Notes under the pieces: generated by a model
Databases searched by the model: none
Told to the model about the DNA's origin: nothing
The model's input: the letters and a program-made list of their open reading frames with translations, nothing else
Shown: positions 1-52,120 of the stretch, piece by piece
Position numbering within the stretch: position 1 is the stretch's first letter
Layout of the letters: each line of letters starts with the position of its first letter
Program-made: the position numbers and the translations under genes
Source of the DNA: Lacticaseibacillus camelliae DSM 22697 = JCM 13995
GTDB lineage: Bacteria; Bacillota; Bacilli; Lactobacillales; Lactobacillaceae
DNA: 52,120 nucleotides
Direction of reading: 5' to 3'
Assembly (NCBI RefSeq): GCF_001311195.1
Contig: NZ_BBAJ01000010.1
Coordinates: forward strand, 1 to 52,120

Positions 1-146
1 AAGGGCCCTGCGCTTCTCACGCAGTCTTCATCGCCAAACCGATCGGAAGGCTCAGCATGCCTGGTCAACCCTAAAGTTCAGGTCGGATCGCCAGGAAGTT
101 TCCGGGTGGTTCTGACGAGGTTGTTCCTTCCTCGCCCTCCCATCAT
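1..146 (-). other. Structured 5' leader or small RNA, cut by the window edge
   Basis: RNA from the promoter at 153-184 would fold several local hairpins, including a CGAGG/CCTCG stem (about 120-138) and a CTGCG/CGCAG stem (about 9-25). No start codon with a good ribosome site follows within the window. I compared it by eye with T-box, FMN, TPP, SAM, M-box, lysine and SRP/RNase P signatures and found no match. It is either a cis-regulatory leader of a gene outside the window or a free RNA. Confidence 0.35.
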
Positions 147-152
147 CCAAAG

Positions 153-184
153 ATAGTATTGCACACAATGCAAACGCTGTCAAC
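153..184 (-). promoter_or_regulatory. Promoter with operator-like palindrome, reading off the left edge
   Basis: On the minus strand TTGACA (179-184) is followed by AATACT (155-160, spacer 18) or TACTAT (153-158). The perfect inverted repeat TTGCA-N5-TGCAA (159-173) lies between the two boxes and overlaps the -10, where a repressor would act. The transcript would start near 145 and run leftwards. Boxes and palindrome are seen directly; function is inferred. Confidence 0.6.
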
Positions 185-268
185 TATTTTTTTTAAAATT
201 TTTTTTGCCATCAGCAATCCTCATCGTCCGCTATTCGCCAGCGTTGTCTCGCGGCCCCTTGACACAAC

Positions 269-313
269 AAAAGGCGTGAGCCGACCCTGCGCCTGAGTCA
301 GTTCACGCCTTTA
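269..313. terminator. Bidirectional terminator-like inverted repeat
   Basis: Perfect 10-bp arms AAAGGCGTGA and TCACGCCTTT are separated by about 23 bases, with short T tracts on both sides. No gene was found between 314 and 540. Confidence 0.6.
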
Positions 314-543
314 TTCGCACGCCAGCACCCCTCCCCGAGTTCTGTCATGCTTTAGGGGACAAAAAATGGCCATTTGTTGAAAAAGAATCATTGCCGCCTT
401 GCCGCGTTACTAATATGCAAGTCGTGCCCCGTGATACTCATCAAGTGGATTGGCCAATCACTTTTTAAAAAATTAACGCTCGTATATACAAGTCCATCGT
501 ACCCCGTTTTTCTTTTTTTTGGACAATCCCTGATCTTTGCATC

Positions 544-567
544 AAAAAGCGCTCGCGATGAGCGCCT
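544..567 (-). terminator. Terminator of folT
   Basis: On the minus strand a GCGCTC/GAGCGC stem with a five-base loop is followed by TTTTT. It lies just past the folT stop codon. Confidence 0.75.
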
Positions 568-580
568 CAGCCAATTCTTG

Positions 581-1101
581 TTAAAGTCGCGGCCGGATCC
601 GTTCGACTGCACGCAGCGCGGCGTAGGTCAACGCCGTCTGAATCGGGATCATGATCAGGTTCTTGACCGCCCGAGTCGGCAGAATCACCTGCCACTTAAA
701 CCCAGTCAGCGCCAGCCACCAGGTGCCCAGGCCAATGTTGACAAAAATCAACACGATGGTCACAGGCACAAGCACCCGCCATAGAGTGACTTTGTGATTG
801 TGGAAAAAACGCGCCGTAGATAAACGCCGCCACCGCTGCACTAATGGTGTAAAGCGGGATGTTCGGGCCCCCGGAAAGCAGCACCCCGACCTGGTCGGCC
901 ATGGCCGCGTCAACCGCCGCGACCCACGGACCAAGGTAATAGCCCATCAGCGCAGTGGCGAAAAAGCCCACCCCAAACTTCAGAAACGCAGGGCCAAACG
1001 AGAACCGCTGCAGGACGATATCCATCGCCAAAAAAAAGACCCATCAAAACGACAGTACGCGTCGCTTTCATCTTGGGGCCAGAAAAAGACAAGACTTGCA
1101 T
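581..1101 (-). CDS. folT: Folate ECF transporter S component (two frameshifts)
   Basis: Substrate-binding membrane subunit of an energy-coupling-factor importer for folate; it would dock on a shared EcfAAT module not present here. Joined across two shifts, the product is about 173 residues of nearly continuous membrane helices. Family hallmarks are MDIVLQRFSFGPAFLKFGVGF near the N-terminus, ATALMGYYLGP, and KNLIMIPIQ near the C-terminus. The ATG at 1101 has AAAGGAG nine bases upstream. Shifts lie in the A8 run at 1030-1037 and the A6 run at 804-809. It stands alone between a THF riboswitch and its own terminator, which supports folate as substrate. Family is confident; the substrate rests on motifs plus the riboswitch. 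Confidence 0.88.
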
Positions 1102-1120
1102 AGTGACAATCTCCTTTATT

Positions 1121-1230
1121 GGAGACGCCTAACGATCAGGCGAATGCGGCACCAACACCGCGGCCCACATGACCTTCGTCCACCGTTCACATTCCGTTCC
1201 GGTGGCACTTAACGCGTTGATGCCTACTCC
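1121..1230 (-). ncRNA. Tetrahydrofolate (THF) riboswitch upstream of folT
   Basis: The minus strand starts with GGAG and carries the conserved core CGCGTTAAGTG, then GGAATGTGAA, CGAAGG and CGCGGTG, and closes with CTCC, forming P1 with the 5' GGAG. These match the folT/folE THF aptamer in order and spacing. The CTCC of P1 (1121-1124) can instead pair with the folT Shine-Dalgarno sequence at 1111-1117. Confidence 0.88.
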
Positions 1231-1251
1231 TAGATTTATGGTACGAGCATA

Positions 1252-1279
1252 AGTCTAGCCTGTTTGCAGAAAAATGCAA
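1252..1279 (-). promoter_or_regulatory. Promoter of the THF riboswitch and folT
   Basis: TTGCAT (1274-1279), 16-bp spacer, TAGACT (1252-1257) on the minus strand, about 25 bases before the riboswitch. A short palindrome GTGAA-CT-TTCAC lies upstream near 1285-1296. Confidence 0.5.
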
Positions 1280-1429
1280 CAACGTGTGAACTTTCACGTG
1301 GCGGTGAGATGAGAAGACTCACACCGAACTCTTCACGCTTTCCTGCCTGCCACCAAAACACTTTTAACCGGCTCGGCGTAACATTCTTGATTGTAACCAA
1401 GCGTTACAGGCCTCCGCCCAGAGGCTAGA

Positions 1430-1458
1430 ACACCGCCTGCCCTGGCGGTGTTTTTTTT
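1430..1458 (+). terminator. Strong intrinsic terminator upstream of ansA
   Basis: ACACCGCC/GGCGGTGT stem with a six-base loop, followed by eight T on the + strand. No + strand gene precedes it. A second small hairpin, GCCTC/GAGGC, sits at 1410-1425. It may be an attenuator or the end of a small RNA. Confidence 0.8.
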
Positions 1459-1465
1459 GTTCCGG

Positions 1466-1494
1466 TTGCATTCCCACCGCCCGGCCGCTAAGCT
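1466..1494 (+). promoter_or_regulatory. Promoter of ansA
   Basis: TTGCAT (1466-1471), 17-bp spacer, TAAGCT (1489-1494), about 25 bases before the ribosome site AGGAGG at 1510-1515. Confidence 0.5.
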
Positions 1495-1521
1495 GAAACT
1501 ATCAATTCTAGGAGGCAGCTC

Positions 1522-2492
1522 ATGAAACACATTCTGGCTTTACATACCGGTGGGACGATCTCAATGACCGAAAACGCTGCCGGCGCCGTGGTCCCCAGCA
1601 CCAATAATCCCATGATGGCCGTTCCCGCCCAGCTTCAAGACATCACCGTATCCTCCGAGGAAATTTTCAACCTGCCGTCTCCGCACGTCACGCCCGAAAA
1701 AAATGCTGACCCTCAGCAAGCGCATCCGCCAGGCTGAGGTGGCTGGCATCGATGGGGTGGTCGTCACCCACGGCACCGACACGCTGGAAGAAACGGCCTT
1801 TTTTCTGGATCTGACCACGCCTTCAACGATTCCGGTTGTCGTGACCGGCGCCATGCGCTCCAGCAATGAAATCGGCGCTGATGGCAACTACAACTTTCTC
1901 AGCGCCGTGCGGGTGGCGGCAAGCGACCAGGCCCGCGGGATGGGCTGCCTAGTCGTGATGAACGATGAGATCCACACGGCGCGCTTTGTCACCAAGACTC
2001 ACACGACCAACGTGTCGACATTTCGCACGCCGTCGTTCGGTCCCATTGGCCTGGTCACTAAAAATGGCCCCCGCTTTTTTTTGAAAAACTGCTGCAAAAA
2101 GGGATGGCCCCGATCGATCACGTGGTGGCGAACGTCTATCTGCTCAAGCGTACGCCGGGATGGATGGCACCTTGTTCGACGCGCTGCCGAAAGAAACCGC
2201 TGGCCTGGTGATTGAGGCGCTGGGTGCAGGCAACCTGCCGCCTGCGACCTTGCCGGCCCTGCAGCGCTTGTTGCAACGCGGCGTGCCGGTCGTCCTCGTG
2301 TCACGCTGCTTCAACGGCATGGCCGAGGACATTTACGACTACGAAGGCGGCGGGGTGGGCCTCAAGCAGATGGGGGTCACGTTCTGTCAGGGACTGAACG
2401 GTCAAAAAGCTCGCATCAAACTGATCGTTGGCCTGTCATCGGGACTGAGCGGCCAGGCGTTGGCCGAATACGTGAATAATGCCGTCAGCTAA
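1522..2492 (+). CDS. ansA: L-asparaginase (three frameshifts)
   Basis: Hydrolyses L-asparagine to aspartate and ammonia. The N-terminus has the type-defining HTGGTIS threonine motif (residues about 8-14), and the second catalytic motif VVTHGTDTLEET follows about 80 residues in. Further family blocks are VTGAMRSSNEIGADG and the C-terminal SRCFNGMAEDIYDYEGGG. No signal peptide, so cytoplasmic. The ATG at 1522 has AGGAGG six bases upstream. The frame changes in the A7 run at 1697-1703, the T8 run at 2075-2082 and near 2146. Joined length of about 322 residues is normal. Its last 14 bases overlap the next gene, so the two are probably co-transcribed. Confidence 0.9.
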
Positions 2493-3128
2493 GGTCACAC
2501 CCTGGGCCTTGTATCAGCGGTTAGGCCAGCTACTGGGGCCTTCCGGATGGTGGCCGGCCGATTCCAAGCTCGAAATCGCGGTCGGTGCGATCTTGGTCCA
2601 AAACACCAACTGGCGCAACGTCGATCGCGGCCTGGCAAACCTGCGCGCGGCCACCAAATTTGCCCCGACTGCGCTTGCCGCACTTTCGCAGGCAGAACTG
2701 ATCCCACTGATTCGGCCCAGCGGATTTTACCAAAACAAGAGCCGCGCCTTGGTCGCCTGATGGCCTGGCTGCAAGTCCGCAACTTTGATTTGGGCGCCAT
2801 CGGACTGACCGCCCCCACTGTGTTGCGCCAGCAGCTGCTGGCTTTGCCTGGAATCGGCCAGGAGACCGCCGATGCACTGCGCCTCTACGTGTTTGACCAG
2901 CCGACCTTCATCGCAGACAACTACTCACGCAGGTTATTTGGCTGGCTTGGGGTGCCGACGAAGACCTATCAGGCGCTTTACCGCCGGCTGCCTGAAGTGG
3001 CGACCTGGGCACTGAAAGACGCCCAGGAGTTCCACGGCCTCATCGATAATTTTGGCAAAACCGTTAAGCAAAAAGAAAATTTTAATGACAGTCCGCTCGC
3101 CGGACTGAAGCTCGCACTCGCCCATTAA
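2479..3128 (+). CDS. Endonuclease III-like HhH-GPD DNA glycosylase (frameshift)
   Basis: Base-excision repair glycosylase of the Nth/MutY superfamily. Residues about 30-45 read EIAVGAILVQNTNWRNVDR, the usual start of the HhH-GPD fold. Then come SGFYQNKS, the helix-hairpin-helix LPGIGQETADALRLY, and the catalytic-Asp region TFIADNYSRRLF. The four-cysteine iron-sulfur cluster of true endonuclease III is absent, as in a known cluster-less Firmicutes subgroup. One frameshift lies at about 2741-2750; joined length is about 215 residues. It overlaps the end of ansA. The exact lesion it repairs cannot be told. Confidence 0.8.
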
Positions 3129-3173
3129 AATAGCAGCCTTCCTCACCAGTGTGTGAAGAAGGCTGCTATTTTC
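3127..3173. terminator. Bidirectional terminator
   Basis: Long stem AAAATAGCAGCCTTC/GAAGGCTGCTATTTT between the convergent glycosylase and thioesterase genes, with T tracts on both strands. Confidence 0.85.
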
Positions 3174-3193
3174 GCTCTGGCATCTTTTGTCGC

Positions 3194-3918
3194 TTATTTG
3201 GCGGCCCAGCGCAGCTTTGCCTCGGCGTTCGCCACGCCGTCGGTGGCGATAAGGTGGTAAGAGGCATCCCCTTCGCTCCGCACGGCCGAGTCAACCGTCG
3301 TCCCGTAAGCCACCTCTCGCGCGTACTTGATGTCGGCTTCGACCAGCCGGTGAGTTAACAGGAACTGTTCGCCGAGAACGTCCTCCATCCACTCCATGTA
3401 GTGCGCGTTGTTGACGTGCCCATTGCCGTCGATGTCGAAGTACCGAACGCGGTAAGGAACGGTAAGGTCAAAGTCGCCTTGCTTGGGCAGCCGGGGGAAC
3501 CGCTCAACCTTGCTGTCAAACGAAGCCCCGACCTTTTCGGCAAACTCAGGGATAATCGGGATGATCTTGCGCTTTTCCAGATCCATCATCACCCACGCGC
3601 CGCGCATCGTCACCAGCCGCTGGCCCGCATCGTCTTCGAGCCAGTACTCGCGGTAAGTCATCAGCTTGTTATAGGAGGTCGCCTCAGTGCCGGCGATCAG
3701 GTGCTCGTCGATTTTCGGCATGCGCGTGACGTCGATGTGGTACTGGGTGATCACCCAGCCAGCGCCGTGCTTGGCCAGCCCGGCAATGCCGGCATCAACT
3801 TTATCCAGCTGGTGCTCGGACACCAGCAACATGATGTTGGCCATATTGGCTAAACTCAAAGTGCCAGTTTGCGTGCCCAGGAAAAAAAAGGCACCGTCAA
3901 TTCTTCAGTGTACTTCAT
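3194..3918 (-). CDS. Acyl-ACP thioesterase (frameshift)
   Basis: Releases fatty acids from acyl carrier protein. It is a double hot-dog protein of about 240 residues. The N-terminal half carries MSLANMANIMLLVSEHQ and the second hot-dog carries DIDGNGHVNNAHYMEWMED, the Asn/His active-site region of the FatA/FatB family. The ORF is cut at 3859 by a shift in the A8 run at 3882-3889. The upstream piece MKYTEELTVPFF starts at the ATG at 3918 with AGGAGG before it. Its start codon overlaps the rsmI stop (ATGA), so it is the last gene of that operon. Confidence 0.82.
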
Positions 3919-4784
3919 TGATCCTCCTTGATGCCGTGAAACGTGTTGTAAACCTGCTGACGCTTCAACCCGTTGGCTTTCGCGACCGCCTTGATGGCGT
4001 CATTAGGGCGCAAGCCGGCGTCAATCTGTGTTTGCACCTGCGAGTCAATTGGCACCTCACTTGGGGTCGGGACCTTTTTCTCTCCCGGCGCCACGATGAT
4101 CACGAACTCGCCGCGGGCGCTGGCAGTGGCGTAATCAATCAGATCAGACAGACTGCCGCGGATGAATTCCTCGAATTTCTTGGTCAGCTCACGGGCCAGC
4201 ACCGCCTGTCGTTCGCCGAAAATCTCGCGAATGGTGGTCAGCGTTTTGGCCACGCGGTAAGGCGATTCGTAGAAAATGACCGCTTGCCGGGCTTCAGCAA
4301 GCGCCTGCAGCGCCGTCCTTTGCTCGCTGGCCTTGCGCGGTAAAAAGCCGTAGAACATGAACGGCTGCGGCTCGATGCCGCTGGCGATCAGGGCCGTCAG
4401 TGCGGCGTTGGCACCAGGCAGCGGCACCACCGGAATCTCGGCATCGATGGCCGCCTTGACCAGCTCCTTGCCAGGGTCGGAAATTGACGGCATCCCCGCG
4501 TCCGAGACCTGGGCAATCGACTCGCCTTGCTTGAGTCGCTCAAGCAGCTCGGGGATGCGGGCCTGAGTGTTGTGCTCATGAAAGCTGATCTGCTTAGTTT
4601 CAATTTCGAAGTGGTTGAGCAACTTCTGTGTGTTGCGCGTGTCCTCGGCCGCAATCAAATCAACGGCCTTCAGCGTTTTGACCGCGCGAAAGGTCATGTC
4701 GTCCAGGTTGCCGATCGGCGTCGGGACCAAGTACAAGGTGCCGGTGTCGTGGCTGGCAAAGCTGGCCATCTGCCGCGCCGCCAT
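3915..4784 (-). CDS. rsmI: 16S rRNA (cytidine-1402-2'-O)-methyltransferase
   Basis: Methylates the ribose of C1402 in the ribosomal P site using SAM. The 289 residues are the expected length for a tetrapyrrole-methylase fold. Motifs are TLYLVPTPIGNLDDMT near the N-terminus, AAEDTRNTQKLL, the SAM-loop region VSDAGMPSISDPG, and PGANAALTALIASG. Intact. The start overlaps the end of yabA by one base and the stop overlaps the thioesterase start, so translation is coupled. yabA-rsmI is a standard Firmicutes pair. Confidence 0.95.
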   Translation of the reverse strand: MAARQMASFASHDTGTLYLVPTPIGNLDDMTFRAVKTLKAVDLIAAEDTRNTQKLLNHFEIETKQISFHEHNTQARIPELLERLKQGESIAQVSDAGMPSISDPGKELVKAAIDAEIPVVPLPGANAALTALIASGIEPQPFMFYGFLPRKASEQRTALQALAEARQAVIFYESPYRVAKTLTTIREIFGERQAVLARELTKKFEEFIRGSLSDLIDYATASARGEFVIIVAPGEKKVPTPSEVPIDSQVQTQIDAGLRPNDAIKAVAKANGLKRQQVYNTFHGIKEDQ

Positions 4785-5119
4785 CAGTGTTCACCATAGA
4801 TGACGTCGAGGCAAAAGGCGCAAGGCTCGTCGTCGACTCGGCGCTGGCCGTACATATATGGGCACACGTGGAAGCCTTCGTTGTACAGACTCTCCAGGTT
4901 GGCCTTCGACTTCGTCAGCTCAGTGGCTCCGGTGGACTGGGCATGCGCCGCGTCCAATGCGGCCAGGTGCTCGCGCAGGTGTTTGTTTTCCATTTCCAGC
5001 TCGGCATTGCGCTCTAGGGCCTTAGCCACATCATTTTTGAGCCCGGTCACGCGCGTAAGCAGCCCCTGGGCGTCATGCTCAAGTTGAATGAAGTTGTCGT
5101 ACAGATCTTTTTTCTCCAC
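4784..5119 (-). CDS. yabA: Replication initiation control protein YabA
   Basis: Negative regulator of replication initiation that binds DnaA and DnaN. The 111 residues have the two parts of the family: an N-terminal coiled coil (about 1-60, rich in Leu, Glu and Lys) that tetramerises, and a C-terminal zinc-binding tip with HVCPYMYG and CAFC ligands. Intact; lies four bases after holB. Confidence 0.93.
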
Positions 5120-5123
5120 GAAA

Positions 5124-6098
5124 TCACCCTTCTAAAAGTTGCAAAACCAAGGCCTCGACCGCCGATTGAAACGAGACGTTCTGACCCAGCCGGATCTCCG
5201 CCGTCAGCACTGCGGACAGGCCAGCGCTCAGGCGCGCGCCTGTCTGCTCGGCCAGCGCAAGAATCGCCAGGTCGTTGCCGAAGGTGCGCGGCGCCTGGAC
5301 ATGGTAATGCTGGTTCAGTGCATCCGCATAGGCAAGCCCAAGCAGTGCCAGCGTCTGCGTCTGCTCCTGCAGCGTCTTGGCCAGCGGCAACAAAGTCGTT
5401 TGAACGGCCACAAACGCGGTCGCGTCGTGTTTGCTCAGTTGGGTGACCAGCTGCAAAACAGCTGTGACCCGCTTTTCAAACTGCTCGTCGGCAACCAGCA
5501 CCTGTGCCGAATCGGTGTCGGCCGTCAGGTTAGCGGCAACGGTCGCCAGGCGTGCATCCGCCCCGGCTGCCACCAGCGCTTCCTTAACGCGAGCAGCAGG
5601 TGGCTGCGGAAAACTGATCACCTGGGCCCGCGACCGAATCGTCGGTAGCAGCTGATTTTTAGCCGCCGTCGTCAGGATGATGGTCATCCCTGGCACCGGC
5701 TCCTCATAGTACTTCAAAAGACTGTTTTCGGCGCCGGCGGTCAACTTTTCAGCGTCTTCGATCACAAACACGCGCCGGTTGCCTTCGACACCAGTCTTAC
5801 TCATTTCCTGGCGCATCGCCCGCACATCGTCGACCTTAATGCTTTTGGCGTCGGTGTTCAGCCACACCACATCGGGGTGATTGCCGGACAGCACCCGCTG
5901 ACACTCCGGACATTTGCCACATGGCTTACCCGCCTGCACGTTCTGACAAAAGAGGCGCATCGCGATCCACTGTGCGAGCGCCGCCTTTCCAGTGCCGTCA
6001 GCCCCGGCAAAAATGTACGCCGAGCTCAAGTTGCCGGCACCGATGATTTGGCTAAACTGGCGCACCAATACCGGCTGCAGGGTTTCGATCGTGTTCAT
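5124..6098 (-). CDS. holB: DNA polymerase III delta' subunit
   Basis: Clamp-loader subunit that works with DnaX and delta to load the sliding clamp. AAA+ N-terminal domain with Walker-A-like [12 protein letters not shown], a zinc-finger insert ([11 protein letters not shown]) and [17 protein letters not shown], then the lid and collar domains; 324 residues, normal length. Intact. The start overlaps the yaaQ stop as ATGA. Confidence 0.93.
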
Positions 6099-6427
6099 CA
6101 GAACTGGTGGAACGCGTCGACAGGCAGCACGAAGACCGTCGCACCGCCGACTTGAACCTCGACGGGATACGCCATCGAGGAATCAGACGTCGCGTCCAGA
6201 TTGACCGGCGGGGTCATGAACTGCCGCCGAGTTTGCGCAGATTCCTTGATGATCTGCAGGACCTCATCCACGCGCTCGTCTTCCACCCCGATGATGAAGG
6301 TGGTGTTGCCGGACTTCAAAAAGCCGCCGGTGGAACTCAGCTTAGTCGCCCGGATGTTTGCATCGATGAACTCGCTGGACAACAGGTTCGAATCCTTATC
6401 TTGAACGATGGCCATGATCAACTTCAT
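6098..6427 (-). CDS. Cyclic-di-AMP receptor, PII-like (DarA/YaaQ)
   Basis: Small PII-like protein that binds cyclic di-AMP, a messenger for potassium, osmotic and cell-wall balance. The 109-residue product begins MKLIMAIVQDKDSN and has the ligand-binding stretch NIRATKLSSTGGFLKSGNTT. The ATG at 6427 follows a purine-rich GGGGGAAA ribosome site; the longer frame upstream is tmk sequence in another frame. It lies between tmk and holB, the standard order. Its downstream partner is not known for the family. Confidence 0.9.
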   Translation of the reverse strand: MKLIMAIVQDKDSNLLSSEFIDANIRATKLSSTGGFLKSGNTTFIIGVEDERVDEVLQIIKESAQTRRQFMTPPVNLDATSDSSMAYPVEVQVGGATVFVLPVDAFHQF

Positions 6428-6476
6428 ATGTTTTTCCCCCTGTGAGTGGCTGCCAAAATCCTGCTTTACGTCTAGT

Positions 6477-7121
6477 TTACTGCCAAGTGGCGCCCAAGTG
6501 TTCAGCCAAAATAGCGGCGCAGCGCGCAACGACCGCTTCGATGGGCTGGCTGGCATCCACGGTTTTGATCCGCGTCGGTTCCGCCTGAGCCAGGCGTAAG
6601 TACGCCGCGCGCACCCGCTGATGAAAGGCGAGGCTTTCGCGATCCAGGCGGTCGTACTGGCGCGACTGCCGGTGAGCCTGGATTCGGGCCAAGCCTGCCG
6701 CACTTTCAATGTCTAAGTACAGCGTCAACTCCGGTGCCTGGCCGTCGGTGGCGAACTGATTCATTGCCAAGACCGCCGCCTCGCCGATTTGCCGCCCGCC
6801 GCCTTGGTACGCAACAGAGGAGTCAACAAACCGGTCGCAGATCACCAAATCGCCGGCGGCCAGCGCGGGGTCGATGACCTCCACGAGGTGCTGCCGCCGC
6901 GATGCCGCGTAAAGCAGCGCCTCGGTGCGCGCGTCCATGGCGGTATTTTGGGGATCAAGGATCAGACTGCGGATCTTTTCCGAGATCTCTGCGCCACCGG
7001 GCTCACGGGTCAGCCGCACAGGCATCGCCACGTGTTTTTCAATCATAGGGATCAGCGCGTTAAGCACGCTAGTCTTTCCTGCCCCATCCGGGCCTTCAAA
7101 CGTAATGAATCTGCCTGCCAC
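6477..7121 (-). CDS. tmk: Thymidylate kinase
   Basis: Phosphorylates dTMP to dTDP for DNA synthesis. P-loop FEGPDGAGKTS near the N-terminus, the DRx motif ICDRFVDSSVAYQG, and an EPGG motif in LTREPGGAEISEKIR. The frame opens at an ATG at 7139, but that codon has no ribosome site and adds six atypical residues. I prefer the GTG at 7121, which gives the usual start (M)AGRFITFEG and has AAAGAG nine bases upstream. Intact, about 214 residues; heads tmk-yaaQ-holB-yabA-rsmI-thioesterase. Confidence 0.93.
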   Translation of the reverse strand: MAGRFITFEGPDGAGKTSVLNALIPMIEKHVAMPVRLTREPGGAEISEKIRSLILDPQNTAMDARTEALLYAASRRQHLVEVIDPALAAGDLVICDRFVDSSVAYQGGGRQIGEAAVLAMNQFATDGQAPELTLYLDIESAAGLARIQAHRQSRQYDRLDRESLAFHQRVRAAYLRLAQAEPTRIKTVDASQPIEAVVARCAAILAEHLGATWQ

Positions 7122-7202
7122 TGGTTTCAACTCTTTCATCTGTTAATGAGTCTAGTTTACTTGAAAAGCCGAGGGAATTAAACCACGACCAATCCTTCAT
7201 GC

Positions 7203-7230
7203 AAAAAAAGAACCCGGCCAAGCCGGGCCC
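7203..7230 (-). terminator. Terminator after yaaL
   Basis: CCCGGC/GCCGGG stem followed by TTCTTTTTTT on the minus strand, immediately after the yaaL stop. Confidence 0.85.
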
Positions 7231-7491
7231 TTACTGATTCTCCTCGAGGTAACGCGCCGCCATCTGCTCGACCAGCTGCCCGGAAACCCGACGCTCCCGC
7301 GCCTCCCTGTGCAGAAAGTCGAACAAGGCCGCCTGCAGATCAAGCTGAGCCTTGGTGACCTCATCGACCTCGCGAAAAGAGCCGACGAGCTTGCGCTGGC
7401 TGGCCATGCGATCGCGTACCCGGTAAATCTCTTCCATCAACTGCCGATCCGCCGCGTCCTTGATACTCGGCTTTTTTTGCCAAAAAAACAT
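7231..7491 (-). CDS. YaaL family protein (DUF2508)
   Basis: Short 86-residue, charged, mostly helical protein of the YaaL/DUF2508 family, which sits next to recR in Firmicutes. No enzyme motif and no membrane segment. The ATG at 7491 has AAGGAGG overlapping the recR stop codon, so it is translated right after recR. Function unknown. Confidence 0.85.
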   Translation of the reverse strand: MFFWQKKPSIKDAADRQLMEEIYRVRDRMASQRKLVGSFREVDEVTKAQLDLQAALFDFLHREARERRVSGQLVEQMAARYLEENQ

Positions 7492-7503
7492 GACGCCGCC
7501 TCC

Positions 7504-8101
7504 TTAAAGTTCCGTCCGGCCCTCCACGGCCTTGAGCAGGGTCATCTGGTCGGCGTACTCAATGTCCGAGCCGACTGCCAGCGTGTGCCAGGCGCGTGAC
7601 CTTGATCTTGGCCGGCTTGATCAGGCGAGCCAGGTACTGCGCGGTGGACTCGCCCTCAGGCGTGGCGTTAGTCGCCACGATGACCTCCTTGACCTCGGGG
7701 TGATCTTGAAGCCGTTTGATCAGGCTCTCGATATTCAGGTCCTCTGGCCCTTTGCCTTCGATTGGACTCAGCACCCCGTGAAGCACGTGATACAAGCCGT
7801 GGTAATCGTTGGTGCGGTCGATGCTCATCACATCCTTGGGCTGTTCAACGACTAGGATGGTGCTTTGGTCGCGGCTCTTGTCCTGGCAAATTTCACAGGG
7901 GTCATCATCGGTAATGTTGCCGCAAATGCTGCAGTAGTGAAGCTGCGTCTTGGCCGCCGTCAGCGCCGAGGCAAAACTGGCGACGTCGTCCTTGTTCATG
8001 TCGATCGTATAAAACGCCAGCCGCGTTGCGGTTTTGCTGCCGATCCCCGGCAATTTCATGTAACTGTCGATCAGTTTTTCAATCGGTTGTGGATATTGCA
8101 T
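7504..8101 (-). CDS. recR: Recombination mediator RecR (frameshift)
   Basis: Helps load RecA at gaps during recombinational repair. The order of parts is the family's: helix-hairpin-helix [15 protein letters not shown] (about 16-30), C4 zinc finger [16 protein letters not shown], then the Toprim domain ([29 protein letters not shown]). Near 7590 one base is lost; the tail [19 protein letters not shown] continues in another frame to a TAA at 7504, giving about 199 residues. Lies between ybaB and yaaL as usual. Confidence 0.93.
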
Positions 8102-8109
8102 GGTGCCTC

Positions 8110-8427
8110 CTAGCGCGGCAGACCCTGGGTGTACTTGCCCATTTTCTGCTTGGTTGCATCGTCGACCTGCTTTAGGCCTGCGTTCATCGCTTCAATGATC
8201 AGATCCTGAAGCATGTCGGGATCGTCAGGGTCGATGGCCTCGGGCTTGATTTGAATGTCTTTAAGGGTCTTGTCCCCGGCAAGGGTCACGGTCACCATGT
8301 CTGAGGCCGAAGTCGCCGTGAATTCGCTTTTGTTCAGCTCCTCCTGGGCCTGGGTCATTTCCTTTTGCAGCTTTTGCATCTGTTTCATCATGCCAGCCAT
8401 ATTGCCGCCACGCATCATATCAATCAC
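8110..8427 (-). CDS. YbaB/EbfC nucleoid-associated protein
   Basis: Small DNA-binding protein of the YbaB/EbfC family, encoded between dnaX and recR in most bacteria. The 105 residues have the family pattern: a Met/Gln/Lys-rich N-terminal helix ([15 protein letters not shown]), a beta hairpin ([15 protein letters not shown]), and a helix with [19 protein letters not shown]. Intact. Starts five bases after the dnaX stop. Confidence 0.93.
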
Positions 8428-8432
8428 GCTTT

Positions 8433-10111
8433 CTAGTCATTTTTGACTGTAATATTGGGTTCTTTACCGAACAAATCGGTGATCGGCTTGACCACCGGGG
8501 ATTCTTCCTTGGCCGCTTGCTTGGGCTTCGGTGCGCCGTGTTCGACCAAGTACTGCTTGCGGACAACGGGCCACGCCTGTTCTTGGACCAGCACGACCTG
8601 GCGCGGGCCGCCCATCAGCTTGCTAAGGCCCTCGTTCAGCCCGGTCATCAGCGCGGAGTCGCTGTTCGCCCGCTCAATTAGGATGTCATAGGCAAAGCTG
8701 ACAATCACGCCGGTGGGGCTCGCCGCCACTGGCTTAGAGATTTTCATCATCGCCTGATCCGGCACGGACAACATCGACAACAGGTCCGGCCAAATCTCCT
8801 TGACCGCTTCAAGATCTTTCTTCGTCGCGGCGCCGAGGATCGGATAAATCTTTTCCTTGGGCACCTTGACGCTTGGTGAGCCAGTGTGGTCGGCTTCGAT
8901 TGCGGAACAGTAGCCGCTGGTGCGCCTTGCTGCAGGGTTTGAATCTGTTTGGCCAGCTTTGCAACGGTTTGTTCCAGCTGCTTCACTTCGGCACTGGCCA
9001 CTGGCGCTTGCGCCGGGACCACCTGAGGCACCGGTTGACCCAACTGCACCGTTGCCACTTCCAAGTACAAAGTCGGACTGTTGGTCAGCCGCAGCTGGCC
9101 TTGCGTCGCATTCAGCACCGCGATCATGTGGTACAGCTGGGTGGGTTTAAACTGATCCGCCAGTGCCTTAAAGTGGCTATCTTGGAGCGCACTGGCGGTG
9201 TCGTTGACCAGCGCCGGCGCCTGCTGGTAAACCAGCAGATCACGCAAGTAGCCAATCAGGTCATCGATCAGCCGCCCGGCGTCCTTGCCGGAAGCCAGTA
9301 GCTGTTCAATGGTCGTCAGCGCTGCCGCTGTGTCGTTTTCCGCCACGTGCTGAAGATACTCGCCCAGCTGGACAACAGCCGCTCCGCCGGTCACATCAAG
9401 CGCATTTTCCACTGTCACGTGATCCTGACCAAACGCCAGCACCTGATCGAGGATGGACAGCGCATCGCGCATACCGCCTTCCGCCGCCTTGGCAATGACC
9501 ATCAGTGCCTGATCGTCGTACGTGATCTTCTTATCGTCCAAGATGAACTGCATGCGCTTGACGATGTCATCGGCAGTGATCCGGCGAAAATCAAACCGCT
9601 GGGTCCGGCTGATGATCGTCGCCGGAATTTTTTGCGGTTCGGTCGTCGCCAGGATGAAGACCACATGGGCCGGCGGTTCCTCAAGCGTCTTGAGCAGCGC
9701 GTTGAAGGCGCCGGTCGACAACATGTGGACTTCATCAATGATGTAAACCTTAGTTTTACCTTCAGTCGGCGCGTACTTCGCCTTGTCACGAATATCACGA
9801 ATCTCGTCAACGCCGTTGTTCGAGGCCGCATCAATTTCGATGACGTCGGTCATGCTGCCGTTGTTGATCGCCACGCACAAATCACACGTGTTGTCCGGTT
9901 CCCCAGCTTCAATATGGCGACAGTTCAGCGCCTTGGCCAAAATTTTGGCGACACTGGTCTTCCCCGTCCCACGCGGTCCACAGAAAAGATAGGCGTGGCT
10001 GGTTTGCTGCTCGATCAGGGCATTTTTCAGCGTCGTGGTGATGGCATCTTGGCCGATCACATCTTTGAATTGCTGGGGCCGAAAGACCCGGTATAGCGCT
10101 TGATAAGCCAC
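8433..10111 (-). CDS. dnaX: DNA polymerase III gamma/tau subunit (frameshift)
   Basis: Clamp-loader ATPase and organiser of the replisome. AAA+ domain with Walker A GPRGTGKTS, a zinc site (CRHIEAGEPDNTCDLC), DEVHMLS Walker B, and SRTQRFDFRRI near the sensor region, followed by the collar and a tau-specific C-terminal part of about 140 residues. The GTG at 10111 is preceded by AAAGGATGAGG. The frame changes near 8870-8890 within the C-terminal third. There is no slippery A-run there, so I read an indel rather than the programmed frameshift known for dnaX in some bacteria. Joined length of about 560 residues is typical. Confidence 0.93.
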
Positions 10112-10151
10112 GCGTCCTCATCCTTTCTAACTGTTCTAGTTTAACATATGA

Positions 10152-10634
10152 AGGCTGCGAAGCGGGACGCTTTTAGCGGGATGGCTAGCCTAGGTAGCGG
10201 CATTGCCGTCGCACTTGGGCGGCGAGGCTGCTGCCGTAGCTAGACACGCCCGCGTTGGCCCGCTGAGCGCAACTACAGGCTGCGAAGTGAGGCGAACTTA
10301 GCAGGATGGCCAGCCTAGGTTAGGGCCTTGAAGCCGCTCTTGGGCTTCGAGGTCCTGGCCGTAGCTGGACACGCCTGCGTCGCCTCACGGAGCGCAACTA
10401 CAGGCTGCGAAGCGGGACGCTTTTAGCAGGATGGCCAGCTAGGTAGCGGCATTGACGCCGCACCTGGGCGGCGAGGCTGCTGCCGTAGCTAGACATGCCC
10501 GCGTTGGCCCGCTGAGCGCAACTACAGGCTGCGAAGTGAGGCGAACTTAGCAGGATGGCCAGCCCAGGTAAGGGCCTTGAAGCCGCTCTTGGGCTTCGAG
10601 GTCCTGGCCCGTAGTGGGACGCTTTTAGCGGAAT
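10152..10634. repeat. Tandem array of ~125-bp structured repeats, types A-B-A-B'
   Basis: Four units start with the same AGGCTGCGAAG and the first three end with GCGCAACTAC: A 10152-10276 (125 bp), B 10277-10401 (125 bp), A' 10402-10525 (124 bp), B' 10526 to about 10616 (truncated), then a fragment resembling an A start (GGGACGCTTTTAGCGG, ending at 10634). Type A has the outer stem AGCGGG/CCCGCT; type B has GTGAGGCGA/TCGCCTCAC at the same place. The apical stem is CGCCGC/GCGGCG in A' (one G-U pair in A) and GAAGCC/GGCTTC in B. Arms change together, so structure is conserved. Minus-strand frames over the array only repeat peptides such as GHPAKSVPLRSL and look non-coding. Identity unknown. Confidence 0.85.
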
Positions 10635-10653
10635 CCGCCCGCCCATTTTCGCG

Positions 10654-10682
10654 TTGTTTCGGCGCAACTGAAGTGCTACGCT
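10654..10682 (+). promoter_or_regulatory. Promoter of the ABC exporter gene
   Basis: TTGTTT (10654-10659), 17-bp spacer, TACGCT (10677-10682), just after the repeat array and about 28 bases before the start codon. Confidence 0.45.
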
Positions 10683-10709
10683 GTGAAAGATTAGAATTGG
10701 AGGAGAAAA

Positions 10710-12371
10710 ATGCTTCATTACTTACAACGCCACCCCTGGCGCGTGACATTATCGATTGGCCTGAGCGTCGCTGCCGCAGCCGTGCTGGTCGCCTATTCCT
10801 ATGTGCTGCAACTGATCACTGATATCGCGACCGGGCGGGTGAATTTGGCCTTCTCAATCGCCGTCCCATTAATTGTTGGCTATCTCGTAATCCAGGCCGT
10901 GACCAATTCAGCCAGCGAGTATGTCAATGAGGCACTGCCACTGCAGTTGGGAGATGAGTTGCGCCGTGATCTTTTCAGCCGCGACCTGGCGCAGCGACCA
11001 AACGTATTTGGCCAGCAACCCGTCGGCAACTATGTGACCCAGCTGACCAAACAAGTCGACATTGTCACCAGCAGCTATTTTCACGTCATCCTGCGCGCCT
11101 TCTACCTGCTGATGCTATTGGTGTTTGCCGCGGCGGGCACCCTGCTGATCGATCCGGTCATCACTTTGGCGGTCGTGCTGCTTAGTTTGCCCGCGCTGAT
11201 TTTCCCCTTTCTGGTGAAAAAAACCGCTAGAACATGCTAAAGATCAGGTCGTTTCGGCAATCGAGCGGTACACCAGTCGGGTGACCGATTCGCTGAGCGG
11301 TTTTACCACCATTGCCCACGCTTTGGCACAGCCGCCATTTCACCGACTGCACCAGCAAGTCAGCCGCGATGTCCGCCTGACCTCGACCCGCGAGCAACAG
11401 ATTCAAAAAATCACCAGCGGGATGTCCGATTTTCTTGGCGACATCATGTACCTAGGCACCTGGCTCGTCGGTGCCTACTTTGTGCGGCAAGGGCAGATCA
11501 CGTTGGGCCAGCTGGTTGCCTTCTCGCAGCTGGCCAGCTTCTTTAACTGGCCCCTAGCGCTGCTGACCGAAATGCTGGCTCAATTTTACGGTGCGCGTAA
11601 AGTGGCCAAGCAGTTGGCCGGGCTAGCTCGGCCTGCGACCACCACCCCCACTGCGACCCGGAAAAACTCAAACTGACGAATCCCCTGATTGAAGCGCACC
11701 AGGCAAGCTATCAGAAAGTGCTCCACGACATCGAGCTCAGGCTTGAACCCGACCAGAAGTACCTGCTGGTCGGTGCCAGTGGGAGTGGCAAAACGACCCT
11801 GATGCGACTACTGCTGGGCGAGCTGACCCCAACCAGCGGTCGGGTCACGCTGAGCGGCCAGCCAGCGGCCAAGCTGGCGCCCGCTTCCGTCTTCGGCCTG
11901 ATCGGCGAACTGGAACAGCAGGCCGATATTTTTGCCGGCACGGTTCGCGAGAACGTCACCTTATTCAGCAAAGATTACACCGATGATCAGGTGGCAGCTG
12001 CCCTGCGCCAAGCCGGCATGACCGACTGGCTAGCGACGCACGGGCTGGACACCGTGGTTGACCGCACCAGTCCCCTGCTTTCGGGTGGGGAAAAGCAGCG
12101 GGTCTCCTTGGCCCGCCTGCTGCTGCGTCATTATCAATTCATGGTGCTCGACGAAATGACCACGGGCCTAGACCCGCAAATCGCCGACCGCCTGCAGGCC
12201 GACATCTTCAACATGAAGCAGGGCTTCGTCATGATCACGCACCAGTACAACGCGGCCACGTTCGCCAAGGCGGACCGAATCTTCGTCATGGCGGCCGGCC
12301 GGATCGTTGCCGCCGGGACCCAGCGTGACCCACAAGTGGCCGCCGCACTCGACAGTCTGGCACTGCATTGA
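10710..12371 (+). CDS. ABC exporter, fused membrane and ATPase domains (two frameshifts)
   Basis: Half-transporter of the ABC exporter type. The N-terminal half has about six membrane helices (residues about 15-300). The ATPase half has Walker A VGASGSGKTT, signature LLSGGEKQRVSLARLLLR and Walker B FMVLDEMTTGLD. The ATG at 10710 follows GGAGGAG. Frame changes are in the A7 run at 11217-11223 and near 11640-11655; joined length is about 553 residues. It is alone, with no second half nearby, so it may be a homodimer. Substrate unknown; lipid, peptide or drug export are all possible. Confidence 0.85.
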
Positions 12372-12393
12372 TCGATCCTAAAGACTAGTAATG

Positions 12394-12422
12394 AAAAGGA
12401 CGCACCCGCTGGGGTACGTCCT
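12394..12422. terminator. Bidirectional terminator between the ABC exporter and ffs
   Basis: AAAAGGACGCACCC/GGGTACGTCCTT stem with T tracts; ends the exporter on + and the SRP RNA on minus. Confidence 0.85.
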
Positions 12423-12440
12423 TGTTTATTTGCTCAAAAA

Positions 12441-12531
12441 CTTAAGGCACATGACAAACGATCCTTAGTGCTGCTTCCTTCCGGACCTGACACAATTCGA
12501 AAGGCTGCCATTGCCTCAAGGCCTTTCGGCA
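12441..12531 (-). ncRNA. ffs: Signal recognition particle RNA, small bacterial type
   Basis: RNA scaffold of the signal recognition particle, which targets membrane proteins with Ffh. The minus strand has the invariant tip GTCAGGTCCGGAAGGAAGCA, including the GGAA tetraloop and the asymmetric loop. Flanking arms CTTGAGGCA and TGCCTTAAG pair to close the helix at 12512-12520 and 12441-12449. The 5' end is placed near 12531 from the promoter. Confidence 0.95.
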
Positions 12532-12537
12532 AGATTC

Positions 12538-12543
12538 ATTATA
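12538..12543 (-). promoter_or_regulatory. -10 box of the ffs promoter
   Basis: Perfect TATAAT on the minus strand, overlapping the stop codon of tadA. The -35 (TGGCCA-like, 17 bp upstream) is weak. Confidence 0.6.
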
Positions 12544-13045
12544 CCTGTTTGTCCGCGCTTTGGCCAGCCCGCTTTGCCGCCTTGCGTTTGGCGCGGATGT
12601 TCTGAAAGAACGCCGCCAGCAGGTCCCCGCTCTCGTGGGCCCGCAACCCCTGCACCACCTCAACTTGGTGATTGAAGCGGGAATCGGTCAGCAGATTGAC
12701 CAGCGAGCCAGCCGCACCGGCCTTGGGGTCCTTCGCGCCGTAAAAACACCGCCGCACCCGCGCGTTGATCATCGCACCAGCGCACATGGGGCAAGGCTCT
12801 AGCGTCACGTACAAATCGCACTCTTCCAGCCGCCAAGTGTGCAGTGTCATGCAGGCCTCCTGAATGGCCAGGATTTCCGCATGCAACGTACTGTCTTGCG
12901 CGTGTTCACGCAAATTGTGACCACGGCCAATAATTTGACCACTTTTCACCACGACGGCGCCAATGGGAACTTCGCCGATCACACCGGCAGCCCTGGCCTC
13001 ATCCAGTGCCGCTGCCATAAAATCATCAGGTGTTAGTTCAGCCAT
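12539..13045 (-). CDS. tadA: tRNA-specific adenosine deaminase
   Basis: Converts adenosine to inosine at the wobble position of tRNA-Arg(ACG). Zinc deaminase motif HAE in DSTLHAEILAIQEAC and PCPMC in TLEPCPMCAGAMINARV; 168 residues, normal length. The start at 13045 has AAGGAGG overlapping the end of the preceding methylase gene. Intact. Last gene of mprF-rsmC-like-tadA. Confidence 0.95.
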   Translation of the reverse strand: MAELTPDDFMAAALDEARAAGVIGEVPIGAVVVKSGQIIGRGHNLREHAQDSTLHAEILAIQEACMTLHTWRLEECDLYVTLEPCPMCAGAMINARVRRCFYGAKDPKAGAAGSLVNLLTDSRFNHQVEVVQGLRAHESGDLLAAFFQNIRAKRKAAKRAGQSADKQV

Positions 13046-13054
13046 AGCTCCTCC

Positions 13055-13650
13055 TTACTTCGTTGCCCGCAAAATATAGTAACCGTGTTCCATTTTGATC
13101 TTCTCGGCACTGGCAAACGTTGCCTGCATCAACTTCAACGCCGACGGGGCCCCTGCTTTTTCTGGATCACACAGTACAGCTGGCCGCCTGGCAGCAGATG
13201 CTCATGGGCACCGGCCAAGATTGCCGAAACAATTGCCTTACCCGCGCGAATCGGGGGATTGGTGACGATCACGCCAAACTGACCATCAATTTGCTCGTAA
13301 ACCGACGACTCGATAATCGTCACATTTGCAATCTGATTGGCTTCGGCGTTGCGTTTAGCCAGCGCCAGTGCGCGTTCGTTCACGTCGGACATGGTCACCT
13401 GGCGCGCCGGAAACCGTTTGGCCAGCGCCAACCCAATCGGCCCATAACCGCAGCCGACATCCAGCATTGGCCCAGCTGGCAGTGCCTGGTCGACCACCGT
13501 TGCAATCATCGTGCGACTGCCAAAATCAATTGTCCGCTTGGAAAAAACACCGTTGTCAGCGGTAAACTGCAACCGTTTGCCGGCCAATTCATAGGAAAAA
13601 GTCTGTTCATCATGAGGCAGATCCGGATCATTCGTATAGTAATGGCTCAT
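13055..13650 (-). CDS. RsmC-like class I SAM methyltransferase (frameshift)
   Basis: Methyltransferase of the RsmC/RlmG family, which methylates guanine N2 in rRNA. It has SAM motif I LDVGCGYGPIGLALAKRF (about 80-97), an acidic loop MSDVNERAL, and the target-base motif VTNPPIRAGK. The frame breaks near 13150; the tail ending KMEHGYYILRATK continues to a TAA at 13055, giving about 198 residues. Its ATG overlaps the mprF stop and tadA follows within ten bases. The exact rRNA position is not predictable here. Confidence 0.87.
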
Positions 13651-16272
13651 TGCGTATTCCTTTCATTACGACTCAAGAAAACCACCGCGCGTCCCAGTCT
13701 GGCAAGGCGGCCGTGCAGCACAAACGGCTCGCGCTTTTCGACCCGCTGGTTCACCAGCAGAAGAATCTGCAGCAAAGTAAACAGCAGTGAATTGCGCTTG
13801 CGGTAGGCCACGTACTTTGGGACCCACTTGGTGACGTATTTGTTCTTATACGAGCGTAACCCCTGGAAGCCATAAAAGCGATACCCATATTCGTATACCA
13901 GGTGCGCAATTTTTTCTTCAAAGAACGAATAGCTCGAGGTCCCCACGTTGGCCAACGGCGCCATGCCCATGTTGAAATAGTGATAGCCGTCGGCACTGGC
14001 CTGCTGGAACAGGTTCACAAACACCGCGTCCATGATCCCGCTGGGGGCGTCTTCGCTGTGGCGCATCAGGTCGATCGAGGTCGCCTCCTGCGTCGCCATT
14101 GGCATCGCCGAGGCAAAGGCCACGATTTTGCCTTCTGGATCCTTGATGACAGCAATTGGCGCCGTATTCAGGTAGTCCCGGTCGAAGTACCCCAGGCTAA
14201 ACCCCTTTTCCGGCCGGCCTGCCAGCCAACTGTCGGAAATCTGTTTCAAGGCATCAAAAGTGGCATCGGCAAAGGGCGGCTTCAGCCAATCATACGTGTA
14301 GCCTTCGCGCTCGAACTTGTGCATCAGGGCGCGCTCCCCTTTGCGCTTAGTGCCGGCCAGCGTGAACTGCGTGACGTCGACATACCCTTCTTCGCCGAAT
14401 TTCATGAAGTCGAACCCGTACTCATGCAGCAACATCGTTAACGCTTCGGAAACTTCGTAAAACACCAGCGACAGGTCTTCTTTATCCGCGGCCGCCATAA
14501 AGTCGGCGATGGCAGGCCCGATTTGCTCGGGGTCGCCGATTGGCTCGCCCAGGATCACGATTTTATCGGTTTTCTTTCGAAACAGGAAGAACACCCGGTC
14601 CTCCCCATCAACTTGGAAAAAGCGCACACGCTTATCGCCTAAGAAGGCCAGGTGGGAGATCTCATTGCCGCCCCATTTGGCCAGCACGGCCTTGACGCGG
14701 CTTGCGTTTAATGCCTCGCCCAAAGGCGCTCTCGGCGTGCTCAGGTACCGGTAAATAATGCTCAACGTCAGCGCGGCGACCAGCACCCCAACGAACGTCG
14801 TGAACCACATGCGTTCAGAGGGAAACAGAAACGCGACCGGCACTGGGTGCCGGTGGTGGATCGTCGGCAGATTGTAGAACAACGCCAGCGCGTAAAACAG
14901 TGCCGTCAGGCCGAAAATGCCCCCGTCGATCAGCCGACTGCCCCACGGAAAGTCCAGCCGGTCACGTGTCAGCTCCCCGCGCGCCAGCACGGCGGTCAGC
15001 AAGATCACCAGCAGAAAAACGACAAACCGCAAACTGAAATCGCGCGTCAAGGAACCGACAAAGGCCACCACCAGCACCATCAGCGTCGGCCAAAAGGCCT
15101 TTTTCACCTTGCCGGCAATGCCGCGCGCAAAGCCGAAAATGATGAAGGCCATCAGGATGTTGGTCACCCGGCTCAAGAACAAAAACGTGAACGGGTAAAG
15201 CCGGACAAAGACGTGGTTCGCCATCGCGGAAACCGGCACAACGCCGCGCAAAAGCAGCATGATCGCAGAAAAATACAGAAAGGCGACTAACACTTTGTGG
15301 GCCACTTTTTGCACGAGCTGAAGCGGCAGCCCGTCAAGTTGACGGTTAAGCCGCTCCCCGGCATCGTGCAGAAACAAGGCGATGCCGAGGACAAACGGGA
15401 TCACGTAATAAAACAACCGGTAAAAGAGCAGCCAAACCGCAGCGACGTTGTTATTCACGCCGAGTTGTGACAGTCCCAGCAGCATGAACACATCAAACGA
15501 TCCCAGGCCCCCTGGCACCATCGAGATCACGCCCAGCACATTGGCCACCATGAACAGCGGGAGCACGTGGCTCAGCGCGATCGGCACACGTAGAAAAGCG
15601 CCAATTGCCAAAAAGAACAGCGCGCAACCGCCCCATTCCAGGAAGGACCCCAGGCTAGCCGCAGCTGCCGTCGTAGTGGTATGCCAGCGAAAATACCTTT
15701 ATCGGCAACATGAGTCACCAGCATGACCAAGGGAAAGTACGCCGCTCCGCCAATCAACCAAACCCAGTAATCGGTGAACATTTTACCGATGCCAAGGCCA
15801 AAAATCATGACCAGCGCGATCATCGACCACAGCGAAAGCCCGGCGAGCAAAAACAGGGCGATTTTTGAGATGGCGACCAGAATTTCCTTGTTGGTCGCCC
15901 CTTTGTGGTAAAAGTTGGCTCGCAAACTGGCCCCTAAGAATCCGCCGAAGCCGGCGATGTTCGTGAAGGTGTTGACCACCCAGCCGGAGCGGGCAACGTA
16001 ACTCGGCTTGAAATCACCCGGCAGCATCTGTGCGATCGTAAAATCGTAGTTCAGCATTGGTGTCACCGCCAGCAGCCCCAGCGCGGCCATGGCCAGCAGG
16101 GACCACGGACTTTGACTGGTCAGACTGGCCTGGATTTCGGCGCCGGAGAGCTCGCGCCCGATCCGGCCCAGCTCGATCACGACAAAGACCAGCACTGACA
16201 AAATAAACAGGACCTTAATCTGCGTCATGTGCGCCTTGAGCACTTAAATGTCGCCTTGGCCGCTTTTTTCAT
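13647..16272 (-). CDS. mprF: Phosphatidylglycerol lysyltransferase/flippase MprF (two frameshifts)
   Basis: Adds lysine (or another amino acid) from aminoacyl-tRNA to phosphatidylglycerol and flips the product outward, lowering surface negative charge and raising resistance to cationic peptides. The N-terminal half has many membrane helices, with the flippase block ISMVPGGLGSFDVFMLLGL. The C-terminal cytosolic DUF2156 part has FMKFGEEGYVDV, DLMRH and FNMGMAPLANVG. Start set at the ATG at 16272, six bases after GGAGG; the frame then changes near 16243 and again at about 15665-15690. Joined length of about 874 residues fits the family. Confidence 0.92.
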
Positions 16273-16309
16273 GTTCATCCTCCACTTTTGCAATTAGTTC
16301 AATGCTTCT

Positions 16310-16315
16310 AGTATA
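16310..16315 (-). promoter_or_regulatory. -10 box upstream of mprF
   Basis: TATACT on the minus strand about 40 bases before the mprF ATG; the -35 region is poor. Confidence 0.4.
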
Positions 16316-16365
16316 GCGAAGGTGGCGCGGGTTCGCGCTTAAGATAACAATAACGTTAGGCGTCG

Positions 16366-16393
16366 TTACATCTTTGACGCTATTCCTTACAAT
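16366..16393 (+). promoter_or_regulatory. Promoter of the lipoprotein gene
   Basis: TTACAT (16366-16371), 16-bp spacer, TACAAT (16388-16393), divergent from mprF. Confidence 0.5.
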
Positions 16394-16415
16394 TAGACTC
16401 ATACGGAGGCCGAAC

Positions 16416-17225
16416 ATGAAATTACTCAATAAAGTGCTACCCGCGTTGGCGGTCTTGCTGGCTGCTGGCATGCTGGGCGGTTGCAATCAGACCGGCAGCA
16501 GCCAACCCGGCAGTGACAACGCAAAGGCCAGCAGCAAGAACCTGCCTGGGCCAAAGATCACCGCGCCCACCACACTGTTTAAATCCGTCAACGGCAAAAC
16601 CAAGCTCAAATTCAAACTCAGCAACAACGCCAAGTTCACGCTGCGCGACCGCGACGCCAACAACAAGGTCCTGGTCAGCGGTGAAGGCAGCGGCAAAACC
16701 ACCACGATCAATGGGGCCATCGACGAAGGTGAGCTTGATCTGGTCGCGACGCTCAACGGCAAAACCGCGACCAAGACACTGAGCGTGGTGCCCAGCACCG
16801 GCCCCGCTTCACGCGTTCTCGAGGTCAATAAACTCGGCCTTGGCCCCAACGACACGTATGGGCTGCGCGTGACCCAGGTCACCCACCAGCTGAACGCAGA
16901 GGGCCAGAAGCTGGTGGCAAGTGGCAAGCTGCGTAAAAACCTGAGCATTCAAATCACCGTGGAGTACGCCAACTTTACGGATCAGGCCGGCTTCGCACCG
17001 ACCCCCAGTCAGTTTGAAATCACCGGTCCGTTCCTCGCGCCGGCAACCGTGCTGCCGAACCAGCAGGGCACGACTAAACTCTTGCCCGGCGGCTATGCCA
17101 GTACCACTTTTTGGGCCTACTTCGGCAACGCCGGAGTCGTCGTCGGCAAGGGCATTGATGTGCAGCTGGATTACCACGGCCCAAACATGTCAGACCCGCT
17201 GCTTTTTGCCGCCACCACTGAATAG
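16416..17225 (+). CDS. Secreted lipoprotein of unknown function
   Basis: A 269-residue surface lipoprotein. The signal peptide MKLLNKVLPALAVLLAAGM ends in the lipobox LGGC, so the Cys near residue 24 would be lipidated. A Ser/Asn/Lys-rich linker follows, then a beta-rich region (about 45-130) with repeated short strands (KTKLKFKL, GKTTTINGAIDEGELDLVATLNGK), and a second domain (about 140-265) that resembles DUF4352/DUF5067-like immunoglobulin folds in pattern only. The ATG at 16416 has CGGAGG seven bases upstream; the frame opens earlier without a ribosome site. Intact and monocistronic. No catalytic motif recognised. Confidence 0.8.
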   Translation: MKLLNKVLPALAVLLAAGMLGGCNQTGSSQPGSDNAKASSKNLPGPKITAPTTLFKSVNGKTKLKFKLSNNAKFTLRDRDANNKVLVSGEGSGKTTTINGAIDEGELDLVATLNGKTATKTLSVVPSTGPASRVLEVNKLGLGPNDTYGLRVTQVTHQLNAEGQKLVASGKLRKNLSIQITVEYANFTDQAGFAPTPSQFEITGPFLAPATVLPNQQGTTKLLPGGYASTTFWAYFGNAGVVVGKGIDVQLDYHGPNMSDPLLFAATTE

Positions 17226-17265
17226 CAACCCTTGGTCGACCAATGCTGGCCGGCCTTATTTTGGC

Positions 17266-17299
17266 CAAAAAATACCGGACACCCACGATGGGCATCCGG
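17266..17299 (-). terminator. Terminator of rplJL
   Basis: Eleven-pair hairpin (CCGGATGCCC paired with GGGTGTCCGG) followed by TATTTTTT on the minus strand. Confidence 0.88.
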
Positions 17300-17312
17300 C
17301 ATTGGGCAATCC

Positions 17313-17684
17313 TTACTTGAGGGTAACGGTTGCGCCAACGGCTTCGAGTTCTTCCTTAAGCTTGTTAGCTTCGTCTTCGGAAACGTCTTCCTTGATGTTG
17401 GAAGGTGCAGCGTCAACCAAGCCCTTCGCATCCTTCAGGCCGAGACCTGTGATGGTGCGAACTTCCTTGATTACCTTAACCTTTTCCTGGCCGGCTTCGG
17501 TCAGTTCAACGGTGAAGGTATCCTTAGCAGCGGCTGCATCGTCGCCACCAGCGGCACCGGCAGCTGCAACAGGGGCAGCGGCGGAAACGCCGAATTCATC
17601 TTCAATTGCTTTAACGAGGTCGTTCAGTTCAAGGATGGAAGCATCCTTCAACTGGTCGACAATAGCCTTTGTATCTAAAGCCAT
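17313..17684 (-). CDS. rplL: 50S ribosomal protein L7/L12
   Basis: Flexible stalk protein that recruits translation factors. The 123 residues show the N-terminal dimerisation domain ([14 protein letters not shown]), the Ala/Gly hinge (about 38-52) and the factor-binding C-terminal domain ([26 protein letters not shown]). The ATG at 17684 is chosen over one five codons upstream because GGAGG lies between them. Intact. Confidence 0.97.
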
Positions 17685-17750
17685 GTTTGTATCCTCCAAT
17701 TTATAGTGTGATTGTTTGATTTACGGTTCGACTAGGCAGCCTCAGCCACA

Positions 17751-18256
17751 TTACGCAGCTGGTTCTTCGTCCTTGCTGTCGGCAACGGCCTTGACGGCGT
17801 ATGCGACGTTGCGCACTGGTGCCTGCAGAACAGACAGCAGCATTGACAGCATCCCATCGCGGTCTGGCAGCTTGGACAGTTCTGTGATCTGTTCCAGGCT
17901 GGCAACCTTGCCTTCGATGATCCCGCCTTTGACAACGAGGTCATCAAACTGCTTGGCGTACTTGGTCATAATGCGGGCAGGGGCAACGGCGTCGTCGTTT
18001 GAAAAGGCAATCGCGGTCGGGCCCTTGAACAGATCGTCCAAACCCTTGTAACCAGTAGCGTCAGCGGCACGGCGGAGATAGGTGTTCTTGATGACTTCCA
18101 TCTTGACACCATTGTCACGCAATTCCTTGCGCACCTGCGTTACTTCATCAACAGTCAGGCCACGGTAGTTCACAACAACGGCGCTTTTTGCAGCTTGAAC
18201 TGCTCAACGACGGCGTCAACCACCTTAGCCTTAGCAGCGATAATTGATTCACTCAT
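17751..18256 (-). CDS. rplJ: 50S ribosomal protein L10 (frameshift)
   Basis: Anchors L7/L12 dimers on the ribosome. N-terminal MSESIIAAKAKVVDAVVEQF continues, after one missing base in the A-run near 18186, into VVVNYRGLTVDEVTQVRKELR and IKNTYLRRAA, the rRNA-binding part; the C-terminal helix for L12 closes the 167 residues. AGGAGG at about 18265-18272 precedes the ATG at 18256. Confidence 0.95.
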
Positions 18257-18297
18257 AGATTTTTCACCTCCTGTAGTTTGGTTGAAGTTTTTTCCAA

Positions 18298-18400
18298 TAA
18301 AAAAACTCCATGTCTACCAAGACATAGAGGTATCTGACGTACTGATACCACCTCGGCAGGATATTAAGGCTTGCGCCACCTGAGTCTTAGGCAGAGTGAA
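18298..18400 (-). promoter_or_regulatory. L10 ribosomal-protein leader with attenuator
   Basis: The minus-strand leader contains CCTGCCGAGGTGG, the signature of the L10(L12)4 autoregulatory site. It is followed by a terminator-like hairpin with CTCTATGTCT/AGACATGGAG arms (18306-18329) and a run of seven T. L10 binding upstream would favour termination and adjust rplJL output. Confidence 0.85.
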
Positions 18401-18414
18401 TTATCACAACGAGA

Positions 18415-18443
18415 AGCGTATCATGAACGGCCCCCAGCGTCAA
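18415..18443 (-). promoter_or_regulatory. Promoter of rplJL
   Basis: TTGACG (18438-18443), 17-bp spacer, TACGCT (18415-18420); a second -10-like GATAAT lies just downstream near 18400. Confidence 0.5.
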
Positions 18444-18462
18444 GAAATACTTCCAGAAACCG

Positions 18463-18494
18463 AAAAAAGGCCCCCCCTCTGCAGCGGGTGCCTC
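18463..18494 (-). terminator. Terminator of the opuC operon
   Basis: AGGCACCC paired with GGGGGCCT, followed by TTTTTT on the minus strand, just after opuCD. Confidence 0.8.
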
Positions 18495-18501
18495 AATTTT
18501 C

Positions 18502-19160
18502 TTAACGGCTGGATTCTTTCGGCTCCAACCGGCGCTGCACAAATCCCAGCACCAAGTCCGCGATAATCGCCATCAGCGCCGTGGGCAGCGCGCCGGCAAG
18601 GATGATGGCCCCGCCGTTGGTCGCGTTAGTCCCACGGATGATGATATCCCCGAGCCCGCCGGCGCCAACAAAGGCCCCGATGGCGGTGATGCCGATCGCA
18701 ACGACCAGCGCGTTGCGAATGCCGGCCATGATCACACTCATCAACAGCGGGATCTCGACTAGGTAAAGCCGCTGAAACGAGGTCATCCCCATCCCCTTGG
18801 CGGAATCGATCACCGTCGGGTCAACGCTGATCATGCCCGTGTACGTATTTTTGATGATTGGGAGCAGTGAGTACAGAAAGACGGTGACGATGACGGTGTT
18901 CACCCCGAGCCCAAGGCCCAGCATGATGATCGAGAGCATCGCCAGGCTGGGAATCGTTTGAATGACGTTGGCAATGCCGATGATGGTGCTGGACAGCTTG
19001 CGGTTGCGGGCGATAAACAGCCCAATGGGGATCCCGATCACAGCCGCGATCAACACCCCATATATCGAAATCAGAAAATGGCGGGTGAACTGACTCAGCA
19101 CATAACTGCCGTTCGTCGTCATGTAATACCAAAACTGCTGCCACGTATTCATGTTCGCCA

Positions 19161-19161
<1 letters not shown>
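18502..19161 (-). CDS. opuCD: Osmoprotectant ABC transporter permease OpuCD
   Basis: Membrane subunit of a glycine betaine/carnitine/choline importer. The 219 residues have about six helices and the binding-protein-dependent permease loop, with [32 protein letters not shown] contacting the ATPase and GAFVGAGGLGDIIIRG after it. Intact. Its ATG overlaps the opuCC stop by one base; last gene of opuCABCD. Confidence 0.92.
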
Positions 19162-20081
<920 letters not shown>

Positions 20082-20085
<4 letters not shown>

Positions 20086-20722
20086 TGCTCGGCCTCCTTC
20101 CGACTGGTCCGCGGGGTCAGCCGCTTTTCCAACTTGCCCAAAAGCCAATCGACCGTCAGCGCCAGGAGCGTGACGGGAATGGTGCCGCCGATGATCAGAT
20201 CCGGCTGAAACAGGTTCAGCCCGCTGAAGATCAGGTCGCCCAAACCGCCGGCCCCAATATAGGAGGCCAGCGTCGCCAGGCGATCACGTACACGGCTGAC
20301 AGGCGAATGCCGGCCATGATCACCGGCATCGCCATTGGCAGCTCGACCTGGGTGATCGACTGCACGGCGGTCATTCCCATGCCTTTCGCCGAATCCAACA
20401 GTGCCGGGGAAACGTCTTCCATCCCGATGTACGTGTTGCGCAGAATCGGCAGCAACGAGTAAATAAACAGCGCAACAATCGCCGGCAAGCGGCCGATCCC
20501 AAAGAGCGGGATCATGAGCGCCAACAGTGCCAGACTCGGCACCGTCTGCAGCATTGAGGCAATGGCGATGACCACTTTGGCCGTGCGCGGAAAGCGCGTG
20601 AGGACCACACCCAGCGGCACCGCGACCAGAATACCCAAGCCCAGCGAAATGCCAGAAATGTACAGCTGTTCCCAGGTTTTCACAAGCAGTTCGGTACCGT
20701 GCTGCGCCAAAAAGTTAACCAT
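20082..20722 (-). CDS. opuCB: Osmoprotectant ABC transporter permease OpuCB (frameshift)
   Basis: Second membrane subunit of the osmolyte importer, homologous to OpuCD. It has the ATPase-contact loop [40 protein letters not shown]. One base change near 20280 moves the frame; the continuation [20 protein letters not shown] restores the usual end. ATG 20722 overlaps the last eight bases of opuCA, and the stop overlaps the opuCC start (ATGA). About 213 residues. Confidence 0.9.
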
Positions 20723-21926
20723 TCTGGTCGCCTCCCACCTGCGGCTCGGCATCGGCTTTCGGCGCCTGCTCGCTGTGATCGGCGCTCTCCCCCCAGATGG
20801 TGTCGTATACCATGTCGACCAAAGCCGCCCGGGTAACGATGCCCTTCAGCTTGTTATCCTGGTCGACCACCGGGACGTACTTCAATCCGCGCTTGAGAAT
20901 GCGGTCGACCGAATCACGCAGGAGCGCAGACTCCTGAACGTAAAAAAAGCTTTTTTTTGCATGATGTCGGCCACGGCAGTCGACTTCGCGTACTGGCGCG
21001 TAAGGGACTCAATGTCGATAAAGCCCTTGAGGTAACCATTGTCATCAACCACCAGCAGGGTGTCAACGCGCCGGTCACGCATCAGCTTGATTGCCTCGAC
21101 CAAAGACTTCCCAGGCGTGATCGACACTGGATCCTTCAGCATGATCGCGCCCACCGTCGTGACATCCGCACGGGCTTGGATCAGGCGTTCCTCGCCAATC
21201 AACTCCCGCACAAATGGCGTCGCCGGGTGCTGCAACAGTGCCGTTGGCGTCGCGGTTTGAATGATGTGGCCACCGTCCATGACCACGATTTTGGTGGCCA
21301 GCTTGAGCGCCTCGTCCATGTCATGGGTAACAAACACCACCGTTTTGCCAAGCGTTTGCTGCAGGTTCTTGACCAGGTCTTGCAGGCTTTCACGGGTGAT
21401 TGGATCCAGGGCCCCGAACGGCTCGTCCATCAGGATCAAGTCCTGATTCGCCGCCAGCGCTCGAATGACCCCAATGCGCTGCTGCTGACCCCCGGAGAGC
21501 TCGGCCGGGTATCGATCAAGATAATCGACCGGCAAGTCGACCATTTTAATCAGCTCCTCGGCCTTGGCCCGGCGCTTTTTTCTCCGGCCACTTCAGAAGC
21601 TTGGGCACCAGTGTGATGTTCTCGTACAGGGTCATGTGGGGCATTAAGCCGATGTTTTGAATGACATAACCGATGTGCCGCCGCAAATTGACCGGGTCCT
21701 GCTGGTGGATGTCCTGGCCCTTGAATAAAATGGTGCCACCGGTCGGCTCCAGCATCCGGTTGATCATCCGCATCGTGGTCGTTTTGCCCGATCCGGAGGT
21801 GCCGATGAGGCAGACAAATTCGCCCTGATTGATGGTTAAATTGATGTGTTCGACCGCCACGTTGCCGCCGCGGTACACTTTGTTGACGTCCTGATACTGG
21901 ACGATGGGTGTCTTCTCAGTTGCCAT
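20715..21926 (-). CDS. opuCA: Osmoprotectant ABC transporter ATPase OpuCA with CBS domains (two frameshifts)
   Basis: Energises uptake of betaine-type solutes. Walker A IGTSGSGKTTTMRMINRM, signature LSGGQQQRIGVIRALAA, Walker B LILMDEPFGALDPITRES. Two C-terminal CBS domains follow (IMLKDPVSITPGKSLVEAI and KRGLKYVPVVDQDNKL), which in this family sense ionic strength or cyclic di-AMP. Frames change in the T6 run near 21575 and in the A/T runs at about 20941-20958. Joined length is about 403 residues. GGGAGG precedes the ATG at 21926; first gene of opuCABCD. Confidence 0.92.
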
Positions 21927-21948
21927 GTTGAACCTCCCGTTTTCCCGA

Positions 21949-21954
21949 TTTATA
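21949..21954 (-). promoter_or_regulatory. -10 box of the opuC operon
   Basis: TATAAA in the context TGTATAAAT, 22 bases before the opuCA start. No good -35 at the standard distance. Confidence 0.4.
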
Positions 21955-22051
21955 CACCCTCACCTTATCATGAACATTTCAAATGACCGTTTTCATTGTG
22001 CGCAACCGCGGCCCTACCGCCACTTTGACCAAGTTTGACAGCCAAAATTTT

Positions 22052-22104
22052 CAGAAAAAAAAGCACCAACTTCAAGAAGAAGTCAGTGCAGTTTGATGTG
22101 CTTG
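22052..22104 (-). terminator. Terminator of rplKA
   Basis: AAGCAC...GTGCTT outer stem with an inner ACTTC/GAAGT hairpin, followed by eight T on the minus strand. Confidence 0.8.
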
Positions 22105-22105
22105 T

Positions 22106-22794
22106 TTAGAATGCCGAAACGTCAACCTTGACCCCAGGGCCGAAGGTTGATGTCAGCGTCAAGCTTTGGATGTAAACACCCTTAGTTGACGCAGGGCGAG
22201 CCTTCACGATGGTTTCGTTGAGCGCCTTGAAGTTCTCGAGGAGCTTCGCGTCGTCGAAGGAAACCTTGCCGATCGGGGCGTGCACGATCCCGGCCTTGTC
22301 GGCGCGGTATGCGACCTGCCCACCTTGACGTCGTTGACCGCCTTAGCAGTGTCCATCGTCACAGTGCCGGTCTTCGGGTTAGGCATCAAGCCTTTTGGCC
22401 CGAGGACCCGGCCCAAACGACCAACCTTAGCCATCATTGGCGGTGTCGCAACGGCAACGTCAAAGTCGAGCCAGCCGTCCTGGACCTTTTTAACCAAGTC
22501 GTCGGAACCGACTTCATCGGCACCGGCATCTTTGGCAGCCTGCGCTTGCGGGCCTTCGGCGAAGACGATAACGCGCTGCGTCTTACCAGTCCCATTAGGC
22601 AGCACAAGTGCGCCACGGATCTGCTGGTCAGCCTGCTTAACGTCAATGTTCAGGTTGTATGCCACTTCAACGGTTGCGTCGAACTTGGCAAAATCGATCT
22701 TCTTGACCAAAGCAACTGCGTCTTCAGGGGTGTATGCCTTGGTGGCATCTACCTGCTTGGCAGCGTCTTGGTACTTCTTTGCTTTCTTAGCCAT
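22106..22794 (-). CDS. rplA: 50S ribosomal protein L1 (frameshift)
   Basis: Binds 23S rRNA at the L1 stalk and represses its own operon. N-terminal [21 protein letters not shown], the two-domain core with [14 protein letters not shown] and [18 protein letters not shown], and the C-terminal end in the second frame ([23 protein letters not shown]). One base is missing near 22318. The ATG at 22794 follows AAGGAGG; length about 229. Confidence 0.96.
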
Positions 22795-22883
22795 ACTGGA
22801 ATTTTCCTCCTTGCAAATGTGGTCAGCGGGCCGAAGCCCTTCCACTTGATTCATTCAGCTTTCGCTGAAGATCCGGACATGCA

Positions 22884-23309
22884 TTAGTCTTCGACTTCGA
22901 AGCCCATGGAACGTGCTGTCCCTTCAACCATGCGCATCGCAGCTTCTACATCTGCGGCGTTAAGGTCTTGCATCTTCGTTTCCGCGATCTGCTTCACTTG
23001 GTCCTTGGTGACCTTCGCAACCTTCTTGGTGTTCGGTTCGCCAGAGCCGTGCTCTACGCCAGCGGCCTTCTTCAGAAGAACCGCTGCCGGCGGGGTCTTG
23101 GTGACGAAGTCAAAGGAACGATCTTCGTACACGGTGATGACAACTGGAATCAGCATCCCATTTTGGTCTGCGGTCCGCGCGTTGAAATCCTTGGTGAAGC
23201 CCATGATATTGATCCCAGCTTGACCCAAAGCAGGGCCAACAGGCGGAGCTGGAGTTGCTTTGCCCCCAGGGATCTGGAGTTTAACGATGTTTGCTACTTT
23301 TTTAGCCAC
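22884..23309 (-). CDS. rplK: 50S ribosomal protein L11
   Basis: Part of the GTPase-associated centre. The 141 residues contain [26 protein letters not shown] and the C-terminal rRNA-binding domain ending [17 protein letters not shown]. The start is a GTG at 23309, nine bases after AAGGAGG; the longer frame is leader sequence. Intact; followed by rplA. Confidence 0.96.
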
Positions 23310-23336
23310 GAAACATAACCTCCTTAAGTCCGTGAT

Positions 23337-23372
23337 GTGGTCATGATGGGCAAGGTAATTTTGCCCTCCCAC
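23337..23372 (-). promoter_or_regulatory. L1-binding leader of the rplKA operon
   Basis: The minus strand reads GTGGGAGGGCAA ... TTGCCC ... ATGACCAC, the Gram-positive L1 leader: GTGG/CCAC closing pairs, a GGGAG bulge motif and an ATGA opposite it. It mimics the L1 site on 23S rRNA so excess L1 shuts off translation. Confidence 0.82.
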
Positions 23373-23396
23373 GCGTATGCCAGAACATACTCGACT

Positions 23397-23425
23397 AAGT
23401 TACCATGATTCAGCCCTAAAAGCAA
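23397..23425 (-). promoter_or_regulatory. Promoter of rplKA
   Basis: TTGCTT (23420-23425), 17-bp spacer, TAACTT (23397-23402), upstream of the L1 leader. Confidence 0.55.
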
Positions 23426-23437
23426 GATGAATCGCGC

Positions 23438-24262
23438 CTAACCTGCTGTCTCGTGCAGCGGCCACAGGAACGTGGCCACGTCTGCATCGACCAGTCGGTT
23501 CTCGTGCAATAAACTGTGCGCCGCCCGGGGGCCGCGAATCACGACTTCGGCGTACCGCGCCACCCGGTTCTGCGCCAGGTAGCGGATCGCCAGCGCGGAA
23601 TTCACGCCGACCGCCCCGTCGTGCTGCGACCCGTTAAATAAATCGCCGGCCACGTTCAGCCAGCGCAGCGTCTTTGGCAGGTCCTGTGCATGCGCCTGGA
23701 AAAAGTCGTAAATCGGCGCCGTCTGAGTCGGCCCAGCCGGGCCCAGCGGCCAATTGAAGATCTTGCCATTCTTGGCCACTTCCCGGTCGTTGTACGGCGC
23801 CGCCAGCGAGATCAGTGTCGCCACAGGCACCTTCGGCCTGCTGACCGTGTACAGCAACGCCGTGATCCCGCCCATTGAGTGTGAAACCAGGTTGATCGCC
23901 GGAAAAGCTGCCTGCTGCTGCAGCGCTGCGATCACGTTGGTCAAACCGGCGAACTGCTGCTGGGGGCGGATCTGCTTGTCGACAAAGAGCACCTGCACGG
24001 CCACGTGCGGACCAAACGCCAGCCGGCCCCGCAAATGCACGGCGCCATTGCGCCGAACGATTGCCACGACCTGCTTGTCAACTGGAAGACGTCGCAGCAT
24101 GTGCCCGAAGGTGTAACGGGTGCCGAAGTAGCCGGGCACAAACAGCGTGGGGATGTGATCCGCCACCGCCACCTTGCGCTGCTTGTCCGGGTGCCCCAGC
24201 GAGTACAAATCAAGGGCGAAGGCGATCAACGCCCCGCCCCCGATCACAATGAGCCAAATCAT
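23438..24262 (-). CDS. Membrane-anchored alpha/beta hydrolase (DUF915 type)
   Basis: Lipase/esterase-like protein. The ATG at 24262 opens a hydrophobic anchor (MIWLIVIGGGALIAFALDLY), so the catalytic domain is probably outside. TLFVPGYFGTRYTFGHML gives the oxyanion strand and turn, and VSHSMGGITALLYT carries the nucleophile Ser in a G/S-H-S-M-G motif. Candidate triad Asp is in GSQHDGAVGVNSAL and His in GPRAAHSLLHEN. About 274 residues, intact. It starts right at the end of nusG. Substrate unknown; the DUF915 family is common in lactobacilli. Confidence 0.82.
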   Translation of the reverse strand: MIWLIVIGGGALIAFALDLYSLGHPDKQRKVAVADHIPTLFVPGYFGTRYTFGHMLRRLPVDKQVVAIVRRNGAVHLRGRLAFGPHVAVQVLFVDKQIRPQQQFAGLTNVIAALQQQAAFPAINLVSHSMGGITALLYTVSRPKVPVATLISLAAPYNDREVAKNGKIFNWPLGPAGPTQTAPIYDFFQAHAQDLPKTLRWLNVAGDLFNGSQHDGAVGVNSALAIRYLAQNRVARYAEVVIRGPRAAHSLLHENRLVDADVATFLWPLHETAG

Positions 24263-24263
24263 C

Positions 24264-24810
24264 TTAAAGTTTGTCGACCTGATCGTAGTCCAGGTCGGCG
24301 GACACTTCACGTTCGAACATGTTAATGGTCGCCTTCAGCTTCTGCTTGTCCGGATCGTTGGCCGTGATTTTGCCCTTCATGCCAGCAAACGCGCCAGCGA
24401 TGATGGTGATCGTCTCGCCCACTTCAAAGGATAGCGTGGAATGCGTGGTGGCCATGCCCTGTGAGTGCAAAATGCTGGCCACTTCGTCCGGCATCAGCGG
24501 ATTGGGCTTGGAGCCACCGCCGTGAGAGCCGACAAAGCCGGTGACGCCTGGCGTGTTACGCACGACGAACCAGGATTCGTCGGTCATGACCATTTCGACC
24601 AGCACGTAGCCGGGGAAAATCTTTTCCATCTTGACCTTGTCCTTGCCGTCCGTTTTTTTCGTGCTCTTCCTCTTCAGGAACGATCACTTGGAAAATGTAG
24701 TCTTCCATGTTCATCGAGGTGACCCGAGACTCAAGGTTCGCCTTGACCTTATTTTCGTAACCAGAGTAAGTGTGCAGCACGTACCAGAGCTTTTCAGCTG
24801 ATTCAGCCAT
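24264..24810 (-). CDS. nusG: Transcription termination/antitermination factor NusG (frameshift)
   Basis: Binds RNA polymerase and controls pausing and termination. The NGN domain starts [21 protein letters not shown] and continues in a second frame at [30 protein letters not shown]; the C-terminal KOW domain has [19 protein letters not shown]. The shift is in the T7 run at 24653-24659. About 182 residues when joined. Confidence 0.95.
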
Positions 24811-24876
24811 TGTTTTTCTCCTTTTTTATGACAAATAAAACCGTCGCCAGAAGGCTTCGGTTTTTGCGCTGAGTCC

Positions 24877-24906
24877 AGTATACGCCAGAGCCAGCCTTGA
24901 TATCAA
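24877..24906 (-). promoter_or_regulatory. Promoter of nusG, inside the false extension of secE
   Basis: TTGATA (24901-24906), 18-bp spacer, TATACT (24877-24882) on the minus strand between secE and nusG. Confidence 0.55.
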
Positions 24907-24910
24907 GATT

Positions 24911-25080
24911 AAAAAAATGAACGCCTTCAGGATCAACAGGATGACCCAGTCTGCCAGAGCAAAGTAGGCAGCGAACAGAAGCGACGTGATGATGACGGTG
25001 GTGGTGTCGCGCCGGGTTTCCTTGGCGGTCGGCCAGGTAACCAGGGTCATTTCATGAATCACACTTTTGATAAATTTCAT
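24911..25080 (-). CDS. secE: Protein translocase subunit SecE
   Basis: Essential clamp subunit of the SecYEG channel. MKFIKSVIHEMTLVTWPTAKETRRDT is the conserved amphipathic N-terminus, followed by one membrane helix to about residue 54. As given, the frame runs on to 24826 and adds about 28 residues unlike SecE. The A/T-run at 24911-24917 suggests one extra base: with it removed the frame stops at about 56 residues, the normal size. I set the end there; the exact last base is uncertain. Confidence 0.88.
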
Positions 25081-25092
25081 CGCTGGTACCTC

Positions 25093-25243
25093 CTACTTTG
25101 TCTCGCGGTGCTCTGTCTGGCGCCCGCAGTACTTGCAATACTTATTTAACACCAGGCGCTCGGTCCGCCGCGGGTTCTCCGGAACAAAATAATTCCGGTG
25201 GCCACAAACGGCACACGCCAAGGCGACTTTTTTTAACGGACAT
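25093..25243 (-). CDS. rpmG: 50S ribosomal protein L33 (frameshift)
   Basis: Small zinc-type L33 with two CxxC pairs (CAVCGHRNY and [14 protein letters not shown]). The true start is the ATG at 25243 after AGGAGGGG, reading MSVKKVALA; the run at 25228-25234 has one base too many and pushes the start out of frame. About 49 residues. It precedes secE as in other Firmicutes. Confidence 0.93.
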
Positions 25244-25268
25244 GAAGCACCCCTCCTAGCTTCAAACC

Positions 25269-25297
25269 ATGTTATCAGAAAAAGCCAGGCACTGCAA
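25269..25297 (-). promoter_or_regulatory. Promoter of rpmG-secE, overlapping the end of dmkA
   Basis: TTGCAG (25292-25297), 17-bp spacer, TAACAT (25269-25274). It would free rpmG from the electron-transfer operon upstream. Confidence 0.5.
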
Positions 25298-26268
25298 GGT
25301 CGACCGCGATGCAAATGAGCAGCAGCACGGTTTCGCTGCCGAACGTCAGCAGCAGGTTGGCCACCGCCGTGTTGAATGTTTTCCCCTTATCTTGCACCGC
25401 TAAAAAAGCGTTGATGTTCTGCCGCACTCGCGGCCACATGAACACCACCAGCAGGATCGGCCACGGCAGCAAGCGCAGACCCACGGCCAGCACAATGGCT
25501 AGGTAAGCGGCTGCGGGCAGCCACGGGTAAATTTTCAGTGCGCGTGCCTTGCCCAAGTAATACGGCAGGGTGAAGCGCTGGTTGCGCTGGTCCTGCGCCA
25601 GATCGCATATATTGTCCGCAAACATGATGGTTCCATCGAGGATGACGATCGGCAGCGCGAGGAAAAAGAGTTCCAGAACCAACGGCACATTGCCGCTCAA
25701 CACAAACCGATTCCCAGTCAGCGTCAGCACGATCGGCTGGGGCACGATATTGACAAACACCGCGATGAACACGGCGCCAAATCCTTCCACCGTGCCTGAC
25801 AACACCTCGCCGGAAGGAATCCGCGAGAGCGGCACCGGCCCGAAAGTGTAGAAAATTGCCACGAAAATGCCTAGCCCGCCAATCAGCAGCAGGCTGAGGT
25901 TCGTGCGCCACACCAAGATCAGCCCCGCGGCAACCGCGATGGTCAGGAAAAGCCCCATCAGGGCCAAAACCCGGCGCGGCGACAGGTGCTCGCGGCCGAT
26001 GATGTTTTGCGTCTGCCGGTAGTGCTCGTCTTTAGCCTTGTAAAAGTCCTGGACATTGTTAAACCCGGTGACGAACAAAGCGATGCTCATCTGGCCGACA
26101 AAGTACACCAGCGAATTCACCCAGTTGAACTGGTGGAACCCCCACCACGCGTACAACACACCAAACAGGTAAGGCAGAAAACTGCACAGCTTGGCCGGCA
26201 GCCGAATCAGCTCAAAAAAACAGCGGCCAGGTCAGCGGCCGATACGCACCGTGAACCTCTTTACTCAT
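25275..26268 (-). CDS. dmkA: UbiA-family prenyltransferase, first DmkA-like copy (frameshift)
   Basis: Membrane enzyme that attaches a polyprenyl chain to 1,4-dihydroxy-2-naphthoate to make demethylmenaquinone. Both metal-binding motifs are present: [11 protein letters not shown] and [12 protein letters not shown], within eight or nine helices. N-terminal [16 protein letters not shown] is separated from the rest by a shift in the A7 run at 26214-26220. About 331 residues. The ATG at 26268 overlaps the stop of the second copy (ATGA), so they are coupled. DmkA makes the quinone used by Ndh2 in extracellular electron transfer; MenA is the general name. Confidence 0.85.
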
Positions 26269-27211
26269 CGGCTCACCCCCCAGCAGACGGCCAGCCCAAG
26301 CATCAGCGCCAGATTGGCGACCGTCATCGTCCGCAGCGCCAGACTAAACGTGGTGGCCTTATCAGGGTGTGCAGTGAAGCGCCGCGCATCGCGCCACACC
26401 AGCGGCAGTGGCAAGAGCGCCAGCAGGATCGGCCACGGCAGCAGCCGCAGCACAGCTGCCACCAGCACCGCCGCAAACCCCACCAGCGCCAGAACCAAGT
26501 ACAGCCAAGCCGCATATTTTGGCCCCAGGTACATGGGCAGCGTCACCCGGTGGTTGCGCTTGTCCTCCTCGATATCAGACATGTTGTTGGCCAGCATCAC
26601 GTTCGCAATTGTAGCCATCGGCGTGATGCACACCAGCCCCAGCGAAAGCAGCGCCAGCCAGTTGCCGCTCAGACTCAGCGTCGGCCACGCCAGCTGCAGG
26701 TTTAGCAGCCGACTGGCATCGACGTTCACATAGGTCGCAATCAGCGGTATGCCCAGTCCCATCGTGAGGCCGGAAAACACTTCGCCAAGCGGCAGGCGCG
26801 ACAACGGCAGCGGACCAAACGTGTAGAAGATCCCGATGGCAAAACATACCACGCCGATCAGCAGGAGCAGCCAGTCCGTGCGGGCGCTCAGGACCAGACC
26901 CAGCCCAGTGGCCAGGATCAACAGCGCGAGCACGATGCCGCGGACTAGGCCGACTGACAAATGGGCCTTGCCGATGATATTCACGGTGCGGCGGTAGTGG
27001 TCATCCTTGGCTTTCTGGTAATCCATCAGGTTATTCAGCGCCGTTGTCATCATGTCAAACGCCAGCATGGCCACAAAAAAAACAGCCCGGTGTTCACCCA
27101 GTTGAGCTGGTGATAATATGCCAGCGCGAACAGCGTGCCAACGCCGAACGGCAGAATGCTCGCCAGTTTGGTGCGCGCTTCCACCAGCGTCAAAAACTCT
27201 TGGACAGACAT
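26265..27211 (-). CDS. UbiA-family prenyltransferase, second DmkA-like copy (frameshift)
   Basis: Paralogue of the previous gene, with the same topology and both Asp-rich motifs: NNLMDYQKAKDDH and NNMSDIEEDKRN. A shared stretch (FYTFGP-PLSR-P-GE) shows common descent, but the rest has drifted, so this is not a recent copy. N-terminal MSVQEFLTLVEARTKLASILPF is in another frame because of the A8 run at 27075-27082. ATG 27211 follows GGGGGAG. It lies 15 bases after fmnB. Whether the two act on different rings, prenyl chains or as a pair cannot be told. Confidence 0.83.
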
Positions 27212-27226
27212 CAAACTCCCCCAGTG

Positions 27227-28301
27227 TTATTTCAGTGTCGCGAGCTGATAGCCCGAATTCTTCAGCAGCTGGAACCTGTTCTTCAAGCCACTGGAGACGT
27301 AAACCTTCTTGTCCTTAGTGATGAAAATTGCCTCGGCGTCCTTCTGCTTTTCGATGAAGGCCATGCCATCACGCAGCCCTTTGTCGAAGGTCGCGGTGGA
27401 CAGCGCGTCCCCGTCGACTGACTTTTTAGTGACGATCGACACGCCCATCAGATTATTTTCAAACGGGTAGCCGGTGCGCGGGTTCATCAGGTGCGAGTAG
27501 TTGTGACCGTCCACCACTAGGTGCCGCTCGTAGATTCCCGAGGTCACCACCGTCAGATTCGCCCCTGGCACCGTGCCGATTGAGGTGCCGCGCGGCTTCT
27601 TGGGGTCCTGAATGCCCACGGTCCACGGGCGGTTCTCCGCCTTGGGACTGTGCCCCATCACAAAAATGTTGCCGCCCAGGTCGATGATAGCCGTATTGAC
27701 CCCGTCTTTTTTTGAAGACCTTCACGACCTCGTCGGTGATGAAGCCCTTGGCGATGCCGCCCAGGTCCAACTGCATCCCCTTCTTTTTCAGGTACACGGT
27801 CTGCTTGCTGGGATCTAGGGTCACGTCAGCGTAGTGCACCAGCGGCAGGACGCGGTCGATCTCGGCCTGGCTTGGCTTGCGCGCATCGGGGAAGCCAATG
27901 TGCCACAGGCTGGTGACCGGCCCAATCGCTAGATCAAACGAACCTTGCGAGCGCTGGCTGTACGACTTGGCGTATTGAATCAGCCGGAAAACGTCCTTGG
28001 AGACCTTCACCGGGCGCTCCCCGGCCGCCTTGTTCACGGCGTCGACCTCAGAGCCTTTTTGGTTGACGGTAATCTTCTTCGCCAGGCTCCTGACCCGCGC
28101 GAAGCCGTCGGCCACCGCGCCGGCTTTGCCCTTATTGTAAACACTGAGCGTCACCACAGTCCCCATCAGGAACTCAGTCGACTGGTGCGGTGTTTGGATC
28201 ACTGCTGCCAGTTTTGGCTTGGGCGTGGTCTTTTGACCGCACGCCGCAAGCGGCAAGGCCAGCGCCAGCAGTACAAGCAGCGCCTTAACACTTTTTTTCA
28301 T
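27227..28301 (-). CDS. fmnB: FAD:protein FMN transferase lipoprotein (frameshift)
   Basis: ApbE-family enzyme that cuts FAD and links FMN to threonine in target proteins; here the likely target is PplA. Signal peptide with lipobox LAAC (about 18-21), so it acts outside. Conserved parts are TEFLMGTVVTLSVY, FDLAIGPVTSLWHIG, QLDLGGIAKGFITDEV and, after the shift in the T7 run at 27707-27713, DLGGNIFVMG, HLMNPRTGYPFENN and VDGDALSTATFDKG (metal/FAD site). About 357 residues. GGGGG precedes the ATG at 28301; followed by the two DmkA genes. Confidence 0.93.
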
Positions 28302-28327
28302 GATGCGCCCCCTTCACGTTTTCTTCT

Positions 28328-28355
28328 ATTATACAGAGATACAGAAACCAGCCAA
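28328..28355 (-). promoter_or_regulatory. Promoter of fmnB-dmkA-dmkA
   Basis: TTGGCT (28350-28355), 16-bp spacer, TATAAT (28328-28333), immediately after the pplA terminator. Confidence 0.6.
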
Positions 28356-28387
28356 TAAAAAAGCAGCATCCGCGAGGACACTGCTTT
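28355..28387 (-). terminator. Terminator of pplA
   Basis: AAAGCAG/CTGCTTT hairpin followed by TTTATT on the minus strand. Confidence 0.85.
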
Positions 28388-28406
28388 CGCACTCGGTTGA
28401 GTGAAC

Positions 28407-29330
28407 TTATTCAGCGTACACGATGTTCGAAACCTTGATTGGGGTCTTATTGCCGGCCTGAGCCGCGTTGATCAGCTGTTCAGCGTAGAGGATGAAGGTA
28501 TCGGAACTGTCAGTCGCACCGGAAACCACATCGACTTCGGCAGGCTTTTGCGTCTTGACCAGCGCGTCGTTGAGCTTCTTGGTGTACTCCTTAGGCCCAA
28601 CGCCGTTGACCTTCTTCATGCTCTTTTCGTACTCAGCATCTTGGGTCTTGGACTTGCCGTTCTTGTCCACGTTGTCGTACTTGCTTTGCGTAATCTTGCC
28701 GCCAGAAACGACGATGGAGAAAACGGTGCGGTAGCCGTGGGAGTAGTTTTCCTGTTCCAGCGTGTAAGTGCCATCCTTCATCTTTGCAGTGTTTTGAACT
28801 TCGATCTTCTTGGTGTTGCCAGCCTGGGCCGCCTGAACCAGCTGCTGCGCGTAGTTCTTGAAGGTCAAACTGGAATCAGTGGCACCGGAAACCACGTCGA
28901 TGGCGTTCGTGTTGGTCCCGTTCTTCTTAAAGGAATTGTTCAGTGCCGGAATGTATTCCTTAGGGCCAACGCCGGCCTGCTTCTTCATGGTCTTTTCGTA
29001 TTCAGTGTCCTTGGTCTTGGACTTACCATTCTTGTCCACGTAATCATAGGTGGTCTTGGTGATCTTACCATTGGCAACGGTCATGCCCATTTCAACCTTG
29101 TAGCCGTGGTCGTAGCCGGTTTCATCAAGCGTGTAATCCCCGTCTTTAAGCGGTGCGCCAGCGGTTTGCTTTTGGGCCTTGGCACTGGATGAAGACTTCT
29201 TGGCAGTCTTGGACGACGTCGTCTTGCTAGACGAGGAGTCCTTGCTGCTGGAGCTGCTGCCGCAAGCGGCCAACGTCAAGGCAGAAAGCGCGATGATGGA
29301 GATGCTTGCCAAAGTCTTAGATAATTTCAT
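28407..29330 (-). CDS. pplA: Flavinylated electron-transfer lipoprotein PplA
   Basis: Surface lipoprotein that carries covalent FMN and passes electrons to extracellular acceptors such as ferric iron. Signal peptide with lipobox LAAC (about 20-23), a Ser/Lys/Thr-rich linker (about 24-60), then two FMN-binding domains (about 65-180 and 190-305). Each repeats GYKV/GYRT, YDYVDKNGKSKTKD-like, GVGPKEY and the flavinylation motif DVVSGATDSS, in which FmnB would modify the Thr. The internal repeat is strong. ATG 29330 follows AAAGGGG; the longer frame is not used. Intact, about 307 residues. Confidence 0.95.
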   Translation of the reverse strand: MKLSKTLASISIIALSALTLAACGSSSSSKDSSSSKTTSSKTAKKSSSSAKAQKQTAGAPLKDGDYTLDETGYDHGYKVEMGMTVANGKITKTTYDYVDKNGKSKTKDTEYEKTMKKQAGVGPKEYIPALNNSFKKNGTNTNAIDVVSGATDSSLTFKNYAQQLVQAAQAGNTKKIEVQNTAKMKDGTYTLEQENYSHGYRTVFSIVVSGGKITQSKYDNVDKNGKSKTQDAEYEKSMKKVNGVGPKEYTKKLNDALVKTQKPAEVDVVSGATDSSDTFILYAEQLINAAQAGNKTPIKVSNIVYAE

Positions 29331-29389
29331 TTTCCGATACCCCTTTTGAATAAAATTGGCGAACTTTGTGTTACATTTCACACAAACCA

Positions 29390-29418
29390 AGTGTAAACAC
29401 CCGAGTCGTAAAATGCAA
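29390..29418 (-). promoter_or_regulatory. Promoter of pplA
   Basis: TTGCAT (29413-29418), 17-bp spacer, TACACT (29390-29395) on the minus strand. Confidence 0.55.
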
Positions 29419-29434
29419 CAAAAGCCGAACATTT

Positions 29435-29450
29435 ATGAGCGCTTTCTCAT
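29435..29450. promoter_or_regulatory. Palindrome between pplA and ndh2, partly cre-like
   Basis: ATGAG-N6-CTCAT with AAAGCGCT at its centre, upstream of the pplA -35. An overlapping 14-mer matches the CcpA cre consensus at about 11 of 14 positions. Could be a shared operator for both arms. Confidence 0.4.
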
Positions 29451-29563
29451 ATTTTTAGGAATCCGTTTGCATTGCTTGACTATCAGTGATGGAAGTGCTA
29501 TTTTCCCGCCTTTTTAATGTCGTGACACCGTTCAAAACTGATAACCAGTCGGACGCGAATGCA

Positions 29564-29593
29564 TAGACAACAACCGGGTTTTAAATGTATAAT
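29564..29593 (+). promoter_or_regulatory. Promoter of ndh2
   Basis: TAGACA (29564-29569), 18-bp spacer, perfect TATAAT (29588-29593). Confidence 0.65.
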
Positions 29594-29648
29594 CGGTGTT
29601 GCAATTTAATTGTTTTGCGGAATTATTCACATCTAAGGAGTGTTACTC

Positions 29649-31547
29649 ATGGCGCAAAAAAATATCGTCATCGTGGGTGCCGGATTTGCCGGTGTTTACG
29701 CGACGAAGCGATTAGCCAAACATTTTAAGAAGGATAAGGACGTGACGATCACCCTGATCGACCGTCACTCCTATTTCACCTACATGACCGAACTCCACGA
29801 GGTCGCCGCCGACCGGGTGCCGGAAGACGCGATTCAGTATGACCTGCAGCGGCTGTTCGCGCGGCGTAAGAACGTCAAGTTGGTCACCGATACCGCGACG
29901 ACCATCGACCGAGAAAAAAAGCTGGTCAAAACCAAGCACGGCGCATACCCGTACGACTATGTGATGCTGGGCATCGGCTCTCAGCCGAATGACTTCGGGA
30001 CCCCTGGCGTCAAGGATTACGGCTTTACCCTGGCTCCTGGGAACACGCCATCGCGCTGAAAAAGCACATTCAAGACGTGGTCCGGCGCGGTGCCGAAGAA
30101 CACGACCCGGCCAAGCGCAAGGCGCTACTGTCCATCGTGGTCGTCGGCTCCGGCTTCACCGGCACTGAAACGATCGGTGAACTGCGCGACTGGCGTGACA
30201 GTTTGGCCAAGGAAAACAAGCTTGACCCGAGTGAGATCACGTTCACGCTGATGGAAATGGCCCCGACGATCATGAACATGCTCGACCGCTCGGATGCCAA
30301 CAAAGCGGAGCGCTATTTGCTTAAAAAAAGGCGTCAAGGTCATGAAGAACACCGGCGTGGTCGGCGTTCACGAAGACCATGTCGACCTGAAAGACGGCTC
30401 GACCTACCCGACCTCAACGCTGATTTGGACCGCCGGCGTCAAGGCCACCGACGAAGCTGCCAAGTTTGGCCTGACCCAGGCGCGCGCCGGCCGCATTGTC
30501 GTCAACTCGCACATGGAAAGCCAGGACGATCCGGACGTTTACGTTGTCGGCGATGTTTCCTTCTTCGGGGGCAACTCCGACCGCGGCGAGCCACAAATCG
30601 TCCAAGGCGCCGAAGCCAGCGCTAAAACTGCGCTGACCAACATTGAAAACAAAATGGCTGGCAAGCCCGGCGATGTGGATTACAAAGCCTCTTACTCCGG
30701 CTTCATGGTTTCGCTGGGTTCTCGTTACGGCGTTGCCAACCTGATGAACATTTTCCATCTGTCCGGTTTCTTCGCCATGCTGATGAAACACCTCGTCAAC
30801 ATGCTGTACTTCCTGCAGAACTATAGTGGGTACTACTTCTTCCAGTACCTGATGCACGAATTCTTCCGCACCAAGAACGACCGCAACCTGATGCGCGGTC
30901 ACACGTCTCGTCAAGGCAACGTGCTGTGGGCAGTGCCCGCCCGCATCTTCCTGGGCCTCATGTGGCTGGTCGATTGTGCCGGTAAGGTCTCAGGCAAAGA
31001 GTCCTGGTTCCTCGACAAGCTGCGCCTGCCGTTTGACTGGCTGCAGCCGGCCACGACCAGTGGCGCTTCAGCCGCCGGTGCCGACGCGACTTCCGCTGCC
31101 AGTGGTGCTGCCAAAGCTGCGGCACCGGCAGCCAAAACCGTCTTCTCCCTTTCTTATCAGTACGGCAAGGAACCGATGATGGTCTTTGACAAGATGCCAA
31201 ACTGGATGTACACGATCACCAAAGCCATGATTCCAAACCAAAACGTGGCCTTCTTCATGCAAAAGTCGATGACGATCATTGAGATCCTGATCGGCTTGGC
31301 ACTGGTCGCCGGCCTCTTCACTTGGCTGAGCGGTGCGGTATCCGTCGCGTTCACCGTCATCTTCTGCCTGAGCGGCATGTTCTACTGGGTCAACATTTGG
31401 ATGATCCCAATGGCCATCGCCGTTATGAACGGCTCCGGTCGGGCCTTCGGGTTGGACAAGTGGGTCGTGCCTTACCTGCAGAAGACCTTCGGCAAGTGGT
31501 GGTACGGCACACCAAAGGCCTTGTACGGCAGCGATACACCGAAATAG
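29649..31547 (+). CDS. ndh2: Type II NADH dehydrogenase with membrane tail, electron-transfer type (two frameshifts)
   Basis: Oxidises NADH and reduces demethylmenaquinone in the membrane. FAD-binding Rossmann motif KNIVIVGAGFAGVYATKRL at the N-terminus, NADH-binding SIVVVGSGFTGTETIGELR, and the quinone/FAD region DVYVVGDVSFFGG. Unlike ordinary Ndh-2 it has a long C-terminal part (about 400-630) with an Ala-rich linker and several membrane helices resembling DoxX, the form found in extracellular electron-transfer loci. Shifts lie near 30035 and in the A7 run at 30323-30329. ATG 29649 follows AAGGAG; a GTG three codons upstream is rejected. About 631 residues. Confidence 0.93.
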
Positions 31548-31565
31548 GTGACGTTGCCAGGGCTG

Positions 31566-31601
31566 AAGGTTCTGGGGTAGACTAGCCTCGGAACCTTTTT
31601 A
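31566..31601 (+). terminator. Terminator after ndh2
   Basis: AAGGTTC/GGAACCTT stem followed by TTTTT. The next gene starts 65 bases on, with no clear promoter, so read-through is possible. Confidence 0.75.
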
Positions 31602-31665
31602 TTTGGCGGAGTCGACTGCGGCCGGCTCCGTTGCTTTTTGAAGATGCAGAAAGGAGGCAGTCAGC

Positions 31666-32101
31666 GTGAAGCACAACAAGTATTTAAAAATGATCCGCCC
31701 AGGCGACATCATCATCATCGTGCTTCTGCTGGCCGCCTCGTTCATTCCCTACCTGGTCTTTGCGCGCCAGCAGGCAAAAGCGCAGGGGCCTTCCGCCGGC
31801 ACCCGCGTTCTGACCGCCTATGTCACTCATGACGGCAAGCAAGTGTACAAAATTCGCCTCACCGGCCACCGCGGCACCAGCCGCTACCACTATCAGGCCG
31901 GCAGCGAGTATAACGACATTGTGACGACCGGCGACCAGATTCAGATCATTGACGCCAACTGTCCGGACCAGGTCTGCGTGAAAAAAAGGCAGGATCTCGA
32001 AGCCCGGTCAAACCATCGTGTGCCTGCCGCACAAGCTGCTGGTCGAAATCAAGTCCAGCACCGGCAGCGGCACTAACGGCGGCGGGATGGTGACGGAATG
32101 A
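31666..32101 (+). CDS. NusG domain II-like membrane protein of the EetA/EetB pair (frameshift)
   Basis: Small protein with one N-terminal membrane helix (GDIIIIVLLLAASFIPYLVF) and an exported NusG-II-type beta domain. The pattern DANCPDQVCVKKG, then IVCLPHKLLVEI, is the family's cysteine-bearing signature. The GTG start at 31666 has AGGAGG upstream. A7 at 31981-31987 breaks the frame; the real end is a TGA at 32099-32101 that overlaps the next ATG. About 144 residues. Both members of this pair occur in electron-transfer loci with ndh2 and dmkB; I do not assign the A or B letter. Confidence 0.82.
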
Positions 32102-32661
32102 GGCGGCGCGAGTACCGTCCAGAGCGCACCCGCCAAGTCATTTACATCGCGCTCCTTTGCGCGCAAGGCGTTATCATTGGGCTGCTGGAGCGCATGATCC
32201 CGTTTCCGTTTGCCTTTGCGCCTGGCGCCAAGCTGGGCCTGGCCAACCTCATCACCATTGTGTCGCTGTACACCATGAGCGTGTCGGACAGCTTTTTACT
32301 GATGGTGCTGCGGCTGCTGCTGACGACGCTGCTTGGCGGCACCCTTTCGACTTTCATGTACAGCGGGGCGGGCGCGCTGCTGTCCTGGCTGGGCATGCTG
32401 CTGCTCAAGCAACTTGGCGAAAAGCGCGTGTCGATGATCGGAATCTCCGCGGCCGGCGGCATCCTGCACAACGTCGGCCAGCTGCTCGTCGCCAGCCTGA
32501 TTGCCCAAAGCTGGACGGTCATGCTGTACCTGCCTGTGCTGTCGTTCATGGGGATCCTCGCCGGGCTGGCAGTTGGTATCGCCGCCAACTTTCTGTTCGA
32601 ACACATCGACACGCTGAGACGATTACGCTTTGACCACGCCAAAAAAAGGAGTCACACATGA
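32098..32661 (+). CDS. Gx-transporter family membrane protein of the EetA/EetB pair
   Basis: Membrane protein of about 187 residues with five or six helices, formerly annotated as heptaprenyl diphosphate synthase component I. Features are FAPGAKLGLANLITIVSLY, the TLLGGTLSTFMYSGAGALLSW region, and GILHNVGQLLVASLI. Translation is coupled to the preceding gene (ATGA) and its end overlaps the start of dmkB by four bases. In Listeria the pair is needed for extracellular electron transfer; the exact step is not settled. Intact. Confidence 0.85.
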   Translation: MRRREYRPERTRQVIYIALLCAQGVIIGLLERMIPFPFAFAPGAKLGLANLITIVSLYTMSVSDSFLLMVLRLLLTTLLGGTLSTFMYSGAGALLSWLGMLLLKQLGEKRVSMIGISAAGGILHNVGQLLVASLIAQSWTVMLYLPVLSFMGILAGLAVGIAANFLFEHIDTLRRLRFDHAKKRSHT

Positions 32662-33635
32662 AGATCCACGCCATGTGGCAGGACTACCCGGAGCTTGCCC
32701 CCGACCTGACTGCCACGCTTGATTTGATTGATCAAAACATCCATCCCGACAACCCGAAAGTGGCTAAGGCGCTGGTCCAGATGATCAACGCCGGCGGCAA
32801 GCTGCTGCGGCCCGCCTACTGCCTGCTTTTCAGCCAGTTTCATGCGGTTGATCACCAGAAAATCATCGCGCTGGCTGCCGCGGTGGAAACCCTGCACACG
32901 GCCACGCTGATTCACGATGATGTGATCGACAAGTCCCCGGTGCGGCGCGGCGATGCCACTATCGCCGCTCAGTTCGGCAACGATGTCGCGGTGTACGCCG
33001 GCGATTACCTGTTTGTGGTCTGCTTCCAGCTGATCGCGCATTACGCCTCGGACCTGCGCTCAGTCCAGCAGGACTCGGCCTCCATGGAACGGATTCTTAA
33101 CGGCGAAATGGCGCAGATGGCGCGCCGCTACAACCTTGACATGACAATCAGCGACTACACCGAACAGGTCACCGGTAAAACCGGCCAGCTGTTCGCCTTA
33201 GCAGCCTTTATCGGGGCATACGAAAGCGGACAGCCGCTGCACTTCGCCAAGAAATGCGAGACCATCGGGCTGAATATCGGCATCGCCTTTCAGCTGATGG
33301 ATGACATTCTGGATTACACCAGCACTAACAGTGCGATGGGCAAACCCGTCCACGAGGATATCCGCCAAGGCGTGTACTCAGCACCGCTGATCCTGGCAAT
33401 GGCAGATCACCGCGCCGAGTTTGCGCCACTGCTAGCCAAACAGGCAGCCATGACCCACGCGGACGTTCAAACCGTGCTGGGCCTGATCGACCGTTACCAC
33501 GGTGTGCCTCAGGCGCAAGCCCTGGCCCAGCAGTACACAAAAAAGGCAGTGGCTGGCCTGAGCACCCTGCCTGCCATGCCCGCCCGCGCCACCTTGATTC
33601 GTCTGACCAAGCAACTGCTGACCCGTCAAAACTGA
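32658..33635 (+). CDS. dmkB: Polyprenyl diphosphate synthase
   Basis: Makes the long prenyl diphosphate used by DmkA. Both Asp-rich motifs of trans-prenyltransferases are visible: HDDVIDKSPVRRGD (about 85-98) and the second QLMDDILDYT. A GGKLLRPAY motif lies near the N-terminus. 325 residues, intact. It is the last gene of the + arm of the electron-transfer locus. Confidence 0.9.
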   Translation: MKIHAMWQDYPELAPDLTATLDLIDQNIHPDNPKVAKALVQMINAGGKLLRPAYCLLFSQFHAVDHQKIIALAAAVETLHTATLIHDDVIDKSPVRRGDATIAAQFGNDVAVYAGDYLFVVCFQLIAHYASDLRSVQQDSASMERILNGEMAQMARRYNLDMTISDYTEQVTGKTGQLFALAAFIGAYESGQPLHFAKKCETIGLNIGIAFQLMDDILDYTSTNSAMGKPVHEDIRQGVYSAPLILAMADHRAEFAPLLAKQAAMTHADVQTVLGLIDRYHGVPQAQALAQQYTKKAVAGLSTLPAMPARATLIRLTKQLLTRQN

Positions 33636-33646
33636 GCGGCTAAACG

Positions 33647-33683
33647 AACGCCCCTGCGACTTTTTAAAATCGCAGGGGCGTTT
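33647..33683. terminator. Bidirectional terminator
   Basis: AACGCCCCTGCGA/TCGCAGGGGCGTT stem between the convergent dmkB and sigma factor genes. Confidence 0.9.
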
Positions 33684-33684
33684 G

Positions 33685-34227
33685 CTAGTTCAGCTGCTCA
33701 TCAAAGTACCGGGTCAGTTTCACCTTGCTGCGTTCAATGGCCCGCCGGTAGGCTTGCCTGGTGGCCTGGTCTGAGTTCTCCAGGACCACCAGTAGCCCTC
33801 GCCGCTCCAACGGGCTCAACCCGTCAACATAGCCCGCCAGTTCTGAACGCAGCACGAGGTTATCCTCGATCCGCTGCCCAGACGCAAAGCTGGGCGGCAG
33901 GATGGCGCCAGGATTGGCCATGACCATCGCAGTCGTATCCGCGGCCCGCTTTTGCGCCAGGTGTTTGCGCAGCAACGAGCGAATGTGGGACAGCAAGACC
34001 AACCGATAAAACGGGCCGAACTTGGAGCCTGCGGTCCCATCATACCGTGCGATGGCCTTGAGCATCGCGATTCTCGCCTCCTGGAGCCAGTCATCCCGCG
34101 TGTAATCCCGAATGTAATAAGACTTCAACACAGTCAGCACCAGCGGCTTGTACTGCGCAAACAATTGTGCAAACAAATCCGAATCGGTGGCTGCCTGGTG
34201 GATCATCAGTATCTCCTCTGGTGTCAT
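33685..34227 (-). CDS. Alternative sigma factor, SigH/ComX type
   Basis: Sigma-70 family protein of about 180 residues. Region 2: YKPLVLTVLKSYYIRDYTRDDWLQEARIAMLKAIARYD, followed by FYRLVLLSHIRSLLRKHLAQKR. Region 4-like: LSPLERRGLLVVLENSDQATRQAYRRAIERSKVKL. The ATG at 34227 is used because GGGGGAG lies just upstream. It sits between yacP and rpmG-secE-nusG in orientation, exactly the place of sigH in Bacillus. In lactobacilli this factor is linked to competence genes. Other targets are possible. Intact. Confidence 0.85.
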   Translation of the reverse strand: MTPEEILMIHQAATDSDLFAQLFAQYKPLVLTVLKSYYIRDYTRDDWLQEARIAMLKAIARYDGTAGSKFGPFYRLVLLSHIRSLLRKHLAQKRAADTTAMVMANPGAILPPSFASGQRIEDNLVLRSELAGYVDGLSPLERRGLLVVLENSDQATRQAYRRAIERSKVKLTRYFDEQLN

Positions 34228-34250
34228 GATCTGCACTCCCCCTCACTTTT

Positions 34251-34264
34251 TAAAAGCGCTTTCA
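34251..34264 (-). promoter_or_regulatory. cre-like site on the sigma factor promoter
   Basis: TGAAAGCGCTTTTA matches the CcpA consensus TGWAANCGNTWWCA at 13 of 14 positions and begins on the last base of the -10 box, so it covers the transcription start. Binding there would repress. Confidence 0.6.
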
Positions 34265-34269
34265 TTATA
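34264..34269 (-). promoter_or_regulatory. Extended -10 box of the sigma factor
   Basis: TGATATAAT gives a perfect -10 with a TG extension; the -35 is poor. Confidence 0.6.
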
Positions 34270-34310
34270 TCAAGGGGTTAACTGATTGCCTACGAAACGG
34301 GAGTTTGCCA

Positions 34311-34339
34311 TTGCTTGTGAGCAAATGCTGTGCAAGCAA
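34311..34339. repeat. Inverted repeat upstream of the sigma factor promoter
   Basis: TTGCTTG and CAAGCAA arms (34311-34317 and 34333-34339), perfect 7-bp complement. Role unknown. Confidence 0.4.
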
Positions 34340-34596
34340 AAATCTTCGTGCGGCGGCCTTTTAGGGAACGGTCGATCCGCTTGGGCTAACCATTTCACAA
34401 AAACATTTTCAATTTTTACATGATTGCAGAGATAAGCACGAAATGATTGGACTTCAGGAAAGCCGTTGGGAGGACACACACCCTGATGAGGCCGCACAAT
34501 TTAGCGTTTTCATTCTTTGAGTGATTTTGAGCAGGCCAACACATTTTAAGTATGAGCCCTTGGCTGACCTGAAAACGCCGGCTCCAAAGCATTTAC

Positions 34597-34630
34597 AATC
34601 ATTTTTTAGAAGGCCTAAAATGATTTTTAT
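34597..34630 (+). terminator. AT-rich terminator-like hairpin in the sigma factor/importer gap
   Basis: AATCATTTT and AAATGATT arms with a CTA/TAG inner part, then TTTTTAT. No gene lies between 34340 and 34700; a small + strand RNA could end here. Confidence 0.45.
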
Positions 34631-34721
34631 CAGTGCTAACTTAGCTAACTCTTAATATTTTCACATAATATTCAATTTTCATCGGTAAGATTGCTTCATC
34701 AGTCTTAAGGGGGATGTATTC

Positions 34722-35536
34722 ATGGACCAAACGTCCGACTCGTCCGCGGGAAACCCGCGGTCTTTTACTGTTAAATGGCGGAACCTGCTGCGTGGTTGAT
34801 TCCGGTGATTCTGATCTTGTTCTGGCAGCTGGCCGTATCCGCCGGCTGGGTCAACTCGAAGCTGTTGCCCTCACCGCTAGCCGTGGTCCAAGACGGCGTG
34901 CACTTGTGGCAGACGGGTGAGCTGCCGAAGAACATCAGTATTTCACTTTACCGCGCCACGACCGGCTTTGTGATCGGTGGCCTGGCCGGCTTCATTCTGG
35001 GCCTGGCCAACGGCTTATCCAAAATCAGTCGGCTCCTGTTTGATTCCACCATTCAGATGCTGCGCAACATCCCTCACCTCTCCCTGATTCCGCTGGTGAT
35101 CATCCTGCTGGGCATCGGGGAAACGGCCAAGATTTCGCTGGTGACCATTGGCGTGATGTTCCCTATCTATATCAACACGTTTCACGGCATTTCCACCGTC
35201 GACCCGAATCTAATCGAAATGGGTAAGTCTTACGGCCTAAGCAAGCGTCAGCTGTTCACCAAGATCATCTTTCCCGGCGCCCTGCCAACGATTCTGGTCG
35301 GCGTCCGCTACGCCCTCGGGGTCATGTGGACGACTTTGATCGTGGCCGAGACTATTTCCTCAAACTCCGGAATCGGCTACATGGCCAGCAACGCCCAGGA
35401 ATTCATGGACATGGAAACCGTCCTGCTGTGCATTGTGATTTACGCGCTACTGGGTAAGGTCTCTGATTTGATTGCCAAGGCGCTTGAAGACATCTGCCTC
35501 GACTGGCAAAAGAAGGGCGGTGCCGTCAATGACTAA
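34722..35536 (+). CDS. SsuC/TauC-type ABC importer permease (frameshift)
   Basis: Membrane subunit of an importer of the nitrate/sulfonate/taurine/bicarbonate family. The ATG at 34722 follows AAGGGGG and reads a polar N-terminus of about 20 residues. One base change near 34785 moves it into the main frame (WLIPVILILFWQLAVSAGW). LLPSPLAVVQD is typical of the family, as is the ATPase-contact loop EMGKSYGLSKRQLFTKIIFPGALPTILVGVRYALG. About 271 residues, six helices. Its end overlaps the ATPase gene by eight bases; first gene of a five-gene operon. Confidence 0.85.
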
Positions 35537-36254
35537 GCCAGTGGTAAAACTCTCCCACATTTACAAGCAATACGGTGACAATCATGCACTGCGCGACGTT
35601 TCCTTTGACCTGCAGCCCGGTGAATTTGTCGCGCTGGTCGGCATGTCCGGCGGCGGCAAAAGCACCCTGCTGCGGCTGATTGCCCAGCTCGAGCTGCCCA
35701 CTGCCGGAACGATCGAGTACGCCGACGAAAACCTTGTGACCAGGGTCATGTTCCAGGACGGCCGGCTGCTCCCGTGGATGACGACCCTCAACAACGTCTC
35801 CTTTGCGTCCCACGACGCCAAGGTCCAGGCCCGCGCCCAAAAGACGCTGGCCGCCGTGGGCCTGGCAGGCTTTGAACAGACCTACCCGACAGAACTGTCA
35901 GGCGGTCAAAAGCAACGGCTGGCGCTGGCCCGCGCGCTGATGGCGGACCCAGAGCTACTGCTGCTTGACGAACCGCTGGGCGCTTTGGACGCCCTGACAA
36001 GGCGCAACATGCAGTCCTTTATCACAAAAATCTGCGATGACAGTCACCTGACCACGCTGCTGATCACCCATGATGTTGACGAGGCCGCCCGCATGGCCAA
36101 CCGCGTGATCGTGGTCAAAAATGGCCGTGCAGTTTACGAAACGGCTGGCGCCAAAGGTCAAACTCCCGAAACAGTGGCCCGCGTGGCCGACCAGGTCCTG
36201 AAAGTGATCCTGGCCCCAGACGAAGAAGCAAAGGAAGGTGAACGGCTTGGCTGA
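35529..36254 (+). CDS. SsuB/TauB-type ABC importer ATPase
   Basis: ATPase partner of the upstream permease. Walker A GMSGGGKSTLLRLI, signature LSGGQKQRLALARALMA, Walker B LLLLDEPLGALDALTR, and the switch His in LLITHDVDEA; 241 residues. Q-loop MFQDGRLLPWM is typical of the sulfonate/taurine group. The start at 35529 overlaps the permease end, and its own end overlaps the acyltransferase start. Intact. Confidence 0.93.
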   Translation: MTKPVVKLSHIYKQYGDNHALRDVSFDLQPGEFVALVGMSGGGKSTLLRLIAQLELPTAGTIEYADENLVTRVMFQDGRLLPWMTTLNNVSFASHDAKVQARAQKTLAAVGLAGFEQTYPTELSGGQKQRLALARALMADPELLLLDEPLGALDALTRRNMQSFITKICDDSHLTTLLITHDVDEAARMANRVIVVKNGRAVYETAGAKGQTPETVARVADQVLKVILAPDEEAKEGERLG

Positions 36255-37431
36255 AACGGCCCCCAAGAAGAAACGTAAATACCTGTACGAAGTTGATATC
36301 ATGCGCATCATTTTCATCTTCGGGGTCTTACTCAACCACACGACGACCGCCTTCACCCACGCGATGACCGACGCCACCGGCTGGGCGCACACGTCACTGC
36401 TGGCCACCCATTTGCTGATCCACTTTACCCGGATGGGGTTCATGTTCATCACCGGGCTGGTGCTGACCCTAAATTACTACCACCGTGACGATTGGCCGAC
36501 GTTTTTCAAGAAGCGCTTTGCCGGCTCCGGCTGGCCGTACCTGCTTTGGAACATCATCCTGCTGGTCGGTAGCTGTCTGCTCGGTTTGCCGCCGTTTACC
36601 TGGAAGACCTTCTGGCCGACGCTGACCTCAGCGATTCTCCACGGCGACCAGTTCTATCTGTACTATATCGTGGTGACTCTGCAGCTTTACGTCTTGTTTC
36701 CGTTCATAGTGCTGCTGTTTAAAAAGGTCAAGAACCATAATGCGATCCTGGCCGTCTCGGCGCTGCTTCAACTGGCCATTGTGACTTTCATCAAGTACCG
36801 CTACCAGTTTATGGACCGCTCAAACTTGCCGTGGTGGGTGGCTTCCTACGGCATTAATGTGTTCACCTACCAGTTCTACTTCATTTTCGGCACCTACGTC
36901 TCGCTGCACTACAATGCCGTGCTAGCATGGCTGCGCAAGTGGCACCGCTGGGTCATCGGCATCACCATTGCCATGTCCTTTGGCACGGTGCCGTACTACT
37001 TCTGGAACCGCGACGTACTCGGCTATGCCCACAGTTATGCCGTTTCGCCGCATCAGCCGTACATGTTCGTTTACGACACCTTCATGATCCTGACGGTGTT
37101 CTTCATCGGCCTGAAGTACGCGGACTGGCGCAAACACGGCATCCCCAAGGGCGTCGAGACCTTCGTCAAAAACGGCTCAAAAGTCTCCTTTGGGATATAC
37201 CTGGATCAGACCATTGGCTTGACGATTCTGGGCTACCTGATGCCGTTTCTTCACCTGCCCGATTGGGGCTACCTGGTCCTGATCCCGGTGGGCTACGCAC
37301 TGGTGTTAGGCATTTCGTTTGCCTTGGCCTGGTTCTTCTACAAGGTGCCGCCGTTTGGCATCCTGATTGGCCGGCCGCAGTGGCACATTTTGAAAAAGAA
37401 TCGTAAACCTAAAGGAGCAATCGCAAAATGA
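36247..37431 (+). CDS. Membrane acyltransferase, family 3
   Basis: Integral membrane protein of about 394 residues with ten or so helices, of the acyltransferase-3 family, whose members move acetyl or other acyl groups onto sugars, lipids or antibiotics at the membrane. The N-terminal YEVDIMRIIFIFGVLLNHTTTAF carries the conserved His near the first helix, followed by RMGFMFITGLVLTLNYY and a KKRFAGSGWPYLLWN motif. There is no C-terminal SGNH domain, unlike OatA. A TTG at 36247, eight bases after AAGGAAGG, is preferred over the GTG at 36238. Its stop overlaps the ligase ATG. Acceptor and donor unknown. Confidence 0.82.
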   Translation: MAETAPKKKRKYLYEVDIMRIIFIFGVLLNHTTTAFTHAMTDATGWAHTSLLATHLLIHFTRMGFMFITGLVLTLNYYHRDDWPTFFKKRFAGSGWPYLLWNIILLVGSCLLGLPPFTWKTFWPTLTSAILHGDQFYLYYIVVTLQLYVLFPFIVLLFKKVKNHNAILAVSALLQLAIVTFIKYRYQFMDRSNLPWWVASYGINVFTYQFYFIFGTYVSLHYNAVLAWLRKWHRWVIGITIAMSFGTVPYYFWNRDVLGYAHSYAVSPHQPYMFVYDTFMILTVFFIGLKYADWRKHGIPKGVETFVKNGSKVSFGIYLDQTIGLTILGYLMPFLHLPDWGYLVLIPVGYALVLGISFALAWFFYKVPPFGILIGRPQWHILKKNRKPKGAIAK

Positions 37432-38957
37432 CTCGTGTCAATGACTTACTTGCACAACAGAATCAGCGCCACAGCGCAGACCCCATTCTGAAAGATCTGA
37501 CTTTGGACCGGTGGTTCACCGGTGCCGATTTAGATCAGGATATTGAAACCCTTCAGCAGGCCTTCGCTGCAGCCGGCCTGGGCCGCGGCGACGTGCTGAC
37601 GGTGTCGCTGGCTAACTCGGCAGCCTACTTCACGATCGACCAGGCCGCCTGGCAAAAAGGCATTGCCGTCCACCCGTTATCCCCGACCACCCCAGTATCC
37701 GAACTGGTTGCCGACCAAACCAGCCACGACTACCAGGCCATGCTGGTCGAGCCGGCCATGGCTGAGCAGCTGCACGGCGCTCGCTACCGCAAAACAGCCC
37801 TGTCTCTGCTCACTTTCCCAAGCCTCGTGCTGATCACCCTGCCGGCCGAGCTGCAGGACAAACCGGATCAAAGTGCGCCGACTGAAGAGGACGTTGCGCT
37901 GATCATGTCGACCTCTGGCACCACCGGCAAGCCGAAGCGCGTTGGCCTGTCGCAGCGCATCGTGTACAACGCGGCCAGCCACGATGCCCCAAGCAATCGC
38001 ATGAGCGAAAAGTCCGTCGCGCTCATCACCATGCCGCTGTTTCACATCAACTCCCAGGTCATGGTCGGTCTGTCAATGCGGTACGCAGACGCCAAGATCG
38101 TGGTCGCACCGAAGTTCTCCGCCTCGCGTTACTGGGGCTGGATGGCGCAAGACGGCGTGACCTGGACGGCTGTGGTGCCGACCATGATCTCGATCCTGCT
38201 GCTGAACGACAAGGCCAACGCGGCCTACCAGGAGCTGAAGGACCAGGTGAAACTCGAGTTTGTCCGCTGTTCCTCATTTGCCTTGCCGGAAGATCAGCTG
38301 GTCGAGTTCCAGAATCGGTTTAACACGCGCATTATCGAAGGCTACGGCATGACCGAAGCTTCCAGTCAGTGCACCATCAACCCGTTTGACGCGCCAAAAT
38401 CGGCTCGGCCGGCAAGCCAGTCGGCACCGACGTTGCCATTCACCACGCCGATGGCAGCTTTTCCGCCGCTCCCGGCACAGTGGGTGAAATCGCGATCCGC
38501 GGCGATCACGTCATTGATGCCTACCTTGACCCGCATCCGGATTCTTTTAAGGATGGCTGGTTCCTGACGGGCGATTTGGGCGAGTTCGACGCAGACGGTT
38601 ACCTGTTCGTGAAGGGCCGCACCAAGGAAATCATTTCCCACGGCGGTGAAAAAAGTGGCCCCTGCGCACGTGGAAAACGTGCTCGACGAACTCGACTTTA
38701 TCGCCCAGCTCTGCGTCATCGGCACGCCGGACAAGCTCTACGGTGAAGAAGTGACCGCAGTCATCGTGTCCACCACGCCTGGGGCCAATGAGGACGCCCA
38801 GCGCAAAGCCCTGCTCGACTATGGCCGCAACCACCTGGCTAAATTTGAAACGCCGACCCGGGTCATTTTCCTGGATGATTTTCCGCGCAATCAAACTGGC
38901 AAGGTCTTGCGGCCGCAGCTGAAGCAATGGATCGCGGAGGGTAAGCATGAAATCTAA
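37428..38957 (+). CDS. AMP-dependent acyl-activating ligase (two frameshifts)
   Basis: Adenylate-forming enzyme that activates a carboxylic acid with ATP, probably to a CoA or carrier thioester. The core P-loop is MSTSGTTGKPKRVGL, followed by MPLFHIN, the GYGMTEASSQ motif and DGWFLTGDLGEFDADGYLFVKGRTKEIISHGGEK; the C-terminal Lys motif is NQTGKVLRPQL. Shifts lie near 38396 and in the A6 run at 38649-38654. About 509 residues. Translationally coupled to the acyltransferase (ATGA). It resembles acyl-CoA or oxalyl-CoA synthetases, but the substrate is not readable. No carrier protein gene lies next to it. Confidence 0.85.
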
Positions 38958-39915
38958 ACGTGTCAAAGTCAGTATTCTGCTGGTGCTGCTCGCGGCCTGG
39001 CTGGGCGTGGCCGGCTACGGCTACACCCAAACCCGCCCCAGCAGCAGCAAGACCCAGCTCACCCGGGTCGTCATCGGCTACCAGAAAGCCGATCCCGCTG
39101 ACATTTCCCGTCAGCACGGTGAGTTAGCGAAGAAGATGAAGGCTGACGGCTACCAGGTCGTCTTCAAGGAGTTCCAGGACGGGGCCGCGCTCATGACCGC
39201 CTTAAAGTCCGGCAACATCAACTACGCACGGCTTGGTGACACCCCACCGGTCGTCAACCAGGCCAACGGACTCGACCTCGTCTACATCGGCGCCGGCGCC
39301 TCGAAAGAGTACGGGACCGGCGTGCTGGTCAAGAAAAATAGCGGCATCAACACCCTGGCCGACCTGAAAGGCAAGCGCATCGCCTACGCCAAGGGGACCG
39401 CGGCACAGTTCGCCATCATCCAAACGTTGGCCAAGGCCGGGCTATCCCTGAACGATGTCAAACTCGTCAACATGGACCAGGGCGCGGCCTCAGTCGCGTT
39501 TGCCAAGGGTAGCGTCGACGCTTGGGTCACCTGGGATCCTTACACCGCCACCGCGCAGGTGCAGCAAAACGCCAAGCTGTTGACCAATGCCAAGGGCCTG
39601 GCGAAAAACCGCGACTTTGTGGTTTCCACCCGCAGCTACGCCACCAAACACACGGCGATTTCCAAGGCGCTGATCAAGTACATGAGCCAGGACATGAAAT
39701 GGGCCCGCACCCATCACACTCAACTGATCAACATGCTGAGCAAGACGCTCAAGCTCTCGAAACCCATCATCAAGATGGACGTCGAGCGGCGCACCTACTC
39801 CATGACACCGGTCACCGACGACATCGTCAAGGAACAGCAAAAGATTGCCGACGTCTTTTATGAACAAGGCCTGATCAAAAAGAAGATCCAGGTCAAGGAC
39901 GCGCTGCTGAAATAA
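38947..39915 (+). CDS. SsuA/TauA-type substrate-binding protein without lipobox
   Basis: Solute-binding protein of the aliphatic sulfonate/nitrate family, presumably the capture subunit of the importer above. Features are VVIGYQKADPADISRQHGELAKKM, GDTPPVVNQANGLDLVYIGAGASKEYGTGVLV, LKGKRIAYAKGTAAQFAIIQTLAKAGLSLNDVKLVNM and SVDAWVTWDPYTA. The N-terminus is a signal or anchor helix (VSILLVLLAAWLGVAGYGYTQT) with no Cys, unusual for a Gram-positive binding protein, so it is anchored by the helix or released. 322 residues, intact. It overlaps the end of the ligase gene by 11 bases. Confidence 0.85.
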   Translation: MKSKRVKVSILLVLLAAWLGVAGYGYTQTRPSSSKTQLTRVVIGYQKADPADISRQHGELAKKMKADGYQVVFKEFQDGAALMTALKSGNINYARLGDTPPVVNQANGLDLVYIGAGASKEYGTGVLVKKNSGINTLADLKGKRIAYAKGTAAQFAIIQTLAKAGLSLNDVKLVNMDQGAASVAFAKGSVDAWVTWDPYTATAQVQQNAKLLTNAKGLAKNRDFVVSTRSYATKHTAISKALIKYMSQDMKWARTHHTQLINMLSKTLKLSKPIIKMDVERRTYSMTPVTDDIVKEQQKIADVFYEQGLIKKKIQVKDALLK

Positions 39916-39935
39916 CGCTCGCCCAACTGATGCAA

Positions 39936-39971
39936 AATGGCGGCGCCTCGCGATTGCGAGGCGCCGCCATT
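39936..39971. terminator. Very strong bidirectional terminator
   Basis: AATGGCGGCGCCTCGC/GCGAGGCGCCGCCATT, 16 perfect pairs, T-rich on both sides. Ends the importer operon and yacP. Confidence 0.92.
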
Positions 39972-39972
39972 G

Positions 39973-40528
39973 TTATTTATGGCCATTCTTTTTGTCTTCG
40001 GCTTCACGGCGCGTCAGTTTGCGCCGGGCGTGGTCGAGTTTTTTTCAGCTGGTCCTTGCTCCAGATTTGGTTACGCTTAGGCTCACGCATGATGAACGGG
40101 TCAGTGGAGTGATTAAACTCGCGCTCCGAGCGGCGAATCTCCTGGTAAAATTCGCGCGAGGAGATCCGCAGCGCCCCGCGAGAAAACACGGTCCACTGCT
40201 CCGCCTGATCCGAGGTCACCACCGACAACTGCACCAGCGGGCCATTCAGGTCGTTGGCCAGCCGCTCGATGTAGGAATCGGCAGTTTCGTCCTGCTGGGT
40301 GAACACCACTTTGAGGTTCCACTTCGAGTAGTTCTCACCGATGCCTGGTACGTACATGGCGTCAAACACCACGATCATGTCCGCATTTTCATGGGCGCGG
40401 TACTCCGCCAGAATGTCCAGCAGCCGGTCGCGCGCGGCGTCAAAGTGACCGGTAGCCTTGAGCTTGGCGAGCTCAGGCCAGTTGCCGATCACGTTGTACC
40501 CGTCCACGAGCAGCAGGTGCCGGCGCAT
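39973..40528 (-). CDS. NYN-domain ribonuclease-like protein YacP (frameshift)
   Basis: YacP/Rae1 family, an endoribonuclease associated with the ribosome in Bacillus. N-terminal LLVDGYNVIGNWPEL and acidic VVFDAMYVPG and VTSDQAEQ are the PIN-like NYN active-site parts. A T7 run at 40039-40045 shifts the end; the true tail KLDHARRKLTRREAED ends at a TAA at 39973. About 184 residues. Follows rlmB as in most Firmicutes. Confidence 0.9.
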
Positions 40529-41323
40529 CTACTTGCCTCCGCGGCTGGTAAAGCCTGATACATCAGGATCCCCGCCGCCACTGAAGCGTTGAGACTCTGC
40601 ACATGGCCCACCATCGGAATGGTCAGTGTCGCATCCATCAGCTTGGCCAGGCCCGCTGATGCCCTTGCCCTCGTTGCCAATCACCAAGGCGACCTTTCCC
40701 TTGGCGTTCCACTGCCGAAAGTCCTGGCCGTCCATTGCGGTGCCAAAGATCCACAGGCCGCGCTCCTTGAGCGTTTTGATGGTTTGCGCCAAGTTTGTGA
40801 CCCGAGCCACCGGGACGTGCTCGATTGCGCCGGTAGAGACCTTGGCGACTGTGCTGGTCAACCCGACCGCGCGGTGCTTGGGGATAATGATACCATCCAC
40901 GCCCACCGCATCGGCGGTGCGCAGGATCGACCCCAGGTTCTGCGGGTCCTCGAGATTGTCGAGAATCAAGAAAAACGGGTCGTGGCCTTCGGCGTGCGCG
41001 AACAGCTCATCAATGGTCGCATACGCATACGGGGCCATGGCCACCATCACGCCCTGGTGATTACCGCCATCCGTCAGCAGGTCCAGCTTAACTTTAGGCA
41101 CCTGCGAGACCAGAATCTTTTGCTTTTTGGCCTTTTCGACGATCACGCGCACGGGATCAGAATTGAGATCCTTTTGCACAAACAACTTGTTGATGGTCTT
41201 GTTCGACCCCTCGCGCAGTGCCTCTTCGACCGCGTGGCGGCCGAACACGAACTCGTCCTGGTGCGCCTCATCGGTCGGCTGATCGCGGCGCGGATCATTT
41301 TTCCGCGGGTTTGATTTGACCAT
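40529..41323 (-). CDS. rlmB: 23S rRNA (guanosine-2251-2'-O)-methyltransferase (two frameshifts)
   Basis: SPOUT-class rRNA methylase. N-terminal substrate-binding domain ([17 protein letters not shown]), then the SPOUT core [37 protein letters not shown] and, in another frame, [22 protein letters not shown], which form the SAM knot. Breaks are near 40660 and 40548. ATG 41323 follows AAGGAGG. About 264 residues. The start lies inside the end of mrnC. Confidence 0.92.
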
Positions 41324-41723
41324 GGCCAGTGCCTCCTTCTTCAACGTAATCAATGCACCAAACCGCCAGCTGCTCAATGCGGTCGGCCTGCCCGGTTAGC
41401 TTCAGGTAGCCGAACAGCGCCTCAAAGCCGGTCGAAATACGGTAAGTCACCACGTCAGTGTGCTTGGCGTGCGTATAGCTTTTGGCGTTGCGCCCACGCT
41501 TGTAATAGTCCCATTCCGTCTCCGACAGCAGCGACTGCGCTTCCATGCCATCGATCAGCTTAGCCTGGGCCTTGGCCGACACGAAGGACTTCGCCGCCTT
41601 TTGCAACTGATTGGGCCGCACCAAACCGCGGTCCAGCAAGTGCTGGCGCACATAAACTTCCCACACGGCATCCCCCAGGTAAGCCAGGGCGATCCCGTTC
41701 AATTGTTTTGCATCTGCGCTCAT
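41295..41723 (-). CDS. mrnC: Mini-ribonuclease III
   Basis: Dimeric RNase III catalytic domain without a dsRNA-binding domain; matures 23S rRNA ends. [16 protein letters not shown] is the signature with the catalytic Asp, and [36 protein letters not shown] contains the second acidic residue. About 142 residues. ATG 41723 is preferred to the upstream GTG. It overlaps the cysS stop and the rlmB start. Intact. Confidence 0.92.
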
Positions 41724-43124
41724 TTGCGGCGCCACCTCGTTCCTTGTGCGGTATCTTCTAGTAAAATGCCCTGCGCTTGCAACTCATCGCGAATTTCGTC
41801 ACTCTTGGCAAAGTCCTTGGCCGCGCGCGCGTCATTGCGGGCTTTGATCAGCGCTTCGACGTCGGCATCCAGGAGGTCTTGCTTGAACGCGATCCCGAAA
41901 ATGGCCAGCCACGCGGCCTGCTTGGCCAACATGTGCTGAAGCGTCGTTTGGGCGACCGTATTGGCAGCCGCTGTTTCATTCATCAACTTGGCTAGCTCGT
42001 AAACCACGGCCAGCCCATTTTGCACGTTGATGTCGTCATCCATTGCCGCGACAAAATCATTTTCCAGCCCGTTCAGCTTGGCCTCCAGCGCGGCATCGGT
42101 GCCAGCCGCGGCATTTTTGAGCCGGTAGCTGACCGCATCGCGCGCGATTTTCAGCCGCTCCAAGTTGCGCTCGGCCTCTTTCAGCCCGGCCTCGGAGTAA
42201 CGAATCGGCCGCCGGTACTGCGTTGATGCCATCAAAAAGCGTAGGACCTGGGGGTCGACTGTCTTCACAATGTCATGCACCGTGATGAAGTTGCCCAGCG
42301 ACTTGCTCATTTTCTCGTCGTCTTCGCCAATGGTCACAAACCCGTTGTGCATCCAGTAATTAACGAACTTCTGACCGGTTTCGGCCTCGCTTTGGGCGAT
42401 CTCGTTTTCGTGGTGGGGAAATTCCAGGTCCTGACCGCCGCCGTGAATGTCAATGGTCTTGCCGAGCAGCGTCGTGGACATCACCGAGCATTCGATGTGC
42501 CAGCCCGGCCGCCCAGCCCCCCAGGGAGAATCCCAGGAGATCTCACCAGGCTTGGCCGCCTTCCACAGGGCAAAGTCGATGGGATCCTCCTTGCGTGCGG
42601 TTTCCTCATCGGCCACGTGCTGCGAGGCGCCCTGCTCCAGCTCATCGACTTTCTTGTTTGAGAGCTCCCCATAACGGGCAAATTTCCGCGCACGATAGTA
42701 GACGTCACCATCGGCTTCGTACGCGTACCCTTTTTTTTGATCAGTCTGCGACAAACGTGATGATCTCAGGAATCATCTCACTGGCGCGCGGGTGTGCCGT
42801 CGCCGGCTCGATGTTCAGCTTGGCCGTGTCTGCCATGTACGCGTCAATGAAGCGCTGCGCCAAAGCCAGCGGCGCCTCGCCGGTCTCGTGCGCGGCATTG
42901 ATGATCTTATCATCCACATCGGTGAAATTTGAGACGTAATCTACCTTGTAGCCGCGGTACTCAAAGTAGCGGCGGATCGTATCAAACGCGATCGCACTTC
43001 TGGCGTTCCCAATGTGGATGTAGTTGTATACCGTGGGGCCACAGACGTACATTTTGATCTCCCCTGGCACCAGCGGTTTAAACGGCTCTTTGTGCCGCGT
43101 TAATGTGTTGTAGAGCTGAAGCAT
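41720..43124 (-). CDS. cysS: Cysteinyl-tRNA synthetase (frameshift)
   Basis: Charges tRNA-Cys. Class I motifs are [22 protein letters not shown] (HIGH-type, with a zinc Cys) and KMSKSLGNF; other zinc ligands are in IECSVMS and HHENE. A T8 run at 42731-42738 splits the gene. ATG 43124 follows GGAAGGGG. Joined length of about 468 residues is normal. Confidence 0.96.
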
Positions 43125-43148
43125 AAAATGGCCCCTTCCTTTAGTCGC

Positions 43149-43177
43149 GCTCAAGCCAGCGCTGCGCTCGCTTGAGC
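43149..43177 (-). promoter_or_regulatory. Hairpin in the cysS leader
   Basis: GCTCAAGC/GCTTGAGC arms, eight perfect pairs, lie just before the cysS ribosome site. There is no T tract, and no T-box core. Role unknown. Confidence 0.4.
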
Positions 43178-43213
43178 AGCCTTCTTTATTCTACGCGATA
43201 AACCTTGGTGTGA

Positions 43214-44980
43214 CTAGCTTGCCGCCAGCGCCTGGAGAAAGACTTTGCCGTATTTTTTTTCAGCTTAGCCTCGCCGACCCCTTTCACGTTGAGCATTTGG
43301 GCCTCGTCCTGCGGCTGAAGCAGAGCCAACTGCCGCAGTGTGTCATCGGAAAAAAATGACGTAAGGCGGTACGCCTTGCTTCTGCGCCAACTCGTAACGC
43401 AGTGCCCGCAGTTTCTGGAACAGGTCGTCATCCACGGCGACGCTCGCCCGCGCCTTCACTGCCTGCTTGCGCGAGACTTTGGCGCCGCCGCGCAGCACAT
43501 CGGCACCGAGCTGGGTGACCCCGAGCGTCGGATACTGGCCGCCTTGCGCTTCCAGGTACCCGCCTGCGGTCAGAAAGTCGATAAAACTGGCAATGTCCTT
43601 TTTGCGCATGCTGGCCATCAGCCCGTACGTGGACAACTCGGCAAAGCCAAACTGCCGGATGCGCTGATTGTTCGAGCCAGCCAGAACGTCGGTGACCATG
43701 CCCTTACCAAAACGGCCGTGCAGCCGCACGACACAGGACAGGACTTTTTGTGCGGACTCGGTGACGTCCACCGCCTCGCGCGTGTCCAAACAGTTCGAAC
43801 AGCGCCCGCACGGCTCAGAGGCCTGACCGAAGTAGCGGAGGATGAACTGCTGCAGGCAATCACCGGTGTTGGCATACTGGTTCATCACCTGGAGTTTGCG
43901 GTACTCATTTTGCTTATAGTCTTCGTCGCCGTCACTTTGATCGATGAAAAATCGGCGAATGCCCAAGTCGTTGGGCGCGTATAGCAGAATGGCCTCAGAG
44001 TCCAGGCCGTCACGACCGGCTCGCCCGGCCTCCTGATAGTAGGATTCCAAGTCGCCAGGCACCTGCGCGTGGATCACAAAACGCACGTTGCTCTTGTCGA
44101 TGCCCATCCCAAACGCGTTCGTTGCGACCATCACCAGCTTGCGGTCAAACAGAAAATCCTCCTGATTGTCGTTGCGCTCAGTTTCCGGCATGCCCGCATG
44201 GTACTTGGCCACGCTGATGCCGTGGCGGTCCAATAGCAGGTACAGCCGCTCGACCTCCTTGCGCGTGGCGCAGTAAACAATGCCGCTTTGGTCCTTATTC
44301 AGTTTCAGATAATCGAGCAGGTAAGCGTCCTTATCCTGCCCCTTGACCACCTGAAAACTGAGATTGGGCCGCGCAAACCCGGTGTTGATGAACCCGGCCG
44401 GTGGAATGCTCAGTCGCTGGCCAATATCTTCTGCGACGCGGGTCGTGGCTGTGGCCGTCAGCGCGATCACCGTGGGGTGTGACGGCAGCTCCTGCGCGAT
44501 ACGCGTCAGTTCCAGGTAGCTGGGGCGGAAAGCGTGACCCCATTGCGAAATGCAGTGCGCCTCGTCCACCGCCAGCAGGTCGATCCGCAGCCCGCCCAGC
44601 TCCTGCAAAAAGCCGCTGAGCTCGAGCCGTTCCGGTGCCACGTAGAGCAGCTTGTACTCCCCGCGCCCCGCAAGGTCTAACCGGTAATCCGCCTCGCGCG
44701 GATCGACAGTCGAGTTGATGTAAGTGGCCGGGATCCCGTTTGCGTTCAGCGCGTCGACCTGGTCCTTCATCAGCGCAATCAGCGGCGACACCACCACCGT
44801 GAGGCCGTCTTGCAGCAGCGCCGGGATCTGGTAACACAGCGACTTGCCCCCACCTGTCGGCATAATCACGAGCGTGTTTTCATGGTTGAGCACCCGCTTG
44901 ATCGCGCGGCCTTGGCCCGGGCGAAAGTCGTCATACCCGAATTTTTCTTTTAAAATGCTTTGCGGAGTTGCCGCTGCCAT
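43214..44980 (-). CDS. recQ: RecQ-type ATP-dependent DNA helicase (two frameshifts)
   Basis: 3'-5' helicase for recombination and fork repair. Walker A MPTGGGKSLCYQIPAL, DEAHCISQWGHAFR, the helicase C-terminal half ending QEAGRAGRDGL, a zinc-binding domain (QFILRYFGQASEPCGRCSNC), a winged helix and a C-terminal HRDC domain (FQKLRALRYELAQKQGVPPYVIF, NVKGVGEAKLKKYGKVFL). Shifts are in the A7 run at 43350-43356 and the T8 run at 43253-43260. The true stop is the TAG at 43214-43216. About 588 residues. Confidence 0.95.
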
Positions 44981-45007
44981 GGTCCATCCCCCTGTTCGTA
45001 TCTCACC

Positions 45008-45036
45008 ATTTTACCCGTGAAAAGTGGCCCTGTACA
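45008..45036 (-). promoter_or_regulatory. Promoter of recQ
   Basis: TGTACA (45031-45036), 17-bp spacer, TAAAAT (45008-45013) on the minus strand. Confidence 0.5.
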
Positions 45037-45060
45037 CCTGACAGATTCCGTCATTGCACG

Positions 45061-45090
45061 CAAAAACCGCTCACCCGTGGGCAAGCGGCA
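45061..45090 (-). terminator. Terminator of gltX
   Basis: CCGCT/AGCGG with an inner CCC/GGG stem, followed by TTTTT on the minus strand. Confidence 0.85.
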
Positions 45091-45100
45091 AAGCCAAAAC

Positions 45101-46658
<1,558 letters not shown>

Positions 46659-46700
46659 CTAGTGTACCACAAGGCGCAGGGCCTTTCAGTGCACCAACTT

Positions 46701-46725
46701 AAAAAGCCCGCGCCAGGCGGACTTT
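46701..46725 (-). terminator. Terminator of yacL
   Basis: AAAGTCCGC/GCGGGCTTT hairpin followed by TT on the minus strand. Confidence 0.8.
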
Positions 46726-46729
46726 CAGT

Positions 46730-47895
46730 TTACTTTTTGCCCTTACCATTCTTAGAGCCAGACTTCGCCTCGTGCTTTTCATCCTCAGCTTTCAGCGACT
46801 GCTGCTGATGGGCAGGTTTAGCAAAAATCATCCGGCCGGCAGCGGTCTGAATGGCCGAGGTCACGATGACCTCCAGCGGCTTATTCATGAAGTACTGGCC
46901 GTCCTCAACGACGACCATCGTGCCGTCCTCTAGATAGGCGACCCCTTGCTGACGCTCAGTGCCTGACTTGATGACAGTGACGGTCATGCCTTCACCAGGA
47001 ATTAAGTCGGGTTTCAAGGCGTTAGCCAGCTCGTTAATATTGAACACTGGCACATTCTGGAACTGGGCAACCTTGTTCAGGTTGAAGTCGTTGGTGACGA
47101 CCACCCCGTCCAGCATTTTGGCCAGCTTCAACAGCTTCGAATCGACTTCGGTCATGTCCTCAAAATCCCCGTCGTACATCTCGACGTTGATCTCAGGATC
47201 TTCCTTCATCGAGTTAATGATGTCCAGGCCGCGCCGGCCGCGGCCGCGCTTTAACGCGTCGGCGGAGTCGGAGATCAGCTGCAGCTCGTGCACAACGAAG
47301 GTCGGCACCAGCAACGTGCCTTCCAAAAAGCCCGTCTTGGCAATGGCCTGCACCCGACCGTCGATGATGACCGAGGTGTCAAGGAGCTTATACTTGTGAA
47401 AGTTTTCCCCGGCCTTGCGATCCAGTACGGACTGACTGTTGTCATCCGGCTTTCTGTCCCGGTTGCGCACACCGAACAACCGGCGCCATTCCTCACGACG
47501 CGTCGTGCCGATGCGAAACCCGAAGTAGCCGAAAATCAGCATCAAAATCAGCGGCAGGATGGTGCCCAGAGGCGCAGGAAGTCTGGAAAAGAAAAGCGAA
47601 ATAATGGCTGCAAACACGAGGCCAATGATGGTACCTAAACTGCCAAACAACAGGAACGATGGTGACTTTGCGTTCATGGCTTTCTCGGCTTGGTCAAGCT
47701 TGCGCAGAATCCAGCCGGAAAGCAGCTCAGAGAGCATCAAGAACACAACAATGCCAATCAAACTGTCAACAATGACATTATTCAACCACGCGATCTGATC
47801 GAGCTTGACCAGCCCCCACAGCAGTGGCATTACGCTGGCCCCAACGCCGATCCCGATCAACGCGAACAGAATGTTGATTACACGTTTTTTTTCAT
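46730..47895 (-). CDS. PIN/TRAM-domain membrane protein YacL (frameshift)
   Basis: YacL family: four membrane helices (about 10-120), then a PIN nuclease-like domain (KLLDTSVIIDGRVQAIAKTGFL, VVVTNDFNLNKVAQF) and a C-terminal TRAM domain (GVAYLEDGTMVVVEDGQYFMNKPLEVIVTSAIQTAAGRMIFAK). The run of eight bases at 47885-47892 splits off the start MKK. About 387 residues. Starts 18 bases after radA with AAAGGAGG. Biochemical role not settled. Confidence 0.9.
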
Positions 47896-47913
47896 ATCGT
47901 TCCTCCTTTCTTT

Positions 47914-49290
47914 TTATTTTATAAACACGCGGTCCAGCGCGTCAGCAACGCTCGCCACACCGATTACTTTGATTTTATCACGCGTCGGCAGCCCCTGCAG
48001 GTTATTCTTCGGGATAAAAATCCGTTTGAACCCGAGTTTGGCAGCCTCCTTAATGCGATCCTCGATGCGGTTCACGCGCCGCACCTCGCCAGTCAGCCCA
48101 ATCTCCCCGACGAAACAATCAGTGGGTAAAATCTCGCTGTCCCGGTACGAGCTGGCGATTGCCATGGCCATGGCCAAATCGATGGCCGGCTCGTCCAGCC
48201 GCACCCCGCCGGTCGCCTTCAGGTAGGCGTCCTGATTCTGGAGCATTAAATTGGCCCGCTTTTCCAGCACTGCAATGATCAGCGACACCCGGTTGTGATC
48301 CAGGCCGCTGCTCGTCCGCTTGGCGTTGCCATACATGGTTGGCGTCATCAGTGCCTGAATCTCTACCAAGATCGGCCGGGTGCTTCCATCGACACCACCA
48401 CGGCCGAGCCCGTTGCGTTGGGCAGCCGTTCGTCCAAGAACAGCTCCGAAGGTTGGCAACTTCCTCCAGCCCGTCTTGGTGCATCTCGAAAATGCCGATC
48501 TCGTTGGTGGACCCGTAACGGTTTTTCACCGAGCGGATCATCCGGTAAGTGTGATGCATGTCGCCTTCAAAGTACAGCACCGTGTCTACCATGTGCTCAA
48601 GGATCTTGGGCCCGGCGATCGCGCCTTCCTTAGTGACATGGCCGACGATGAAAATGGTAATCTGCTCGGTCTTTGCAATCTTCATCAGCTCTGCCGTCAC
48701 CTCGCGGATCTGGCTGACTGAGCCGACTGCCGAATTCATCTCGGGAACGTTCATGGTTTGCACGGAATCAATGATGACGTAATCCGGCTGCATGTCGTCT
48801 ATTGCCTGGGAAATACTTGGCATGTCCGTTTCCGGATACAGGTACATGCCTGAATTACCCACGCCCAGCCGCGTCGCGCGCAGCTTGATCTGGGCGGCAC
48901 TTTCCTCCCCGGAAACGTATAACACCTTGGCGCCTTTGCTGGCAAGATGACCAGAGACCTGAGTCAGCAGCGTCGACTTGCCAATGCCAGGATCGCCGCC
49001 GATCAGAATCAATGACCCAGGCACGATGCCACCGCCCAGCACGCGGTCGAGTTCCCCGAGATCTGTTTTGACTCGCGGCTCTTTCTGCATCGACACTGCG
49101 CTCATCAGCATCGGCTTGACCTTGTCACCCGCACTGGTCCGGCGCGGCGTCGCGGCGGCCTTCGCCGGTGTCTGACTTTGGGTTTCTTCCACTAAAGAGT
49201 TCCAGGCCCCGCAATTAGGCAACGGCCAAGAAAGGTGGCTGAAATGTAACCGCAGTTCTGGCACACGTACTGAGTTTTAACTTTGGCCAT
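47914..49290 (-). CDS. radA: DNA repair protein RadA (two frameshifts)
   Basis: Branch-migration ATPase of recombination. N-terminal C4 zinc finger (YVCQNCGY and, in another frame, NCGAW), RecA-like core with Walker [13 protein letters not shown] and the RadA-specific KNRYGSTNE, and a C-terminal Lon-like domain ([31 protein letters not shown]). Shifts are near 49222 and 48452. The start at 49290 follows AGAAGG. About 458 residues. Confidence 0.95.
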
Positions 49291-49322
49291 GGGCCGCCTT
49301 CTTCCTATTCTTTGTGAGCCGC

Positions 49323-49862
49323 TTATCGCCCAGTCGACCCAAACCCGGCAATTCGCTTAGCGCCGGTGCCGGTGTCCCCATCGGCAAGCAAATACGGCAT
49401 GAATATGCCTTGGCCGATGCGCTCTCCTTGCTCGATCACGACGTCGCGCGGAGAAAAATTCACCATCTGGATAAAAATTTCGCCCTCGTTGTCGGGATTC
49501 CCGTAATAGTCCGCATCAATCACGCCGATCCCGTTGGGAATCACCAGTCCGCGCTTCAGCGGATTGCTGGAGCGATTGGCCAGGATCAACACCTCATTGG
49601 GCTGCATGTAAGCCTTAACGCCAGTCGGCACGAGCAGGGGCTTCAGAATCTTGCCTGCCCGCTGCAAGTCACTATCCGTCAGCGGATGCTCGTTTTTGAT
49701 CAGCCGAAACAGTCGAATAAAGTCGTAGCGCCAAATGCTTTTCAGCACAAAGTCTTCACGCGCGAAAAAGTCGTACCCCGCCGCGTTTTTTGTCTGCCGT
49801 GCGGGCAACTTGACCCCGGCATTTTGGTAGGCTGAAACAATCTCAAATCCTCGAGTGCGCAT
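49323..49862 (-). CDS. dut: dUTP diphosphatase
   Basis: Cleaves dUTP to dUMP, keeping uracil out of DNA. The five trimeric dUTPase motifs can be followed: AGYDFFAREDF, ANRSSNPLKRGL, GVIDADYYGNP, QGERIGQGIF and the C-terminal Gly-rich AGFGSTGR. 179 residues. ATG 49862 follows GGAGG. Intact; heads dut-radA-yacL. An extended -10 (TGGTATGAT, minus strand, near 49890-49900) lies upstream. Confidence 0.93.
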   Translation of the reverse strand: MRTRGFEIVSAYQNAGVKLPARQTKNAAGYDFFAREDFVLKSIWRYDFIRLFRLIKNEHPLTDSDLQRAGKILKPLLVPTGVKAYMQPNEVLILANRSSNPLKRGLVIPNGIGVIDADYYGNPDNEGEIFIQMVNFSPRDVVIEQGERIGQGIFMPYLLADGDTGTGAKRIAGFGSTGR

Positions 49863-49936
49863 AGTCCCCTCCATTTTTTCAGTGTGAATCTATCATACCA
49901 CCTTACGTCGCCTCGGCGGCTTTTTGAAGCGGTTTC

Positions 49937-49965
49937 TTGGCTTAATCCTAAGGAATTGATATAAT
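49937..49965 (+). promoter_or_regulatory. Promoter of the GNAT gene
   Basis: TTGGCT (49937-49942), 17-bp spacer, TATAAT (49960-49965) with a TG extension. Confidence 0.65.
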
Positions 49966-49992
49966 TATTGTCATTAAGAGAGGAGTGGCAAA

Positions 49993-50283
49993 ATGGCGTT
50001 TCAACATGAACCAGGCCGGTATTTCATGAACGACGAAAACGGCAAACTGATTGCTGAAGTCACTTACCAGGAGATTGACGATGGCCAGAACTTCGTGATC
50101 GACCACACCTTTGTGGATCCGGTGCTGCGCGGCCAAGGCATCGCCGGTAAGCTCGTGCGGGCGGTCGTCGACGAGGCGCGGGCCACAGGCAAGAAAATTG
50201 AACCCCTGTGCACCTTTGCCCGCCACGAGTTCGCCACCAAAGAGGCGTACGCTGACGTCCTGCGCCCCACCCCGACAGATTGA
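49993..50283 (+). CDS. Small GNAT-family N-acetyltransferase, YjdJ type
   Basis: Ninety-six residues with a minimal GNAT fold. The acetyl-CoA loop is VDPVLRGQGIAGKLVRAVVDEAR (R-G-Q-G-x-A/G). This compact type, often called YjdJ or DUF-class GCN5-like, has unknown substrates. AGAGGAG precedes the ATG at 49993. Intact, single gene between its own promoter and terminator. Confidence 0.88.
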   Translation: MAFQHEPGRYFMNDENGKLIAEVTYQEIDDGQNFVIDHTFVDPVLRGQGIAGKLVRAVVDEARATGKKIEPLCTFARHEFATKEAYADVLRPTPTD

Positions 50284-50284
50284 T

Positions 50285-50317
50285 CAGGTCGACCGCTGCG
50301 GTGGTCGGCCTTTTCTT
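50285..50317 (+). terminator. Terminator after the GNAT gene
   Basis: AGGTCGACC/GGTCGGCC-like stem followed by TTTTCTT. Confidence 0.7.
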
Positions 50318-50328
50318 GAGTGCCCCTC

Positions 50329-50357
50329 TTCAAACTGTGAGGGCGTTATGCTAAAAT
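50329..50357 (+). promoter_or_regulatory. Promoter of pepC
   Basis: TTCAAA (50329-50334), 17-bp spacer, TAAAAT (50352-50357). Confidence 0.5.
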
Positions 50358-50411
50358 GTGGAAGTCTGTTAATATTTCATCATTTTCTAATGAAAAAGGA
50401 GTGAAGTGCAT

Positions 50412-51757
50412 ATGTCAAAGGCAGTTACTGCTGAAGACCTCGCAAAGTACCAACAGGATCTTGAAAAGACCCCCGCTTCTGCCGCGATTCAAAAAGCGGT
50501 CATGAACAATGGGGTGTTGAAAAGTGCCGAGAACACTGCAAGTCAAACCACGATGACTCAGACCTTCTCCATTGATTTGAGTACTGGCAAGGTTGCGGAC
50601 CAGAAACAGTCTGGGCGCTGCTGGATGTTTGCCGCGCTGAACACCATGCGCCACAGCATTCAAAAGCAGTTCAAGATTAAGGACTTCGAGCTTTCCCAGA
50701 ACTACACATTCTTCTGGGACAAGTTTGAAAAGTCGAACTACTTCTATGAAAATGTCATCAAGACGGCCGACCAGGACATCGATTCACGCAAGGTGGCTTG
50801 GCTGATGGCCAACCCTCAGGGCGATGGCGGTCAGTGGGATATGCTGACGGCCTCATCGACAAATACGGGATCGTGCCGAAGTCTGTGATGCCTGAAACAT
50901 ACTCCTCCAGCAAGTCCAACGAAATGAATTCGGTCTTGAACCTGAAGCTGCGCAAAGACGCTGTCACCCTGCGCAAGTTGGTGAAAGACAAGGCTTCCGA
51001 CGCCGACATCGAATCAGCCAAGGACAAGATGTTGTCCGAAGACTACCGGATCCTGGCCTACACGCTGGGTGTGCCACCGACCAAGTTCGACTTCGAGTAC
51101 CGCGACGATGACAAGAATTACCACATCGACCGCGACCTGACTCCCAAGGCGTTCTTCGCCAAGTACGTGGGCTGGGACACTGATTCCTACCAGTCACTGA
51201 TCAACGGCCCAACCGCCGACAAGCCATTTAACCACCTGTACACGGTCGAAATGCTCGGCAACGTTGTCGGCGGCCGCGAAGTCCGTCACTTCAACGTTAC
51301 TTCCGAAGAAATGAAGCGACTGGCCATCAAGCAGCTTGAAGCCGGCGAAACGGTCTGGTTCGGCTCTGATGTCGGCAAGTCTTCTGATAGCAAGCTTGGC
51401 ATCATGGATCCAAAGCTGTACGACAAGAACGCCCTCTTCAACACCAGCTTTGACATGACCAAGGCTGAGCGTCTGGATTACGGCGAAAGCCTGATGACCC
51501 ACGCGATGGTCCTGACTGGTGTCGACATCGTTGACGGCAAGCCGACAAAGTGGAAGGTCGAAAACTCTTGGGGCGAAAAAGCCGGCCAAAACGGCTACTT
51601 CGTTGCTTCCGACGAATGGTTCTCCGAATTCGTTTACCAAGTCGTCGTCAACAAGAAGTATTTGTCCGCTGACGAACAGGCCACAATCAAGGCTGAATAC
51701 GATCACCCAACCGTCCTGAAGCCTTGGGATCCGATGGGCGCTTTGGCTTCCAAGTAA
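50412..51757 (+). CDS. pepC: Aminopeptidase C, bleomycin-hydrolase family (frameshift)
   Basis: Cytoplasmic cysteine peptidase that trims peptides from the N-terminus, part of the lactobacillar casein/peptide system. The triad is visible: Cys in DQKQSGRCWMFAALNTMR (about residue 70), His in SLMTHAMVLTGV and Asn in WKVENSWGEKAG. One frameshift lies near 50852. ATG 50412 follows AAGGAG; joined length is about 448 residues. No signal peptide. Confidence 0.95.
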
Positions 51758-51769
51758 GCCAACCCACCA

Positions 51770-51806
51770 AAAAACTGCGAACACTTTAAATGTGTTCGCA
51801 GTTTTT
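51770..51806. terminator. Bidirectional terminator
   Basis: AAAAACTGCGAACAC/GTGTTCGCAGTTTTT, 15 pairs, between convergent pepC and gpmA. Confidence 0.9.
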
Positions 51807-51818
51807 CTTTGCCTAAAA

Positions 51819-52120
51819 TCATGAGACGGTCAGAATGTCTTTGGCCAAGATGTTCAGCTGAGCGTCCAGCGTGTAAATAATGGGCTGGGCGTTTGCGACC
51901 TCGACGCGGTCGATCCCAGTGTCGGAGATTTGCTCCAGGTACTTGATGAGTGCCCGCAGGGTGGACCCGTGGGCGACCACCAGTTGATTTTCTCCAGCAA
52001 GCAGCCGCGGGGCGATTTCATCCAGCCAGTACGGAATGAGCCGCCGCTCCGCGTCCTTGAGGCTTTCACCCCGGGGAATGATGGTCACCGGAAAGCTCTG
52101 GTAGGCCCGGCTGCGCCGCG
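51819..52120 (-). CDS. gpmA: 2,3-bisphosphoglycerate-dependent phosphoglycerate mutase, C-terminal part
   Basis: Glycolytic enzyme interconverting 2- and 3-phosphoglycerate. Only the last 100 or so codons are in the window; the start lies beyond the right edge. [49 protein letters not shown] includes the second catalytic His ([11 protein letters not shown]) of the GpmA type. Confidence 0.9.

Follow-up and report, generated by a model that had tools for sequence, protein, structure and literature searches.

The tandem repeats between dnaX and an ABC-exporter gene of Lacticaseibacillus camelliae occupy one of many sites that carry units of a dispersed family of structured repeats. These units lie between genes, turn over within their arrays, covary very strongly and show a preference for folding on one strand. 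On balance, we favour the view that the family is a non-autonomous mobile repeat recognised by its structure, which would disperse via an RNA or single-stranded intermediate with the help of a trans-acting factor reading its loops.

The repeat array at dnaX

In the window, i.e. the whole stretch of DNA that was analysed (52,120 nucleotides), the array occupies positions 10152-10634 between dnaX and the ABC-exporter reading frame; these genes are named from their translations and by the original prediction, and the reading frames bear out the location that it gave. The array comprises three complete units of about 124 nt, at 10152-10275, 10277-10400 and 10402-10524, and a truncated fourth from 10526 onwards, in the order A-B-A-B(truncated). 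At 10152-10614 TRF reported a period of 125 (3.6 copies) and a period of 249 (1.9 copies, 95% match), confirming the four tandem units of about 125 bp, alternating A-B-A-B', that had been described initially. Two covariance models were used, R1, built from 30 units of the same genome and trained on window units 1-3 among others, and R2, built from 62 units of other genera without any Lacticaseibacillus unit; E-values of both are rough, since the calibration was short. The components of the array are as follows.

10152-10276 (+): unit 1, type A, complete, five-helix rod (R1, E 2.8e-28; R2, E 1e-24)
10277-10401 (+): unit 2, type B, complete (R1, E 5.6e-28; R2, E 1.7e-24)
10402-10525 (+): unit 3, complete copy of type A that lacks one base next to the third internal loop (R1, E 6.6e-23; R2, E 1.3e-18)
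10526-10609 (+): unit 4, type B copy, 3' side truncated (R1, E only 4.0e-9)
10610-10634 (+): scrap of another unit, matching unit 1 positions 7-31 (88% identity, E 0.085)

Unit 4 ends prematurely at about 10609-10614, after which the scrap extends to about 10634. Units 1 and 3 are 94% identical, and units 1 and 2 are 78% identical. Compared with dinucleotide shuffles, unit 1 has a z of -3.46 on the plus strand and -2.39 on the minus strand, and unit 2 has -7.36 and -5.52, respectively. Units 3 and 4, taken alone, fold weakly better than shuffles (z -1.68 with 13 of 200 shuffles as good, and z -1.95 with 9 of 200, respectively), and therefore the case for structure rests on comparison between copies.

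The alternation of A and B had been thought to suggest a two-unit functional module, a view that other arrays, which hold 1 to 6 full units each, do not support. It reflects duplication of a block at this site and does not mark a functional pair. At dnaX the A-B arrangement is old, being shared with L. jixianensis, in which this site reads A-B-C-A-B-D, and partly with L. hegangensis (G018), in which units 2 and 3 of the dnaX site combine a 5' arm of type B with a 3' arm of type A.

The ABC exporter downstream of the array (10710-12371, plus strand) appears as three consecutive frames (10710-11240, 11281-11676 and 11718-12371), which may represent a frame-broken gene or an assembly error. The dnaX reading frame (8433-10111, minus strand) runs out of frame near its end, and an overlapping frame (8433-8864) continues the apparent C-terminal part; a programmed frameshift or a sequence error could account for this break. 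Elsewhere in the window, Rfam identified a THF riboswitch (1136-1233), a small SRP RNA (12436-12522) and an L10 leader (18290-18409, minus strand).

Architecture of the unit

A unit of about 117-126 nt can form on its plus strand a rod consisting of helices P0, P1, P2/P3, P4 and P5, with conserved internal loops between them. In unit 1 these elements are located as listed below.

10154-10158 (+): helix P0, 5' arm, with a bulged T at 10156; partner 10267-10270, four pairs
10162-10168 (+): helix P1, 5' arm, the outer stem of the original prediction; partner 10257-10263, 6 of 8 pairs changing on both sides
10169-10175 (+): internal loop GnnnTTA, facing CGTT; TTA and the next G at least 90% conserved
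10176-10189 (+): helices P2/P3, 5' arm; partner 10239-10253, 9 of 14 pairs changing on both sides
10190-10192 (+): internal loop CTA, facing GTA at 10236-10238; kept in most other-genera rows; insertion site of a hairpin of about 47 nt in some copies elsewhere
10193-10201 (+): helix P4, 5' arm; partner 10227-10235, 8 of 9 pairs changing on both sides
10205-10210 (+): helix P5, 5' arm, the apical stem of the original prediction; partner 10218-10223, all 6 pairs changing on both sides

Both arms of the outer and apical stems change together between types A and B, just as had been stated. The framing sequences, which had been described as constant, themselves form a short helix, interrupted by a bulged T, whose pairs covary from copy to copy: the second pair of P0 (column 4-129) is C-G in 18, G-C in 11 and C-C in one of the 30 copies. 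The 3' frame GCGCAACTAC is missing from unit 4. The TTAG loop is conserved, and the AGCCTAG...GTAGCTA core is present in most rows from other genera, the CTA/GTA loop being less well kept in other families than in other genera.

One unit (L015:1471-1595) has non-complementary outer arms, its 3' arm reading like the 5' arm, and combines a type-1 5' end with a type-2 3' end; it looks like a recombinant. A further subfamily, starting with GGGCTGTGACAAAAG, occurs at L142:1785-1900 and L114:5543-5663 and is absent at the G016 site orthologous to L142.

Covariation between copies

The four alignments examined included one, of 30 units from the L. camelliae genome, that was made by sequence alone. 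In it 93.4% of cells are paired and 30 of the 41 pairs change on both sides, with a covariation score of 0.531 versus 0.175 for shuffled and at most 0.107 for slid pairings; the slid pairings remove the effect of relatedness, while the shuffles leave it in. Pairing and covariation so far above both controls indicate that the structure did not arise by chance. The other three alignments were fitted to a model and lean towards its structure. The 141 distinct units of L. jixianensis gave 96.5% paired cells, 35 of 40 pairs changing on both sides and a score of 0.574 (shuffled 0.178, slid at most 0.104), and 61 distinct units from other genera gave 88.6%, 38 of 40 and 0.818 (0.191 and at most 0.148). 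Finally, a set of 33 additional units, 27 of which belong to three other families of Lactobacillales, gave 89.6%, 37 of 40 and 0.904 (shuffled 0.200, slid at most 0.156); in this set 9 of 500 shuffles reached the observed count of changed pairs. P0 and part of P3 fit less well in the last two sets, with about 68-84% of cells paired per helix. The covariation of the family is thus very strong, and the selection on a folded structure proposed by the original prediction is supported by all four alignments.

The folding strand

A G.T pair on one strand corresponds to an A.C pair on the other, and a preference between the two tells which strand folds. Among pairs that are at least 85% standard, the G.T:A.C ratio was 58:11 in the own-genome set, which was both recruited and aligned by sequence, 184:25 in L. 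jixianensis, 69:22 in other genera and 24:5 in the set mostly from other families. One more of the five sets counted gave 198:59. The cells are non-independent, and recruitment of matches with a plus-strand model may introduce a bias in this direction. By pair position, 24 positions in L. jixianensis favour G.T and 3 favour A.C. In alignment A5, 71 of the 103 G.T counts come from three G.U pairs that hardly vary; setting these aside leaves about 32 G.T versus 10 A.C.

In a cruciform both strands fold, so that G.T and A.C should be tolerated about equally; the observed bias makes a cruciform, the second structure considered in the original prediction, unlikely. Copies that have both neighbouring genes on the same strand (37:10) and copies that have both on the opposite strand (46:15) give similar ratios, hence the plus strand of the repeat itself is the folded form; the same similarity argues against an effect that depends on co-transcription with a neighbour. 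The working form is probably a folded single strand of RNA; the tolerance of G.T would fit RNA best and single-stranded DNA next.

Distribution of the family

A BLAST search with two window units found many places in the L. camelliae genome, and at least 58 matches to R1 were obtained there at E<=0.001, with 150 of 1066 candidates scored and at least two short reverse-strand echoes included. L. jixianensis carries at least 150 copies (about 19 kb); every one of the 150 candidates scored there matches R1, which makes a higher true number probable. Scanning named genomes for a motif returned 36 stretches, 35 of them in Lacticaseibacillus (L. suilingensis, L. suibinensis, L. hegangensis and L. 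jixianensis) and one, which no model matched, in Halomonas. The model-based search for copies in the genome and its relatives, suggested along with the original prediction, thus led to a dispersed family.

R1 matches 18 of 30 Lacticaseibacillus genomes. It matched none of 30 genomes outside the genus in the first search, and units were found in some of these later; the R1-negative results are partly a matter of sensitivity. The region upstream of dnaX in G023 contains a 124-nt tandem repeat with a similar fold, which by BLAST has 31 to 42 matches in each of five genomes of the genus, of about 3 Mb, missed by R1, and one match in G016. It is referred to as casei-type because similar sequence is located on plasmids of L. 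paracasei and L. rhamnosus. Of 24 loci with casei-type units, R2 matches 22 (best E 3.6e-19; the 33 matches include two places that were each counted twice), as it does window units 1-3 (E 1e-24 to 1.3e-18), and since this model was built from other genera only, the casei-type units are homologous to the family. Together with single units near dnaX in G019 and G029, some version of the repeat is present in at least 25 of the 30 genomes. In G023 the casei-type repeat (L169:2225-2467) lies in sense orientation in the dnaX leader, its 3' end running into the ribosome-binding site (AAAGGAGG).

Across Lactobacillaceae, R1 matches at least 26 of 201 genomes and at least 10 of 40 genera, and BLAST with a casei-type unit matches 10 of the 201. 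R2 matches at least 32 of 246 genomes of Lactobacillales, in at least 19 of 64 genera and under seven family labels, of which three besides the window's own are represented by units that were read and the remainder by R2 score. The two model searches were limited to 17 or 14 scored candidates in each genome, and their counts are therefore lower bounds.

Among plasmids, nine records contain BLAST matches to the casei-type unit, and the copies of L. paracasei and L. rhamnosus and one of L. plantarum, which were the ones searched with R2, match that model as well; the window unit pair and two units from other families had no BLAST match to plasmids. Phage records searched with one unit pair and one casei-type unit gave no match, and none of 46 viral stretches that fit a loop motif was matched by the models, which also serves as a control of specificity, as does the unmatched Halomonas stretch.

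Genomic placement

With genes delimited by a simple codon-based caller, none of 42 arrays in named 8-kb loci and none of 78 in L. jixianensis overlapped a gene. In the sample of 42, collected from four named species with a type-1 motif, 19 arrays lie antisense to both neighbours and 14 lie sense to both. For 75 arrays of L. jixianensis an upstream gene could be assigned, and 62 of them are in sense orientation at the 3' end of that gene; the stop codon is no more than 10 nt away from the start of the array in 15 of the 62, a T5 run is found no more than 16 nt upstream in 42, and 57 have either feature. Of the 47 arrays lying more than 10 nt from the stop, 42 follow a run of at least four T that ends 0-7 nt before the unit. 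By comparison, among 3720 positions chosen at random 11-70 nt behind stop codons, 237 have a T5 run within 16 nt. Elsewhere a T5 run precedes the first unit in 1 of 43 cases in other genera, 1 of 23 in the last set and 5 of 17 casei-type cases, against a background of 2-4%. The preference for terminators is lineage-specific, not general.

R1 or R2 detects units beside dnaX in nine of the 30 genomes of the genus (G000, G014, G018, G001, G008, G006, G011, G023 and G029), in different positions and in both orientations depending on the species; G015 and G016 have remnants there by eye, and neither model matches at dnaX in the remaining genomes. In G318 a group II intron match (RF00029, L325:464-562) is located directly 5' of a two-unit array, which is possibly a shared target or chance.

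Turnover of arrays

Eleven sites were compared between the closely related species G015 and G016. Nine are shared as units or remnants, and two have no unit and no clean junction. None of the 11 proved to be a clean empty site showing a target duplication, a point against mobility. Units nevertheless turn over at these sites: at L139/L140 the left flank is 99% identical and the first units are entirely different, and others differ in unit number, order and internal deletions. In L. jixianensis, 16 of 150 units have a partner at least 95% identical in another array, and the cases read include units 98-100% identical at sites with unrelated flanks, as would be expected of a non-autonomous mobile element.

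Five of the 13 listed G016 units have a G015 ortholog at least 86% identical. The 29 substitutions in these five orthologous pairs include six in three compensated pairs, eight one-sided changes that keep pairing, five that break it and ten at unpaired positions; by a rough estimate, well under one compensated pair would be expected by chance. That resident copies keep compensating is easier to reconcile with a local function than with a neutral passenger.

Among 82 L. jixianensis arrays, 21 end in a 3'-truncated unit and one starts with a 5'-truncated unit before full units; three more arrays are lone 5'-truncated pieces. This polarity is genuine. A rolling-circle origin of arrays, in which the 5' start would be fixed and the last, partial unit would repeat the first, was suggested by L202, L232, L123, L093 and the window, but was rejected: the partial unit of the 21 arrays with truncated ends is not always most similar to the first full unit, a later unit being the best match in some of them, and block duplication suffices as an explanation. 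Nor was it borne out that the newest unit stands at the 5' end, the first unit scoring higher than the last in 25 of 40 arrays, lower in 14 and equal in one (p 0.09, 150 best units).

Some units contain at their third internal loop a nested hairpin of about 47 nt (core GTCAG...CTGATCA, stems varying), on either arm and in either orientation, with two per unit in L193 and L101. It was found in 27 distinct contexts, each of which, judged by eye, lies within a unit, although most of the loci had been selected because they contain units; examples are L153:13029-13199, L154, L149, L193, L101, L202, L113 and others. In one orthologous unit pair (L153/L148) it is present in one member and absent from the other.

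Mobility and alternative explanations

The plus strand folds into the five-helix rod, more likely as RNA than as single-stranded DNA. In the mechanism that we favour, a trans-acting factor would read the conserved loops on this folded strand and insert new units at intergenic sites, in L. jixianensis mostly in sense orientation behind terminators or stop codons. Stem sequences could drift freely because only the fold and the loops would be read. Arrays would grow and shrink by block duplication of units and decay by internal deletion, and no function at the dnaX site would be required.

The main rival is a resident function, because compensation continues in resident copies and many L. jixianensis copies lie sense at 3' ends. 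The repeat would then act in cis as an RNA element within the 3' (or 5') untranslated region, where its folded plus strand would stabilise or process the transcript of the preceding gene. Both the 62 sense arrays of L. jixianensis and the compensated pairs of the orthologous units speak for such a role, but arrays antisense to both neighbours are no rarer than sense ones in the four-species sample, yet strand preference is similar, many L. jixianensis units lie behind a terminator and so outside the main transcript, and the first units at L139/L140 differ completely beside a nearly identical left flank. A cis-acting role is possible but doubtful.

The independence of strand preference from neighbouring genes, as well as the conservation of internal loops, would also be expected of a family of trans-acting small RNAs, with each unit or array producing a plus-strand RNA that binds a shared protein. 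By eye, no shared promoter is present upstream, the 5' flanks being terminators, stop codons and ribosome-binding regions, and many fast-changing copies would be unusual for small RNAs, which makes this explanation unlikely.

Complementarity might also persist without selection, if repair templated by the hairpin maintained the palindromes or if units exchanged whole stems with one another, and stem blocks do move between units (L155/L149 and the chimeric units of G018). But the internal loops are unpaired and largely conserved across genera, and repair towards a perfect palindrome would erase them; the strand preference also speaks against this process, as does a compensated pair that stands by itself in an array of one unit (L137/L142), and we assign little probability to it.

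Most improbable of all is a REP-type element moved by a RAYT/Y1 transposase: the intergenic, high-copy, hairpin-forming arrays resemble REPs as the cited account describes them (PMC3733652) and Y1 genes occur in 13 of the 30 genomes of the genus, but Y1 domains are absent from L. jixianensis (G014) with its at least 150 copies and from G000 (84.5% complete), G001, G006 and G011, and the unit measures about 120 nt, not a palindrome of 20-40 bp, has no constant GTAG tag and varies at its ends (AACTA, GATTA, GACGA, CGTTT).

For the favoured mobile repeat, Y1 transposases and reverse transcriptases were considered as mobilisers and rejected, as neither is associated with the family. Y1 domains were found in nine of 18 R1-positive and four of 12 R1-negative genomes of the genus, and reverse transcriptase domains in seven and four, respectively, with none of the latter in G001, G006 and G011 and one weak domain (E 1.2e-12) in L. 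jixianensis; because the R1-negative group is not free of carriers, these association tests are weak. A tentative extension, which we consider rather improbable, is that the repeats are SINE-like elements spread across the order, with a mobile plus-strand transcript inserted in sense at RNA 3' ends (terminator U-runs or stop codons) by machinery, of the host or of an element, that reads only the fold and loops, and with the nested hairpin as a second element specialised for the third loop.

Comparison with known elements

Rfam 15 at gathering score had no match on any unit searched, in agreement with the original prediction, which recognised no named RNA or repeat family; a permissive search of the window array yielded three sub-threshold matches of at most 19.7 bits. 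No description of this repeat family was found in the literature searched, which covered few subscription journals.

Integron attC sites are long imperfect hairpins that occur in arrays and are read by their fold and extrahelical bases, their stems being free to vary. The likeness is only one of working mode, and there are no gene cassettes between the units described here. Group IIC introns insert in sense orientation directly behind intrinsic terminators, but several carriers of the repeats are without a reverse transcriptase domain and Rfam gave no group II match within the units searched. Elements of the ERIC/NEMIS type are sequence-conserved long imperfect palindromes, whereas the present repeats vary in their stems, keep their loops and show strand preference, a distinction made by description.

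The nearest kind, as far as the published accounts drawn upon here extend, is that of structured repeats such as bcr, ERIC, REP and Efa-1, of which bcr, ERIC and Efa-1 are set apart by description. ERIC is given as about 103-140 nt, depending on the species, with a single long stem-loop (PMC2267715). The bcr1-bcr18 intergenic repeats of the Bacillus cereus group, some of them MITE-like, include bcr10 and bcr18, which are described as conserved RNA structures and partly transcribed (PMC3446304). They too are intergenic repeats of Firmicutes, but the cited account describes them for one species group (PMC3446304), whereas the present family reaches at least 19 of the 64 genera sampled in the order, and almost all of its helix pairs show changes on both sides. 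An E. coli RAYT recognises single-stranded REP DNA, REP/BIME being high-copy intergenic hairpins (PMC3733652); the repeats described here are much longer, with five helices, and several carriers have no Y1 gene. Efa-1 of Enterococcus faecalis, an intergenic structured repeat with a 163-nt model (PMC2267715), likewise comes from a species of Lactobacillales, but has two adjacent hairpins in place of one rod and, compared by description, is a lead only. A single covarying architecture across many genera is unusual among structured repeats.

Implications

The family is absent from Rfam and from the literature searched, yet it contributes about 19 kb to the genome of L. jixianensis and is present on plasmids of L. 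paracasei, L. rhamnosus and L. plantarum. It matters for annotation because its arrays sit at gene borders, promoters and terminators. Each genome rich in units provides many natural compensatory variants of one fold, and is thus a good system for studying structure recognition. The family also raises a testable question, namely what moves a short repeat without a linked transposase.
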